In this document: piece after piece, positions 1 through 52,947 of the stretch
Numbering within the stretch: position 1 is the stretch's first letter
Layout: the number at the start of each line of letters is the position of its first letter
Assembly (NCBI GenBank): GCA_018222765.1
Contig: JAAEZT010000002.1
Coordinates: forward strand, 249,866 to 302,812
From: a bacterium
Lineage (GTDB): Bacteria; Verrucomicrobiota; Verrucomicrobiia; Verrucomicrobiales; Akkermansiaceae
DNA length: 52,947 nucleotides
Direction: 5' to 3'
Position numbers and translations under genes: made by a program
Notes under the pieces: generated by a model
Database searches by the model: none
What the model saw: only the letters and a program-made list of their open reading frames with translations
What the model was told of the DNA's origin: nothing

Positions 1-471
1 ATGCCGAGGCGGTCGCCGCCGGCCCCAGCGCCCGGCTGACCAAAGTAGGTCGATGTGGCTTCAACGCGCACGTAGCGGGCATCGACTTGAGTGAAACCAA
101 AGCTCTGGCGGAGGGTGTCCTCCTGAAGGGCAGTGAAGGATGGATTGAGCGTGATGGACGTTCCGTATGACTCGTCGCCAAGCCCTGCGGCCCCACCCTC
201 GGCATCCGATGCGAAGCTGAGGTTGAATTCACGCATACCATTGGCATTGCCGAGCGAGTATCCCCAATAGCTAATTTCGTTCAAAGGGACATCGGAACCG
301 AGATCAAACCAGACATACTCCGGGCCTGCGTGCACGGCAATATAGTCAGAAGGAAAACCGCCAGGAGCGTTGGTGTACCAATTATTGGCTCCGCCGGTCT
401 TGTTGTGGGGCTCAGCAGTATTGAATCCGACGCCAGGACCACCAGCCAGGTTGGAATCACCGCCCGGATTA
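1..471. repeat. Direct repeat copy 1 (PEP-CTERM gene body)
   Basis: Positions 1-471 match 783-1253 in register with an offset of 782, and I found no mismatch reading them side by side. The first difference is at 472 (t here, g at 1254), and similarity fades out over the next 25 bases. The repeat encodes the mature part of a PEP-CTERM protein. Because the window starts inside it, its full length is unknown. Confidence 0.95.
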
Positions 472-584
472 TCCGAGACCATATTATGGGCGAAAGCTGT
501 GATCGGTCGGAAGTCGGCGGCTTGTATCGAACAAAATGGCGACAAGCCAAGGGCGATTGCAAAGGCAGGGATGCTGAATTTCAT
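1..584 (-). CDS. PEP-CTERM exported protein, copy 1 (3' end outside window)
   Basis: The gene starts at the ATG at 584 and runs off the left edge. It encodes a signal peptide (MKFSIPAFAIALGLSPFCS...), then a mature domain identical to that of the neighbouring copy at 680-1363. The domain is rich in Gly, Asn and aromatic residues (WFDLGSDVPLNEISYWGYSL), like a discoidin/F5-8-type beta sandwich, which is only an impression. The PEP-CTERM tail should lie beyond the edge. The signal peptide and first residues of the mature protein (FRPITAFAHNMVSDNPGG) differ clearly from copy 2 (FYTIGSFDHNMVSANPGG), so the shared part is either a partial duplication or a gene-conversion tract. The start codon lies only 25 nt after the T-run of a terminator, so it may depend on read-through from copy 2. 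Confidence 0.85.
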   Translation of the reverse strand, partial: MKFSIPAFAIALGLSPFCSIQAADFRPITAFAHNMVSDNPGGDSNLAGGPGVGFNTAEPHNKTGGANNWYTNAPGGFPSDYIAVHAGPEYVWFDLGSDVPLNEISYWGYSLGNANGMREFNLSFASDAEGGAAGLGDESYGTSITLNPSFTALQEDTLRQSFGFTQVDARYVRVEATSTYFGQPGAGAGGDRLG

Positions 585-608
585 AAGCTGAACGAGGAGT
601 CGGATCTT

Positions 609-646
609 AAAAAAAAACGCCCTTACTAGTCGAACTAGTAAGGACG
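609..646 (-). terminator. Intrinsic terminator after PEP-CTERM copy 2
   Basis: On the minus strand a stem of about 13 bp (core CCTTACTAGT / ACTAGTAAGG, TCG loop, one G-T pair near the base) is followed by nine T. It sits 34 nt after the stop of the gene at 680-1363 and 25 nt before the start of copy 1. Confidence 0.9.
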
Positions 647-679
647 CCTGAAATAGATTTTATCGTATTCGAGGCGCTT

Positions 680-1363
680 CTAGCCGCGCTTTCGACGGAG
701 CAAGAGACCTGCACTGGCTAGGCCAAGGAGTGCAATTGATCCAGGCTCCGGGATCGGGTTGTTTTCGAAGGCGATCTCACCAATGCCGAGGCGGTCGCCG
801 CCGGCCCCAGCGCCCGGCTGACCAAAGTAGGTCGATGTGGCTTCAACGCGCACGTAGCGGGCATCGACTTGAGTGAAACCAAAGCTCTGGCGGAGGGTGT
901 CCTCCTGAAGGGCAGTGAAGGATGGATTGAGCGTGATGGACGTTCCGTATGACTCGTCGCCAAGCCCTGCGGCCCCACCCTCGGCATCCGATGCGAAGCT
1001 GAGGTTGAATTCACGCATACCATTGGCATTGCCGAGCGAGTATCCCCAATAGCTAATTTCGTTCAAAGGGACATCGGAACCGAGATCAAACCAGACATAC
1101 TCCGGGCCTGCGTGCACGGCAATATAGTCAGAAGGAAAACCGCCAGGAGCGTTGGTGTACCAATTATTGGCTCCGCCGGTCTTGTTGTGGGGCTCAGCAG
1201 TATTGAATCCGACGCCAGGACCACCAGCCAGGTTGGAATCACCGCCCGGATTAGCCGAGACCATATTGTGGTCGAAAGAACCAATGGTGTAGAAAACGGC
1301 GGCGTTAGCACACAGGGCGCTGGCTGATAGAATGCCTAAGAAAACTGTATTTTTTATTTTCAT
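680..1363 (-). CDS. PEP-CTERM exported protein, copy 2
   Basis: This 227-residue protein has a signal peptide (MKIKNTVFLGILSASALCANA), a beta-rich mature domain and a C-terminal sorting signal: PIPEPGSIALLGLASAG, a hydrophobic helix, then LLRRKRG. PEP-CTERM proteins are exported, cut at the tail by an exosortase and delivered to the cell surface or the exopolysaccharide matrix. The frame is open further upstream to 1567, but that extension overlaps the preceding gene and lacks a signal peptide, so the ATG at 1363 is chosen. Nothing shows a ligand. The mature region is nearly identical to copy 1. The 118 nt upstream contain TTGACG as a possible -35 element, but no convincing -10. Confidence 0.93.
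   Translation of the reverse strand: MKIKNTVFLGILSASALCANAAVFYTIGSFDHNMVSANPGGDSNLAGGPGVGFNTAEPHNKTGGANNWYTNAPGGFPSDYIAVHAGPEYVWFDLGSDVPLNEISYWGYSLGNANGMREFNLSFASDAEGGAAGLGDESYGTSITLNPSFTALQEDTLRQSFGFTQVDARYVRVEATSTYFGQPGAGAGGDRLGIGEIAFENNPIPEPGSIALLGLASAGLLLRRKRG
783..1253. repeat. Direct repeat copy 2 (PEP-CTERM gene body)
   Basis: Matches 1-471 with no mismatch found by eye over 471 bases. It lies entirely inside the coding region of the gene at 680-1363, and it stops before the signal-peptide-coding part, where the two genes diverge. Confidence 0.95.
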
Positions 1364-1481
1364 TAGATTTATTCTGTTGGGTATTTGGGGAGGAATGCCT
1401 AGTCGATCAGTCTTCAGCTTTTCCCGCTTCGAGTGGTATCTAACGAAGGGGTAATCGTCAACAAGAAACTTCTTGATCCTC

Positions 1482-3035
1482 TCACAAAGCGAGCGCGGCT
1501 TCCGCGCAGCGCCGGCCGTCCAGAGCTGCCGATACAATTCCTCCGGCGTAGCCCGCACCTTCTCCACAAGGATAAAAGCCGGCTACATCAGGGTGTTGCA
1601 AATCATCACCACGGGGAATTCTCACCGGAGAACTGGTCCGCGTTTCGAAGCCGATTAGGAGGGCATCCGGACCGGTGTAGCCGCGGATCATTTTACCAAA
1701 CTTCCGCAGGCCGCCGGCGAGGCGCTCGCTGATGTGCTTGGGAAGGATTTCATCAAGCCGCACTGACATAAGACCGGGAAAATAACTCGTCTCTGGAAGC
1801 TCTTTCGACAACTTGCCTGCCAGAAAATCAGTCACGCGTTGCGCTGGAGCTACCTGTCCTCCCCCACCAGCCTTTTTGGCCAGTTGCTCGATTTTCTTTT
1901 GGTAACGAATCCCGCGAAGAACGTCATCGCCTGGACAATCCTCAGGCTCGATCCCCACGACCATGCCGCTGTTGGCAAAGGGAGAGTCACGACGCGAAAG
2001 GCTCATGCCATTGACGACCACTTCGTCATTCTCGGTTGCAGCCGGCACCACAAATCCACCCGGACACATGCAGAAGGAATGCACGCTTCGTCCCTTGATC
2101 GTAGTCGCCAGGGCATAGCGAGAGGCGGGAAGATTCTCATCGCGCTTCTCTCCCGATTTCAAATGATATTGCGCTCGATCAATAAATCCCTGGGGATGTT
2201 CAATCCGCACACCAACCGCAAAGGGCTTGGCTTCGAGAAGGATTTTTTGCTCGTGTAAAAGCTCGTAGATATCGCGAGCGGAATGTCCCGTCGCCAGAAT
2301 CACCGAGTCTCCGCGAAACTCACGGCCATCCGAAGTCGCCACGCCCTTCATCTTTCCGTCATCAAGAAGAAACTCCGTCACCTTGGCCCCAAAATGAACT
2401 TCGCCACCTGCGGCAATGACAGACTCCCGCATCGCCATGACCACCTTCGGAAGGAGGTTCGAGCCAATATGCGGATGGGCTTCCACGAGGATTTTCTCCG
2501 GAGCACCATGCGCGACGAGGGTGCGATAAACCTCCGCCACCGGGCCGCGCTTTTTGGCACGGGTGTAGAGCTTGCCATCGGAAAAGGTTCCCGCTCCGCC
2601 CTCTCCGAAGCAGTAGTTTGATTCCTCAATGACACGTCCCTCCCGCATGATGGGTGCGAGATCAAATCGACGCGCCGAGGCGTCTTTCCCGCGCTCCAGA
2701 ATGATCGGCTTGTGTCCCAATTCCAAACACCGCAAGGCCGCAAACATCCCTGCCGGACCACACCCTACGATGACGATTTTTTTCGTGTCGGGTTTAGGAG
2801 AGGTAGCGCTCCACGCAATCTCAGGACTGGGCTCGAGTTCCTCATCGACTCCCACCTCAAATCGCAGACGGTATTTCACCGGAGCCTTCCGGGCGTCGAG
2901 AGAACGCTTTAGCAAGCGATGCCCCTTCAAGTGCTCAGGCGCAACGCGAAGTTTCCTGGCGAGGCGCGCAGGCCAAAGATTTTCATTCGCAGCTTCACCG
3001 GGAGTGAGCACTAATTCGACAGTTCTAACAGGCAT
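1482..3035 (-). CDS. FAD-dependent dehydrogenase, COG2509 type
   Basis: The 517-residue protein belongs to the COG2509 group of FAD/NAD(P)-dependent dehydrogenases (family knowledge), whose substrate is unknown. Visible: an N-terminal domain of about 80 residues, a Rossmann dinucleotide motif GCGPAGMFAAL at residues 91-101, a conserved segment NYCFGEGGAGTFSDGKLYT around residue 140, the second motif VILATGHSARDIYELL, and a C-terminal FAD-contact segment ending GEGAGYAGGIVSAALDGRRCAEA. The last is typical of the BaiN/HI0933-like fold, in which FAD is held by both ends of the chain. No signal peptide or membrane segment, so cytoplasmic. The start follows the CNNM gene stop by 6 nt, so both are probably in one transcript. 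Confidence 0.9.
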   Translation of the reverse strand: MPVRTVELVLTPGEAANENLWPARLARKLRVAPEHLKGHRLLKRSLDARKAPVKYRLRFEVGVDEELEPSPEIAWSATSPKPDTKKIVIVGCGPAGMFAALRCLELGHKPIILERGKDASARRFDLAPIMREGRVIEESNYCFGEGGAGTFSDGKLYTRAKKRGPVAEVYRTLVAHGAPEKILVEAHPHIGSNLLPKVVMAMRESVIAAGGEVHFGAKVTEFLLDDGKMKGVATSDGREFRGDSVILATGHSARDIYELLHEQKILLEAKPFAVGVRIEHPQGFIDRAQYHLKSGEKRDENLPASRYALATTIKGRSVHSFCMCPGGFVVPAATENDEVVVNGMSLSRRDSPFANSGMVVGIEPEDCPGDDVLRGIRYQKKIEQLAKKAGGGGQVAPAQRVTDFLAGKLSKELPETSYFPGLMSVRLDEILPKHISERLAGGLRKFGKMIRGYTGPDALLIGFETRTSSPVRIPRGDDLQHPDVAGFYPCGEGAGYAGGIVSAALDGRRCAEAALAL

Positions 3036-3041
3036 GTGAAA

Positions 3042-4445
3042 TTAGATCGTCTCAGCCTCTTCCTCCTCGGGCTCGGGCTCGGGAAGTTTGACGAAGCGAA
3101 GTTGCTCAATACGACGACCGTCCGTGCTGGTCACGGTCGCCTCAAAACCTTCCACCTCGACGGCTTCGCCGGGCTCGGGAAGGTGCCCCAGCTGCTGAAC
3201 GATGTATCCACCGATCGTGCTCACTTCGCCACTTTCCAAGTCAATAGCCGGTTCATGGTCGGACAGCTCATTGAGCGGAAGTCCCCCTTCCACGGCAAAC
3301 TCATCTTCGGTAATTCTCAAGAAGTCCGTCTCTTCCTCTTCATCAAATTCGTCGTGAATATTTCCGACAAGCTCGCCCATGATATTATCCATGAAGACTA
3401 AGCCCGCCGGGTCTCCAAATTCATCCACCACCAAGGCCAGCTGCGCACATTCCTTTAGAAAAAACTGCAGGAGGTCATCGAGCCGCATCGTCTCCGGCAC
3501 CACTTTCAGTTCTCGTTTGATGTGACGGAGATCCTGATCATGCGCGCTCATCAAACGAAGGACGTCCTTGATATGAATCAAGCCCTCCGTTTGATCGAGG
3601 TGCCCTTGTACTAAAGGAAAACGGGTGTGCTTGCTCTCAATCGCCAGCTCAAGGTTCTCCCCAAATTCCTTTTCTAAATCGAGGAAGACCACTTCGCCGC
3701 GAGGCGTCATTACGTCCTTCACTGAAACGTCGTTAAGCTCGAGAGCATTGATCAAAATCTCACGCTCAGTTTCCGTCACCTCCTGCTGACGCTCGCTTTC
3801 TTCCACCAACAAGGCCAGCTCCTCTGAACTGTGCACCGCTTCCCCTTCGGAGACCGGATCGATGCGAAAGATTTTCTTCAGTAAGAAATTCGCGGTGCCA
3901 TTCAAGACCGTAATGGCCCATCCGAAACTCACATAGAAAATATGTAAGGGCCGGGCAATCCACAGGGTGGTTTGGAGCGACTTGCGAATAGCGATGGACT
4001 TGGGAAGCAACTCACCAATGACCACATGGAGGAAGGTAAACGAGAGAATGGCGACGATATAAGAGATCCAACCAATCCAAAATGTTGAGATCGCTCCCGT
4101 GTTGTAGAGGAAAGGACCAATTAATTTGGCGACAAAGGGTTCTCCCAATCCACCAAGAGCCAGAGAGGCGATGGTGATGCCCAGCTGGTTTGCCGAGAGA
4201 TAGCCGTCTAGTTCCCCGACAACGTGTTTGGAAATCTTGGCCCGCCGCGGTTTCTTTTCCAACTCACCCTCGATCTGGCTGGGACGAACTTTAACAATGG
4301 CAAACTCCGATGCCACGAAGAAGGCATTAAGAAGGAGAAAGAAAACGATCCCTAAAAGATAGACGACCACCTTCCAGAGCTCCATCGGCTCGGAATAGAC
4401 CGCGTGATCATTCGCCGCCAATATTGAAAAGGACTCTATCATCAT
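3042..4445 (-). CDS. CNNM/CorC-HlyC family membrane protein (DUF21-CBS-CorC_HlyC)
   Basis: The 467-residue protein has the classic three-part architecture. A DUF21 membrane domain has hydrophobic helices from about residue 24 (VVVYLLGIVFFLLLNAFFVASEFAIVKV split over two segments) to 210. A cytosolic CBS pair follows at about 225-350 (DVMTPRGEVVFLD; HTRFPLV; HIKDVLRLM). A CorC_HlyC C-terminal domain (DEFAVEGGLPLNEL...TIGGYIVQQLGHLPEPG) then leads to an acidic tail (PEPEPEEEEAE). Relatives are Mg2+/Co2+ efflux or Na+/Mg2+ exchange proteins, often mislabelled haemolysins; the transported ion cannot be read from sequence. An alternative start at residue 21 (MELWKVVVYL) is possible. It lies 9 nt after fmdB. 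Confidence 0.93.
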   Translation of the reverse strand: MMIESFSILAANDHAVYSEPMELWKVVVYLLGIVFFLLLNAFFVASEFAIVKVRPSQIEGELEKKPRRAKISKHVVGELDGYLSANQLGITIASLALGGLGEPFVAKLIGPFLYNTGAISTFWIGWISYIVAILSFTFLHVVIGELLPKSIAIRKSLQTTLWIARPLHIFYVSFGWAITVLNGTANFLLKKIFRIDPVSEGEAVHSSEELALLVEESERQQEVTETEREILINALELNDVSVKDVMTPRGEVVFLDLEKEFGENLELAIESKHTRFPLVQGHLDQTEGLIHIKDVLRLMSAHDQDLRHIKRELKVVPETMRLDDLLQFFLKECAQLALVVDEFGDPAGLVFMDNIMGELVGNIHDEFDEEEETDFLRITEDEFAVEGGLPLNELSDHEPAIDLESGEVSTIGGYIVQQLGHLPEPGEAVEVEGFEATVTSTDGRRIEQLRFVKLPEPEPEEEEAETI

Positions 4446-4454
4446 CGGGCAGAC

Positions 4455-4715
4455 TTACACCTTATCGTAACCCCCGTCGCAGTTTTTGCGCAGGACATGA
4501 AATCCGGACGCCTTTGCCTCGGAGTCCGAGTGCTCTTTGGTGGCGACCTTGGTACTAACCTGACTCACCCGCTTGCGGACCGGGTGACGGCAAAGGGGAC
4601 ACTTCTCCAGAGCCTCCCTATTGATCGGACGTTGTAATTCGAAGCCTTTGACGCAGACGCGACAACTTCGCTCCGGGTCGTCCGGAGATTCGGATTGATA
4701 TTCGTAGATCGGCAT
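4455..4715 (-). CDS. FmdB-family zinc ribbon protein
   Basis: A small protein of 86 residues beginning MPIYEYQSE, the hallmark start of FmdB/CxxC_CxxC regulatory zinc ribbons. Two cysteine pairs are visible, CRVC and CPLC, separated by FELQRPINREALEK. The fold binds one zinc ion; the role of these small proteins is mostly unknown (the name comes from a formamidase regulator). The open frame extends 15 codons upstream, but the family start is clearly MPIYEY, so 4715 is chosen. It lies 63 nt downstream of rpsN. The gap contains a perfect 6-bp inverted repeat (GGGGCG / CGCCCC, 4737-4755) without a T-run. Confidence 0.9.
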   Translation of the reverse strand: MPIYEYQSESPDDPERSCRVCVKGFELQRPINREALEKCPLCRHPVRKRVSQVSTKVATKEHSDSEAKASGFHVLRKNCDGGYDKV

Positions 4716-4778
4716 GGGCGTAGGGCAGATGGGGTCGGGGCGACAGCAACGCCCCATCAACCGGACCGATAACCTAAC

Positions 4779-5048
4779 CTACCAGGAGGACTTTGTCACT
4801 CCGGGAAGCAGGCCGGCGGAAGCCATTTCGCGGAAGGTAATCCGGGAAAGGCGGAAGCGACGCAGAAAGGCACGGCGACGGCCGGTCACTTCACAACGAT
4901 TCACCAAACGTGTTGGGCTTGCGTCACGAGGAAGCATGGTCAAACCAATATAATCTTTCTCCTTCTTCAATTGATGACGAAGGTCAGAGAACTTAGCGAC
5001 GGTCTTAGCTTTGCGCTTATCGCGCTCAATCCAGCATTTTCTTGCCAT
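4779..5048 (-). CDS. rpsN: Small ribosomal subunit protein uS14, zinc-independent type
   Basis: The 89-residue protein is recognisable as ribosomal protein S14 from [20 protein letters not shown] near the start, and from [20 protein letters not shown] and [12 protein letters not shown] towards the end. It binds 16S rRNA in the head of the small subunit. It lacks the paired CxxC motifs of the zinc-binding form, so it is the long zinc-free type. An upstream in-frame extension of 36 codons starting [11 protein letters not shown] is rejected because S14 proteins start at MA(K/R)K. The gene stands outside a ribosomal protein operon, upstream of fmdB and divergent from rph. It may be the only rpsN or a paralogue used when zinc is scarce; no Zur-like operator was recognised in the 182-nt divergent gap. 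Confidence 0.95.
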
Positions 5049-5230
5049 GGGAGGGCGAGAGATAGGCAGAATCGCCGATGAAGCAAGGAATTTTTGATCT
5101 TTTTGAAGAAGTTTTTTGAGAATCTGGAATTTCGCCATGATTCGATGCCAATTCATTAAGTGATATTAACAAATCTCCATTCCCTTTGATATCGCCTTGC
5201 TTTGTTCTACCCCGGAATCTACCTCCCGAT

Positions 5231-6010
5231 ATGGACCGACCCGATGGACGCGCAATTCCCGACCTCCGCCCAATTTCCTTCACTCCCAACGTCGCCCCGC
5301 ACGCCACGGGCTCTGTTTTAGTGTCATTTGGTAATACCCGCGTCATTTGCGCGGCCACCATCGAAGAAAAAGTGCCTGGCTGGATGAAATACCAGGGTGT
5401 CGAGGGTGGATGGGTCACCGCCGAGTACTCTATGCTCCCCTATTCCACCCATGAACGGAAATCCCGCGACATCAGCCGTGGTAAACTCGATGGACGTTCT
5501 TCCGAGATCCAGCGCCTCATCGGACGCTCCCTCCGCGCCGTTATTGATCTTAAAAAGCTCGGAAAACGCACGATCTGGGTCGATTGCGATGTTCTGCAGG
5601 CCGATGGAGGCACCCGCACGGCCTCAATCACCGGTGGCTGTGTCGCCGTCGCCATTGCTCTTAATCGCCTGATGGGAAAAGGACTCCTCAAGGATTTCCC
5701 TCTTCGTAAGTTAGTCGCGGCGGTCAGCGCCGGGATTTACCAAAACGAAGCCATCCTCGATCTCAATTACCCGGAAGACCGCGATGCTTCGGTCGATTTT
5801 AATGTCGTGATGACCGAAAACGGTGAGTTTGTGGAACTACAGGGCAGCGGCGAGGAAGACGTCTTCACCAACGAGCAAATGACCGCCATGCTCGATCTCT
5901 CACAAGATGGGATCACCACGCTCGTTGGGCTTCAAAAAGAAGCCATCATCGCGGCAGATAAACCTTCGTCCGGCGACCTGGACGGATTGGCGGCAAGTTT
6001 TCAGCCCTGA
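5231..6010 (+). CDS. rph: Ribonuclease PH
   Basis: The 259-residue protein begins MDRPDGRAIPDLRPISFTPN and is RNase PH, a phosphorolytic 3'-5' exonuclease that trims the 3' ends of tRNA precursors. Diagnostic stretches are GSVLVSFGNTRVICAATIEE, the RGKLDGRSSEIQRLIGRSLR segment that binds phosphate and RNA through arginines, VDCDVLQADGGTRTASITGG, and LDLNYPEDRDASVDFNVVMT with its acidic active-site residues. Length fits the family (about 240-260). The frame is open 15 codons upstream, but the ATG at 5231 matches family starts. It is divergent from rpsN. Confidence 0.97.
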   Translation: MDRPDGRAIPDLRPISFTPNVAPHATGSVLVSFGNTRVICAATIEEKVPGWMKYQGVEGGWVTAEYSMLPYSTHERKSRDISRGKLDGRSSEIQRLIGRSLRAVIDLKKLGKRTIWVDCDVLQADGGTRTASITGGCVAVAIALNRLMGKGLLKDFPLRKLVAAVSAGIYQNEAILDLNYPEDRDASVDFNVVMTENGEFVELQGSGEEDVFTNEQMTAMLDLSQDGITTLVGLQKEAIIAADKPSSGDLDGLAASFQP

Positions 6011-6130
6011 GCCGAGCTTTTATCTTGCCCTGACAACGACCAAGTCTACTTTTACGCGAAGAGATGGGCGACTGCTCACCTCCGGATAAAAAACTGGAGG
6101 GGACACCCTCAAACAACCATAAGCTAAAAA

Positions 6131-6841
6131 ATGAAACTGACGAAAAAACAGATGCGAAAGGGCTTCACCTTGGTGGAACTCCTCGTGGTGATTGCGATTA
6201 TTGCCGTCCTTGCGGGACTGGCGACACCCGCGATTCTGAAAGCCAAGAAGAGTGCCGACAAAGCGAAGACCATTAGTAATGCCAAGCAAATTGGTATTGC
6301 GATGACAGAATTCGACAACCAGTACGGAGAATTTCCCTCCGACGTGACGCGCGACCTCCTTGAGGACGAGGGTGAGGAGGTGCCCATTGGCGACAGCGCG
6401 AACGACTACCTCGCACAGCTCCTGATCTCCAAGGTTCTGGACAGTGAGAAGGTCTTTTACGCAAAAGGTGTCAGAGGGGTCCGCGAAGGAGACGACGTCT
6501 TCAACACCCGCGATAAAGCCCTTGAGAAAAGTGAAAACGGCTTTGGCTACATCATGCTCAATGATGGGACCGGGCTCTCCCAAAGCTACGGACAAAGTTC
6601 GATTCCAGTCGTTTGCGCTCCTCTGAAAAGTGGCGGCATTGACCCCGTCTTCGACGAAGGTGCTTACAATAACGAGTATGTTTATCTCAAGTTGGACTCC
6701 TCGGTTGGAACCGGTAAAATCAAGGACGGCAAAGCCCTCCTTAAAGGACAGGGCAAGACTACGATCACCACCAACGGTGAGGGCACCATGTGGGGCAGCA
6801 CTGATCAGGCGATTGTGAGGGCTCCTGCTGCAATTCAGTAA
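6131..6841 (+). CDS. Type II secretion/pseudopilin-like protein with prepilin signal
   Basis: The 236-residue protein has a class III prepilin signal: a short basic leader (MKLTKKQMRKG), the cleavage site G/FTLVEL with glutamate at +5, and a hydrophobic helix (LVVIAIIAVLAGLATPAIL). The rest is a globular pseudopilin domain with KQIGIAMTEFDNQYGEFPSD, a pattern common in the many PulG/GspG-like proteins of Verrucomicrobiota and Planctomycetota. Prepilin peptidase should cut after Gly and the protein would then assemble through the helix in the inner membrane. No secretion-system partner genes are adjacent, so which machinery it serves is unknown. It is followed 33 nt later by a strong terminator, making a probable one-gene transcript. 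Confidence 0.93.
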   Translation: MKLTKKQMRKGFTLVELLVVIAIIAVLAGLATPAILKAKKSADKAKTISNAKQIGIAMTEFDNQYGEFPSDVTRDLLEDEGEEVPIGDSANDYLAQLLISKVLDSEKVFYAKGVRGVREGDDVFNTRDKALEKSENGFGYIMLNDGTGLSQSYGQSSIPVVCAPLKSGGIDPVFDEGAYNNEYVYLKLDSSVGTGKIKDGKALLKGQGKTTITTNGEGTMWGSTDQAIVRAPAAIQ

Positions 6842-6874
6842 TCGCTGACTCGCAAGTCGATTCAATAACAGAAG

Positions 6875-6901
6875 CGGGCCTCTTCGGAGGTCCGTTTTTT
6901 T
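6875..6901 (+). terminator. Intrinsic terminator after pseudopilin gene
   Basis: An 8-bp stem CGGGCCTC / GAGGTCCG (one G-T pair) closes a stable TTCG tetraloop and is followed by seven T. It separates the pseudopilin gene from the DUF2452 gene. Confidence 0.95.
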
Positions 6902-6961
6902 ATGCTCTCGAAAATGTCGGTTGCCGGATCAGCGGACTCTGCCATCCTTAGTCAATTAGTC

Positions 6962-7390
6962 ATGCCAGAACACCCAATACTACCCCCTACCAACTCCGGA
7001 GCCTTTCTCCCCTACCCCACCTCCACCCTAAGTCCCCGAATTATCCCCAACGACCTGTCCAACTTCAAATCCCGTGGCATTAGTCAAATCGAACGCGACC
7101 TGCAATTGAAGCTCGAGAAAATGCGCGAGGAATACATCGCGACCGTCGAGCATTTCAACTGGAACAAACTTGTTTACGAAGCCGAAATCAACTTTGAGCC
7201 CATTGTAGGAGAGGTTTATCACCTCTATTCCATGCGGAACAAAAACCATCTTTCCATGATTGGTCCGGAGCAATGGTCACAGAAACATCTTGGCAGCTTC
7301 AGGCTCAACCTCGACCGCCAATGGGACTTGATCGAAGCCTCGGTAGAAGCGCGCTCGCTTTTTACCGAAGATAAGGATATACCCAGTTGA
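6962..7390 (+). CDS. DUF2452 family protein
   Basis: A soluble 142-residue protein beginning MPEHPILPPTNSGAFLPYPT. The features LPYPTSTLSPRIIPNDLSNFKSRGISQIERDL, a helical middle (LKLEKMREEYIATVEHFNWNKLVYEAEINFEPIVG) and YHLYSMRNKNHLSMIGPEQW match what I recall of DUF2452, a family without known function. The last segment looks like a small domain, with a conserved Tyr-His-Leu-Tyr motif. A longer frame begins at 6902, but that ATG overlaps the end of the preceding terminator's T-run, so 6962 is preferred. It lies 8 nt before lpxA, so the two are probably co-transcribed. Confidence 0.75.
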   Translation: MPEHPILPPTNSGAFLPYPTSTLSPRIIPNDLSNFKSRGISQIERDLQLKLEKMREEYIATVEHFNWNKLVYEAEINFEPIVGEVYHLYSMRNKNHLSMIGPEQWSQKHLGSFRLNLDRQWDLIEASVEARSLFTEDKDIPS

Positions 7391-7398
7391 TCCTCAAC

Positions 7399-8169
7399 AT
7401 GATTCACCCCACCGCGATTATCTCCCCAAAAGCCGAACTCGGTACTGATGTTGAAATCGGTCCCTATTCAGTCATTGAAGCAGGCGTGCAACTGGGAGAC
7501 CGCTGCAAGCTCCACTCCCACGTTGTAGTCCACGGTGAAAGCAACATCGGAGCGGAAAACGAATTCTTCCCCTTCTCCGCCATCGGCATCAAATCACAGG
7601 ACCTCAAGTATGCCGGAGAACCGACCCGCCTCGAAGTCGGTGACCGCAATGTCTTTCGCGAAAACAGCACCGTCCATCGAGGCACCCTGGAAGACACCCT
7701 CACCAAGATCGGCAGCGACAATCTCTTCCTGGCCTACTCACACGTCGCGCACGATTGTCAAATCGGCAATCATGTCATCCTTTCCAATAACGGGACCCTA
7801 GGCGGCCATGCCATCGTGGAGGATTATGTCGTCGTTTCCGGGCTCTCCGGCGCCCATCAATTTTGCCGCCTCGGACAACATTCCATCGTCGGAGGCTGCA
7901 CCAAAATCGTGCAGGATGTCCCACCTTTCACCATCGTCGATGGCAATCCCGCATCGGTCCGCGGCATCAACCAAGTCGGACTGCAACGCCGGGGGTTCTC
8001 CGACGAGAACATCAAGGCCCTACGCACAGCCTATAAAAAACTCTTCCTAAAAAAGGACCTCAATCTCTCCAAGGTCATTGAAAGCCTTCCTACTGAGCTC
8101 AGTGAGCAGGCCAGCGTAGCCAAGCTCCTCTCCTTTATCACCAACTCCGAGCGAGGAGTCATTCGCTAG
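7399..8169 (+). CDS. lpxA: UDP-N-acetylglucosamine O-acyltransferase
   Basis: The 256-residue protein is LpxA, which transfers a 3-hydroxyacyl chain from acyl carrier protein to UDP-GlcNAc in the first step of lipid A synthesis, in the cytoplasm. It starts MIHPTAIISPKAELG and shows the hexapeptide-repeat left-handed beta helix (AELGTDVEIGPYSVIEAGVQ). The catalytic histidine is H118 in YSHVAHDCQIGNH. The C-terminal part has HQFCRLGQHSIVGGCTKIVQDVPP and the helical bundle after LQRRGFS. Length fits the family (about 260). A TTG four codons upstream overlaps the previous stop but adds nothing conserved. The gene indicates an outer membrane with lipopolysaccharide. Confidence 0.97.
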   Translation: MIHPTAIISPKAELGTDVEIGPYSVIEAGVQLGDRCKLHSHVVVHGESNIGAENEFFPFSAIGIKSQDLKYAGEPTRLEVGDRNVFRENSTVHRGTLEDTLTKIGSDNLFLAYSHVAHDCQIGNHVILSNNGTLGGHAIVEDYVVVSGLSGAHQFCRLGQHSIVGGCTKIVQDVPPFTIVDGNPASVRGINQVGLQRRGFSDENIKALRTAYKKLFLKKDLNLSKVIESLPTELSEQASVAKLLSFITNSERGVIR

Positions 8170-8366
8170 CGATCATCCGCCCCTTCCTTCCCAACCTGAC
8201 CGGAGAGACCGATGAGCGACTCATCGAGACGTTCCACCAATGCCGAATCAAGATAGAGGGAGAGCTTCCTGTGGCAGCAAGCCTGATTCCCGATCAGGGT
8301 TTCAAACTGTGAGTAAAAAACTGTCGCTGGTGCGACGAAAATATCGCCTAACTGCTGCCCTCCCTG
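8166..8366 (-). pseudogene. Start-less open frame, possible gene remnant
   Basis: The 307-nt gap between lpxA and the convergent gene at 8477 holds a 66-codon minus-strand frame with no ATG. It reads QGGQQLGDIFVAPATV, then FYSQFETLIGNQACCHRKLS, then LYLDSALVERLDESLIGLSG, and ends shortly after GKEGADDR. Composition and amphipathic pattern look protein-like, and its stop overlaps the lpxA stop. Upstream the same frame meets three TGA codons. An ATG one base out of frame lies directly before it, so a single-base shift could have separated it from its start. I do not recognise the family; the open frame may also be chance. Nothing else is seen in this gap. Confidence 0.2.
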
Positions 8367-8476
8367 TCATCAGACTCAGGATTTTCTGCACCACTGGAAG
8401 CACGTTCGAAAAAAACAAAAGACGAAATACGATCTCGGCCACAATCAGCTTCAGGGGGAAAGCAAAGCTTCCGGGA

Positions 8477-9085
8477 TTATTTCTCCCGCGCCAGACCAAG
8501 CTCGCTCTTGGTCTTTTCAACATCAAGCGAGACATCATCCCCGGTCCAGAGCTGACCATCCGGGCCAAGTGACCGAAGGTCCATGACATCAGCCTTCAAG
8601 GGATGAAAAATATAGGGATTTCCGTAGCGATCCAAAAGCTCACCATCGGAAAGAAGGCCAGGATCGATAAAGACGACCTTCTTCGGGTTCTCTCCCGTCA
8701 GGGCGGCAGCGAATTCCTCGTTGTCCGTTCCCACCGGATTTTCCTGATAAACCAACCGATAGTTGCTCAGGACCTCATCAATGATTTCAAGATCCCGATA
8801 GGTGGTCTCGTTCTCATGATGGAGATCACCGCCAAGTTTGACACTGGGATGCCAGTAACTCACTCCGTCCCGAAACCGGGTCAGGCGGGCATCGGTGTTG
8901 CTTTCATCGATCGCTGCCGGGTGGCGCAACTCGATCCGGCCAATCGAAAAGCCCGTCACCGTCGCCTCGTCCTGATCAAGTTGAGGGGTTACTGGCCCCG
9001 GAATAGTAGCAACAGATTCCCACTTCAGTCCCACGAGAAACCAAACAAGAGCCACCGCTAAAACCAATCCACCAAATACTTTCAT
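8477..9085 (-). CDS. Membrane-anchored protein with GspG-like C-terminal segment
   Basis: The 202-residue protein begins with a single hydrophobic anchor (MKVFGGLVLAVALVWFLVGL), followed by an extracytoplasmic domain. The C-terminal part, LLDRYGNPYIFHPL...DVMDLRSLGPDGQLWTGDDVSL, matches the typical end of GspG-type pseudopilins, where D-x-(W/Y)-GNPY and SLGPDG form a calcium-binding loop (family knowledge). A prepilin cleavage site is missing: there is no G-FTLxE before the helix. It is the last gene of the DUF1800-DUF1501 transcript, 3 nt after the DUF1501 stop. It is probably a lineage-specific companion of that cassette; the function is unknown. Confidence 0.75.
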   Translation of the reverse strand: MKVFGGLVLAVALVWFLVGLKWESVATIPGPVTPQLDQDEATVTGFSIGRIELRHPAAIDESNTDARLTRFRDGVSYWHPSVKLGGDLHHENETTYRDLEIIDEVLSNYRLVYQENPVGTDNEEFAAALTGENPKKVVFIDPGLLSDGELLDRYGNPYIFHPLKADVMDLRSLGPDGQLWTGDDVSLDVEKTKSELGLAREK

Positions 9086-9088
9086 TCC

Positions 9089-10618
9089 CTAGAGATAGCC
9101 TAGATTTGCAGAACCTCCGAAGGGATCTTCGAAGCGGCTCAAATTAGGGAAAATCGTTTCCATCTCCGAACTACCTGGAGGCACCCCAAACCAATTGGCC
9201 AGCACCGCGCAATGTTGGTCCACCGAGGTCGTGGGAATCCAACGCCCCCGGCTGCCGCGTGGTGTATCATTCGCACCGCCGACAACCAGTTCCGGAAACT
9301 CGCCGTAAAACTGCCCACCATTGACTGCGCCACCAAACATAAAGCAGTGAGTGCCCCAAGCGTGATCCGTTCCAGCCGTTGCCGGGTTTTCGCTATTGGG
9401 TGTCCAAGTTCTGTTGAAGTCCGAGGCCTGGAATGTCGTGACCTGATCGTAGTCAAATTTCGGATCCAGAGACGCCAAATCTTTCATCGCTTGATTGAAC
9501 GCGCCAATCGCAGCATCGAGCGAAGCAAGGTTTCCCTGAAGGTCATCATTGATATCGGCGTGGTTGTCATAGCCGCCGGAATCGACGAAGAAAATCTGAC
9601 GCCGATTCCCTAAGCAATTCCGCCCCACGATCATCTTGGCAACGGCTTTAAGCTCACTGGCCAATCCGCCGCTCGCACCATAGCTGTCCCAGATGGCATC
9701 GAGATCCAATCCCAATCCATCTGCTACAGCCGATGCCTCCGTGATCACGGCCTCATTCTCCCGAGCTCTTCGGACTACGGCCGAATACCCATCTTCAAGA
9801 AGATGCGCATGACTGTAATTAATGATTCTCTCCAAGGCCTTCAGCCTTTGCCCTTCCTGTCGATTCAAACGATAGGTCCCGTCTCCATTTAATGCGTTAC
9901 TATATTGCGTACCAAAACTCGCCAGGCTAATCGCTCCGGACGAAGTCACCGAATACTGATTCTCCGACCCTCCATTCATGAATTGGTTGTTTCCGGCTGC
10001 CGTGATCATCATCGAGGTCTGGGTATCGGGATTCCATGTTGAATGATACAGATCCGCTACCCGCGATCCCCATCCCGAGAGATAGGGGCGGTCGGAGATC
10101 GACGACATCCACTCGGTCACTTGGTCTGAATGCGAAAACAACTGCCGCGGTAATCCCACACTGTCATAGGTATCCGGAGTCGTCGGGTAGGCCAGCGTTC
10201 CAACATTGTTCACGAAAGCGGCATCGCCCCCATTGAACATTGAGGCCAGATTAGGAAGCGATGGATGTAAACCAAATTGCTGATCACCTGCACTCGGCAC
10301 ATTGATTTCTGTCCCCGCCGTGGCAATGTCCACCTCGGGAACCGCGACTACTCCACGGTCCGCCAAATAGCCGGCTTTTTGGGGATTTCCCCCGATAGGG
10401 ATGAGGACATTATTCATGTCACAACCACCTCTCAGGAAAAGACAAACGAGCGCCCTGTAGGGAGTGGCTGGATCATCATCAACATTCCCGGCGGATGCCG
10501 CTGCGGAATTAATCAACTGCAATTGCGTGACCGTATTAATTAACGAACCCCATCCCATCATCCCGCAGGAACCGGTTGCAAGAAATTTGCGACGATTGAA
10601 ATTTGAGAGATCAGCCAT
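9089..10618 (-). CDS. DUF1501 protein (COG4102), Tat-exported
   Basis: The 509-residue protein has a twin-arginine signal (NRRKFLATGSCGMMGWG) and the DUF1501 signatures: RALVCLFLRGGCDMNNVLIP, FGLHPSLPNLASMF, DSGGYDNHADI and GTDHAWGTHCFMFGGAVNGG. DUF1501 belongs to the alkaline phosphatase-like superfamily; no substrate is established. It is 12 nt downstream of the DUF1800 gene, the usual partner of this subtype, and 3 nt before the GspG-like gene. The twin-arginine signal suggests it is folded in the cytoplasm before export. Confidence 0.93.
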   Translation of the reverse strand: MADLSNFNRRKFLATGSCGMMGWGSLINTVTQLQLINSAAASAGNVDDDPATPYRALVCLFLRGGCDMNNVLIPIGGNPQKAGYLADRGVVAVPEVDIATAGTEINVPSAGDQQFGLHPSLPNLASMFNGGDAAFVNNVGTLAYPTTPDTYDSVGLPRQLFSHSDQVTEWMSSISDRPYLSGWGSRVADLYHSTWNPDTQTSMMITAAGNNQFMNGGSENQYSVTSSGAISLASFGTQYSNALNGDGTYRLNRQEGQRLKALERIINYSHAHLLEDGYSAVVRRARENEAVITEASAVADGLGLDLDAIWDSYGASGGLASELKAVAKMIVGRNCLGNRRQIFFVDSGGYDNHADINDDLQGNLASLDAAIGAFNQAMKDLASLDPKFDYDQVTTFQASDFNRTWTPNSENPATAGTDHAWGTHCFMFGGAVNGGQFYGEFPELVVGGANDTPRGSRGRWIPTTSVDQHCAVLANWFGVPPGSSEMETIFPNLSRFEDPFGGSANLGYL

Positions 10619-10630
10619 ATGTTAAATTGG

Positions 10631-13600
10631 TTAGTTTTTAATCTGAAATTCAGGTGTCAAACTTAGGAGGTAAAGGGCATCGGACAGCTTGTTGCGCCGA
10701 TCAATATCATCATTGGTCCCATTAAAGGGACCTCCGTAAATCGATAAAGCATCGATGATGAGTTCTCTGGGATTCTTCAAAAAGTCGTTCCCGGCAGGGC
10801 CCGAAGGATCTTCGTCATCAGCCGGATCGTAAGGATATTTCCGTTTCAGGTATCCCAGCGTCAGGCGACGATCAAGTTCATCCACCAATATCTCATCGGC
10901 AAGAGATTCGGAATTCCGCCCCCCCACCGGAGTCGGAGCTGTCACGGGATAAAGGGATGAGCCCAGCCCCAAGCGATCCAGGCGAATTCGGTCATTCGAA
11001 TCCGCACTGTTGTTAGACACTCCAAGAGCAAGCCGTTGATTTCCGTTCGACCCAGCCAGTGGATATCCCGGGGTCCCACTATTCTGTCTGGTAACGTCCT
11101 CAAAATAGTTGATGTTCCGAATCACGTCCGGCTCGTTCGCCAACTGAAGTTCTGGCGACACAAGGCCAGCTTCAGCAATGGCACCACCCGGTGAATAATC
11201 GGAAACATACCAGTTAAAGACGGTTTCCTGGGTCATCGGAATCATCTGCAGCCCCGCCGAACCCGTGGTATATGTATTCGCCTGCAAGAAGCGAAAATTC
11301 CTCTCCTGATTCGCCAATTGCGCGGCAGGATAATTGAAGTTTCCAAGATACAAATCCGGATTATCGAAGTTCCCCGGCGCGGTGTCGAAAGGAGACGCTC
11401 CGGCAGGATCGATCATTGGGATATATGTGAATGCTTCCATTGATCTCAGAATCTGAAGGTAGCCTTCCAATGGCGATTTCTTCAACCCGAAGGTCGTGTT
11501 GTTCAAATCAACTTTTCGAGCCTCCGAATCCAAAAGGATCGCTTTGACCGTGAGTTTCAAGTTACCCTCATTTTCCTTAAACACCGTGGCCACCCGGTGC
11601 AGGTAATCGCGGGAAGGATTTGATGTCGTGAAGCGCTGAATGAGGCGCCTGCAAATGAAAGCCGGAGTACTCCGGTGGCTGTTGATCATATCATAATCAG
11701 GCTGTCCGTCCGGTTTGCCCGCCAACCAATCAAGAGCATCCTCGATGTCAGCCACACCTTGCGCGGTAGGATCGGTAAGGTCAGTATTATCAATGGTTAC
11801 ACCAGCGAAAGTTTTGACACTCGTATCGTGAAATTCTCCGAACATTTTCATCGGATAGCTATAACGCATCGACAGGAGACCATCTGTGACCTGGTTGCGA
11901 GCAAAGTAATTATTCTCAACCATGTTGGCATATGGAGTTCCTCCCCACGGATCCGAGGTATTATTGGATCTCCCGAAACTTTGGCCCGTGAGAACCTTGG
12001 CAAACTCCCGAATATCGTCGTTGGTATAAGTTGGAATAGGAAGTCCATTCGGCCCCAGGCGCAAGGTCCCATCCGGCCATAATTCGAACAATCCAATTGA
12101 GAACAACTGCATATTTTCGCGAGCCAAATTCTCGTCAGGATAAATGTCATCCTCGCCGTCACCATTGAGGTCTGCGGCTTTTTGATTCTGCAAACTCGAC
12201 AACCAGCGCCCCATGATCGGGCTCCAGTTCACATAACCGAGAATATCCCGGTAGTGGCTGAAGGCATGGAAGTTGAGCATGTCCTGATAATTGGCCATGC
12301 CGTATGGCTGGTCATCGAGTGTGCTGGAAGAATAACTGGCCACAACAATCTGTTGCAGCGAGAAGCCCATTTTCTGACGAAGCTGATCTCTTGAATTGAT
12401 CATCATCTGCCAGAGCACTTGGCGCTGGCTGAGAAGGCCCGGTTCCGCTCTGAGACCATTATCGTCTGCAAGTGCAGCATCATCGCGGGTCACGGGATAT
12501 GCATGGCTCAAATGCCAGTGCTCGGGATGAGCTGCACTGCGGTCAACCGTCGGCCAAACCGGCGGCAAAGAGGGTGTGGTGTCATTCCCGATGCTGGGAT
12601 TTCTCACCGGGTCATACACTCCGGCAATCTTGTAATGCTGGAAATCAGCCGCCAGGGCGTAATCAAGATGATAGCTCTGCTGCAAAGAAACCTGACTTTC
12701 AATCCAATCGTCATAAGCTTCAGAACGATGATAGGTCGGATCTGAAATTCTTTCGTTTTCAATTGTAGACACCATCGTAGCAACTTCAGCATCAGTCGCT
12801 CCAAATGTCGCCTGATTCAGGAAACGTCGTACTTCCGATTCCAATTCATCTCCTGTCAATAGCGGATACTCCGCCGAACCAGGGTCAGCGTCCGGATTAG
12901 GAGCACCCGGAGAAACCTGCGACCCTCCGGAAAGAACAAGGAAAGACCAAATCTCTCCCCCCGGATGATCCACCGTGTGAATATTGAGATAAAGTGGCGA
13001 TTCTCCATTCTGACCGAAGAGAGAGTCAATAATCGTCTGCTTACTGGCCGGACCACCATTGGTGGGTATCGCTCCCGACGAATCGGTCAGGTCCCAGGGA
13101 TACGCCGTCAGGGCTCCGTTCAAGGGATCGCTTTCCCCATCCCCTGGTATCTGGGTAATTTCATAAATGATTGATCCAGACGAAGGTGGATTCCCCGGGA
13201 TCTGATTCGACTTGTGAATGTGTGAATCCTGTTGGGCCGAGGTCAAACCACCAAATTCAGTATAGAGCAAAAGCTGTGTCCTAGTACCATTCAAGGTCGC
13301 GGTGGTGAATCCAGACCCTCCCGAAACCACGCCGCTCTCAGGCCCGAAATTACCAGTGAAGATCGCGAGGTTTTCAGGGCTGTTCGGAAGGTCAAAGAGC
13401 TGAATCGAGGCCCCGTTGGTCGTTGAAGAAATCTGATACTCGTCGCTTTCAGCAGGCTCAATCGCAAGATTCAAAGTTTCGGGGTATTCCACAATCGAAT
13501 CAGGAATTGCCCGCACTCTGAGAACTTTGGTCATCTCGCCAAATTCGAAAATCACACTATTGACGATGATATTTCCGTCCGCGTCCGTAATTTCATAATC

Positions 13601-15631
13601 ACTGACTTCGGCTACTTCATCCCCCGCACTTCCCACTAAAGTGCAACACGTTCCATCGCAAACCGTCGCGGTATTTCCGGTCTCCGCCAGCGGCTGCACG
13701 CACAGCTGAATTTCCAAGGGGGTCAAAGGCCCCGTTCTCGTCAACGTCACCTCGCCATAATCCTCGCTTGAGTTGGGCGAATTTCTCTCAAAAGCCGTTG
13801 TATCCGAGGCCGCCAGGGAAACCTCGATAGTTTCCCCAAGGGAACCCAACAAAGAAGCTGCCTCCGTGCTATCCTGTTGCCCGGGAATCGTAGTGGCATC
13901 AAAAAATAAATAAGGAAGGTTCTTTGCCAGTGCCAACTCCTCCCAGTCCATCAGACCATCGCCATCCTGATCTCCATCCATGATGCCTATCCGAAAAAAA
14001 TGCTGGTCTTCGTCCGGAGTGAATCCGCCGGTATTCGCAGCCAAATATCCATTCCCAGAAATATTTCCGCCGGTGAATTCCCACTCATCTAAAACGAGAT
14101 TCGGTCGCAAGACGTAGGCCATTCTTACGGCATCAAGTTTCAAAACTTCGATCCCGTTGCTGGCATCTTGAAAGGTCATTCCCCTAACACTCCCAATCAG
14201 GTTTCCATTCAAATCGCTGACGTAGACATCATAGGTATCTTCCGCCACGACGTAACTGGCCAAGCCCGCCCGGTAGGGAAAACCTTCGGGCTGCAGCGAT
14301 GCCACAATTTCAATTCGGTAAGTATCACCATAGGTCACATTGATCTGCTTATCTCCGCTCAATCCCCCGACTCGAACCACCGCAAAATGTACTGAGGGAT
14401 CAAAAGGCACACCTTCTTCGTAATTGGGACCAAGCTCCTCAATGTCAATCCGCGGGCCATCTTGGGATGAGGTATCGGCATTCCGAAAATACAGAACGAC
14501 ATCATCGTGACTGAAAGTCATCTGAAAGAGAAAAGAAGCGTAGAAATTTTCGGTCGCAGCAGTTGGGAATGTTGTCAAATCATCGCCACCTACCGGATCG
14601 GATTCGACTTGCTCTGCGTTACCAGTCATCCCGGCAACGCCACTGACCAGAGAGGTTCCGGAATTCCATAACAAGCCGGTTTGCGAAGCGGAATCATAGT
14701 CATGGCTCTTCAGCGGCAAAAGAGGCGTCTCTTGCGGGAGAAATTCTACCGGCACGATTGCGCTGACCGGTATTAACTGGGGCTCGATAATCCCAGGGCC
14801 AGTGAAACCAATCTGACAATGTGCTCTCGACACCGGCGCCAGATAACGAACCTCCATCAGATACGATTCCCCCGCCGTCAGAGTAAGGGGATCGGATGCC
14901 TGTCCCGGATATTTTAACCACTCTCCCTCGCCCACATCCGTCTGCGACGAAAGCACCCGTGAAATCACTTCCAACCCTTCCTCTCCAGCCCCCGAACTCA
15001 GACTCAATTCAGCCGCTCCGGCTGAAGAAATATAAAATTGAAAATCCCCGCTGCTCGGCGGAGAGATCAAGACCTGAAACCTTCCACCAAAACCCGAGGC
15101 AAAACTTTTAGGAACCTCAAATTGATCTAATGTCGTCACCCCGTCGGGATTTTTCGGAAAGGTCGCCAAACCCGTCAGTCCACTTAGTTCTATTCCCGAC
15201 ACATTGGCCCAAAGCTCGTGATTTATCTGGGCAGCCCGCTTCGAAGCATTTTGCGTATCCACCTGGAGATGCATCATCTGCCCGGTTCCACCCAAAAGAG
15301 GACCTACCGGAACGAAATTCTGCAAGTTACGCGACTCCGACAATTGATACCACTTCCCGGCCTTCGTCGGGAATTCCAATATCTTGAGATTTCCCCCCGG
15401 TCCTCCCGCCATACCTCTTTGTTTGGGATAATCCGATGAATCGAAGGGATCTGTTGCCGCCGTCGCTTCCTCTCCATTCGTATACCCATCGCCATCATCG
15501 TCCGCCGTCGCCAGCAGGGCCTGCGCCCCGAATTTCTGCTGCCAAATGTCAGAAAGACCATCACTATCTAAATCAACCGCAAACGCAGACGTCCCCCAAA
15601 ATGCCCAAACAAATAATGATAAAGTCCTCAT
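10631..15631 (-). CDS. Giant multidomain DUF1800 surface protein with PA14, Calx-beta-like and CHRD domains
   Basis: The 1666-residue exported protein (signal MRTLSLFVWAFWGTSAFA) is built of several modules. Approximate order: calcium-binding repeat (DLDSDGLSDIWQQKFG...DDDGDGYTNGEEA, residues 19-70); PA14-like domain (about 130-300, GFGGRFQVLISPPSSGDFQF); a beta domain; a second calcium loop (DGDQDGDGLMDWEELA, about 565); Calx-beta-like repeat (ERNSPNSSEDYGEVTLTRTG, about 610-770); CHRD domain (NLAIFTGNFGPESGVVSGGS ... LYLNIHTVDHPGGEIWSFLV, about 790-935); and DUF1800 in the C-terminal 700 residues (RRFLNQATFGATDAEVATMV, NLARENMQLFSIGLFELWPDG). DUF1800 proteins pair with DUF1501 proteins and lack a known activity. 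PA14 and CHRD suggest carbohydrate or surface binding. First gene of a three-gene minus-strand operon. Confidence 0.92.
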   Translation of the reverse strand: MRTLSLFVWAFWGTSAFAVDLDSDGLSDIWQQKFGAQALLATADDDGDGYTNGEEATAATDPFDSSDYPKQRGMAGGPGGNLKILEFPTKAGKWYQLSESRNLQNFVPVGPLLGGTGQMMHLQVDTQNASKRAAQINHELWANVSGIELSGLTGLATFPKNPDGVTTLDQFEVPKSFASGFGGRFQVLISPPSSGDFQFYISSAGAAELSLSSGAGEEGLEVISRVLSSQTDVGEGEWLKYPGQASDPLTLTAGESYLMEVRYLAPVSRAHCQIGFTGPGIIEPQLIPVSAIVPVEFLPQETPLLPLKSHDYDSASQTGLLWNSGTSLVSGVAGMTGNAEQVESDPVGGDDLTTFPTAATENFYASFLFQMTFSHDDVVLYFRNADTSSQDGPRIDIEELGPNYEEGVPFDPSVHFAVVRVGGLSGDKQINVTYGDTYRIEIVASLQPEGFPYRAGLASYVVAEDTYDVYVSDLNGNLIGSVRGMTFQDASNGIEVLKLDAVRMAYVLRPNLVLDEWEFTGGNISGNGYLAANTGGFTPDEDQHFFRIGIMDGDQDGDGLMDWEELALAKNLPYLFFDATTIPGQQDSTEAASLLGSLGETIEVSLAASDTTAFERNSPNSSEDYGEVTLTRTGPLTPLEIQLCVQPLAETGNTATVCDGTCCTLVGSAGDEVAEVSDYEITDADGNIIVNSVIFEFGEMTKVLRVRAIPDSIVEYPETLNLAIEPAESDEYQISSTTNGASIQLFDLPNSPENLAIFTGNFGPESGVVSGGSGFTTATLNGTRTQLLLYTEFGGLTSAQQDSHIHKSNQIPGNPPSSGSIIYEITQIPGDGESDPLNGALTAYPWDLTDSSGAIPTNGGPASKQTIIDSLFGQNGESPLYLNIHTVDHPGGEIWSFLVLSGGSQVSPGAPNPDADPGSAEYPLLTGDELESEVRRFLNQATFGATDAEVATMVSTIENERISDPTYHRSEAYDDWIESQVSLQQSYHLDYALAADFQHYKIAGVYDPVRNPSIGNDTTPSLPPVWPTVDRSAAHPEHWHLSHAYPVTRDDAALADDNGLRAEPGLLSQRQVLWQMMINSRDQLRQKMGFSLQQIVVASYSSSTLDDQPYGMANYQDMLNFHAFSHYRDILGYVNWSPIMGRWLSSLQNQKAADLNGDGEDDIYPDENLARENMQLFSIGLFELWPDGTLRLGPNGLPIPTYTNDDIREFAKVLTGQSFGRSNNTSDPWGGTPYANMVENNYFARNQVTDGLLSMRYSYPMKMFGEFHDTSVKTFAGVTIDNTDLTDPTAQGVADIEDALDWLAGKPDGQPDYDMINSHRSTPAFICRRLIQRFTTSNPSRDYLHRVATVFKENEGNLKLTVKAILLDSEARKVDLNNTTFGLKKSPLEGYLQILRSMEAFTYIPMIDPAGASPFDTAPGNFDNPDLYLGNFNYPAAQLANQERNFRFLQANTYTTGSAGLQMIPMTQETVFNWYVSDYSPGGAIAEAGLVSPELQLANEPDVIRNINYFEDVTRQNSGTPGYPLAGSNGNQRLALGVSNNSADSNDRIRLDRLGLGSSLYPVTAPTPVGGRNSESLADEILVDELDRRLTLGYLKRKYPYDPADDEDPSGPAGNDFLKNPRELIIDALSIYGGPFNGTNDDIDRRNKLSDALYLLSLTPEFQIKN

Positions 15632-15856
15632 ATGGTAGCTGGGATAAAAATTACACGGCCGGGGAGAATGCGTTGATAAGCGGAAACAACAACGGAGGCG
15701 GATTCAACTTGGTAGCGCAACGACAGGTTGATTTAAGAACATATCACTTTATGTCACGTATTCTAGCGTTTTTCTTCTTCTGGAATTGAGAAGGTTTTGA
15801 ACTTGCAATACACCATCTTTAGTCAGCTCTGAGAAATCCGATTTCTTGGGGAAATA
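15632..15856. other. Upstream region of the DUF1800 operon
   Basis: This 225-nt stretch lies between the IS30 remnant and the start of the DUF1800 gene, and must contain that operon's promoter. It is AT-rich in the middle (15730-15780). I saw no RNA gene, no convincing terminator and no clear promoter pair. Confidence 0.4.
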
Positions 15857-15988
15857 TTACCGAATGATTCCATTTATATTTTTGTTCAGTCCTCTCTCCG
15901 ATGAGTGGTAGGGGTAAGCGAAAAATGAGTCGATTCCGAGGAGATCCTTCAGGATGTGGTGGTAGGCGAACTCTTCACCAAACACCTT
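15857..15988 (-). mobile_element. IS30-family transposase remnant (C-terminal fragment)
   Basis: Directly after the leuA stop, a minus-strand frame of 43 codons reads KVFGEEFAYHHILKDLLGID, then SFFAYPYHSSERGLNKNING, then IIR and a TAA. This closely follows the catalytic end of IS30-family transposases, where G-x-EF is followed about 20 residues later by FA-(H/D)-PY-x-S-x-ERG-x-NEN-x-NGLIRQ (DDE integrase core with the final glutamate in ERG). Here the second Asn-Glu has become Asn-Lys and the frame stops right after GIIR, so it is dead. There is no start and no terminal inverted repeat was found. It points to an old insertion and decay next to leuA. Confidence 0.75.
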
Positions 15989-15990
15989 TC

Positions 15991-17661
15991 CTAACGGAGC
16001 AAATTCCACGCACACACGAGAGCTTTCACGCCTGCCATCTCAATCGATGGGTCAACCCCCACCCCCCAAAGAATACGTCCGTCGTCATGACGGAGCTGCA
16101 CATATGCCGCCGCATCAGAGCTCGAACCTCCACGCACCGCGTGCGAGCGGTAATCGGTCAAAGTGAAATCCTTCAACCCACCCACCTCGAGCGCCTGAAC
16201 GTAGGCATTGATGGGGCCGTTTCCTATTCCTTCTAGGGTCCGCGACTTGCCACCTACTTCGACCTGAGCCTTGCAAGAAACCTCACCACGTCCGGCAGCA
16301 TGGTGGTCCAACACGTAATCCACGAGATTCATCTCGGATGACACATTGGCAAACTCCTTCAGGAACACCTTCCCGACCTCTTCCGCCGAAAGCTCCTTCC
16401 CGCGTTCGTCCGCCAAATCATAAACGCGTTTCCCAACCTGGGGATGCATCGTCTTGGGTAAATCAAAGCCGTGCTCTTGATCGAGAATGTAGGCCACCCC
16501 ACCTTTCCCGGACTGCGAATTGATCCGGACGATCGCTTCGTAACTCCGACCAATATCGTGGGGGTCGATGGTCAGATAAGGCACGCCCCAATTCCCAGCC
16601 TCTTCCTTTTTCCGCCGATCGAGACCTTTCTTAATCGCGTCCTGATGACTTCCCGAAAAAGCAGTGAACACCAACTCCCCGGCATAAGGCTGACGATCCG
16701 GAACGGTCATGCGGGTAGTCCGCTCATACACTTCGCGCATCCGTGAGAGATTCGAAAAATCCAAACCTGTCTCGATACCATGACTATTCATATTCAACGA
16801 CACGATCACGATATCAAGATTCCCCGTCCGCTCGCCACAGCCGAACAAAGTTCCCTCCACCCGATCCGCACCAGCCATCAAACCTAACTCTGTCGCCGCA
16901 ACGCCCGTCCCACGATCATTATGGGTATGAAGGGAAATAATCACCGAATCCCGCGCCGAGATATTACGGCACATCCACTCGATCTGATCGGCATGCACAT
17001 TGGGGGTAGTCCACTCCACTGTTGCCGGGAGATTCAAAATCATCTTCTTCTCCGGCGTTGGTTCCCACACCGCCATCACGCCCTCGCAACACTCAAGTGC
17101 GAAATCCAATTCGGTATCGGAAAAACTCTCGGGCGAATATTGCAGCACGATTTCAGTCTCGGGAATCGTCGGCACCAATTCCTTCACCACCTTCGCTCCT
17201 TCCACCGCAATCGCCCTGATGTCCTCACGGGAGGCATCGTGGAAAGTCACGCGACGCTGCAGCGTACTGGTGGAATTATAAATGTGCACGATGACACGAC
17301 GAGCACCCTTGATCGCCTCAAAGGTTCGCTCAATCAAATGGCGACGCGTCTGCACCAGGACCTGCACTGTAACGTTGTCAGGAATGCGGTCTTCCTCAAT
17401 TAAGCGACGCATAAAGGCAAACTCGGTGTCGCTCGCCGAGGGAAAGCCAATCTCGATCTCCTTAAATCCAACCTCCACGAGCAGATCGAACATCTCCAGC
17501 TTTTCCTCAACACTCATCGGAATAGGCAGCGCCTGATTGCCATCCCGTAGGTCGACGGAACACCAAGTTGGAGCTGCGTCGATAGTGCGATCCGGCCAGG
17601 TCCGATCGGATAATTCGACGGCCGGAAAGGGACGGTATTTGGTTATGGTTTCAGTTTTCAT
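15991..17661 (-). CDS. leuA: 2-isopropylmalate synthase, long form
   Basis: The 556-residue protein condenses acetyl-CoA with 2-oxoisovalerate, the committed step of leucine synthesis. It starts MKTETITKYRPFPAVELSDR. The TIM-barrel signature is WCSVDLRDGNQALPIPMSVEEK; the metal-binding histidines lie in SLHTHNDRGTGVAATELG; the second signature is EGTLFGCGERTGNLDI. The C-terminal LeuA regulatory (allosteric) domain follows about residue 420 (VDYVLDHHAAGRGEVSCKAQ ... YVQALEVGGLKDFTLTDYRSHAV), which normally binds leucine. The open frame extends 27 codons upstream, but that stretch is leader sequence. Expression is probably controlled by the leader peptide and attenuator at 17775-17858. The 3' end abuts an IS30 remnant, and the protein end (VCAWNLLR) looks normal. 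Confidence 0.96.
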   Translation of the reverse strand: MKTETITKYRPFPAVELSDRTWPDRTIDAAPTWCSVDLRDGNQALPIPMSVEEKLEMFDLLVEVGFKEIEIGFPSASDTEFAFMRRLIEEDRIPDNVTVQVLVQTRRHLIERTFEAIKGARRVIVHIYNSTSTLQRRVTFHDASREDIRAIAVEGAKVVKELVPTIPETEIVLQYSPESFSDTELDFALECCEGVMAVWEPTPEKKMILNLPATVEWTTPNVHADQIEWMCRNISARDSVIISLHTHNDRGTGVAATELGLMAGADRVEGTLFGCGERTGNLDIVIVSLNMNSHGIETGLDFSNLSRMREVYERTTRMTVPDRQPYAGELVFTAFSGSHQDAIKKGLDRRKKEEAGNWGVPYLTIDPHDIGRSYEAIVRINSQSGKGGVAYILDQEHGFDLPKTMHPQVGKRVYDLADERGKELSAEEVGKVFLKEFANVSSEMNLVDYVLDHHAAGRGEVSCKAQVEVGGKSRTLEGIGNGPINAYVQALEVGGLKDFTLTDYRSHAVRGGSSSDAAAYVQLRHDDGRILWGVGVDPSIEMAGVKALVCAWNLLR

Positions 17662-17774
17662 CGTCTGGGAGAGATGGAGTTGAATGAAGGAGATGATCCT
17701 GATTCTAAGTCTTCTGATCCTTGGATCGGTGGGGTTCCGCACTCAACGCAGTTCCGGAAAGTTGGCCAAAGAAC

Positions 17775-17808
17775 AAAAAGCGACATCAGACTTTAAAGTC
17801 CGAGTCGC
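17775..17808 (-). terminator. Attenuator terminator in the leuA leader
   Basis: In the leuA direction the strands GCGAC and GTCGC enclose CGGACT / AGTCTG with a TTAA loop. This gives about 11 bp with one small internal loop and one G-T pair, followed by TTTTTGTTCTTT. The 12-base palindrome GACTTTAAAGTC at 17789-17800 forms the tip. The leader-peptide stop codon lies inside the hairpin, and leuA starts 113 nt downstream. Confidence 0.8.
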
Positions 17809-17858
17809 AAACCTAGAAGGAGGGCCAATGCTTTTTTCACAGACCGAAGAAAACGCAT
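17793..17858 (-). CDS. leuL: Leucine-rich leader peptide of leuA
   Basis: A 21-residue peptide, MRFLRSVKKALALLLGLRLG followed by a final L, has eight leucines, five of them in the stretch LALLLGL. Leucine codons are CTT, TTG, CTC, CTT, CTA, TTG, CTC and CTT. AAAGG lies 7 nt before the ATG as a plausible ribosome binding site. Its TAA stop falls within the terminator hairpin at 17775-17808, and its last codons form the hairpin's 5' arm. This is the arrangement of amino-acid attenuators: with little charged tRNA-Leu the ribosome would stall on the leucine codons and disturb the terminator, letting transcription reach leuA. The gene name is used by analogy with enteric leuL. The alternative antiterminator fold was not resolved with confidence; the leader codons CGG TCT GTG could pair with CGGACT using two wobbles. 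Confidence 0.8.
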   Translation of the reverse strand: MRFLRSVKKALALLLGLRLGL

Positions 17859-18064
17859 CGCGCCGCCTTTGTCAATTCACCTCCACCGATTTCCTTCCTT
17901 TGCTTCAACTCCACCGCTCCTGACCTACAGCGGTCACATGAAAAACCGGGAAACAATGGAATAGCAGACGCTGCTGCTCAGCATCTGTTGACTTGGCAAA
18001 GATCAAATTAACTCTTTCGAATCAAGGGAAAGACAGCTTCCCGTCACTCCGTAGCTTGACCCTC
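17859..18064. other. Divergent upstream region between leuL-leuA and the S9 peptidase gene
   Basis: Together with the leuA leader this makes a 403-nt gene-poor gap. It must hold promoters for both directions. TTGACT at about 17988 on the plus strand resembles a -35 box but no fitting -10 follows. TTGACA on the minus strand (17870-17875) cannot serve the leader peptide, because it lies too close to the leader ATG. No remnant gene was recognised. Confidence 0.4.
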
Positions 18065-20413
18065 ATGATTTCACGCGCACTCAGCCTTATCCTCATGTTC
18101 ACCTTCCAGGTTCTCGCTCAGGGCTCCAAGGAAGACTACCAACGCGCCGACGACCTCGGAAAACGCTTCTCCGGAAAAGTCTTCCGAGACCGTGTTGATC
18201 CCAAGTGGATCGAGGACACCGGGCAATTCTGGTATCGCGTCCGCACCGGTCCCAAGTCCGAAAAATATGTCCTCATCGATCCCTCCACCGGCACCCGCAA
18301 GGAAGCAGACAAGCTCGACCAACTCCTCCCCAACAAAAATAAGCCCTCCACGAATGGCTCGACCGTCATAGTCCTTCCCGCCCCCCGCACTCACAAATCC
18401 ACTGGCGATTCCACCACCATCACCTTTCTAAATAAAACCAAGCACCCGGTGCAATTTCTCTGGCTCGGCAATCTCAACAGCCCAACGCCCTATGGAAAAG
18501 CGGGACCTGGAAAGCAAATCGACCAGCATACTTATGCCGGCCACGTTTGGATCGCCAAAGGACCAAACAACAAAACCCTTGGCGTCTTTGAAGCCACCGC
18601 CAGGCCGGGCCTCGCCGTGATCGATGGCTCCTGGAAACCGTCAAAAGAAAAAAAGGAGCAACCCAAACGTCGCAAAAAAAGCGAGACCCCGCCCGATAAA
18701 AAACGGCGCGCCGGGATTTCAAATTACAATCTCACTCTCACCAATCTCGAGACAAAAAAAACCATCCCCCTCTCCAAATCCGGCACCAAAGACAATCCCT
18801 TCACCGGTCAAATCTATTGGTCGCCCGACCGAAGTAAAATCGTCGCCATCCAGCGTAAAACTGCAGACAAGCGGAAGATTCATATCGTGGAATCCTCCCC
18901 CAAAGACCAAGCGCAACCCAAACTCAAAACGATCACCTACGTCAAACCCGGCGACACCATCGACCACCCCCACCCGCACCTCTTCGATCTTCGCACCAAA
19001 AAAGAAATCCCCCTCAACAACGAGCTCTTCAAGAATCCTTGGAGCCTCTCGGATTTCAACTGGGATTCCGACTCCTCGCAATTCACCTTCCTCTACAACC
19101 AACGCGGACATCAGGTCCTCCGCGTCGTCGCCATCAATGCGAAATCCGGCAAGGCCTCCTCGCTCATCGCCGAAACCCCGGAGACTTTCGTCTGCTACTC
19201 CCGAAAAAAATACTACCATCGGCTTGAGGAAACCAACGAAATCATCTGGATGTCCGAACGCGACGGCTGGAATCACCTCTACCTCTTCGACAGTAAAACC
19301 GGCTCACCCAAAAACCAAATCACCAAAGGAAAATGGGTCGTCCACAAAGTCGATCGTATCGACCACGAAAAGCGCCAAATCTGGTTTCAGCTCGGAGGAA
19401 TTTATCCCAATCAGGATCCTTACCATGTCCACTTCGCCCGTATCAATTTCGACGGCACCAATCTGGTCAAACTCACCGCAGGCGACGGGACTCACAACAT
19501 TGACTACTCGCCCGATGGAAAATTTCTCATCGACACCTACTCCCGCGTCGACCTCGCGCCCGTCACCGAACTGCGACGCACCGAAGACGGCTCGCTAGTG
19601 ACCGTCCTTGAAAAGGCTGATCATTCGGCTCTCAAAAAAGCCGGTTGGAAAACCCCCGAACGCTTCGTCGCTAAAGGCCGTGATGGCAAAACAGATATCT
19701 ACGGCCTCATCCGCCGCCCGAGCAATTTCGACCCTAAGAAAAAATATCCCGTCATCGAACAAATCTACGCCGGCCCCCACGACGCACACGTCCCTAAACG
19801 CTTCTCCTCACGCGGCCACGCTATCGCGGAACTTGGATTCATCGTGGTGCAAATCGACGGTATGGGCACCTCGCTCCGCTCGAAAGCCTTCCACGACGTC
19901 TGCTGGCAAAACATCGGTGACGCCGGCTTCCCCGACCGCGTTCTTTGGATCAAAGCCGCAGGAAAAGACCGTCCCTGGATGGACCTCAGCCGGGTTGGGA
20001 TTTACGGAGGCTCCGCCGGAGGACAGAACGCCATGCGCGCCCTCATTGCACACCACGATTTTTACAAAGTCGCTGTCGCCGACTGCGGTTGCCACGACAA
20101 TGCCATGGACAAGATCTGGTGGAACGAACAATGGATGGGCTACCCACTGGGGGAACACTACGAAGCCTCCTCCAACACCGCCCAGGCCCACCGCATGGAA
20201 GGAAAACTTCTCCTCATCGTCGGCGAACTCGATACCAACGTCGATCCTGCCTCCACAATGCAAGTCGTCAACGCCCTCGTCAAAGCCGACAAAGACTTCG
20301 ACCTCCTCGTCATCCCGGGCGCCGGTCACGGAGCCGCCGGGACGAAATACGGCCGGCGGCGCCAGAAAGACTACTTCGTCAGACACCTCCTTGGCGTCGA
20401 GCCGAGGCACTAA
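18065..20413 (+). CDS. S9 family prolyl oligopeptidase/DPP-IV-like peptidase with VHL-like beta domain
   Basis: The 782-residue exported protein (signal MISRALSLILMFTFQVLAQG) has a DPP-IV-type beta propeller in the middle (FNWDSDSSQFTFLYNQRGHQ; IDYSPDGKFLIDTYSRVD) and a C-terminal alpha/beta hydrolase domain. The catalytic triad is Ser650 in GIYGGSAGGQNA, Asp723 in GELDTNVDP and His755 in GAGHGAAG. Unusually, residues about 115-190 (TTITFLNKTKHPVQFLWLGN ... YAGHVWIAKGPNNKTLGVFE) resemble the beta domain of the von Hippel-Lindau protein. A lysine-rich linker (KEKKEQPKRRKKSETPPDKK) follows. It probably trims peptides outside the cytoplasm; the VHL-like domain may bind a partner. An upstream in-frame ATG at 17993 lacks a signal peptide and was not used. 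Confidence 0.9.
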   Translation: MISRALSLILMFTFQVLAQGSKEDYQRADDLGKRFSGKVFRDRVDPKWIEDTGQFWYRVRTGPKSEKYVLIDPSTGTRKEADKLDQLLPNKNKPSTNGSTVIVLPAPRTHKSTGDSTTITFLNKTKHPVQFLWLGNLNSPTPYGKAGPGKQIDQHTYAGHVWIAKGPNNKTLGVFEATARPGLAVIDGSWKPSKEKKEQPKRRKKSETPPDKKRRAGISNYNLTLTNLETKKTIPLSKSGTKDNPFTGQIYWSPDRSKIVAIQRKTADKRKIHIVESSPKDQAQPKLKTITYVKPGDTIDHPHPHLFDLRTKKEIPLNNELFKNPWSLSDFNWDSDSSQFTFLYNQRGHQVLRVVAINAKSGKASSLIAETPETFVCYSRKKYYHRLEETNEIIWMSERDGWNHLYLFDSKTGSPKNQITKGKWVVHKVDRIDHEKRQIWFQLGGIYPNQDPYHVHFARINFDGTNLVKLTAGDGTHNIDYSPDGKFLIDTYSRVDLAPVTELRRTEDGSLVTVLEKADHSALKKAGWKTPERFVAKGRDGKTDIYGLIRRPSNFDPKKKYPVIEQIYAGPHDAHVPKRFSSRGHAIAELGFIVVQIDGMGTSLRSKAFHDVCWQNIGDAGFPDRVLWIKAAGKDRPWMDLSRVGIYGGSAGGQNAMRALIAHHDFYKVAVADCGCHDNAMDKIWWNEQWMGYPLGEHYEASSNTAQAHRMEGKLLLIVGELDTNVDPASTMQVVNALVKADKDFDLLVIPGAGHGAAGTKYGRRRQKDYFVRHLLGVEPRH

Positions 20414-20519
20414 AATTTCACTTTACCTGAAAGATTCGCTCGCACTTCGGAATTACGGCACCTCTCCATTTTTTCTCGACCGCGGGAGTATCATATCGCC
20501 CGGACGGGGACTCTTCGCC

Positions 20520-21869
20520 CTATGCTTTCATCGCACCTATCTCGCCAGTACTATCCGCGAAGCGCTCTTTATCAACTCCCATCATCTTAGCCTGGGTCAG
20601 CCAGAGATTCGCCAACGGCGTGCCTTCGGGCATATTAATGTGTTGCCCGCTCTTGGTCTCTTTCCCGCCACCGGCAACAATGATCGGAAGGTCATTATAC
20701 TGATGAGTCGAGCCATCGCCCAAGCCTGAGCCATAAGTGAAGAGCGTATTGTCGAGCAAGGTCGATCCATCCGCTTCCTCAACACTTTTCATCCTTTCCA
20801 AAAGATAAACGTATTGCTCCATGTGAAAGCGATCCACTTTGAGGAGATCATCAATCATCTTAGTTTGGTTGTGTGACATCCCGTGGTGACTCCGCGGCTT
20901 GTCGAACAAACCTTCAAACTTATAAGGCGTATCCCATCGCTCCGGTCCGACCATGAAGGTCGTCACATTGGTCAGCCCCGTCTGCAAAGCCACCACCATG
21001 AGATCGCCCATGAGGCGAATATACTCACCACGCGGCAAATACGCTTCAGGCGGCTCATCGAATTTCACTTTCGACAGCTCACCCTTCATTTTTTCAAGAC
21101 GGTCCATCTGCACTTCAATAGCACGGATGGAATCAAAGTACTCCGCGAACTTTTGCCCGTCCTCATATCCCAGGTCCCGCTTTAAAGAATGCGCGTCTTC
21201 TAACACGAGGTCGGTGACATCACGATACTTGTCAATCTCCCGAGTCGAAAACAAACGGTGATACATCTTGCGAGGATCACGAATAGACGGCGCGAGATGC
21301 CCGGTTCCATACCAAGAAATATTGTCAAAGTAGATCGACTCCTTGTTGTCCTTGTGGCTGTTGCAACTGAACTCAAGAGTCGAAAAGGGCGTCTTTGTCC
21401 CCACCACATCAGCAACCAAATGATCGAGCGTCCGGTCCAATGGCCACGCCGTTCCTTTAATCGTGTAAGGTGGGGCGCTACTCAGGTAACAGGAGGCACA
21501 TTGCGCGTGAACATCTGTCCCTTGTTGAAAAGTCCGGTCCATTCCGGTGATGAGGTTGATCTCGGATTTGAACCGCTCAAGCGGCTGCATCGTCGGAGTG
21601 AGCTGCTCCAGTTTCTTGACGGAATAATTCGGATCCTGCTTTCCGAGAGACCTGCCCAACTGACCCAGATTTCCCTTCGGAATGACATCATCTGCCTCGC
21701 CCGGGAAAAAACCCCGCCGCACCACACCAATCGGAACATAGAAATGCGCCATGCGCTTCGCTACCCGGGAAGCCGCCGCAGGAGCCGCAATACTCTCCAA
21801 CCATGGCAAGGCTAGAGCCGCGCCACCAATTCCGCGCAGAAAATCCCGTCGTGTATTCCCTCTCATCAT
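20520..21869 (-). CDS. DUF1552 protein, Tat-exported
   Basis: The 449-residue protein has a twin-arginine signal (RRDFLRGIGGAALALPWLES) and DUF1552 hallmarks: RMAHFYVPIGVV, TGMDRTFQQGTDVHAQCASCYLS, FSCNSHKDNKESIYFDNISW, and a C-terminal TLFTYGSGLGDGSTHQYNDLPIIVAGGG. Function is unknown; DUF1552 genes almost always follow a DUF1592-type cytochrome gene, as here. The TAG stop of that gene is directly followed by this ATG (0 nt apart), so translation is probably coupled. A second ATG one codon on (MRGNTRRDF) is equally possible. Confidence 0.93.
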   Translation of the reverse strand: MMRGNTRRDFLRGIGGAALALPWLESIAAPAAASRVAKRMAHFYVPIGVVRRGFFPGEADDVIPKGNLGQLGRSLGKQDPNYSVKKLEQLTPTMQPLERFKSEINLITGMDRTFQQGTDVHAQCASCYLSSAPPYTIKGTAWPLDRTLDHLVADVVGTKTPFSTLEFSCNSHKDNKESIYFDNISWYGTGHLAPSIRDPRKMYHRLFSTREIDKYRDVTDLVLEDAHSLKRDLGYEDGQKFAEYFDSIRAIEVQMDRLEKMKGELSKVKFDEPPEAYLPRGEYIRLMGDLMVVALQTGLTNVTTFMVGPERWDTPYKFEGLFDKPRSHHGMSHNQTKMIDDLLKVDRFHMEQYVYLLERMKSVEEADGSTLLDNTLFTYGSGLGDGSTHQYNDLPIIVAGGGKETKSGQHINMPEGTPLANLWLTQAKMMGVDKERFADSTGEIGAMKA

Positions 21870-23909
21870 CTATTTCGTCTTGGGGTTCATCTTACTCAAA
21901 AACGGCTCGCTCGTCACGATTTCTCTCAAAAGCGTTTGTATCCGGTAACCGTCCTTCGCGGTCACTTCTGAGATCTTATCCAAGGCCAATCCATCCGTCA
22001 CCCCCAACTCGCGCCCCAAACTGAAGGCCAACAAATGTCCTGCCAACCCCCTCGTAAAGCGATCTTTCTCAGCGAGAACGGCATCCTTAAATTCCACCAC
22101 ATTGGAAAAGGTATGCTTCCTGAAAAGAACCCCTTCCATATCGACCTTGCGGCCATTCTCATACTTCTCCCGCCATTGCCCTACGGCATCGTAGTTCTCC
22201 AGTGCAAAGCCCAGTGGGTCGATCTGTTCATGACATCCACGGCAATCCGCCCGTTCCCGGTGCATTGCCAAACGCTCCCGCAAGGTGAGGTGTTCTTCAC
22301 CGTCTTTCGGTTCCTCGCCGAGCGGGGGCACGTCAGCCGGCGGGGGCTCGGGCGGATTATTGAAAATCACTCCCGCGATCCACGCCCCGCGCGTAATAGG
22401 TTGGGTTCTCTCCGGACCCGAAGTCATCGTCATCACGGCGGCATTGGTAATGACTCCACCGGTTCGACGGTCAGTGACAGGAACGCGATCAAAACTCAAC
22501 ACACCAACTCCGCCCCGCTTCTTTTTAGCGACCTCACCCAACTCGCCATAGGCCTCTTCGAGATGGCCTGATCGATAGGTGAAGTCCGAATCAATCAACT
22601 GCGTGATCGACTGGTTCTCGATCAGGACGGTCTCGAATAAAAGCAAGGGCTCCAGCATCATGTGCATGCTGTCGCGATACCTGCTAAAGTAAAACTTCGG
22701 GAACTTCTTGAGGTCCGGCACCGAGGAAATAATCCGCTCCAATTGCAGCCACTGCGATGGAAAGCTATCGCAAAATCGTTTCACCTTCCGGTCCTTCAAC
22801 ATTCTGGTGAGCTGTCCCGAGAGAACATCTTCCCTCATCAACTCGCCAGACTTCGCCAGCGCGAGCAATTCTTCATCCGGCAAGCTTCCCCAGAGAAAAA
22901 AGGACAAACGCGAGGCCAGATCAAAGCCGTCCACCTTCCCGCTTCCTTCGCTCGCGCCATCGTAGAGATACAAAAACTTCGGCGAGGAAATCACTGCCGA
23001 CGAAACCATCTTCATCGCCTGCGTGTAGTCCACCCCCTTCTTCATCTGCCCCACGACATAACCCGCATACCGATCCAATAGCTCTGAAGTCACCGGGCGG
23101 CGAAAAGCTTTGGTCAAAAATTTCTCTAATCTCGGCCGCACCAACGCTTCGGGATTCGTCCCTTTGGGAGGGAGCAAGAAAAACTCCTTCCAAATTCCCA
23201 CCCGCCTCGGGCCGAAGTCCTTACTCTCGACAATCGATTGACCCAACTTCAGAAAAGACTCCATTAAGAGCGGAGAAAGCGAAAGGTGATCCGCTTGATT
23301 ATCATAACCATGCTCTGCCCTCAGATCCTGTGGAAAAGCGGCCACTCCCGCCAGCCGTGGCTCGATCATTTGGGACTTCCCGAGCGGACGGCTCCCCACC
23401 GTCACCCGGTCCGCCATCTTCCCAGTCTCCGGTTTGAAGTATCCCTTGTGGTCCCGCATCATGCGCTCCGGCAGCGTGAAGACATTACATTTCAGGCCAA
23501 ACAAATCCGTCACCGCATTGTTATACTGAAAGCGGTTCATCCGCCGAATCGGAGATTGGAGATACTCCTTCTTCCCCGCCACCGATTGATGGAGCAAATC
23601 CTCCAGATCTCCCAAAAACTTCTTCCTCGCCTCCGGCTTCAGCTGCGGTTCATCCTCCGGCGGCATTTCCTCAAAATCGATCGCCTCCACAATACTCTCC
23701 AGCAACTTCGGCTGCGCCTTCAACTCCTCCAAACTCCCAATCTCCAATAAATTCACCTTCCCCTTCACTTTCCCGTCCTTGCCATGACAGGAGATACAGT
23801 TCTCCTGAAATACCCCCAGCACACCTTCGGCAGCCTGCAGACCCCCGGCAAAAGCCAGAACCAGAAAGATCCCAAAGGCTCTCCGAATCATTGCCACGAG
23901 CCTATTCAT
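21870..23909 (-). CDS. DUF1592/DUF1588/DUF1585 cytochrome-like protein
   Basis: The 679-residue exported protein (MNRLVAMIRRAFGIFLVLAF signal) begins with a Planctomycete-type cytochrome c motif CISCH (Cys38-His42) in NCISCHGKDGKVKGKVNLLE. It continues with the DUF1587-DUF1595-DUF1592-DUF1588-DUF1585 chain: RRMNRFQYNNAVTDLFGL, FLTKAFRRPVTSELLDRYAG, FDLASRLSFFLWGSLPDEEL, and a second haem-type motif CRGCHEQIDPLGFALENYDA. Such proteins are predicted multi-haem periplasmic or surface proteins with no proven reaction. The upstream ATG at 23951 adds a poor leader, so 23909 was chosen. First gene of the pair with DUF1552. Confidence 0.93.
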   Translation of the reverse strand: MNRLVAMIRRAFGIFLVLAFAGGLQAAEGVLGVFQENCISCHGKDGKVKGKVNLLEIGSLEELKAQPKLLESIVEAIDFEEMPPEDEPQLKPEARKKFLGDLEDLLHQSVAGKKEYLQSPIRRMNRFQYNNAVTDLFGLKCNVFTLPERMMRDHKGYFKPETGKMADRVTVGSRPLGKSQMIEPRLAGVAAFPQDLRAEHGYDNQADHLSLSPLLMESFLKLGQSIVESKDFGPRRVGIWKEFFLLPPKGTNPEALVRPRLEKFLTKAFRRPVTSELLDRYAGYVVGQMKKGVDYTQAMKMVSSAVISSPKFLYLYDGASEGSGKVDGFDLASRLSFFLWGSLPDEELLALAKSGELMREDVLSGQLTRMLKDRKVKRFCDSFPSQWLQLERIISSVPDLKKFPKFYFSRYRDSMHMMLEPLLLFETVLIENQSITQLIDSDFTYRSGHLEEAYGELGEVAKKKRGGVGVLSFDRVPVTDRRTGGVITNAAVMTMTSGPERTQPITRGAWIAGVIFNNPPEPPPADVPPLGEEPKDGEEHLTLRERLAMHRERADCRGCHEQIDPLGFALENYDAVGQWREKYENGRKVDMEGVLFRKHTFSNVVEFKDAVLAEKDRFTRGLAGHLLAFSLGRELGVTDGLALDKISEVTAKDGYRIQTLLREIVTSEPFLSKMNPKTK

Positions 23910-24115
23910 TTTCACCAAACAACACACGTCCATGAAATACGGCGACTCCATTCCTTTTCATTCAAGGCCAGTCAAAGAAGTTTAGCCTGTGGCCGCACCA
24001 TTTATTGACCCCCTTTGGAGTGTTCCTAGTGATCTGGGCGAAATAATGCGTTTACGTGGAAGGTTTAATTTATTCCACCTTGCACGATCAACTTCTCTTC
24101 AAGCCAATCATTCCA
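23910..24115. other. Upstream region of the DUF1592-DUF1552 pair
   Basis: About 200 nt that should carry the promoter of the minus-strand cassette. Several short frames exist on both strands, but none looks like protein. No RNA gene or hairpin with a T-run was seen. Confidence 0.35.
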
Positions 24116-24226
24116 TTAGCCATCAATCACGAGATGTGTCCGTGAGCCTTCTCCGTGATTCACCACGCCATGCGGAAGCCGGGGGGGAGTGGGGCCATTG
24201 CAGTTTGGCATCCGAAATCCTCTCAT
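24116..24226 (-). pseudogene. Short fragment, possible decayed 2-oxoglutarate hydroxylase end
   Basis: A 36-codon minus-strand frame ends in PPRLPHGVVNHGEGSRTHLV, then IDG and stop. Its shape resembles the C-terminal end of aspartyl/asparaginyl beta-hydroxylase-like or cupin proteins, in which a His starts HxVxN and a later R-x-H-L-(V/I) closes the barrel. The frame is preceded by a run of seven C, a likely frameshift site, and nothing upstream continues the match. It lies just after the terminator at 24277-24306. A chance likeness remains quite possible. Confidence 0.2.
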
Positions 24227-24276
24227 ACTGAGAAACCCTCTCCGAATGCCTGTTACCACTCCAATGAATAGCTTCC

Positions 24277-24306
24277 AAAAAATGGCCTGTCCATCAGGAC
24301 AGGCCA
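24277..24306 (-). terminator. Intrinsic terminator after the SHD1 selenoprotein gene
   Basis: A perfect 10-bp stem TGGCCTGTCC / GGACAGGCCA with a TGAT loop is followed by six T on the minus strand. It begins 25 nt after the TAA at 24332-24334, but about 160 nt after the in-frame TGA at 24470-24472. This supports the TAA as the real gene end. Confidence 0.93.
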
Positions 24307-24331
24307 GCAAACGATGTTTGTTGCTCCCCTC

Positions 24332-25033
24332 TTAGCTTTGTGAAAGCTCATTTATGAGCTTATCGTCGGTAGCTTCGACGCCCACAACGACACCATCAAC
24401 GATGATTTCAGCAACACATCCAAGGAGTCCGTCAACCCGGCGACCGCCAGGCTTGCAAGGTGCGCCGCCTCATCCGCCACCCGATTTTTGACGGGAGTAA
24501 CGGACTAAGTTCACAGGAGCGGTTCTCTGGGGATCAGTGCTACTCGCATAGAGAGTTGCAACATTGAGAGTTCCTTTTGTTTGAGCAATTGAACCGGCAC
24601 CGTTCTCGGCATCTTTACGATGAAAAATGGTGTAGCGAACTTTCACATTCTTGACGTTCTGCTTGCTCCAGTTTCGGAGCTCCACGGTGTATCCTGCCGG
24701 AGTCGTTTTAGTGCGTTCGGTATCCGACCGAGTCGTTGTTGGCTTATCTTGCCAAAGATCAAAGTCGACGCGGATCGCATTGGAAGCGGCCACGGCATTT
24801 GCATTTTCTTTGACATAAGCGATATCCTTGGCACTGAGGCGACTCAGCTGGAATGTCAAAAGCTTGGTGCGTGACTTCCGAACGGTCACCGTCCCCTTTT
24901 TTTCATCGTAACCTGTGAGGGTTGCCTCAAAAGTTTTCGAACCATCTGAACTTGTGAAGGTGCGCTGTTCCAGGGCACCTGCTGGGAGACCCATGGCCAG
25001 GCATCCAAGGAATGTTATCAAAGATTTTTTCAT
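24332..25033 (-). CDS. Candidate selenoprotein: exported SHD1-domain protein with in-frame TGA
   Basis: The gene encodes 233 residues if the TGA at 24470-24472 is read as selenocysteine (residue 188). It has a signal peptide (MKKSLITFLGCLAMGLPAGA), an SLA1-homology-domain-1-like fold at about 22-78 (FTSSDGSKTFEATLTGYDEK ... FQLSRLSAKDIAYVKE), then a beta-rich domain. The TGA falls in KSGGG-U-GGAPCKPGG. The tail continues in the same frame for 45 codons (RRVDGLLGCVAEIIVDGVVV, then GVEATDDKLINELSQS) to TAA. Possible redox partners of U188 are Cys193 and Cys206. A SECIS-like hairpin follows the TGA, and a terminator follows the TAA closely. Alternative: a recent nonsense mutation giving a 187-residue protein. 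It lies 117 nt downstream of the DUF1080 gene, probably in one operon. The family is not one I know as a selenoprotein family. Confidence 0.78.
24433..24455 (-). promoter_or_regulatory. SECIS-like hairpin after the TGA of the SHD1 gene
   Basis: On the minus strand CAA, a bulged G, then CCTGGC, loop GGTC, GCCGGG and TTG form nine pairs (one G-T). The loop begins 24 nt after the TGA, inside the 16-37 nt range reported for bacterial SECIS elements. The GGUC loop with a bulge below it is like that of the Escherichia coli fdhF element (loop in GCAGGUCUGC), and it is identical to the loop of the second candidate at 27011-27030. Confidence 0.72.
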
Positions 25034-25150
25034 GATTTTAGAGGGGATTGCACAGGAGCGTCTCAAATCTGAGAGGTCTTTTGCAAGTCTTTAGGGAGAA
25101 AATATATCAAAACCCATGAATCACTGAAAAAAGAAAATGAGATCAAAAAT

Positions 25151-26137
25151 CTACTCCGCAGGCCTCAAGACGATGTTGCGATACTTTACCGAGGTATGAT
25201 CGCCCTGTAGATAGATCGGTCCTGGAGCCATCGCATCGGTATGCATCGCGCCTCCTGTCGGGCCGGGCACGGGCTGGTTATCGACAACCTTCTCTCCATT
25301 GAGAATCACCGTGATATGGCGGCCCACCAAGGTAAGATCATAGGTCTGCCACTTTCCTCCCTCGTAGCCCGCATTCTTGGATGGAGCCACCCGACCAAAA
25401 ATCGCGCCAACTCCCTGAAGACCCTGCATGCGGCTGTCACGGTCCACGACCTGGGCCTCATACATCCCACGAAGATAGACGCCGCTGTTGCGATCCCTCT
25501 CGACGAGAAATTCGATGTGTAATTTGAAATCTCCAAAAACCGCTTCGGTGCGCAGATTTCCATAAGCACCCGTCGCCGAGAAATCCGTCTTAGGTGTTTC
25601 GTTCACTAATAAGCCATCTTTCACGGACCAGCCATTGAGCTTTTCGGGGCGGCGCAATTTCCAACCGGTGAGATCTTTGCCATTGAAGAGGGTAACGGGC
25701 TTTCCAAATTTCACCTTGGCAAGATCAGGCTTAGGCGGCATGGGCGGAACAAACTTTCCCGTGAAGGGATCCTTCTCCTCACGACCATCCGGAAATAACG
25801 AAATCACCTCTCCGACAAGCTTGCCATTCTCAGACCACACTACCGCTCGTGTCGTTCGGACCAATTTCCCATTCTTCCCGCCCTTGCGAAATTTCTTGAT
25901 GGGAATGTAAATCTTTTCTTCCTTCACCGTCACATTGGAGAGTGGCTTGATACTCCCCACATCCACCGCCATCGCGACACTTGGAAGCCCATCTTTTTCA
26001 CTCACGCTCAGCCATCCCGCTTCACCCGATTTAAGATTGAGCGACCAATCACCCAACATCTCTTTGGGAATCGACTCTGCATTTCCCCCCATCGGTGAAA
26101 ACACCATCCAGCTTAAAAAGAGCAATCTACTCATCAT
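25151..26137 (-). CDS. 3-keto-disaccharide hydrolase family (DUF1080) protein
   Basis: The 328-residue exported protein (signal MMSRLLFLSWMVFSPMGGNA) has an N-terminal domain of about 130 residues and a C-terminal DUF1080 beta jelly-roll (about 145-328). DUF1080 marks are VTLFNGKDLTGWKLRRPEKL, WSVKDGLLVNETP, FLVERDRNSGVYLRGMYEAQ, KWQTYDLTLVGRHITVILNG and IYLQGDHTSVKYRNIVLRPA. Some DUF1080 proteins cleave 3-keto-glycosides; many others are uncharacterised sugar-binding lectin-like proteins. It lies between the two candidate selenoprotein genes, 106 nt from the divergent thioredoxin-like gene and upstream of the SHD1 gene on the same strand. Confidence 0.92.
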   Translation of the reverse strand: MMSRLLFLSWMVFSPMGGNAESIPKEMLGDWSLNLKSGEAGWLSVSEKDGLPSVAMAVDVGSIKPLSNVTVKEEKIYIPIKKFRKGGKNGKLVRTTRAVVWSENGKLVGEVISLFPDGREEKDPFTGKFVPPMPPKPDLAKVKFGKPVTLFNGKDLTGWKLRRPEKLNGWSVKDGLLVNETPKTDFSATGAYGNLRTEAVFGDFKLHIEFLVERDRNSGVYLRGMYEAQVVDRDSRMQGLQGVGAIFGRVAPSKNAGYEGGKWQTYDLTLVGRHITVILNGEKVVDNQPVPGPTGGAMHTDAMAPGPIYLQGDHTSVKYRNIVLRPAE

Positions 26138-26243
26138 TGCAAAATCGTTTCATGACGAAATTCCGTCCCATTCGCAATATCGAATTCAATTCGATCCCAA
26201 CTCTCTCATCGACACCAATTCCATCTGTCTCTACAAGAACAGT

Positions 26244-27293
26244 ATGATTAGAACAGTCGTCTCCTTGACCTTCGCGATGATGATCGGGTTCCTTCCGGTC
26301 GCGTCCATGGCTCAAGACACCTCCGGTCCAACGATCTCCGAAATCATTAAAACTCACGAAGACGCCGTCGAGGTCCTCTATGAGAAGATGCGCGGAAAAT
26401 CCCGAGAAGAACAACAAAAGCTCTACAAGGCCGAATACCCCAAACCTGACCAGGCAATTGAATTAATCACCGCTCTCGTCACCGCAAATCCGGGAGGCTC
26501 CGCCAGCCTCGATGGCATCGATTGGCTTCTAAGATACTCAGGCCAAAAAGGGCTCGATCCCGCCCTCTACAAGGTGCTCGAAACACATCACCTCCACCGC
26601 GACAAGCTCCAAGCTATCGTTCTGAAAATGGTCCGGAGTCGAACTCCCGAAACGCAAAACTTTCTCACCACGGTCAGCGAGAAAAGCAAAATTAAAGATG
26701 TCCGTGGTGCCGCAATTCTCTCCCTCATGAAAAGAATCGAGCGCGACAAAGAAAAAGAAGACGAACATACCGCGCTTGCCAAAAAATTATTCGCCGAGCA
26801 TCCCCACCTTGTCATCAATGGCCGCAACGTCACCAAATCCATCAAAGCCAAACGCGAGGCCGAAGAGAAACTCGCCATCGGGAAAGTGGCTCCAGAGATC
26901 ATTGGAAAAGATGTTGATGGCAATGAAATGAAACTTTCCGACTATCGGGGGAAGATCGTCGTCCTCGACTTTTGGGGTGATTGGTGAGGCCCCTGCAGAG
27001 CAATGTATCCCCACGAGCGGTCGCTCGTTGCGCGGATGAAAGACAAGCCTTTCACCATCCTGGGTGTGAACAGTGATTCTGCCGAAAGGTACAAAACCGC
27101 CATCAAAGAAAACGAAATTACCTGGCCTTCATTTTGGGACGGCGGAAAAACCGGTGGCCCCATCGCAACCGATTGGGCCGTCCGGGGTTGGCCCACGATC
27201 TACATCCTCGATACCGAGGGCGTGATCCGATACAAGAATACCCGCGGAAAGGCCATGGATGAAGCCGTCGATGCCCTGATGGAAGAGCTCTAA
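26244..27293 (+). CDS. Selenoprotein: exported TlpA/redoxin-like thioredoxin-fold protein with UGPC active site
   Basis: Read through the TGA at 26985-26987, the frame gives 349 residues. A signal peptide (MIRTVVSLTFAMMIGFLPVA) is followed by a helical domain (about 25-215) and a redoxin/TlpA domain: GKVAPEIIGKDVDGNEMKLS, then VVLDFWGDW-U-GPCRAMYPHE. Sec248 takes the place of the first cysteine of the CGPC motif, and Cys251 is the resolving cysteine. The fold continues with FTILGVNSDSAERYK and the cis-proline motif RGWPTIYILD. The upstream and downstream parts are in the same frame. Selenium at this position would give a highly reactive disulfide reductase or peroxidase outside the cytoplasm. 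A SECIS-like hairpin follows. The frame is open further upstream, but that part overlaps the divergent DUF1080 gene and lacks a signal peptide. Confidence 0.93.
27011..27030 (+). promoter_or_regulatory. SECIS-like hairpin after the TGA of the thioredoxin-like gene
   Basis: ACGAGC and GCTCGT (27013-27018 and 27023-27028) form a perfect 6-bp stem around the loop GGTC, with one further C-G pair after a mismatch. The loop starts 31 nt after the TGA, within the bacterial SECIS range of 16-37 nt. The hairpin lies within codons for HERSLV. SelB is expected to bind it and deliver Sec-tRNA. Confidence 0.78.
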
Positions 27294-27358
27294 TCGCATC
27301 TTCTTTTTTCCGCTAAAACCATCCCCAGCCACTCTTTTTTGGCCTTAGGGCAAGCCCA

Positions 27359-28027
27359 TTAGGTATCCAAAACTCCATCGCGTGTTTTTCCTTTTTCATT
27401 CACCTGCCAGTAACGACGGGTCAGCGGATTGAGACAGGTCAGCCAGCCATCCGGACGGCAGGCCCCGGTATCAATACAAATACTGTGACCGAGGTCGTTA
27501 GGATAGCCGGAACGTTGCACGGTGTGTCCGCAGATCACCTGCTTGCCTGAGATATGGGGCCGGGCATCGGGGAATCGACGCCAGGCCATTTCCTCAGGGT
27601 CCTGCTTCTCCAAGGGAAGATCGGGATCCAACCCTCCATGCACAAAAATACAGTGACCGGTTTCGTAGTAAGGCAGACCGTTTTTAATGAAGCCCCAGTG
27701 TTTTTTAGGAACATTATCCAGTTTGGCACCATAGGAGATGACTGTCTCGAGACCTCCGACATCGCACCAATATCCAAAGTGCTCCGAAGACTTCGTGGCC
27801 TCTTCCATGATCTGCTCATGGTTGCCTTTGATGAGAACCAACTCTGATTCCAGCTTCCAATCGAGGAGGTATTCGACCACGCCCTTGGAATTCGGCCCCC
27901 GGTCCACGTAATCACCCAACATGACCACAATGTCCCCCTTTTTAGGTTTTACCCAATCAACAAGTTGTTGCAACGATGATGCACAACCATGAACATCACC
28001 TATGGCCAATATCCTCCCCACGGCCAT
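27359..28027 (-). CDS. PPP-family metallophosphatase (serine/threonine or ApaH-like)
   Basis: The 222-residue cytoplasmic protein has the full set of PPP metal-site motifs: GDVHG (residue 8 on), GDYVDRGP, KGNHE, FVHGG and CGHT. These ligate two metal ions. Bacterial relatives remove phosphate from serine/threonine or tyrosine residues (PrpA/PrpB-like) or split diadenosine tetraphosphate (ApaH-like, which are usually longer). Sequence alone does not decide. The start MAVGRILAIGDVHG fits family N-termini. It is the last gene of a four-gene minus-strand run starting at 31672, 31 nt after the YdjM-like gene, and it converges on the selenoprotein gene with 65 nt between. Confidence 0.92.
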   Translation of the reverse strand: MAVGRILAIGDVHGCASSLQQLVDWVKPKKGDIVVMLGDYVDRGPNSKGVVEYLLDWKLESELVLIKGNHEQIMEEATKSSEHFGYWCDVGGLETVISYGAKLDNVPKKHWGFIKNGLPYYETGHCIFVHGGLDPDLPLEKQDPEEMAWRRFPDARPHISGKQVICGHTVQRSGYPNDLGHSICIDTGACRPDGWLTCLNPLTRRYWQVNEKGKTRDGVLDT

Positions 28028-28058
28028 TTCTAGGTCATCGATTTACCCATTGCCAATC

Positions 28059-29225
28059 TCAAAACGGCTTCATTTCCTCCCAACGACGCTGATTTCCCCA
28101 GAGACGCTCCAGAACCAAGTCCAGGGCCCCCTTGTAATCCATTTCGCCGGGGCGATAGGAGGGCGCAACCATCTTGCCCTCATCGTCGTAGCTGAGATGC
28201 CACTGGAAGACCGGTATCTGATAATCGTGGCTCGGATCTCGGTGCTCGGAAAAGCGCATATCGACCAGAATGACCTTCCCATCTGGTCCCCGACGAGCAA
28301 GCCAATGGTCCCTCGCAAACCACTTCAATGCCCCAAATAATTCCTGGCCCTCGAAGGCTTGCGCGAGCTCGTGTCTCTTCTCGTAATAATCATACCTCCC
28401 GGGCTCCCGGTCAAAAGGTGACCAATAAGTCACCCAGTATCCCTTTTCAGTCTCAACCAAGGCCCGCCACAAAATCACGTTCGCAAATGTCGGTGAAACC
28501 GACACGATCTTCGCGCCCGGAATCTCTTCCTCTATTCGGCTGCTTACCTGGCTGCAGGCCCAACCTTTCATCACGAAACTGAAGACCACATAGAGACAGC
28601 TCAGCGAAATCCCGATCTTCGCCAATCGCTGGCTCGTCGGTTCGATTTCGGGTTTCTGTTCCACCAGTTCCTCCATCTCGGGGGATAACCCGATCTCATC
28701 GGATTCAGAAAACTCTGCCCGCGCCTTGGACCACTTTCTACCCCAGAAGATTCTTTTTAAAAAATACACCAAGCCTCTGATCGGACGAATCATCAGACAG
28801 AACAACAGTGGTAGAGTGAAAAAGAGATCGATGATCGCCATATTGTTAAGGGAAACCCGGTGATCCGAAAAAGGTTCGTAGATTTGGGTACCATAAGTCG
28901 TGAAGACATCGATCAAGACATGGGTGCTCCAAACGAGAAACACAAACCAACTGGCCCGCCTCGCGGAAACTCCTTTCTTGCGATGTAAGAGCTCCAGCGG
29001 TTTCGCAAAGACAAAGCTGGCCACAATCATGGCGAACAACGAATGGGAAATCCCGCGATGCCATTTCAATCTCGCTACCTCATCCAACCACGGATAGGCA
29101 ATGATATCGAGATCCGGCAGCGTCCCAAAAAATAGCCCCCAGGCCATCCCCTTCCAACCCAGTTTACGACCAAGAACAAGCTCGCCAACGACACCACCCA
29201 AGGCGGCTTGTGTAATGGAATCCAC
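28059..29225 (-). CDS. YdjM/DUF457-type membrane-bound metal-dependent hydrolase
   Basis: The 388-residue protein starts MDSITQAALGGVVGELVLGR and carries DUF457/YdjM motifs: the DLD in FFGTLPDLDIIAYPWLDE, HRGISHSLFAMIVASFVFA and STHVLIDVFTTYGTQIYEPF, together forming a membrane-embedded Asp/His metal site. About five hydrophobic segments lie in the first 190 residues, and another follows at about 215 (LAKIGISLSCLYVVFSFVMK). The C-terminal 150 residues are extracytoplasmic or cytoplasmic and soluble. Relatives are linked to phospholipase-like and LexA-regulated functions, but the substrate is unknown. It follows the TauE/SafE gene by 41 nt. Confidence 0.9.
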   Translation of the reverse strand: MDSITQAALGGVVGELVLGRKLGWKGMAWGLFFGTLPDLDIIAYPWLDEVARLKWHRGISHSLFAMIVASFVFAKPLELLHRKKGVSARRASWFVFLVWSTHVLIDVFTTYGTQIYEPFSDHRVSLNNMAIIDLFFTLPLLFCLMIRPIRGLVYFLKRIFWGRKWSKARAEFSESDEIGLSPEMEELVEQKPEIEPTSQRLAKIGISLSCLYVVFSFVMKGWACSQVSSRIEEEIPGAKIVSVSPTFANVILWRALVETEKGYWVTYWSPFDREPGRYDYYEKRHELAQAFEGQELFGALKWFARDHWLARRGPDGKVILVDMRFSEHRDPSHDYQIPVFQWHLSYDDEGKMVAPSYRPGEMDYKGALDLVLERLWGNQRRWEEMKPF

Positions 29226-29266
29226 GGCGGGAAAATAGGGTAGGTTTCCGATTTGTCAGGCCTCGA

Positions 29267-29635
29267 TCACTTCATGATGAGCATTTTCGCACCCACCACA
29301 ATCATAAGCACTCCAAAGATCTTCGTCAGCTGTTGATTACTCAAGCTCCTCATCAAATCCGAACCATACCAGGCCGCCACGACCGCACCCAAGGCGGTAA
29401 TCCCAACGATCTTCCAGTCGATTAAATTTGATTTGGAGGTGATATTATTCGCCGTCGCCGAAAGTCCGGACACCACCACGACCGCCAGCGAAGTCGCCAC
29501 CGCGGTCTTCTGAGTCATCCCCAACATCAGCACGAAAGCGGGCACCATGATGATGCCTCCGCCCACGCCACACAGAGCCCCAGCCAGGCCCGCAACCACC
29601 CCGACCAAGAGACACGTCAGCAATAATTTTCCCAT
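29267..29635 (-). CDS. TauE/SafE family half-size membrane transporter
   Basis: The 122-residue protein has four hydrophobic segments and the TauE/SafE N-terminal pattern LLLTCLLVGVVAGLAGALCG, then VGGGIIMVPAFVLMLGM and TAVATSLAVVVVSGLSAT. It is about half the usual 240-260 residues, a known short form that may work as a dimer; family members export sulfite, sulfonates or other organic anions. The start is normal and the last helix ends in a short basic tail (KMLIMK), so truncation is not evident. It is 42 nt downstream of the propeller-cytochrome gene. Confidence 0.9.
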   Translation of the reverse strand: MGKLLLTCLLVGVVAGLAGALCGVGGGIIMVPAFVLMLGMTQKTAVATSLAVVVVSGLSATANNITSKSNLIDWKIVGITALGAVVAAWYGSDLMRSLSNQQLTKIFGVLMIVVGAKMLIMK

Positions 29636-29677
29636 GAAGAACTTCTAGCCGATCCCACCGGGCTCGGCAAACCCGTA

Positions 29678-31672
29678 TTACTTCAAGGTCTTGATCCAAC
29701 CGACGAGCGCCTTCTGCTCCAACACGGAAAGATTGAGCGCAGGCATCGCAGGTGGGTAGCCTTCCGGAGTCTCGGCCAGTGGAGTGCCGATGGAACGAAG
29801 AAGATAATCATCGTCCACCGTGACCGTCACTTTTTTGCCATCACGAATCACGGTTTGCTTCTTTCCAAAAAGCCCTTTGAAGGACGGACCGGCAAGGCGA
29901 TTTCCATCAAGCGTATGACAAGCCGCGCAAATCGCTTTGTATTGCGCCTGAGCATACTTCATCGGGTCTTTCCTCACATCCAAACCTGCTGCCACGAGCT
30001 CGGTGCTGCCACCGCCCTGGTGCCGAATCATAGTATACCATCCGGTGTCTTTATAGAGTTGCAGGTTCTTCAACTTTACTTCGATGACCCAGCCGACATT
30101 CTCGTTACTGTATTTCTGATGCGTCACAAATGGTGGCGAGTTGTCACGGATGCCAGGCATGGTCAGGCGAATTCTTTTCCCATCTTTGCTCAATTGCTTC
30201 TTGGTGATTTCAAGCCCCTCTTCACCAAAATTGCGCCCACCATAACCATTCGTCGGTATATAGGTCCATTGCTTGGTCGCAAATTGAATCCCATCCAACT
30301 GCGATTGATCAATCGCTTTGAAAAGCTCGATCTCCAGGCCCCCGGGCATATCCCGGATCGCCACCATCTCGTTGAAATCAGCTGGGACATCTGAAACAAA
30401 CGACAGCCGCTGTAATCCGCAGTGCGGCTTAGGCTCTTCATTGGGCTTGGGAAGAAATTGCCAGAGTCCCCCATGCCCGATATGGCCGAGGTAATACTTT
30501 TCATCCGGTCCCTTCACAATGCGGTTCGGCCCTGCCGTAAATCCTTTCTTCCCCTCCGCATCGTGTCCGCCGGAGTGCAGAAAAACCGCTCCCTGCCAAA
30601 CTCCTTCCACTTCTTCGAGAAAGACACGATTGAGACGACCCAAGGTCAACTCGCCCATCAACCACTGGTCGTTGTATACCGAAAGCGCGCCTTTCAACCC
30701 CTTCAGCTTGATGGGCTGGGTCGGCGAGCGATTCACAATTCCCTGTGGCAGGTGCACCGTCGTCGGCGTCTGATACCGAGAACCACCAGTATTTGAATCG
30801 ACATTCTCAGGCTGAAAGGCCGCAATATTGGTATTTCCCTTCTTAAGCAAATAGTGCCCGTAGAACCCACCTTGGGTCAGGCGGATAAATTCATTGGAGG
30901 GGTTAAACACGCCCTGATTATCCACCACCACGATTTCATTCTCGTCGCCCACCGCAAAGCCATTCGGGGTCCGGTATCCACCGGCATAGTAGGAAATGTC
31001 CACCTCCGACGGCTTCTCCGTCCCCGTGATCGGGCCAAGTAAAAAGGTCGACCCCCGCTTCGTCTTCGGATTTACCGTGACATTCAAATCACGCGAGCCA
31101 CCAAGACGAATCGAGGTCGTGAAGTTCCCCGCAAGGTAGGTCCCCCCCTCCCGCTTGATCGTTTCAAAGCCCACGGTATAAGTATGGAAATTCGGCTGCG
31201 ACGTACCATCCATGAGAACGACTTTTTCATCGACCGTGAATACCCCGTCGCCATTCTTGTCCTCGAGACGCGAGATCTTATCCTTCTCCCCCACATAAAT
31301 CTTCCCTTCGAAAACCGCGATCGCCGTGGGCTCGTAGAGGTCTCCCATCAGACGGTGTGCTTTGATCTTGGCGCGCTCCGAATTCCCCACCAAGCCGGTC
31401 ACTTTGAAAATCTCCCCTTTTTTAAAGGGCGCCTTGTTCTGCCGATCGGGCGTAAATACGGAAACAAAGAGATCATCCCCTTGAAACGCCATCGCGGAGA
31501 TCTTCAACTCCACCTCATCGAGCGGATACACGTTTTCCAATTTCACAAGCGGATGCAAGCGATCCGCAGCCACCCCGGCACCGAGCTTGGGACTGAATTT
31601 CTTTTTCTTCTTCGGCTTGGCCTGAGCCATCACGAAGGCCGGAAAGAGGATGAGGGTGAGAAGCAACTTCAT
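29678..31672 (-). CDS. Exported beta-propeller protein with C-terminal cytochrome c domain
   Basis: The 664-residue protein has a signal peptide (MKLLLTLILFPAFVMAQAKP) and a lysine-rich spacer. Its large domain resembles PQQ/sorbosone dehydrogenase-type propellers (KISAMAFQGDDLFVSVFTPD, YEPTAIAVFEGKIYVGEKDK, GYRTPNGFAVGDENEIVVVD). A C-terminal mono-haem cytochrome c domain has the motif CAACH at Cys582, LAGPSFKGLFGK, and a likely axial methionine in YPPAMPALNLSV. The cytochrome end suggests that electrons from an extracytoplasmic oxidation are passed on; the substrate is unknown. It is the first gene of the minus-strand run to 27359, divergent from the SASA esterase gene with 78 nt between. 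Confidence 0.88.
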   Translation of the reverse strand: MKLLLTLILFPAFVMAQAKPKKKKKFSPKLGAGVAADRLHPLVKLENVYPLDEVELKISAMAFQGDDLFVSVFTPDRQNKAPFKKGEIFKVTGLVGNSERAKIKAHRLMGDLYEPTAIAVFEGKIYVGEKDKISRLEDKNGDGVFTVDEKVVLMDGTSQPNFHTYTVGFETIKREGGTYLAGNFTTSIRLGGSRDLNVTVNPKTKRGSTFLLGPITGTEKPSEVDISYYAGGYRTPNGFAVGDENEIVVVDNQGVFNPSNEFIRLTQGGFYGHYLLKKGNTNIAAFQPENVDSNTGGSRYQTPTTVHLPQGIVNRSPTQPIKLKGLKGALSVYNDQWLMGELTLGRLNRVFLEEVEGVWQGAVFLHSGGHDAEGKKGFTAGPNRIVKGPDEKYYLGHIGHGGLWQFLPKPNEEPKPHCGLQRLSFVSDVPADFNEMVAIRDMPGGLEIELFKAIDQSQLDGIQFATKQWTYIPTNGYGGRNFGEEGLEITKKQLSKDGKRIRLTMPGIRDNSPPFVTHQKYSNENVGWVIEVKLKNLQLYKDTGWYTMIRHQGGGSTELVAAGLDVRKDPMKYAQAQYKAICAACHTLDGNRLAGPSFKGLFGKKQTVIRDGKKVTVTVDDDYLLRSIGTPLAETPEGYPPAMPALNLSVLEQKALVGWIKTLK

Positions 31673-31750
31673 AAAAAGGTTTTAGAGCGAGCAATCCGGA
31701 TTGCCAATTTATTGATTGGCTTAAATCTTCAAGAGTCCACGATCATCGGG

Positions 31751-32947
31751 ATGAAACCACTTTTTCTCTCGCTCATTCTTTGTGCCTCCACCTCCTGCGC
31801 CAAACCACTCAAGGTTTTCATTCTTGCCGGACAATCCAACATGGAAGGTCACGCCAAGATCTCTTCCTTCGATCACATCGGAATGGATCCCAAGACTGCG
31901 CCCATGCTCAGGGAGATGCGCGACAAGGACGGCAACCCGCGCGTTCTCGATAATGTTCGCGTCTCCTACCTCACCGGTGGAAAAGTAAATGGCGTCGGCA
32001 CCGGTCCACTCACAGCAGGATTCGGATCACGAAAAGACCCGACCCAAAACGGCGAAAAAATCGGGCCCGAATTTACCTTCGGTATCTACATGGAAAAGCT
32101 CCTCAACGAACCCATCCTCATCATCAAGACCGCCTGGGGCGGCAAGTCCATTAACACTAACTTCCGTCCTCCCAGCGCCGGACCCTACGTATTCAACGAC
32201 AAACAAATCGAAAATTATAAGAAACAAAACAAAGACGTGAAAGCCGAGCTCGCAGCACGCAACGAAGCCGCCGGAGTTTACTACAAATACATGGTGGACC
32301 ACGTTAAAAAGACTCTCGCCGATCCCGGCAAAGTGCATCCCGCCTACAATGCCAAGGACGGCTATGAACTCGCGGGCTTCGTCTGGTTCCAGGGATGGAA
32401 CGATATGGTCGATTCCGGCACCTACCCCAACCGCAGCCAGCCTGGTGGATACGATAAATACAGCGAAGTACTCGCCCACTTTATCCGCGACGTCCGCAAG
32501 GATCTTACCGCGCCAAAAATGCCCTTTATCATCGGAGTAATGGGAGCCGGTGGCCCCACCAAGGATTACGGCAAAAACCAACAACGCTACAAATCAACGC
32601 ACGATGGATTCCGCCAAGCCATGGCTGCTCCGGCTTCCATGCCTGAGTTCAAAGACAACGTCATCGCAGTCCTCACCGAGAACAGCTGGGACCCCGAACT
32701 CGATGCCGCCGCCGAAAAGCGAAACCTCATCAACAATAAGAAAAAGGAACTCCAAAAGGGACAACTCTCCAAAAAGGAACAAGCCGCAGAGCTTGAAAAG
32801 TTCACCGCAAAAACTCTCACCGAGCGCGACGAAAAACTCCTCACAGGCATCACCAACGCCGACTACCACTACAAAGGCTCCGCCAAAATCCTCGGCCAAA
32901 TCGGCAAAGCTTTCGCCGAAGCCAACTACCAACTCCTAAAAAAGTAG
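31751..32947 (+). CDS. SASA-type carbohydrate esterase (sialate O-acetylesterase-like)
   Basis: The 398-residue exported protein (signal MKPLFLSLILCASTSC) has the SASA/DUF303 motifs: LAGQSNMEGH with the nucleophile serine, IIKTAWGGKSINTNFRPPS, and the block WFQGWNDMVD. The C-terminal 80 residues are lysine-rich and helical (NLINNKKKELQKGQLSKKEQ), and the sequence ends in DYHYKGSAKILGQIGKAFAE, which holds the probable catalytic Asp/His pair (A-D-YHY). Members remove acetyl groups from sialic acids, xylan or other glycans. A possible lipid-attachment cysteine (STSC) lies at the signal peptide end. The longer frame from 31184 is rejected because it is antisense to the upstream gene. Confidence 0.88.
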   Translation: MKPLFLSLILCASTSCAKPLKVFILAGQSNMEGHAKISSFDHIGMDPKTAPMLREMRDKDGNPRVLDNVRVSYLTGGKVNGVGTGPLTAGFGSRKDPTQNGEKIGPEFTFGIYMEKLLNEPILIIKTAWGGKSINTNFRPPSAGPYVFNDKQIENYKKQNKDVKAELAARNEAAGVYYKYMVDHVKKTLADPGKVHPAYNAKDGYELAGFVWFQGWNDMVDSGTYPNRSQPGGYDKYSEVLAHFIRDVRKDLTAPKMPFIIGVMGAGGPTKDYGKNQQRYKSTHDGFRQAMAAPASMPEFKDNVIAVLTENSWDPELDAAAEKRNLINNKKKELQKGQLSKKEQAAELEKFTAKTLTERDEKLLTGITNADYHYKGSAKILGQIGKAFAEANYQLLKK

Positions 32948-32975
32948 CCGAAAACTTTGCTTTTGGTGCGAATCC

Positions 32976-34244
32976 CTAGTTTCTCTTCAACCGAATCCGG
33001 CGGTATTCCATCTGCCCCCGGTCGCCCTCGAGACCAATCGGTCCGCTCGGTGGCAGCTTGAATTCCGATTCGAGGACTTCGCCATTGCAGGTGCAATGCG
33101 CCACCCGGCCTTTGACTTCCACGACGATTTCATTCCAATCACCTGCTTTGTATTTCTTCAACTCCTTATACGGCCCGGCCACCAAATAGTCGCGGCATTG
33201 TAGCTGTGGCTTCCGAATAAAGACACCACTATCCGCCCCAGCATTGGCTCGGAATTCCAACTTCAGAGTAAAGTCGCTTCCAAATTCCTGATGCGTCCAA
33301 AGCTGCGTAAAAGCCCGACCTTCCGGTGGAGTGGTCACGATCAAGCGACCATGCTTCGCGAGGTAGCGATGCTCCTTACTGTTGATCTTCCCATCAAAGT
33401 TCTCCGTCTTTTTCAGCGTTTTTTTCTGACGATATCCCCAGCCGGTGAGATCCTTGCCGTTGAATAACATCTCATATCCCGGCTCGGGTTTGAAGTCATC
33501 GACGGGAACTCCCACCAAATTGAGCGTCTCCAATACCGGACGCAAAGTATTCCCCCACATTTGATACCCAACTTTATTGGGGTGAAGAAGGTCGTTAAAC
33601 TCGGCCTTACGGGCATTCCCCTTTTCATTTGCAAACAAAGCCCAGGTATTGATCACCGTGATCTGCCGGTCCCCCTTCACCGCCGCCGCGTAGAGCTTAT
33701 TGATCTCCTTGATCTTCTCCGCCGGTCGCTTCTTTGATTCGTGACTCGGAAAGACATTGCAGAGCACAATTGGCATCTCACTATTCGCCGCCTTTAGCTC
33801 CGCAATGATCAACTTGAGATTCCCCGCGATCACCGCTGGCTCAGCGCCTTCTTCCAGATCATTCGTTCCCATCAACATCACCACGCCCGATGGCTTGAGC
33901 GATAGGACATCTTCCTTGAGACGAAGCAACATCCCGCGAGTGGTGTCTCCGCTGATCCCCCGGTTAGCTACTTCGGCATCGAAAGCGCCGCCGATATTAT
34001 CGCCCCAACCCTGCGTGATCGAATCACCAAAAAACACCAAGGCACCCTGCTTCACATCCACTTCCTTGGCCCACGCGCTGCGCTTCCTTGTCCACAATTT
34101 TTGAAACCAATCATATCTCCTGATCGGACCCGCTCCCGGCAGGCCCTCGTCGGTTTTCGGAATATCGAAGGCACTCGCATCCTGGGCATGAAGCGAAGTG
34201 AGTAATAATAGGCAAAGTGCTTGAGGAAGAAAAAATCGTCTCAT
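32976..34244 (-). CDS. SGNH/GDSL hydrolase fused to a DUF1080 domain
   Basis: The 422-residue exported protein (signal MRRFFLPQALCLLLLTSLHA) joins two enzymes. Residues about 40-225 form an SGNH hydrolase: block I FFGDSITQGWG, block II ANRGISGDTT, block III MGTNDLEEG and block V NDLLHPNKVGY. Residues about 240-422 form a DUF1080 domain: YEMLFNGKDLTGWGYRQKKT, FRANAGADSGVFIRKPQLQC, DWNEIVVEVKGRVAHCTCNG. The product may de-esterify and then cut or bind the same glycan. It is the last gene of a minus-strand run of three (35834 to 32976), though a 177-nt gap precedes it. Confidence 0.9.
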   Translation of the reverse strand: MRRFFLPQALCLLLLTSLHAQDASAFDIPKTDEGLPGAGPIRRYDWFQKLWTRKRSAWAKEVDVKQGALVFFGDSITQGWGDNIGGAFDAEVANRGISGDTTRGMLLRLKEDVLSLKPSGVVMLMGTNDLEEGAEPAVIAGNLKLIIAELKAANSEMPIVLCNVFPSHESKKRPAEKIKEINKLYAAAVKGDRQITVINTWALFANEKGNARKAEFNDLLHPNKVGYQMWGNTLRPVLETLNLVGVPVDDFKPEPGYEMLFNGKDLTGWGYRQKKTLKKTENFDGKINSKEHRYLAKHGRLIVTTPPEGRAFTQLWTHQEFGSDFTLKLEFRANAGADSGVFIRKPQLQCRDYLVAGPYKELKKYKAGDWNEIVVEVKGRVAHCTCNGEVLESEFKLPPSGPIGLEGDRGQMEYRRIRLKRN

Positions 34245-34346
34245 CAGCGGGTTCTACCGCGCCCTCTTACCTCTGACGAGTTCTGAAATTCATCCCCCGA
34301 TTTTCTCTTCCGCTAAAAATCGTGGGGTAGCTTTCGAAGCTCATCG

Positions 34347-34370
34347 GTTTGCCCTCGGAGGAAGGCAAAC
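34347..34370. other. Stem-loop between isomerase-like and SGNH genes
   Basis: GTTTGCC and GGCAAAC form a perfect 7-bp stem with a 10-nt loop. It lies in the 177-nt gap downstream of the gene at 34422-35297. No T-run follows on either strand, so it is not a typical intrinsic terminator; it may be a processing site or a 3'-end stabiliser. Confidence 0.4.
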
Positions 34371-34421
34371 TATGAAGCCATAAGCCAGAGCTTTTGAATG
34401 CCCGGGTTCTCTATTTCACCT

Positions 34422-35297
34422 CTACAGGCTCTTCAAATATGCGACACTCTCCTTGATGCTCGCAAGCGGATTGGGTGAGTGATCCTGCTCCACGTGGCAA
34501 TGTGCCACTCCGGCAGCCTTACCGGCCTCAATGATGGGCTCCATCGGAATCATTCCATTGCCCAGCTCCTTGAAGGCTTCCTTCGGCATCCCTCCGTAAA
34601 TCGGAAGCTTCACCCCCGCCTTGAGATCCTTGAGATGCAGCTGGGAAACCCGCCCGCTCAATTTTTTAATCAAACCCACCGGATCCACACCTCCTGCCTT
34701 CACCCAGAAGACATCGAGCTCGAACTTCATCTCCGGAGCGAATTCCTTGATGAACACTTCAAAGCCATTTGAACCACCCATCGGCTGGTATTCGAACGAA
34801 TGATTGTGGTAGGCCAACTGAATCCCGGCCTTCTGCGCGATCACGGCGGCCTTATTCAAATTCCCGGCAACCCGCTTGTAGCCATCGAGATTCTTGCGGT
34901 CCTTGCCATGGAGGTAAGGCACCACGAGATGAGTCAGTTTAATCTTATTGGCCTTCTCGACGATCCTCTTGAAATCAGAAAAGCCCTCGTCCGAGGGATT
35001 CACGGCGGTCTCCCATTCGAAGTGAGTCGAATTCATGGCCAGTCCGTGATCCTGCGAGGCCTTGATCATATCATCGCAATTGGGAAAGCCATACATCTCG
35101 CCCTGCTTGTAGCCTGCCTCGGCAATCGCCTTGATCGTACCAGCGGTGTCTTTTTTCATCGCATCGCGCATGGTATAGAGCTGGATCCCGATGTTCGCGC
35201 GGTATTTATTATTCGCGGCGAGTGCGCTGAGGGTGTTGGCAGTTCCCGCAAAAATAGAAGTGGCAGCCGAGGTCCTGAGAAATGAGCGTCGATTCAT
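34422..35297 (-). CDS. Sugar phosphate isomerase/epimerase-like TIM barrel, Tat-exported
   Basis: The 291-residue protein has a signal with twin arginines (MNRRSFLRTSAATSIFAGTA) and an xylose isomerase-like TIM barrel. Supporting segments are NIGIQLYTMRDAMKKDTAGT, YKQGEMYGFPNCDDMIKASQ, LAYHNHSFEYQPMGGSNGFE, MKFELDVFWVKAGGVDPVGL, VSQLHLKDLKAG and HCHVEQDH, which supply the Glu, Asp and His metal ligands. Tat export implies folding and metal loading in the cytoplasm. Relatives process sugars or act with DUF1080 proteins; the substrate is unknown. It lies upstream of the SGNH-DUF1080 gene. Confidence 0.92.
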   Translation of the reverse strand: MNRRSFLRTSAATSIFAGTANTLSALAANNKYRANIGIQLYTMRDAMKKDTAGTIKAIAEAGYKQGEMYGFPNCDDMIKASQDHGLAMNSTHFEWETAVNPSDEGFSDFKRIVEKANKIKLTHLVVPYLHGKDRKNLDGYKRVAGNLNKAAVIAQKAGIQLAYHNHSFEYQPMGGSNGFEVFIKEFAPEMKFELDVFWVKAGGVDPVGLIKKLSGRVSQLHLKDLKAGVKLPIYGGMPKEAFKELGNGMIPMEPIIEAGKAAGVAHCHVEQDHSPNPLASIKESVAYLKSL

Positions 35298-35360
35298 GGA
35301 AAGGAAGCAAACACAGGCTGCTGCTTCCTACCATTCAAAAGACAGACAAAGATTTCCCGC

Positions 35361-35834
35361 CTATTTCTTTAAGTTCTCCCACTCCTCCTTGGTCCCGCTG
35401 CTCTTCTGATTTTCCATCAGAATGAGCCAGCGATCCTTCTTCACCAACAAAGCCTCGAGGTGAATGTATTCCGTCTTTGCCACGCCTTTCTCATCGACGT
35501 GTTGATAGCGAAACATCCCAATTTCATGCGCCGTCGTGGCATCGCCCCATCTTTTCGAAAAACGAAATTCCACCGCCGCCTTCACTGTCCCGGCCTTCGT
35601 TGCATCAATTCCCGGCTTCCAGATCTCGAGCGCCTTCGCCAACAGGTAGCTCGTCTTTTTCTTCCCTGAAATCAAGACCCCGTCCGGATGACAAGTCGCC
35701 TTGTATCCCTCAAAATCCCCCGCCTTCACCGCCCGCGAAACCTCCGCCCAATAGGAATTCAATTCCTTGATCCGCTCGTCGGCGAATGCGGCAGGAAGCA
35801 AAAAACTTAAACAAAGTATCAAGCGAAATACCAT
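35361..35834 (-). CDS. Exported SnoaL/NTF2-like protein
   Basis: The 157-residue protein starts with a signal peptide (MVFRLILCLSFLLPAAFADE) and continues as a cone-shaped NTF2-like domain: LNSYWAEVSRAVKAGDFEGY, KATCHPDGVLISGK, then AAVEFRFSKRWGDATTAHEI and EALLVKKDRWLILMENQKS, the usual pattern of DUF4440/SnoaL-type folds. No catalytic residue set is evident, so enzymatic activity is uncertain. It is the first gene of the minus-strand run with the isomerase-like and SGNH genes, and divergent from the DUF1853 gene (120 nt). Confidence 0.75.
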   Translation of the reverse strand: MVFRLILCLSFLLPAAFADERIKELNSYWAEVSRAVKAGDFEGYKATCHPDGVLISGKKKTSYLLAKALEIWKPGIDATKAGTVKAAVEFRFSKRWGDATTAHEIGMFRYQHVDEKGVAKTEYIHLEALLVKKDRWLILMENQKSSGTKEEWENLKK

Positions 35835-35954
35835 AGAGAGGTCATTACCTCACCTCAGGTGAAAAGTCACGACAATCGACCCGCTTCATTTTCATAAAAA
35901 ACGAATTAAAATAGATTGGCGACAATTCACGAAGATTAGCGGACCCTCTTCCCG

Positions 35955-36764
35955 ATGACGACCGACACCGAACCCATCGCGAATGCCCTCCTGCGTTCAC
36001 TCCTCGAAAGCCCACTCCTCATCGACGACCTCCCCGAAGCGCCTTCCCTTTCCCGCACTCATCTCGCCCTTCCCAATACAATCCCTGCTCTCAATCTTCA
36101 TCAGAAACTCGGTCACCTCTACGAGGACGCCCTTGCCATCCTCCTGCGGGAATCACCCACCCTCGATCTCCTAAAAGAAAACCTCCAAATCCGCAGAGAC
36201 ATCCACACTACCGTCGGCGAACTGGATTTCCTCCTCCGCGAAAAATCCACCGGCAATCTCATCCACCTTGAACTCGCCACCAAGTTCTACCTCGCCGTCG
36301 ACACCCCGGATGGTCTTACCCTCCCCGGCCCCGATGCCCGCGACAACTACCGCCGCAAACTTACCCGACTCCGCAATCACCAACTCACTCTTCCCTCACG
36401 CTTCCCGGATTATTTCCCGGAAACTTATCGCAGCGAAGCCATCGAGACGAAGCAACTCATCTACGGCTGCCTCTTCGATCATATCCATGCCAACGAATTG
36501 GCGAACCCCGAGTTCATTTCCCCCACCTGCCGACGGGGCCGCTGGCTCCACCAATACGAACTCTCTTCCTATTTCCCCAAAGAGACTCAATTCCAACTCA
36601 TCCCAAAACACCTCTGGCCCATGCCATTCAATCTTCTCACCGACATCCCCCTCGAATCTTGGCAGCCCAATGAACCAATCGATCGCTGCCTTATGATCCA
36701 TGCTGGCGTCGACCCAGCCCCTTACTTTGTCTCTCCAGATTCCTACCCCAAACTCAACTCCTGA
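35955..36764 (+). CDS. DUF1853 family protein
   Basis: The 269-residue soluble protein matches DUF1853 as I recall it: LHQKLGHLYEDALAILLRES, LQIRRDIHTTVGELDFLLRE, HLELATKFYLAVD and GPDARDNYRRKLTRLRNHQL, with YGCLFDHI and RGRWLHQYEL later. The combination of GELDF (Asp91) followed by E-L-A-T-K (Glu106, Lys110) between beta strands resembles a PD-(D/E)XK nuclease core, although Glu and Lys are spaced four apart rather than two. Function is unknown. It is 43 nt upstream of the PhoD gene on the same strand but has no evident link with it. Confidence 0.8.
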   Translation: MTTDTEPIANALLRSLLESPLLIDDLPEAPSLSRTHLALPNTIPALNLHQKLGHLYEDALAILLRESPTLDLLKENLQIRRDIHTTVGELDFLLREKSTGNLIHLELATKFYLAVDTPDGLTLPGPDARDNYRRKLTRLRNHQLTLPSRFPDYFPETYRSEAIETKQLIYGCLFDHIHANELANPEFISPTCRRGRWLHQYELSSYFPKETQFQLIPKHLWPMPFNLLTDIPLESWQPNEPIDRCLMIHAGVDPAPYFVSPDSYPKLNS

Positions 36765-36807
36765 AAAATGACAGTGCATTCTTCGGCAAGCTATTCAGAA
36801 TAGCAAA

Positions 36808-38634
36808 ATGTTCAGGCCTACAGTAGTTCTCCTTTTCTGCCTCTCTCTGTCCGTCTCGGCGCAAGTCCACCGCGATCCCATCCGCCTGACCCACGGCCCG
36901 ATGCTCGGAAAGCCCACCACCGACTCCGTCCTCGTCTGGGGCCGAACTTCCGAGGAAGGCGAATTCATCGTCAAATACGGCCTCGCCGAAAACGCCCTCG
37001 ATCAGACCAGCCAGCCGGCCACCACCAAGATCGGACATGACCTCACCGGCTTCACCCAGCTCTCCGGACTCAAGGGCGACACCCGATACCATTACCAAAT
37101 CTTCGTCGAGGGAAACCCTCACGGCCTCCCCGGATCCTTCCTCACTCTTCCCTCCAAGAAAGACAGCATCCACCCCGAACACAATCCCGAGGGCCTCTTC
37201 AATTTCCGGTTCGAAGTCGGTTCCTGCGCCAACCAAAACCCGATTCACGGCATCGGCCACCGAGCACCCGTCTACGAAAACCTCAATCAGGACTGGGCCG
37301 ACAAGACTCACTTTCACATCATGAACGGGGATTGGCTTTACGAAGAGCTCCGCACCTATCCCGCCGAAGCCTGGCGCCTCACCCAGGGTGTCAATACCCT
37401 CCCGCCCGTCGTCAAAAATGCTCCATCCATCGTCGGAGTTTGGGAAAACTACAAACTCTACATGAGCCGCGGTGTCGAACGTGCCAAATGGCATCGCAAC
37501 GTCCCGAGCTACTTCACCTTCGATGACCACGAACTCGTCAACGACATCTGGGGCTCAGCCGAAACCGGCAAGCGCCACCGTCGCACCGTCTTCCGCGATA
37601 TCGGAACGCGTGCCTTTTACGACTATCTCGGCTGGGCTAATCCCGTCGCTCACTCCAACGAAGTCCACATTGGCCGCGGCCAAATGAAAAAAGACAGCGA
37701 CCTCCTCATCGACCCCAACACCGACTTCACCAAACTCCCGCTCAATGAAATGGGCAACCTCCACGTCCACTGGGGCACGCCCGAAGCCGGGGTCAACGAC
37801 CTCAAATTCGACAACGACGAGGGACACAAAAATTCTTACGTCTACGACATCGCCAAGGTCGTCGATAAACACACCTTGCAGCTCCACATGCCCGCCAAGG
37901 TCAGCGACACTGTGAGCTACTCCATCGCCCGACGTTCCTACGGAAATTTTCGCGTGGCGAATTGCGAGTTCTTCCTCCTCGATACCCGCAGCTCGCGCGA
38001 CATGCACGACGTCAATGACCGCGGCAAGGAAGGCATTTCTATGATCGGGAAATCCCAGCGCGAGTGGCTTCTTAAATCAATGAAAGAAAGCGACGCCGAT
38101 TTCTTTTTCCTCACTTCCTCGGTCCCCTTCATGATCCCTCACAGCGGCGCGGGCGGATTCGAAGCCGCGGGCAACAAAGAGGAAGCCTGGACCGGGTTTT
38201 TCCACGAACGCGAAAAGCTCATCGACGAATGGGACAAGCTCGGCAAAAAAGTCTTCGTCCTCACCGGCGACCTTCACAACAGCTTCGCCATCAAGATCAC
38301 CGACAACGTCTGGGAATTTTGCTGCGGCCCGCACAACAGCGTGAACCACGTTCCCAAAAACGACGAGATGGATCGCCCAGCCACCGGCATCTTCGACTGG
38401 GGTCCACGCAAATGCGACATCCGCTGGAGTTCCTACATCCTCCCCGACCTCCCGCGCCTCGAACGCCTCTACCCGCACTTCTGCGTCGTTAAGGTCAACA
38501 ACGTCTTCAACATGCCCAGGAAGCTCGGCGACAAGCGGCTCGTGGCCTACCCGCATCCGCAGGTCATCTTCCAATACTACGACGGCCGCACCGGGGAGCT
38601 CGCCTACGCCGAGGCCATTTCCCTCGACCGATAG
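36808..38634 (+). CDS. PhoD-like alkaline phosphatase/phosphodiesterase
   Basis: The 608-residue exported protein (signal MFRPTVVLLFCLSLSVSAQV) has a fibronectin-like N-terminal domain (ITHGPMLGKPTTDSVLVWG-type start, DTRYHYQIFVEG) and a PhoD metallophosphatase domain: FEVGSCANQNP, HFHIMNGDWLYEE, YFTFDDHELVNDIWGS, EFFLLDTRSSRD, FLTSSVPFM and FVLTGDLHNSFA. These acidic and histidine residues bind the Ca/Fe centre in PhoD enzymes. It probably releases phosphate from diesters or monoesters outside the cytoplasm. No Pho-box was recognised in the short upstream gap. Confidence 0.92.
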   Translation: MFRPTVVLLFCLSLSVSAQVHRDPIRLTHGPMLGKPTTDSVLVWGRTSEEGEFIVKYGLAENALDQTSQPATTKIGHDLTGFTQLSGLKGDTRYHYQIFVEGNPHGLPGSFLTLPSKKDSIHPEHNPEGLFNFRFEVGSCANQNPIHGIGHRAPVYENLNQDWADKTHFHIMNGDWLYEELRTYPAEAWRLTQGVNTLPPVVKNAPSIVGVWENYKLYMSRGVERAKWHRNVPSYFTFDDHELVNDIWGSAETGKRHRRTVFRDIGTRAFYDYLGWANPVAHSNEVHIGRGQMKKDSDLLIDPNTDFTKLPLNEMGNLHVHWGTPEAGVNDLKFDNDEGHKNSYVYDIAKVVDKHTLQLHMPAKVSDTVSYSIARRSYGNFRVANCEFFLLDTRSSRDMHDVNDRGKEGISMIGKSQREWLLKSMKESDADFFFLTSSVPFMIPHSGAGGFEAAGNKEEAWTGFFHEREKLIDEWDKLGKKVFVLTGDLHNSFAIKITDNVWEFCCGPHNSVNHVPKNDEMDRPATGIFDWGPRKCDIRWSSYILPDLPRLERLYPHFCVVKVNNVFNMPRKLGDKRLVAYPHPQVIFQYYDGRTGELAYAEAISLDR

Positions 38635-38754
38635 AGCAAATTCCTCATCGGACGCCCATTTTTGAAAACTTCATAAGAACGGTATCGTATTGACCCGACC
38701 CGAAGGTTTTCCAGACGTTCTATTCCTCTCTTAAAGTCTTACTTAAATCCACTC

Positions 38755-40098
38755 ATGAAACACCTCCTAGTCATCCTCACGATCGGCCTGACCCAACTCG
38801 GTCTTGCAGAAAAACCCAATGTTGTCCTCATTCTCTCCGATGACCAATCCTGGACCGACTACGGATTCACCGGCCACAAAATCATCAAAACTCCGCGGAT
38901 CGACAAGTTCGCCGCCGAGTCCCTCACTTACACCCGCGGCTATGTCACCTCACCCCTCTGCCGTCCCTCTCTCGCCGGCATCTTCACCGGGCTGCACACT
39001 CCCGTTCATGGCATCACCGGAAATGACCTTCTTGTCAATGGAGCCAAAGGCCGTGCCTCTCGCATCAATCCCGAAACCGCCCCTTTCCACGAAAAACTCT
39101 ACGCTAATTTTCAAAAGCAGCCCAACCTCGCCCGCCTCCTCGGCGAGGCCGGATATCTTTCGCTGCAAACCGGAAAATTCTGGGAAGGAAAACCCCAACG
39201 GCACGGCTTCACCCACGCCATGACTCATGCCGATCCAAAAAAAGGCGGGCGTCACGGCGACGCCGGATTGAAGATCTCCCGCAACGGTATTGCTCCCATC
39301 AAGTCCTTCCTTGATGAGGCCAAGCAGGAAGAAAAGCCCTTCTTCATCTGGCACGCCCCCTTCCTTCCCCACACCCCGCACAATCCACCCAAAGAACTCT
39401 ACGACAAATATCTCAAACTTGAGCCTAACAAATTCATCGCCCGCTACTACGCCATGGTTGAATGGTTCGACCAAACTTGCGGTGAGCTTTTCGACGAACT
39501 CGAAACCCGCGGCCTCGCCGAAAACACCATCGTGCTCTACGTCACCGACAATGGCTGGATTCAATCCGGCGACTCCGGTAAATACGCGCCGCAATCCAAA
39601 CAAGAACCTCACGAAGGCGGAATCCGCACCCCCATCATGGTTCGCTGGACCGGTAAGATCACTCCCAAGATGGACAAGACGACACTCGTCTCCGCCATCG
39701 ATCTTGCACCCACCATTCTGAAAGCCTGCGCAGTTGAGGTCCCCAGACAAATGACCGGACTCGACCTTCGCGATACCGAAGCCCTCGCCAAACGCGATGT
39801 CGTTTTTGGCTTCGACGGCAACCACGACATGCAGGACGTCAACAACACCCCGAGCAACTGCGAATCCCGCTACATCGTCCAAGGCGACTGGAAACTCATC
39901 GATCACATCAACGACACCTCCTTCGTAAAGAGATACAACGGACGCTACACCGGACGCCCCGGTAATGAGGCAGGCAAAGCCGAACTTTACAACCTCGCCA
40001 AAGACCCTCACGAAAAAACCAACCTCGCCGACAAACACCCCGAGAAAATCACGGCCCTCAGAAAGTCCCTCGACGCTTGGTGGAAACCCGGAAAGTAA
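38755..40098 (+). CDS. S1 sulfatase with C-R-P-S-L active-site motif
   Basis: The 447-residue exported protein (signal MKHLLVILTIGLTQLGLA) is a type I sulfatase: KPNVVLILSDDQSWTDYGFT (metal Asp pair), SPLCRPSLAGIFTGLHTPVH (catalytic Cys69), WHAPFLPHTPHNPPKELYD, and VTDNGWIQSGDSGKYAPQSK. The cysteine should be turned into formylglycine by a sulfatase-maturing enzyme. The usual motif is C-x-P-S-R; here the final arginine is a leucine, which may affect maturation or mark a subfamily. The substrate is probably a sulfated glycan. It lies 120 nt downstream of phoD. A short gene-like fragment follows. Confidence 0.93.
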   Translation: MKHLLVILTIGLTQLGLAEKPNVVLILSDDQSWTDYGFTGHKIIKTPRIDKFAAESLTYTRGYVTSPLCRPSLAGIFTGLHTPVHGITGNDLLVNGAKGRASRINPETAPFHEKLYANFQKQPNLARLLGEAGYLSLQTGKFWEGKPQRHGFTHAMTHADPKKGGRHGDAGLKISRNGIAPIKSFLDEAKQEEKPFFIWHAPFLPHTPHNPPKELYDKYLKLEPNKFIARYYAMVEWFDQTCGELFDELETRGLAENTIVLYVTDNGWIQSGDSGKYAPQSKQEPHEGGIRTPIMVRWTGKITPKMDKTTLVSAIDLAPTILKACAVEVPRQMTGLDLRDTEALAKRDVVFGFDGNHDMQDVNNTPSNCESRYIVQGDWKLIDHINDTSFVKRYNGRYTGRPGNEAGKAELYNLAKDPHEKTNLADKHPEKITALRKSLDAWWKPGK

Positions 40099-40105
40099 AG
40101 ACCTG

Positions 40106-40195
40106 ATGAATGTTCTTAACCCTCTCCTCGAGGCTGAGCTCATCATCAAGAAAGGCCCTAAGAAAACAGGCAAATACGATCTCTGGGAATCTTGA
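40106..40195 (+). pseudogene. Fragment resembling the end of a winged-helix domain
   Basis: A 29-codon frame, MNVLNPLLEAELIIKKGPKK followed by TGKYDLWES and TGA, lies 7 nt after the sulfatase stop. The pattern L-x-x-L-(I/L)-x-x-G-x-x-x-TG-x-Y matches the last helix and wing of winged-helix domains found at the ends of Fic, AlbA or DEAD-box-related proteins. There is no preceding domain or ribosome binding site, so it looks like a leftover of a deleted gene. It may also be chance. Confidence 0.3.
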
Positions 40196-40230
40196 GAAAA
40201 AGCTAATTTTCCCTTTGCTCGAAACCAGAC

Positions 40231-41727
40231 CTACGACAGCACTCCCTTGATTATCTTACCGTCATCCGTCGGGCCGATGAGGCGCTGGTTTAAGCCCTGG
40301 TAGGGAAAGCTAAAGCGGTTCGGGTCAAGTCCGAGAAGGTGTAGAATAGTCGCTTGCAGGTCTCGAATACCCACCGGATTTTCTCCGATGTAATATCCAA
40401 TGTCGTCGGTCTGACCGAAAGCACCTGGCTTGATTCCCGCGCCCGCCATCCACATCGTGAAGGCGTGCGGGTGGTGGTCGCGGCCGTAGAAGCCTTTTTT
40501 CAATTCGTTGCGCACGTTGTTCTGCATCATCGGGGTGCGTCCAAACTCGCCGCCCCAGACGATGAGGGTTTCTTCGAACAGCCCACGTTGTTTTAGATCT
40601 TTGATGAGGCCTGCTATGGCCTTGTCAATCTGCTGGCATTTAATCGGCAAAGTCTCATCGATTGATTCGCCCAGCGACGAACCGTGGTGATCCCAACCCC
40701 AATCGTAGAGCTGCACGAAGCGCACTCCGTTTTCGACCAGTCGCCGTGCCAGGAGGCAATTGTTGGCGAAGGTCGGATCGTCGCCCTTGTATATCTGGCG
40801 TGGGTCGGCGGCGGTCTCGGCGGCAGAAACGTGGCCCGGTTGCGCACCATAAAGATCCAGGATGTGCTTTGGCTCCTTGCTGATGTCCATCACCTCCGGG
40901 ACCGACATTTGCATGCGGAAAGCCAACTCATACTGCGAGATGCGGGTGAGGGTTTCCGGGTCGCCGATCTGCTTGTGCTGGAGCTCGTTTAGGTCGTTGA
41001 GAGCATCAAGGGTCTTCCGACGCATTTGGCGACTCATACCTTTCGGATCCGAAAGATAAAGGATCGGATCACCACCGTCGGTGCGGCACTGCACGCCCTG
41101 GTAAACGGTCGGTAGGAATCCCGAACCCCACAAGGATTTGCCGGCACTCGGAGTTTTACCGCCTGAGGCAAGCACCACAAAACCGGGCAGGTTCTGGTTC
41201 TCGCTACCCAGTCCGTAGGTCACCCACGACCCCATCGATGGCGAACCAAGGAGTTGGCTTCCGGTCTGCAAAAGAAGCTGCGCGGGCGAGTGGTTGAACT
41301 GCTCGGTATGCATTGAGCGGATAACGCAGACATCATCGATCACAGAACTGAGACCGGGAAGGAGACTGCTAATCCACTGGCCACTCTCGCCATGCTGGGC
41401 GTAGTCGAAAACCGGTCCCATCATCTTTGGTTTCCCCTTGATGAAGGCGAAGCGTTTTCCTTCGAGGTATTCGTCGGGGCAGACCTTACCGTGATACTTG
41501 GTCAAGGCAGGCTTGTTCTCAAACAAGTCAATCTGCGATGGCGAACCCGCCATGTGCAGATAGATGATCGACTTGGCCTTGGCGGGAATGCGGAACCGCG
41601 GTTTGGTGGGTGTCGCCGTTTCAGCCGAGAGCATTTGCTGCAGGGCGATTGCACCGAAGCCGAGACCGGATTGCTTGAAGAAGTGGCGCCGCGTATTGGC
41701 GCGAAGTTGCTCGAGTTTGAGGTTCAT
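40231..41727 (-). CDS. DUF1501 protein (COG4102)
   Basis: The 498-residue protein has a basic start (LRANTRRHFFKQSGLGFGAI, twin-arginine-like), then DUF1501 marks: SIIYLHMAGSPSQIDLFENK, DDVCVIRSMHTEQFNHSPAQ, LYDWGWDHHGSSLGESIDET, VWGGEFGRTPMMQNN and FYGRDHHPHAFTMWMAGAGI. In the last, the clustered histidines and Asp match the alkaline-phosphatase-like metal site. It overlaps the stop of the DUF1553 gene by 4 nt (ATGA), so translational coupling is expected. The pair is the common DUF1553-DUF1501 cassette. Confidence 0.95.
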   Translation of the reverse strand: MNLKLEQLRANTRRHFFKQSGLGFGAIALQQMLSAETATPTKPRFRIPAKAKSIIYLHMAGSPSQIDLFENKPALTKYHGKVCPDEYLEGKRFAFIKGKPKMMGPVFDYAQHGESGQWISSLLPGLSSVIDDVCVIRSMHTEQFNHSPAQLLLQTGSQLLGSPSMGSWVTYGLGSENQNLPGFVVLASGGKTPSAGKSLWGSGFLPTVYQGVQCRTDGGDPILYLSDPKGMSRQMRRKTLDALNDLNELQHKQIGDPETLTRISQYELAFRMQMSVPEVMDISKEPKHILDLYGAQPGHVSAAETAADPRQIYKGDDPTFANNCLLARRLVENGVRFVQLYDWGWDHHGSSLGESIDETLPIKCQQIDKAIAGLIKDLKQRGLFEETLIVWGGEFGRTPMMQNNVRNELKKGFYGRDHHPHAFTMWMAGAGIKPGAFGQTDDIGYYIGENPVGIRDLQATILHLLGLDPNRFSFPYQGLNQRLIGPTDDGKIIKGVLS

Positions 41728-44582
41728 GGTTTCATCAGAGTTTCATCAAGATTGAGAATGACGCTCGCCACGCACACCCGGGCCGCGTCGCCTTCTTTGA
41801 GTCCGGCGGACTGAAGCAGTGCCTGAGCCTCTTCAGGTTTCGACGCGAAGTCGGCTTTCATCGTCTCATAGAGCGCATTCAGTCGCTTCGCTTCTTCCGC
41901 GGTGGGTGGGCGTGTTAGGACAAGCCGGAAGCCGTGTTCGATGTCGGTCATCCGCTTTGCCAAGGCACCGGCTGCTTCGACGAAGGCCGTGCCGTTTAAG
42001 GTTACAAGTGCTTGCAGCGGCGTGTTGGTGCGAACCCGCCGGATCTGGCAAACTTCACCGCTGCCGGCATCAAAGGAGAGCATCGCGGGGTGTGGACTGG
42101 TGCGTTTGGCGTAGGTGTAGAGCCCACGCCGGTAGCGATCCGGCCCGGTCGCGTTTTTCCATCGTTCTCCACTGTAGGTTGACTTCCATACACCATCCGG
42201 TTGCGGTGGCATTACTGACGGACCACCGAGTTTTCGCGTCAGCAAACCGGACGCGGCGAGTGATTGATCGCGCACCATTTCGGCCGACAGACGAAAGCGC
42301 GCGCCGCGACTGAGGAGCCGGTTGCGAGGGTCGGCGGCAAGTCTTTCGGGCGTCACTACCGCGCTTTGACGGTAGGTCTCCGACATCACGATGGTTTTCA
42401 GCAATTGTTTGAGGGACCAGCCATTCTCGCGGTAGTCCACCGCCAGCCAATCGAGTAACTCAGGATGCGATGGCACCGATCCTTGCGAGCCGAAGTCCTC
42501 CTCGGTCTCGACGATGCCGATGCCGAAAAGCCGCGCCCAGACTCGGTTTACCATAACTCGTGCGGTGAGCGGGTTCTCCGGTTGCATCAGCCACTGCGCA
42601 ACGCCCAATCTGTTCACTGGCGATTCACCGGGTAGCTTACCGAACACCTCCGGCACGCCCGCTTCGACTTCGTCGCCTTGATCGAGAAAGTTACCTCGGT
42701 TGTGAATACGAGTCTGGCGACGCTTCGATCCGACGAGCTCTCGCATGATCGGAGTCTTCGAGATGCCCCCTTGCACCCCTGCCAGATTTTTGCGTGCTGC
42801 GGCCAACTTCGCATGGAGTTCACGCGTCGCTCCGTCGACTTGTTCGGCAAACACCTTTTCCAACCCGGCGACCGGGTCGACATCCGCCGTCAGCCACTTG
42901 GTAGGATGCGGGCTCGCCGACAGCCTGAACGATTCGAAAAGCAATCCCTGTCCATATTCCATTTCCAACGTCAGACGCAGTTGTCCGCCGGAGATCGGTT
43001 TGGCAAAATCGAAGACCGCGGCATGTGGCTCGGCGGCCTTTGGTGAAAATGCCCAGCCCGCTCTCGACTTGCCGTCAATCGCCTTGGCGACTTCCCAGCC
43101 ACGTTGCGAAAAGTCAGCGCGCGGGTTCGCGAGTTTGAGTTTCTCGGGTTTGCCTCCCGGGGCAATGAACTCTGCCCTCAATTCACGCAAGGCCACGTTC
43201 TTGTCCGGCCACTTGCCACCCGCTTTTTTGGGCAACGCATCGATGCGCAATGCGGTCAAGGCCTCTCCCGCCGGTAAATTAAGCGTCAATGTCCAAGTAT
43301 CTTTCTCCGGGTTCTCCGACGTGACACTGAGCGTCCCGTCCCCCGCCTGGACAAGCTTCACCCCGTGTTTCGACTTTGCGCCGGCCAGCTTCAGCGGCTG
43401 CCAAAGTGGTGCCTTTTCAAAGCCCGCTTTCCATTGAGAAAAAGCCTCCGCGTAGCCCGCTGGTTTTGCTTTTAGTTGTTGATCAAGAGCCGCAATCTCC
43501 GCTTCGAACTTCGCGACTTGTGCGCGTTGCTGGACCGTGGGAGTGGACATCACGGGCGCGACCCGGTCGGCGTCTTCGGTTTGGTTGAAAAAACTGTAGA
43601 ACGAATAGTAATCTTCGATCGTGATCGGGTCATACTTATGCGTGTGACATTTGGCGCAGCCCATGGTCAGCCCCATCCAGACCTGCATCGTGGTGTCCGC
43701 CCGATCCTTCACGGCGGCGACACGGAACTCCTCATCGTCTGTTCCTCCCTCGTCGTTCTCCATCGTGTTGCGATGGAACGCGGTTGCCAAAATCTGCTCG
43801 GTCGAGGGCTTGGGCAGAAGATCGCCAGCGAGTTGTTCGATGGTGAATTGGTCGTAGGGTAGGTCACGGTTAAGCGCATCGATCACCCAATCGCGATAGC
43901 GCCACATGTCGCGGTGACGATCTTTCTCGTAACCTTTCGTGTCCGCATAACGCGCCAAGTCGAGCCACATACGCGCCCAATGTTCACCAAAATCCTCAGC
44001 CGCCAACAAGCGATCAACCACCGCTTCGAAATCTCCTGTTTTCACAAAGGCATCCGCGTCTTCAATCGTCGGAGGCAAGCCAGTGAGGTCGAGCGAAACC
44101 CGGCGGATCAACGCGTAACGATCCGCCTCGTCTGCAGGCGCAAGCCCGGTCGTTTTCTTTAGTTGCTCACCGACAAAGTGATCGATGGGATGCCTGCCCT
44201 CCGGCACGGCAGCTTTGACGGGGGGCTCAAAGGACCAGTGCGTGTCGTATGCTCCTCCTGAAGCGACCCAGGCCCGCAGCAGTTTTTTCTGAGCCTCGGT
44301 GAGAACATGCCCTGTGTCCTCTGGTGGCATGAGATCATCTTCATCATCGGTCTCAATCCGGTAGATCAACTCGCTATCTTCCACCGGGCCAAGCATTTTC
44401 CTAGCTCCCTTCGCGGTATCGAGTCGAAGATTGCCTTCACGCGACTCCTTGTCGGGACCGTGACAGGCGAAACAGTTCGCCGAAAGGATAGGACGAATGT
44501 CGCGATTAAAATCCACCGCCGCCTGACTAGAATCAATCGTGATTCCAAATGAGGTTAAAAAGAAGAGGCCGACTCTCAACAT
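41724..44582 (-). CDS. DUF1549/DUF1553 multi-haem cytochrome-like protein
   Basis: The 952-residue exported protein has a signal (MLRVGLFFLTSFGITIDSSQ), a Planctomycete cytochrome c domain (PSCyt1) with CFACH at Cys37-His41, and DLMPPEDTGHVLTEAQKKLL. The DUF1549/PSCyt2 domain follows (VSLDLTGLPPTIEDADAFV, FGEHWARMWLDLARYADTKG, a second haem motif CAKCHTHKYDP). After an insert domain of about 250 residues comes DUF1553/PSD1 (NRVWARLFGIGIVETEEDFG, PEASGEVCQI-like end, NTPLQALVTLNGTAFVEAAG). The reaction is unknown. The upstream frame to 44666 was rejected because it lacks a signal and overlaps the divergent regulator's start. It pairs with DUF1501 downstream. Confidence 0.94.
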   Translation of the reverse strand: MLRVGLFFLTSFGITIDSSQAAVDFNRDIRPILSANCFACHGPDKESREGNLRLDTAKGARKMLGPVEDSELIYRIETDDEDDLMPPEDTGHVLTEAQKKLLRAWVASGGAYDTHWSFEPPVKAAVPEGRHPIDHFVGEQLKKTTGLAPADEADRYALIRRVSLDLTGLPPTIEDADAFVKTGDFEAVVDRLLAAEDFGEHWARMWLDLARYADTKGYEKDRHRDMWRYRDWVIDALNRDLPYDQFTIEQLAGDLLPKPSTEQILATAFHRNTMENDEGGTDDEEFRVAAVKDRADTTMQVWMGLTMGCAKCHTHKYDPITIEDYYSFYSFFNQTEDADRVAPVMSTPTVQQRAQVAKFEAEIAALDQQLKAKPAGYAEAFSQWKAGFEKAPLWQPLKLAGAKSKHGVKLVQAGDGTLSVTSENPEKDTWTLTLNLPAGEALTALRIDALPKKAGGKWPDKNVALRELRAEFIAPGGKPEKLKLANPRADFSQRGWEVAKAIDGKSRAGWAFSPKAAEPHAAVFDFAKPISGGQLRLTLEMEYGQGLLFESFRLSASPHPTKWLTADVDPVAGLEKVFAEQVDGATRELHAKLAAARKNLAGVQGGISKTPIMRELVGSKRRQTRIHNRGNFLDQGDEVEAGVPEVFGKLPGESPVNRLGVAQWLMQPENPLTARVMVNRVWARLFGIGIVETEEDFGSQGSVPSHPELLDWLAVDYRENGWSLKQLLKTIVMSETYRQSAVVTPERLAADPRNRLLSRGARFRLSAEMVRDQSLAASGLLTRKLGGPSVMPPQPDGVWKSTYSGERWKNATGPDRYRRGLYTYAKRTSPHPAMLSFDAGSGEVCQIRRVRTNTPLQALVTLNGTAFVEAAGALAKRMTDIEHGFRLVLTRPPTAEEAKRLNALYETMKADFASKPEEAQALLQSAGLKEGDAARVCVASVILNLDETLMKP

Positions 44583-44653
44583 GGTAAGACAGTGTGCCAC
44601 GAAAGGTCGCAATCGTCTTGCATTGCAAAATCTTGTTTGTGTAAAATTAACGC

Positions 44654-45406
44654 ATGAATCATACAAAAAAATTACGAACCACTTTTCTGAAGGAACTTCC
44701 CCGGGAGCAGTTGTTGATGCTCTTCGATCTCGTCCCCAATGCCTCTTTCTTCCTCAAGAATACCCGGGGACAGTTCATCGCCTTGAACCGACGGGGATGC
44801 GAATTCTGCGGAGTCTCGAACGAATCCGAGGCCATTGGTAAAACGGACTACGATTTCTTCCAACCGGACCGGGCGAAGGCCTATCAGGAAGACGATTACG
44901 CTGTCATGACGTCGGGGGAACCCGTGTTCAATCGCATCGAAGCCCTGCCCGAATCCATTCGCTCTCCCCGCCTCGTCATCACCAGTAAAATCCCCATGCG
45001 TGACGCCAAAGGAAACGTGATCGGCGTCGCTGGATTCTCTCGCCGAGTCGAGGAGTTCCGGGATCACTCCGGCATGATCGGCCGCTTTGCGAAGGTGGTC
45101 TCCCATCTGCACAATCACTACGGCGAACCCATTGCCACCCCGCACCTAGCCCGCATGGCAGGCATCTCAGAGAGCCAGTTCAACCGCCGCTTCCGTCAGG
45201 CCTTTGGAACAAGCGCCCGACAATACCTCTTGCAAATCCGGGTCGACGCAGCAGTCCGGAAGCTACAGGAAAGCAATGAAACCGTCTCTACCATCGCCCT
45301 TGACTGCGGCTTTCACGACCACGCCCACTTCAGCCGCAGCTTCCAGCGTATCATGCAATGTTCCCCGTCAGACTACCGCAAACGGATCGACTCAATTTTG
45401 GAATAA
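44654..45406 (+). CDS. PAS-domain AraC-family transcription regulator
   Basis: The 250-residue cytoplasmic protein has an N-terminal PAS domain (about 20-130: FDLVPNASFFLKNTRGQFIA, GKTDYDFFQPDRAKAYQEDD, RLVITSKIPMRDAKGNVIGV) and a C-terminal AraC double helix-turn-helix (about 155-250: ATPHLARMAGISESQFNRRF, VSTIALDCGFHDHAHFSRSF, MQCSPSDYRKR). PAS domains bind small ligands or haem, or sense redox; Cys49 and Cys52 in GCEFCGVS are notable. It is divergent from the DUF1553-DUF1501 operon with 71 nt between the starts, so it probably controls that cassette. Confidence 0.93.
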   Translation: MNHTKKLRTTFLKELPREQLLMLFDLVPNASFFLKNTRGQFIALNRRGCEFCGVSNESEAIGKTDYDFFQPDRAKAYQEDDYAVMTSGEPVFNRIEALPESIRSPRLVITSKIPMRDAKGNVIGVAGFSRRVEEFRDHSGMIGRFAKVVSHLHNHYGEPIATPHLARMAGISESQFNRRFRQAFGTSARQYLLQIRVDAAVRKLQESNETVSTIALDCGFHDHAHFSRSFQRIMQCSPSDYRKRIDSILE

Positions 45407-45464
45407 TAAGCTCAGAACAATCCTGACAACCCAGTAAGGAGCTCAGCGCTTCCAGCCCGGCCGG

Positions 45465-45479
45465 AGGGGAGGATCCCCT
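45465..45479. terminator. Weak hairpin between convergent regulator and sulfatase
   Basis: AGGGGA and TCCCCT with a GGA loop, followed on the plus strand by only three T (TTTCCC counted from the stem end). It lies between the convergent genes ending at 45406 and 45514. It could act as a weak bidirectional terminator. Confidence 0.35.
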
Positions 45480-45513
45480 TTCCCGATTTGCCAAGATGGC
45501 GATGAGCCCGCAT

Positions 45514-47046
45514 CTACTTCGCCAACCTCGGCGCGGAATGGCCTTGTTCGCGAATTTTTTTCAAAAGCGCCTGCATTTTTTTCACCGTCCCAGGATGTCT
45601 CGCAGCGAGATCATTTCTCTGCCCAATGTCCTCCTTCAAATTAAAGAGCTTCGCTTCCACATTTTCCTTTTCGGGGTAGCCATGCTTCTTCTCCCAGTTC
45701 TTATCCCGACGAGAAACGTATCCGCTCTTGGTATCAACCAAGACCCAATCGCCATCACGAATGGCGTAGCGACCGCTACTCGTATTGTGAATGTGTGTCG
45801 AGCGCACCGACTTCACCTCGCCCCTCAGAAGAGGCATCAGATCATGGGAATCCTCCGCCGCATTTTTCTTGGGTAATTCAAATCCCACCACCGAGGCAAT
45901 CGTCGCCATGAAGTCAATCTGCGAAACGAGCGACTCATTCACCGTCCCCGCCTTCGTCACGCCGGGATACTTGATGATGAGGGGCACGTGGTGGCCACCT
46001 TCGTAAATGTCGCGCTTCAAACCCCGCAGCGGGTACGATGACCAGTGATCATACTTTTGATCCCGAGCGTAGGCGTAGTGCTCCGGCCCATTGTCCGCGG
46101 TGAAAATCACGACGGTGTTCTCGGCCTGACCCGATTCCTTGAGCGCCGTCAGCAATTGCCCGATCGAATGATCGGTTTCATGAACAAAATCCCCGTAAGG
46201 ACCCGCTCCTGATTTCCCATCGAACTCGTCATTCGGAATGATCGGCGCATGCGGTGAAGGATAGGCGAAGAAGAGAAAGAAGGGTTTATCCGTCTTGGCC
46301 TTTTCCTTGATATACTCGACGCCTTTTTGGGTCGTGGTCGGAATATTCTCATAAGGATCCCAGCCCTTGATCATCGGACCGGGACGAAACTCCCAGTTTC
46401 CTTCCTTGATCTTCTTGAACTTCGCCGTGTCCATGATGGCATCCGGCGGGCTCACGACCTTGTCATTTTCGATCCAGCAATAGGGCGGAAAGTTGATCAC
46501 GGTATCCCCAAAGTAATAATCAAAACCATGCGCCAGCGGACCATCGGGAATCTTCTTACTCCAGTCAAAGGCCTCCGGACCCCACTGCTTCTTCTTACGA
46601 TTCCATTGCGTCACCTCCGTCGGTTTAGCATCTAGCTTCTTGAGCGCCTCCCAATCCCAGCCGAGATGCCATTTCCCAATCACCGCCGTATCATAACCTT
46701 TCTCCTTTAACATCTCCGGCATCGTCAAGCGCTCGGGTTTGAACACCGATCCGCCAAAGGCATTTACAATGCCATGAAAATCCCGCCAGTGGTGCCGACC
46801 GGTCAGCAAGGCATAGCGCGACGGCGTGCAAATCCCCGATGACGAATGACCGTCGGTGAACCGCACTCCTTCCTTGGCCAACTGATCAAGATGCGGCGTG
46901 GGAATCTTGCTCTTGGCATTGTAACAACCCAAATCTCCGAAACCCAAATCGTCGGCATAGAGAATGAGAATATTGGGCTGCTTGGCGACGGAGCTTGTCC
47001 CTGAAAAAACCAGACAGGAGATGGAGAGGAGAAATCGACGCATCAT
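45514..47046 (-). CDS. Arylsulfatase, S1 type
   Basis: The 510-residue exported protein ([20 protein letters not shown] signal) shows canonical sulfatase motifs: [20 protein letters not shown] (metal Asp residues), [20 protein letters not shown] with Cys73 in the formylglycine motif [40 protein letters not shown] and [10 protein letters not shown]. It likely removes sulfate from a glycan outside the cytoplasm. It is divergent from the DUF1592-DUF1552 pair, with 126 nt between. The second methionine (47043) is an equally good start. Confidence 0.95.
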
Positions 47047-47172
47047 GGTGATCTCAATACCTCCTCATTCCGCCAGGGTTTTCAATCACAAACAAATCCC
47101 GCTGATCCGAATCACTTGAAATGAGAGATATTCTCTGACAAATACCCTCCACCCATCCGGTATCCTGTCCAA

Positions 47173-49032
47173 ATGCGCCTGCTCATCCTTCTCATCTTTT
47201 CCGCCTCCGCCTTCCCGTCGCTGAAGGCCGATGAGTTCCGTGACGCCACGCAACCATTTCTAAAGAAATATTGCATATCTTGTCACGGAGAGGAGAAACA
47301 AAAGGGCGATATCGTTCTTCACGACATTAATAGCCTCGATGCGGCCTTCAAAAAGCATCGTCTCCTCGAAAATATTATCGATCAGGTCGAACACGGCGAC
47401 ATGCCGCCCGATGACGGGGATGTAATCCCCACCGATGACGAACGCAAAAAATTCATCGAGGTTGTCTCGAATATCAACAAGCGCATCAAAACCGGTGACG
47501 TTCCGCAAAAGGCCGGACGCGTCACCTTGCGTCGTCTTAATCGACACGAATACCACTATACCGTCCGTGACCTCTTCGGGGTGAACTTCAATCCAAGCCA
47601 GGACTTTCCTGCCGACGGGGCCGGCGGCGAGGGATTCGACAACACTGCCGATGCACTTTTCTCCAGCCCGGCTCTGCTCGAAAAATATCTCGCCGCCGCA
47701 AAAAAAGTGATCGCGTCCGTCTACGCCAATCCCGGACTCAAAAAGCGTGCCATCATAAAGCAGCCGGAGACGCCCAAAGACGCCGAAGCAACGGCAAAGG
47801 AAATTCTCAGCTACCATGCGACCCTCGCTTATCGCCGTCGTGTGAGCAAAGAAGACATGGCGCCGCTCATCAACGCCTTCAAACGAGATTTGAAATCCGG
47901 GAAGTCCTTCGACGATTCCCTGCGCGCTCCGTTCACCGCTCTCCTCATCAACCCGCGCTTCCTCTTCCGCGCCGAGCAAAACCAACCCGGCAAAACCGAG
48001 TGGAAACTCAACGACTTCGAAATCGCAACCCGCCTTTCCTACTTCCTCTGGTCGTCCATGCCCGACCGCGAACTCTTCCGTCTCGCCGATGCCGGAAAGC
48101 TTGGCGACCCGAAGGTCCTCAAAGCGCAAACCCTGCGGATGATCGCCAGCCCCAAGTCCACCGCCCTCGCCCGTCACTTCGCCGGACAATGGATCGGCTT
48201 CGACAAAATGGTCAGCGTTGTCGATCCCGACAGTAGACGCTTCCCGAATTTCAACAACGATCTGCGCAAAGCAATGTATTACGAGAGCGTGGAATTCTTT
48301 TCCCACCTCCTTCGCAAGGACCAACCGCTCACCGACCTCATTGATAGCGACTACACCTTTGCCAACGCCACGCTGGCCCGACACTACGGTCTCAAGGAAA
48401 AAGTGACGGGCAGCGAGATAAAGAAAGTTTCCCTACACAACAAACAACGCGGCGGCATCATCGGGATGGGCAGCGTTCTCACCTCAACTTCCCTTCCCCT
48501 TCGAACCAGCCCGGTGCTCCGTGGTGTTTGGATTCTCGACACTCTGCTCGGCGATCCCGCCCCACCACCACCGCCCGATGCTGGCGAACTCCCCGCAGAC
48601 GACACCAAGGCCGACGGGCTCACCTTCCGTGAGCAACTCGACATTCACCGCAAAGCCCCCAAGTGCGCCAACTGCCACAACCGCATCGATCCTCTCGGCT
48701 ACTCTTTGGAAAACTTCGACGCCATCGGCCGCTGGCGCGAAAAAGACGCCAACGGAAAACCAATCGATTCCTCAGCCGCTCTCCCTGGCGACATTGAATT
48801 CTCCTCACCAGCTGAGCTCAAGCAACTTCTGATGTCAGCCAAGAACAAGTTCGCCGCCAACATGACGCGCAAGATGCTCTCCTATGCCACCGGCCGCGGC
48901 CTCGAATACTACGACGAAGCCGTCGTAACAAAGATCGTCGCCAAACTCAAAAAAAGCGGCTATTCTACCCAAGCACTCGTGCACGAGATCGTAAACTCCC
49001 GCCCTTTCCTCAACCGCTCAAGCACCCAATAA
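47173..49032 (+). CDS. DUF1592/DUF1588/DUF1585 cytochrome-like protein
   Basis: The 619-residue exported protein (signal MRLLILLIFSASAFPSLKAD) has the motif CISCH at Cys34-His38 (YCISCHGEEKQKGDIVLHDI), DUF1587 (RRLNRHEYHYTVRDLFGVNF), DUF1595 (YRRRVSKEDMAPLINAFKRD), DUF1592 (DFEIATRLSYFLWSSMPDRE), DUF1588 with a second haem-type motif CANCHNRIDPLGYSLENFDA, and DUF1585 at the end. It is shorter than the paralogue at 21870-23909 but has the same order. It precedes its DUF1552 partner by 2 nt. Confidence 0.94.
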   Translation: MRLLILLIFSASAFPSLKADEFRDATQPFLKKYCISCHGEEKQKGDIVLHDINSLDAAFKKHRLLENIIDQVEHGDMPPDDGDVIPTDDERKKFIEVVSNINKRIKTGDVPQKAGRVTLRRLNRHEYHYTVRDLFGVNFNPSQDFPADGAGGEGFDNTADALFSSPALLEKYLAAAKKVIASVYANPGLKKRAIIKQPETPKDAEATAKEILSYHATLAYRRRVSKEDMAPLINAFKRDLKSGKSFDDSLRAPFTALLINPRFLFRAEQNQPGKTEWKLNDFEIATRLSYFLWSSMPDRELFRLADAGKLGDPKVLKAQTLRMIASPKSTALARHFAGQWIGFDKMVSVVDPDSRRFPNFNNDLRKAMYYESVEFFSHLLRKDQPLTDLIDSDYTFANATLARHYGLKEKVTGSEIKKVSLHNKQRGGIIGMGSVLTSTSLPLRTSPVLRGVWILDTLLGDPAPPPPPDAGELPADDTKADGLTFREQLDIHRKAPKCANCHNRIDPLGYSLENFDAIGRWREKDANGKPIDSSAALPGDIEFSSPAELKQLLMSAKNKFAANMTRKMLSYATGRGLEYYDEAVVTKIVAKLKKSGYSTQALVHEIVNSRPFLNRSSTQ

Positions 49033-49034
49033 CC

Positions 49035-50432
49035 ATGGCCAACATTCAATCCAACCGCTGGCAGATTTCACGACGCCAAACGCTCAAAGGCCTCGGCGCC
49101 ACCATGGCGCTTCCTTTTTTGGAAGCGATGCGCCCGCTTCACGGGCAATCCACTGCGTCCGGTGATCCGGTCCGCATGGCCTGCCTCTTCATGCCCAATG
49201 GCGTGCGTCCGGACAAGTGGACACCCACCGGCTCGGGAAAAACCTACAAGCTTTCCCCCATCCTCTCTCCGCTCGAGGCGCTCAAGGAGGAGATCATGGT
49301 CATCAGCGGCCTGACGAACAAAGCCTCCCACGGCGGCGACGGACACTATTTCAAGACCGCCAGTTGGTTGACCTGCACCACGATTGAAAAAACCGTTGGG
49401 TCCAATGTCAGCTCAAATGGTATCTCTATTGACCAAGTCGCGGCCCAGGAAATTGGCAACAGCACCCGTCTTCCTTCCATGGAGTTGGGCACCGAGCCGA
49501 TCACCAGCGGTATCGACCGCAATGTCAATTTAACGCGACTCTATGGCTCTCACATTTCCTGGAAGAAGCCCGACGTTCCTCTTCCTTGCGAAATTAATCC
49601 ACGCATCGCCTTTGATCGCCTCTTCCGCAATCGCAACAAGTCCGGGAGCTCCGCTACCGGGAATCCCGACAAGTCCATCCTCGATATCGTTCTCGATGAC
49701 GCCAACAGCTTGAAGCGTTCTCTCGGCGACGAAGACACCCACAAGCTCGACCAGTATCTCGAGAGCGTGCGCGAGGTCGAACGTCGCATTGAAAACGAAG
49801 CCTCCCAACTAGGGGCCGGACAAAACCTCACACCCGAAGCGCTCAAACAACTGGCCGCTCTCAGCGAACGCATCAATAAAGCAGGCGGCGGAAGCAAAAA
49901 CGACTTCGGGTCGCTGCAACGACTCAACCCGACCGAGCACGTTCGTCTCATGATGGACATTATGGTCCTCGCCTTCTGGACGGATTCCACACGCGTCTCC
50001 ACCTTCATGTTCGGCAACGCGGTCTCAGGAAAGAACTTTTCCTTCCTCGACGGCGTGAGCGGAAGTCACCACTCGATTTCGCACCACAAGAACGACAAAA
50101 AACAGCTCGATCAGTACCAGATCATCAACACCTGGCACACCGAGCAATACGCCTATATGCTTCAGCGCATGAAAGAAATTCCGGAAGGAAGCGCGACCTT
50201 GCTCGACAACTCGATGGTTCTCTTCGGTTCCGGCATTCGCGACGGAAACGCCCACGCCACCAAAGACATTCCCATTGTTCTCGGGGGTGGAGCCAAGGGC
50301 CAACTTAAGACCGGCCGTCACCTCGAAACCAACGGAGCAGACCTGAGCAGTCTCTACGTCGGCATGCTCAAGCGCCTCGGCGTTTCCAAGCAAAAAGTTG
50401 GCGAAGCCTCTCGCGAACTCAGAGGGATCTAG
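49035..50432 (+). CDS. DUF1552 protein, probably Tat-exported
   Basis: The 465-residue protein starts with a signal-like segment (SRRQTLKGLGATMALPFLEA) containing twin arginines, then DUF1552 marks: MACLFMPNGVRPDKWTPTGS, VISGLTNKASHGGDGHYFKT, DKSILDIVLDDANSLKRSLG, FMFGNAVSGKNFSFLDGVSG, and MVLFGSGIRDGNAHATKDIP near the end. It lies 2 nt after the DUF1592-type gene and 6 nt before a GNAT gene, so three genes are likely co-transcribed. Function is unknown. Confidence 0.94.
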   Translation: MANIQSNRWQISRRQTLKGLGATMALPFLEAMRPLHGQSTASGDPVRMACLFMPNGVRPDKWTPTGSGKTYKLSPILSPLEALKEEIMVISGLTNKASHGGDGHYFKTASWLTCTTIEKTVGSNVSSNGISIDQVAAQEIGNSTRLPSMELGTEPITSGIDRNVNLTRLYGSHISWKKPDVPLPCEINPRIAFDRLFRNRNKSGSSATGNPDKSILDIVLDDANSLKRSLGDEDTHKLDQYLESVREVERRIENEASQLGAGQNLTPEALKQLAALSERINKAGGGSKNDFGSLQRLNPTEHVRLMMDIMVLAFWTDSTRVSTFMFGNAVSGKNFSFLDGVSGSHHSISHHKNDKKQLDQYQIINTWHTEQYAYMLQRMKEIPEGSATLLDNSMVLFGSGIRDGNAHATKDIPIVLGGGAKGQLKTGRHLETNGADLSSLYVGMLKRLGVSKQKVGEASRELRGI

Positions 50433-50438
50433 GCAGAT

Positions 50439-50972
50439 ATGCCAGCCACCTTCCAACTTCGCACGCCAAGTCTCAACGACCTCGGCGCGCTAACAGAATT
50501 GGGAAGAGCCACCTTCGTCGAAACTTTTGGAGATCTTTACACCCCTGAAGATCTCCACGCCTTCCTCACCGGAGTCTACAGCGAAAAATCAGTTTCGGAG
50601 GAACTCAACAATCCCGACCTTCAATTTCAGGTCCTCACTCAAGAAGAAGAACTCGTCGGCTTCGCCAAAATCGGCCCAGTCCACGTCCCAGCTGAAAATC
50701 CGGCCCCCTCGGCGATGGAGCTCTGGCAGCTCTACGTTCGTCAGGAATTTCTCGGGCAGGGACTCGGGAAAAAGCTCATGGCTTGGGCCGAAGAACAATT
50801 CGCTCTCCGAAAAGCCCCTGAAGTTTACGTCAGTGTCTTCAGCGAAAACGAACGGGCTATTCGATTCTACGAAAGCCACGGCTTCAAAAAAATCGGCGAA
50901 TACGGCTTTCCAGTTGGAGATCAAATCGACCTTGAGTGGATCATGCACAAAATCGGATCAAGTCGGAAGTAG
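50439..50972 (+). CDS. GNAT family N-acetyltransferase
   Basis: The 177-residue cytoplasmic protein is a GNAT enzyme that uses acetyl-CoA: LTELGRATFVETFGDLYTPE at the N-terminus, VGFAKIGPVHVP, then the acetyl-CoA loop LYVRQEFLGQGLGKKLMAWA (Q/R-x-x-G-x-G/A motif) and VSVFSENERAIRFYESHGFK. It resembles enzymes that acetylate spermidine/spermine or peptides (PaiA-like N-terminus), but the acceptor cannot be told. It lies 6 nt after the DUF1552 gene and overlaps the convergent rhamnulokinase gene by 15 nt at their 3' ends. Confidence 0.92.
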   Translation: MPATFQLRTPSLNDLGALTELGRATFVETFGDLYTPEDLHAFLTGVYSEKSVSEELNNPDLQFQVLTQEEELVGFAKIGPVHVPAENPAPSAMELWQLYVRQEFLGQGLGKKLMAWAEEQFALRKAPEVYVSVFSENERAIRFYESHGFKKIGEYGFPVGDQIDLEWIMHKIGSSRK

Positions 50973-52439
50973 CTGACAAAATCGTTCGTAAGCTTTCTTC
51001 CACTTCGTATCATCTTGTGGCTCGAAGCGTTTTGTTTCGAATGACGAGCGAATCATCGCACGTCCTGCCGTGAGAGAATCCAATTGACCACATGCCACCA
51101 TTTGCATCATGAGATTTCCGGCGGCGGTTGCTTCATACGGGCCAACCACGACCGGGCGATTGATGCTATTGGCGATGCATTGGCTAAGCATGTCATTCTG
51201 GCCACCGCCGCCGATAATGTGAAGGACTTCAACACGATGGCCAATCACTTCTTCCAACCGCTCGAGAACGAAGGCGCACTTCATTGCCAAACTATCGATC
51301 AGCGTACGGAGAATTTGCGCCGGAGCTGTCGGAAGATCCTGTCCGCTTTCCTGGCAAAAATCGACGATCATTTGAGGCATGTCGGCTCGATTGGAAAAGC
51401 GTTGATCGTCGGGGTCCACCAGAGATCTCAGTGGCTCGGCAGTTCGTGCCATGCCCGCCAGCTCTTCGAAGCTCCAGACGTCGCCATTCTCGGCCCACAC
51501 CCGGCGGCATTCCTGCAACAGCCACATTCCGTTGATGTTCTTCAGCAAACGGATGGTATCGAAGACCCCCACTTCGTTGGTGAAATTATACTTCCGGGCA
51601 AGCTCGCTCAAAATTGGCTGATCCAATTCCACTCCCAACAAAGACCAGCTCCCCGAGCTTAGGTAAGCGAAGTTTTTGTCCCCATCAGCCGGAACCGCTG
51701 CGACCGCCGAAGCGGTATCGTGACTGCCCACCGTGACAACCTGAGTATGTGAAAGAAGCCCGGTTTCGGCGGCGATGTCATCCTTAACCGGCCCAAGCGA
51801 TTCACCAGCTTCGATCAAATCCGGAGTCTTTTCCAAAGGAACACCGATCTTTTCGAAGAGCTTTATCGACCACCGCTTCTTCACCGGGTTATAGAACTGG
51901 GTCGTGCTTGCATTGGTCCGTTCGCAGAAAGCCTTCCCGGTCAACCGTAGATTGATGAGATCAGGAATGAGCAAAAACTGCGCGGCATCATCCAACAGTT
52001 CCGGCTCGTCCCTCCTGGCCGCGGCCAATTGGAACAAGGTGTTAATCTGCATGAATTGCAGGCCGGTCTTCTCGTAAATTTCCTCACGCGAAACTGCTTC
52101 ACAAACCCCGTCCATCGCCTGCTTGTTTCGGGTATCACGATAATGGCGAGGCACCGCGATAAGCTCTCCGCTTTCATCAATTAACCCATAGTCCACTCCC
52201 CAGGTATCGACCCCAATCGAGCGAATCGCTTCGGCGCCATACTTCGCCACTGAGAGCTTTAACCCCTCAACAACGCCGCTCCAAAGACTTTCGAAATTCC
52301 AAAATAACCCCCCGTCCCGTTCATCCGGAACATTCTCGAATCGGTTAATTTCATCGAGCGAAAACTTCCCTCCTGACACCACACCCGCGATGACCCGACC
52401 ACTGCCAGCTCCAAGATCAATCGCGAGAGAAACTGACAT
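50958..52439 (-). CDS. rhaB: Rhamnulokinase
   Basis: The 493-residue FGGY kinase phosphorylates L-rhamnulose with ATP in rhamnose breakdown. Visible are the ATP phosphate-1 motif LAIDLGAGSGRVIAGVV, SIGVDTWGVDYGLIDESGEL, PRHYRDTRNKQAMDGVCEAV and TGLQFMQINTLFQLAAARRD (typical of RhaB), the FGGY signature segment SHDTASAVAAVPADG, YLSSGSWSLLGVELDQPI, and the adenosine motif HIIGGGGQNDMLSQCIANSI. Length fits RhaB (about 480-500). No other rhamnose genes lie in the window, and the upstream gene is mqo (2 nt gap). The assignment over other FGGY kinases rests on the TWGVDYGLID and RHYRD motifs. Confidence 0.9.
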   Translation of the reverse strand: MSVSLAIDLGAGSGRVIAGVVSGGKFSLDEINRFENVPDERDGGLFWNFESLWSGVVEGLKLSVAKYGAEAIRSIGVDTWGVDYGLIDESGELIAVPRHYRDTRNKQAMDGVCEAVSREEIYEKTGLQFMQINTLFQLAAARRDEPELLDDAAQFLLIPDLINLRLTGKAFCERTNASTTQFYNPVKKRWSIKLFEKIGVPLEKTPDLIEAGESLGPVKDDIAAETGLLSHTQVVTVGSHDTASAVAAVPADGDKNFAYLSSGSWSLLGVELDQPILSELARKYNFTNEVGVFDTIRLLKNINGMWLLQECRRVWAENGDVWSFEELAGMARTAEPLRSLVDPDDQRFSNRADMPQMIVDFCQESGQDLPTAPAQILRTLIDSLAMKCAFVLERLEEVIGHRVEVLHIIGGGGQNDMLSQCIANSINRPVVVGPYEATAAGNLMMQMVACGQLDSLTAGRAMIRSSFETKRFEPQDDTKWKKAYERFCQLLPT

Positions 52440-52441
52440 GC

Positions 52442-52947
52442 CTAGATAAGATTGAGGTCCTTCATCGCCTTCGCGTGAAGATCAAGATACCGGTCACGCG
52501 ACTCTTCAGCAATCAGATCTTCATCCCAATTAGGAATAATGTCTGACATGCGGGACTTTCCTTCCTCGCTCTCGAGAAGCTCCGGAAAACACTTCTCCAC
52601 ACACTCCAACATGACCTGCGTCGAAACCGAAGCTCCCGGTGAAGCGCCAAGCAAAGCGGAGATGCTTCGGTCTTCGCTTGTGAGAACTTCGGTGCCGTAA
52701 TGCACGATCCCCGGTTCTTCACCGGGCTCCTGCTTGATCGCCTGCACACGAATCCCGGCATCTATCACCTCCCAATCTTCTTCCCGGGCATCGGGGTAAA
52801 AGTTGTAAAGCTCCTGCATGCGGGATGACTTCGATTGCAGCCCCTGTTCGACGAGATATTTCACCAGATCAAGATTGAAGAGCCCAACTTTTATCAGCGA
52901 GAGAATGTTGTTCGGACGAATGGAAAGAGGCAGATCGGTATGGCTCC
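52442..52947 (-). CDS. mqo: Malate:quinone oxidoreductase, C-terminal part (gene continues past window)
   Basis: Open to the right edge; the last 168 residues are present, starting SHTDLPLSIRPNNILSLIKV. The end shows VHYGTEVLTSEDRSISALLG followed by ASPGASVSTQVMLECVEKCF, the signature C-terminus of Mqo, the FAD-dependent membrane-associated enzyme that oxidises malate to oxaloacetate and reduces quinone in the TCA cycle. The GTG at 52862-52864 is an internal valine, not a start. It lies 2 nt upstream of rhaB on the same strand. Confidence 0.92.
   Translation of the reverse strand, partial: SHTDLPLSIRPNNILSLIKVGLFNLDLVKYLVEQGLQSKSSRMQELYNFYPDAREEDWEVIDAGIRVQAIKQEPGEEPGIVHYGTEVLTSEDRSISALLGASPGASVSTQVMLECVEKCFPELLESEEGKSRMSDIIPNWDEDLIAEESRDRYLDLHAKAMKDLNLI

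Follow-up and report, generated by a model that had tools for sequence, protein, structure and literature searches.

An internal UGA codon that appears to be read as selenocysteine in a small exported protein of a marine bacterium and its relatives

In a marine bacterium of the family Akkermansiaceae and in its relatives, a UGA codon inside the gene of a small exported protein appears to be decoded as selenocysteine (Sec). The gene lies in a stretch of 52,947 nucleotides (contig JAAEZT010000002.1 of GenBank assembly GCA_018222765.1, positions 249,866 to 302,812), called the window below, and its features are collected in Table 1. On the minus strand, an ATG at 25033 opens a frame in which the TGA at 24472-24470 is codon 188, followed in the same frame by 45 sense codons (GGAPCKPGGRRVDGLLGCVA...) and a TAA at 24334-24332. 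A preliminary description of this DNA had proposed a selenoprotein from the same TGA, 45 codons and TAA, all of which were found as described upon re-reading, and its Sec reading of the TGA is now supported by the conserved tail, the presence of the Sec machinery and a Sec column free of tryptophan. Judged from sequence comparisons, the UGA at codon 188 is very probably decoded as selenocysteine by the ordinary bacterial pathway, with SelA, SelB, SelD, tRNA-Sec and a downstream SECIS element. The family is new to the sources searched. Its kind, a SECIS-directed selenoprotein, is already known, and the drifting pair of Sec and Cys residues is its distinctive trait.

Table 1. Positions of the candidate selenoprotein gene, its parts and the neighbouring UGA-containing gene in the window
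Feature	Position	Strand	Basis or remark
Selenoprotein candidate gene	24332..25033	-	233 residues including Sec188, plus TAA; translated with TGA=U; homologues full-length
Probable signal peptide, residues 1-20 (MKKSLITFLGCLAMGLPAGA)	24974..25033	-	By eye: K-rich start, hydrophobic core, small residues at end
SHD1-like domain, residues 24-77	24803..24964	-	AlphaFold2 model, PDB match 2hbp
C-terminal domain, residues 87-233, with Sec loop	24335..24775	-	Alignments A1, A2, A3
Putative Sec codon UGA, residue 188	24470..24472	-	Sec-or-Cys column in 45/45 selected A3 rows
Cys193 codon, partner of Sec188 (U-x4-C)	24455..24457	-	Partner Cys/Sec within 10 residues in 42/43 non-redundant members
SECIS hairpin, 8-bp stem, loop GGUC (24442-24445)	24434..24453	-	Base pairing and comparison
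Intrinsic terminator-like hairpin 3' of TAA	24283..24306	-	10 pairs, 7 GC, then TTTTTT
Exported ResA/TlpA-like thioredoxin, WGDW-U-GPC, second selenoprotein candidate	26244..27293	+	TGA 26985-26987 = residue 248

The gene product and its place among known families

The best reading of the product is an exported two-domain protein, in which an N-terminal SHD1-like module is followed by a C-terminal domain with a Gly-rich Sec/Cys loop. Sec188 sits in this loop, SGGG-U-GGAPCKPGG, and the tail past the UGA holds D201, G205 and G214, which are invariant or nearly so in the alignments. The AlphaFold2 model, computed from an input of four near-identical sequences, has a mean pLDDT of 44.5; residues 24-77 alone are modelled with confidence (block means 58-89), and the C-terminal domain is poorly modelled. 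The top Foldseek match of the model, confident for residues 24-77 only, is the solution structure of Sla1 homology domain 1, 2hbp (probability 1.00, TM 0.73 on the target, E 0.019). The SHD1 domain named in the preliminary description is suggested by the fold match of these residues; the SHD1 cut-off of Pfam was not reached. For the window protein, SHD1 was absent at E up to 10 and no Pfam model scored above its cut-off; across 21 members of the family, Pfam SHD1 was weakly reached by two, with a best E of 0.01. The probable likeness to SHD1 (PF03983, 2hbp) is that of the N-terminal domain, and many other frames in these bacteria align over about residues 10-90 only; Sec188 belongs to the second domain. 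For the C-terminal domain, where the structure model is poor, no thioredoxin-like match was found in NCBIfam, Pfam or the PDB sequences. A profile search of the PDB sequences returned a single match at chance level (E 0.53), and the best match in PHROGs had an E of just 0.075.

As also described previously, an intrinsic terminator lies shortly downstream. A terminator-like hairpin (24306-24283) starts 25 nt past the TAA, and its stem is largely retained in three near relatives; the scanned kilobase holds two such sites, against a mean of 0.9 in shuffles.

No NCBIfam or Pfam model names the family. The window protein matched nothing in NCBIfam (release 20.0) with E as high as 1. Five weak matches came from the 21 members, one member each and E 0.01 at best, none of them to a selenoprotein model. 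A 2026 inventory counts 119 families or subfamilies of prokaryotic selenoproteins, and its Table 1 has no SHD1-like entry (PMC13188914); in that inventory, differing Sec motifs on one architecture are set apart as separate subfamilies. GOS_A to GOS_C were reported as hypothetical families (PMC2398784). The models for GOS_B and GOS_C, under the NCBIfam numbers given in PMC13188914, were matched by none of the 21 members. The literature on selenoproteins in Verrucomicrobiota or with SHD1 contained, by title and start of abstract and among the matches listed, no paper on the family. The earlier remark that it might be undescribed therefore holds for the sources searched (NCBIfam, Pfam, Table 1 of PMC13188914, and titles and abstract openings in the literature).

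The protein shares with formate dehydrogenase and SelD, which use SelB and a downstream SECIS, the in-frame UGA, the downstream hairpin and a genome with SelA, SelB, SelD and tRNA-Sec, but it is unrelated to them, exported, and without a Pfam match above cut-off. It adds a family of at least 19 genera in one order to the prokaryotic selenoproteome and would give these bacteria a further use of Sec decoding, next to fdhA and selD. Standard gene callers would end the genes of this family at the UGA.

The UGA codon, the Sec machinery and the downstream hairpin

Three relatives with 97, 97 and 95% identity keep both the TGA and the tail. Because both recur in these and in homologues down to 22% identity, their combination is more than chance. 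A comparison of synonymous and other changes, proposed in the preliminary description, gave 6 synonymous and 5 other codon changes in the tail among the three near relatives, too few alone to show selection. A protein search of 58 related genomes yielded matches in 44 of them at E up to 0.001, and among the matches listed there are 21 places with an in-frame TGA (two of them doubly), at identities from 100 down to 26%. Across the order, a profile of the second domain (A2) matched 130 of 386 genomes, and a homologue with in-frame TGA is present in at least 62 of the 386, from at least 19 genera and 5 families; these TGA counts are lower bounds, at most nine candidates having been scored per genome. 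The TGA-bearing homologues retain the tail; its absence from homologues, or unrelated tails in them, would have counted against the preliminary description. Beyond the order, the A3 profile matched 51 of 384 genomes of the class and 33 of 387 of the phylum. No TGA form from outside the order of the window was found among the matches listed for these genomes, and in the relatives from other orders that were inspected, the loop has neither a TGA nor a Cys pair.

The Sec column of A3 holds Sec or Cys only, in 45 of 45 hand-chosen rows (40 with Sec and 5 with Cys); the rows were selected for Sec or a Cys pair, and therefore the column shows the common position of the TGA and not a TGA in every relative. 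Fifty-six added rows without TGA, in which some genes stand twice, have at this column 39 gaps, 8 Cys, 4 Ser, 3 Thr, 1 Gly and 1 Glu. Tryptophan, which had been named beforehand as the sign of a nonsense mutation, was found in this column neither in A3 nor in the added rows; it does occur near the column in shorter loops of distant relatives (GWRW and similar). It should be mentioned that loci L022-L024 repeat the three genes of L018-L020 with 0 differences, so that these genes were counted once, and that L036, which is the gene L097, was left out of A1 and A2 together with L032. L133 was left out of the Sec counts because its TGA falls outside the domain. Genome G249 has a TGA among the matches listed, and its locus is outside the sequence comparisons. 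In L032 (genome G024, SelA-positive), the frame ends ahead of the Sec loop and near the contig end, as in a broken copy or at an assembly edge.

The Sec machinery, whose absence would have spoken against the preliminary description, was found complete in the genome of the window. SelA (411 bits) and SelD (374 bits, the selD gene itself with a TGA) were matched, as was SelB at 272 bits, over its cut-off, with the match spanning model positions 2-362 of 581. The tRNA-Sec scored 54 bits, and ARAGORN identified it as tRNA-SeC(tca). The TGA of a formate dehydrogenase (732 bits) lies within SRA-U-HAP. SelA is present, with E no higher than 1e-20, in 118 of the 386 genomes of the order, and 60 of the at least 62 genomes with the TGA form are SelA-positive (Fisher p 2e-34, kinship ignored). 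The two without a SelA match are G039, which is 83% complete and has a tRNA-Sec, and G259, which is 54% complete and in which the tRNA-Sec search gave no match. Fifty-eight SelA-positive genomes have no TGA form among the matches listed, and the family is therefore not universal among Sec users.

In the proposed mechanism, the UGA would be read as Sec through SelA, SelB, SelD and tRNA-Sec, together with the hairpin just downstream. The hairpin of the window has eight uninterrupted pairs and a GGUC loop at a spacing of 24 nt from the TGA; it had been described as a bulged stem of nine pairs, of which the eight pairs and the loop stand and the ninth, across a bulged A, is seen by eye only. According to the bSECIS rule given in PMC13188914, G is found in the first loop positions and the hairpin lies 16-37 nt downstream of the UGA. 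With uninterrupted stems required, 48 of 60 distinct UGA contexts follow this rule and 12 fail, compared with 386 of 6000 synonymous-codon shuffles. A score for hairpins with GU in the loop, devised after hairpins had been seen, averages 8.6 in the 60 contexts and 1.5 in protein-preserving synonymous shuffles, and 52 of the 60 beat 95% of their own shuffles. A score of at least 7 was reached by 57 of the 60 contexts, by 568 of 20490 anchors at other places of these genes and by one of 11 Cys-pair genes (L129). L094, L101 and L120 have no hairpin under this score. Since the rows are related, the hairpin counts, like the partner counts given below, are not independent. The first UGA of L097, L123 and L126 also lacks a hairpin under the score, and one SECIS may therefore serve two UGAs.

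The loops GGUC, AGUU and their variants are found over differing peptides (GGRR, ASSR, FRGSR, SLSSR, ATRSQ, DPYGLWG). Among 26 distinct hairpins whose loop has 4 nt, each of the five innermost positions is paired in every row (130 of 130 cells), with 3 to 6 types of pair at each of them. As controls, partners slid by one to three bases pair in 38 to 73 of the 130 cells, and 3' arms redealt among the rows in at most 95. A stem of four or more pairs was the condition for including a row, and four inner pairs therefore form by construction; what was unselected in these rows is the fifth pair (26/26) and the variety of pair types. Pairs were counted without gaps, and a MAFFT alignment, in which GGUC and AGUU loops were shifted by one base, was set aside. 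Folded alone, the 54 nt of the window from the TGA are no stabler than shuffles (z +1.26), and their MFE structure differs from the SECIS hairpin, which is found only in the centroid. The hairpin of L060, in which the first 60 nt from the UGA are identical to those of the window, has -12.0 kcal/mol. An Rfam scan of five loci for SECIS families gave none, with just two unrelated weak matches. The same GGUC stands at the hairpin tip in fdhA and selD of this genome and in the thioredoxin gene of the window; the former two are the UGA genes for formate dehydrogenase (G000:C26:100419-102437, L211) and SelD (G000:C60:58831-59760, L051).

The Sec/Cys pair, its drift and its possible role

Sec is accompanied by a second chalcogen residue in nearly every member. 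Of 64 TGA members, 43 non-redundant Sec members are left once those with nearly identical loops are set aside. In 42 of the 43, a Cys or another Sec lies no more than 10 residues from the last Sec, where the abundance of Cys in other parts (28 of 8336 residues) would predict about 6.5%; L139 alone is partnerless. The partner is found at +1, +5, -1, -3, -5, -6, -7, -8 or -10 relative to the last Sec, and 0 to 9 residues lie between the two. Even between the two members of genus g8 the partner switches side, as seen in GGGUGGGPC (L064) vs GACUGGAPA (L065). Two Sec residues form the pair in UU (L117), U-x5-U (L072, L106) and U-x6-U (L097). The members with double Sec are L072, L097, L106, L117, L121, L123 and L126, with the two directly adjacent in L117. 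A quick tree of 61 rows, built with the loop masked out, requires no fewer than 17 changes among 10 states, and no fewer than 14 if the 52 rows with one of the 8 pair arrangements are taken by themselves. These change counts are rough minima, since an SH-aLRT of 95 or more is reached by only 18 of the 58 inner branches. On another tree, the Sec-Sec member L072 stands beside the Cys-Cys member L083 (SH-aLRT 88). The pair is kept while its order and spacing change, which suggests that the loop needs just two chalcogens in mutual reach. The drift also amounts to a set of natural experiments on the requirements of a working Sec/Cys pair, with the partner on either side of the Sec, with 0 to 9 residues in between, and with two Sec or two Cys.

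Cys-Cys pairs come mostly from genomes that lack the Sec machinery. In eleven homologues, the Sec column is occupied by Cys with another Cys close by, in the loops CRGGSC, CSSGGC, CPTC, CGGGGC and CC (L083, L085, L086, L088, L122) and, more distantly, CPKC, CPKC, CPTC, CPTC, CNC and CPTC (L118, L127, L129, L130, L141, L142). Ten of the 11 come from genomes without a SelA match (G299, G360, G381, G365, G155, G266, G274, G267, G345, G382); the exception is G124, with the CC form despite SelA and tRNA-Sec. The tRNA-Sec search in G299, G360, G381 and G365 gave six matches, and the four examined were all called tRNA-Ser(tga) by ARAGORN; one in G381 passes the Rfam score. In the SelA-negative genomes of L118, L127, L129, L130 and L142, the loop holds three Cys (e.g. 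DCETTSSCPKC), possibly a further Cys-based form.

Two known designs resemble the loop. Thioredoxin reductase carries a C-terminal GCUG arm, and a GCUG loop with adjacent Cys and Sec is present in L066 and L068. The family differs from it in that the loop is internal, the pair spacing is variable and no flavoprotein domain was seen. The thioredoxin-fold selenoproteins with UxxC or CxxU, as listed in Table 1 of PMC13188914, likewise have a nearby Cys, and L069 has CxxU; unlike them, the family gave no thioredoxin-like match in Pfam or the PDB sequences, and its Sec motif is inconstant.

We consider it fairly probable that the pair cycles between redox states and serves as a flexible periplasmic redox arm. 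The cycle would run between selenolate/thiol and selenenylsulfide (or diselenide in the Sec-Sec members), and the loop would carry electrons between an envelope reductase and an oxidised target. The reductase may be the selenothioredoxin whose gene lies at a distance of 1.2 kb in this genus. The family may well, with about as much to be said for this as against it, represent a new class of envelope selenoenzymes, probably of non-thioredoxin fold, in which a chalcogen pair is kept by selection while its order and spacing drift, the redox arm is defined by reach and not by a constant motif, and the neighbouring Sec-thioredoxin possibly serves it.

The main rival accepts the selenoprotein and takes the Sec/Cys pair as a clamp for a metal or metalloid (e.g. 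Hg, Cu, As) and not as a redox pair. CU motifs occur in SaoL, SaoC and HgcA, and several such families are tied to metals, as given in PMC13188914; a flexible Gly-rich loop with variable spacing would suit a clamp too. On the other hand, Sec-Sec pairs and spacings of as much as 9 residues would seem unusual in a defined metal site, and the 16 loci compared have no widely conserved neighbours, metal-related or other: besides the gene itself, no group occurs in more than two loci. A clamp is thus possible but rather unlikely.

Returning to the redox arm, the thioredoxin 1.2 kb away is a conceivable partner of the Sec/Cys protein, and this link is a guess because the thioredoxin gene was not a neighbour in the 15 other loci examined. 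Its gene (AhpC-TSA, 81.9 bits) is split into two ORFs by the standard code, a GGUC hairpin lies 31 nt past its TGA, and both the TGA and the gene arrangement are kept in three of three near relatives. Neither this second UGA gene nor the drift of the partner residue was part of the preliminary description. It is noted that the adjoining gene region (20520-23951, minus strand) encodes DUF1592/1588/1585 cytochrome-like and DUF1552 proteins side by side.

Other readings of the UGA

The UGA could instead have two outcomes, a truncated form of 187 residues with a role of its own and the full-length Sec form, in a ratio set by selenium supply. Just 45 codons lie past the UGA, and UGA also serves as a stop here: L025, L031 and L033 end in TGA by alignment, and so do 7 of the 29 open frames in the window that span 300 codons or more, one of these ends being the internal UGA of the thioredoxin. 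The tail, however, holds the invariant or nearly invariant domain residues D201, G205 and G214, and relatives that lack the UGA have the tail region as well, which makes a functional short form improbable.

With TGA as a stop the ORF ends after residue 187, as would follow from a nonsense mutation, an assembly error or an ordinary stop ahead of a chance open frame, but TGA in the same column with a homologous tail in at least 62 of 386 genomes, the SECIS and the machinery make all of these very improbable, and a pseudogene or chance open frame was ruled out by the TGA-bearing homologues. UGA as tryptophan in this lineage, to which the open frame alone would point, is least probable of all and was rejected, given that the Sec column is without Trp, TGA is used as a stop in the window and in family members, and the genome has a full Sec system with fdhA and selD of the UGA type in their usual Sec contexts.
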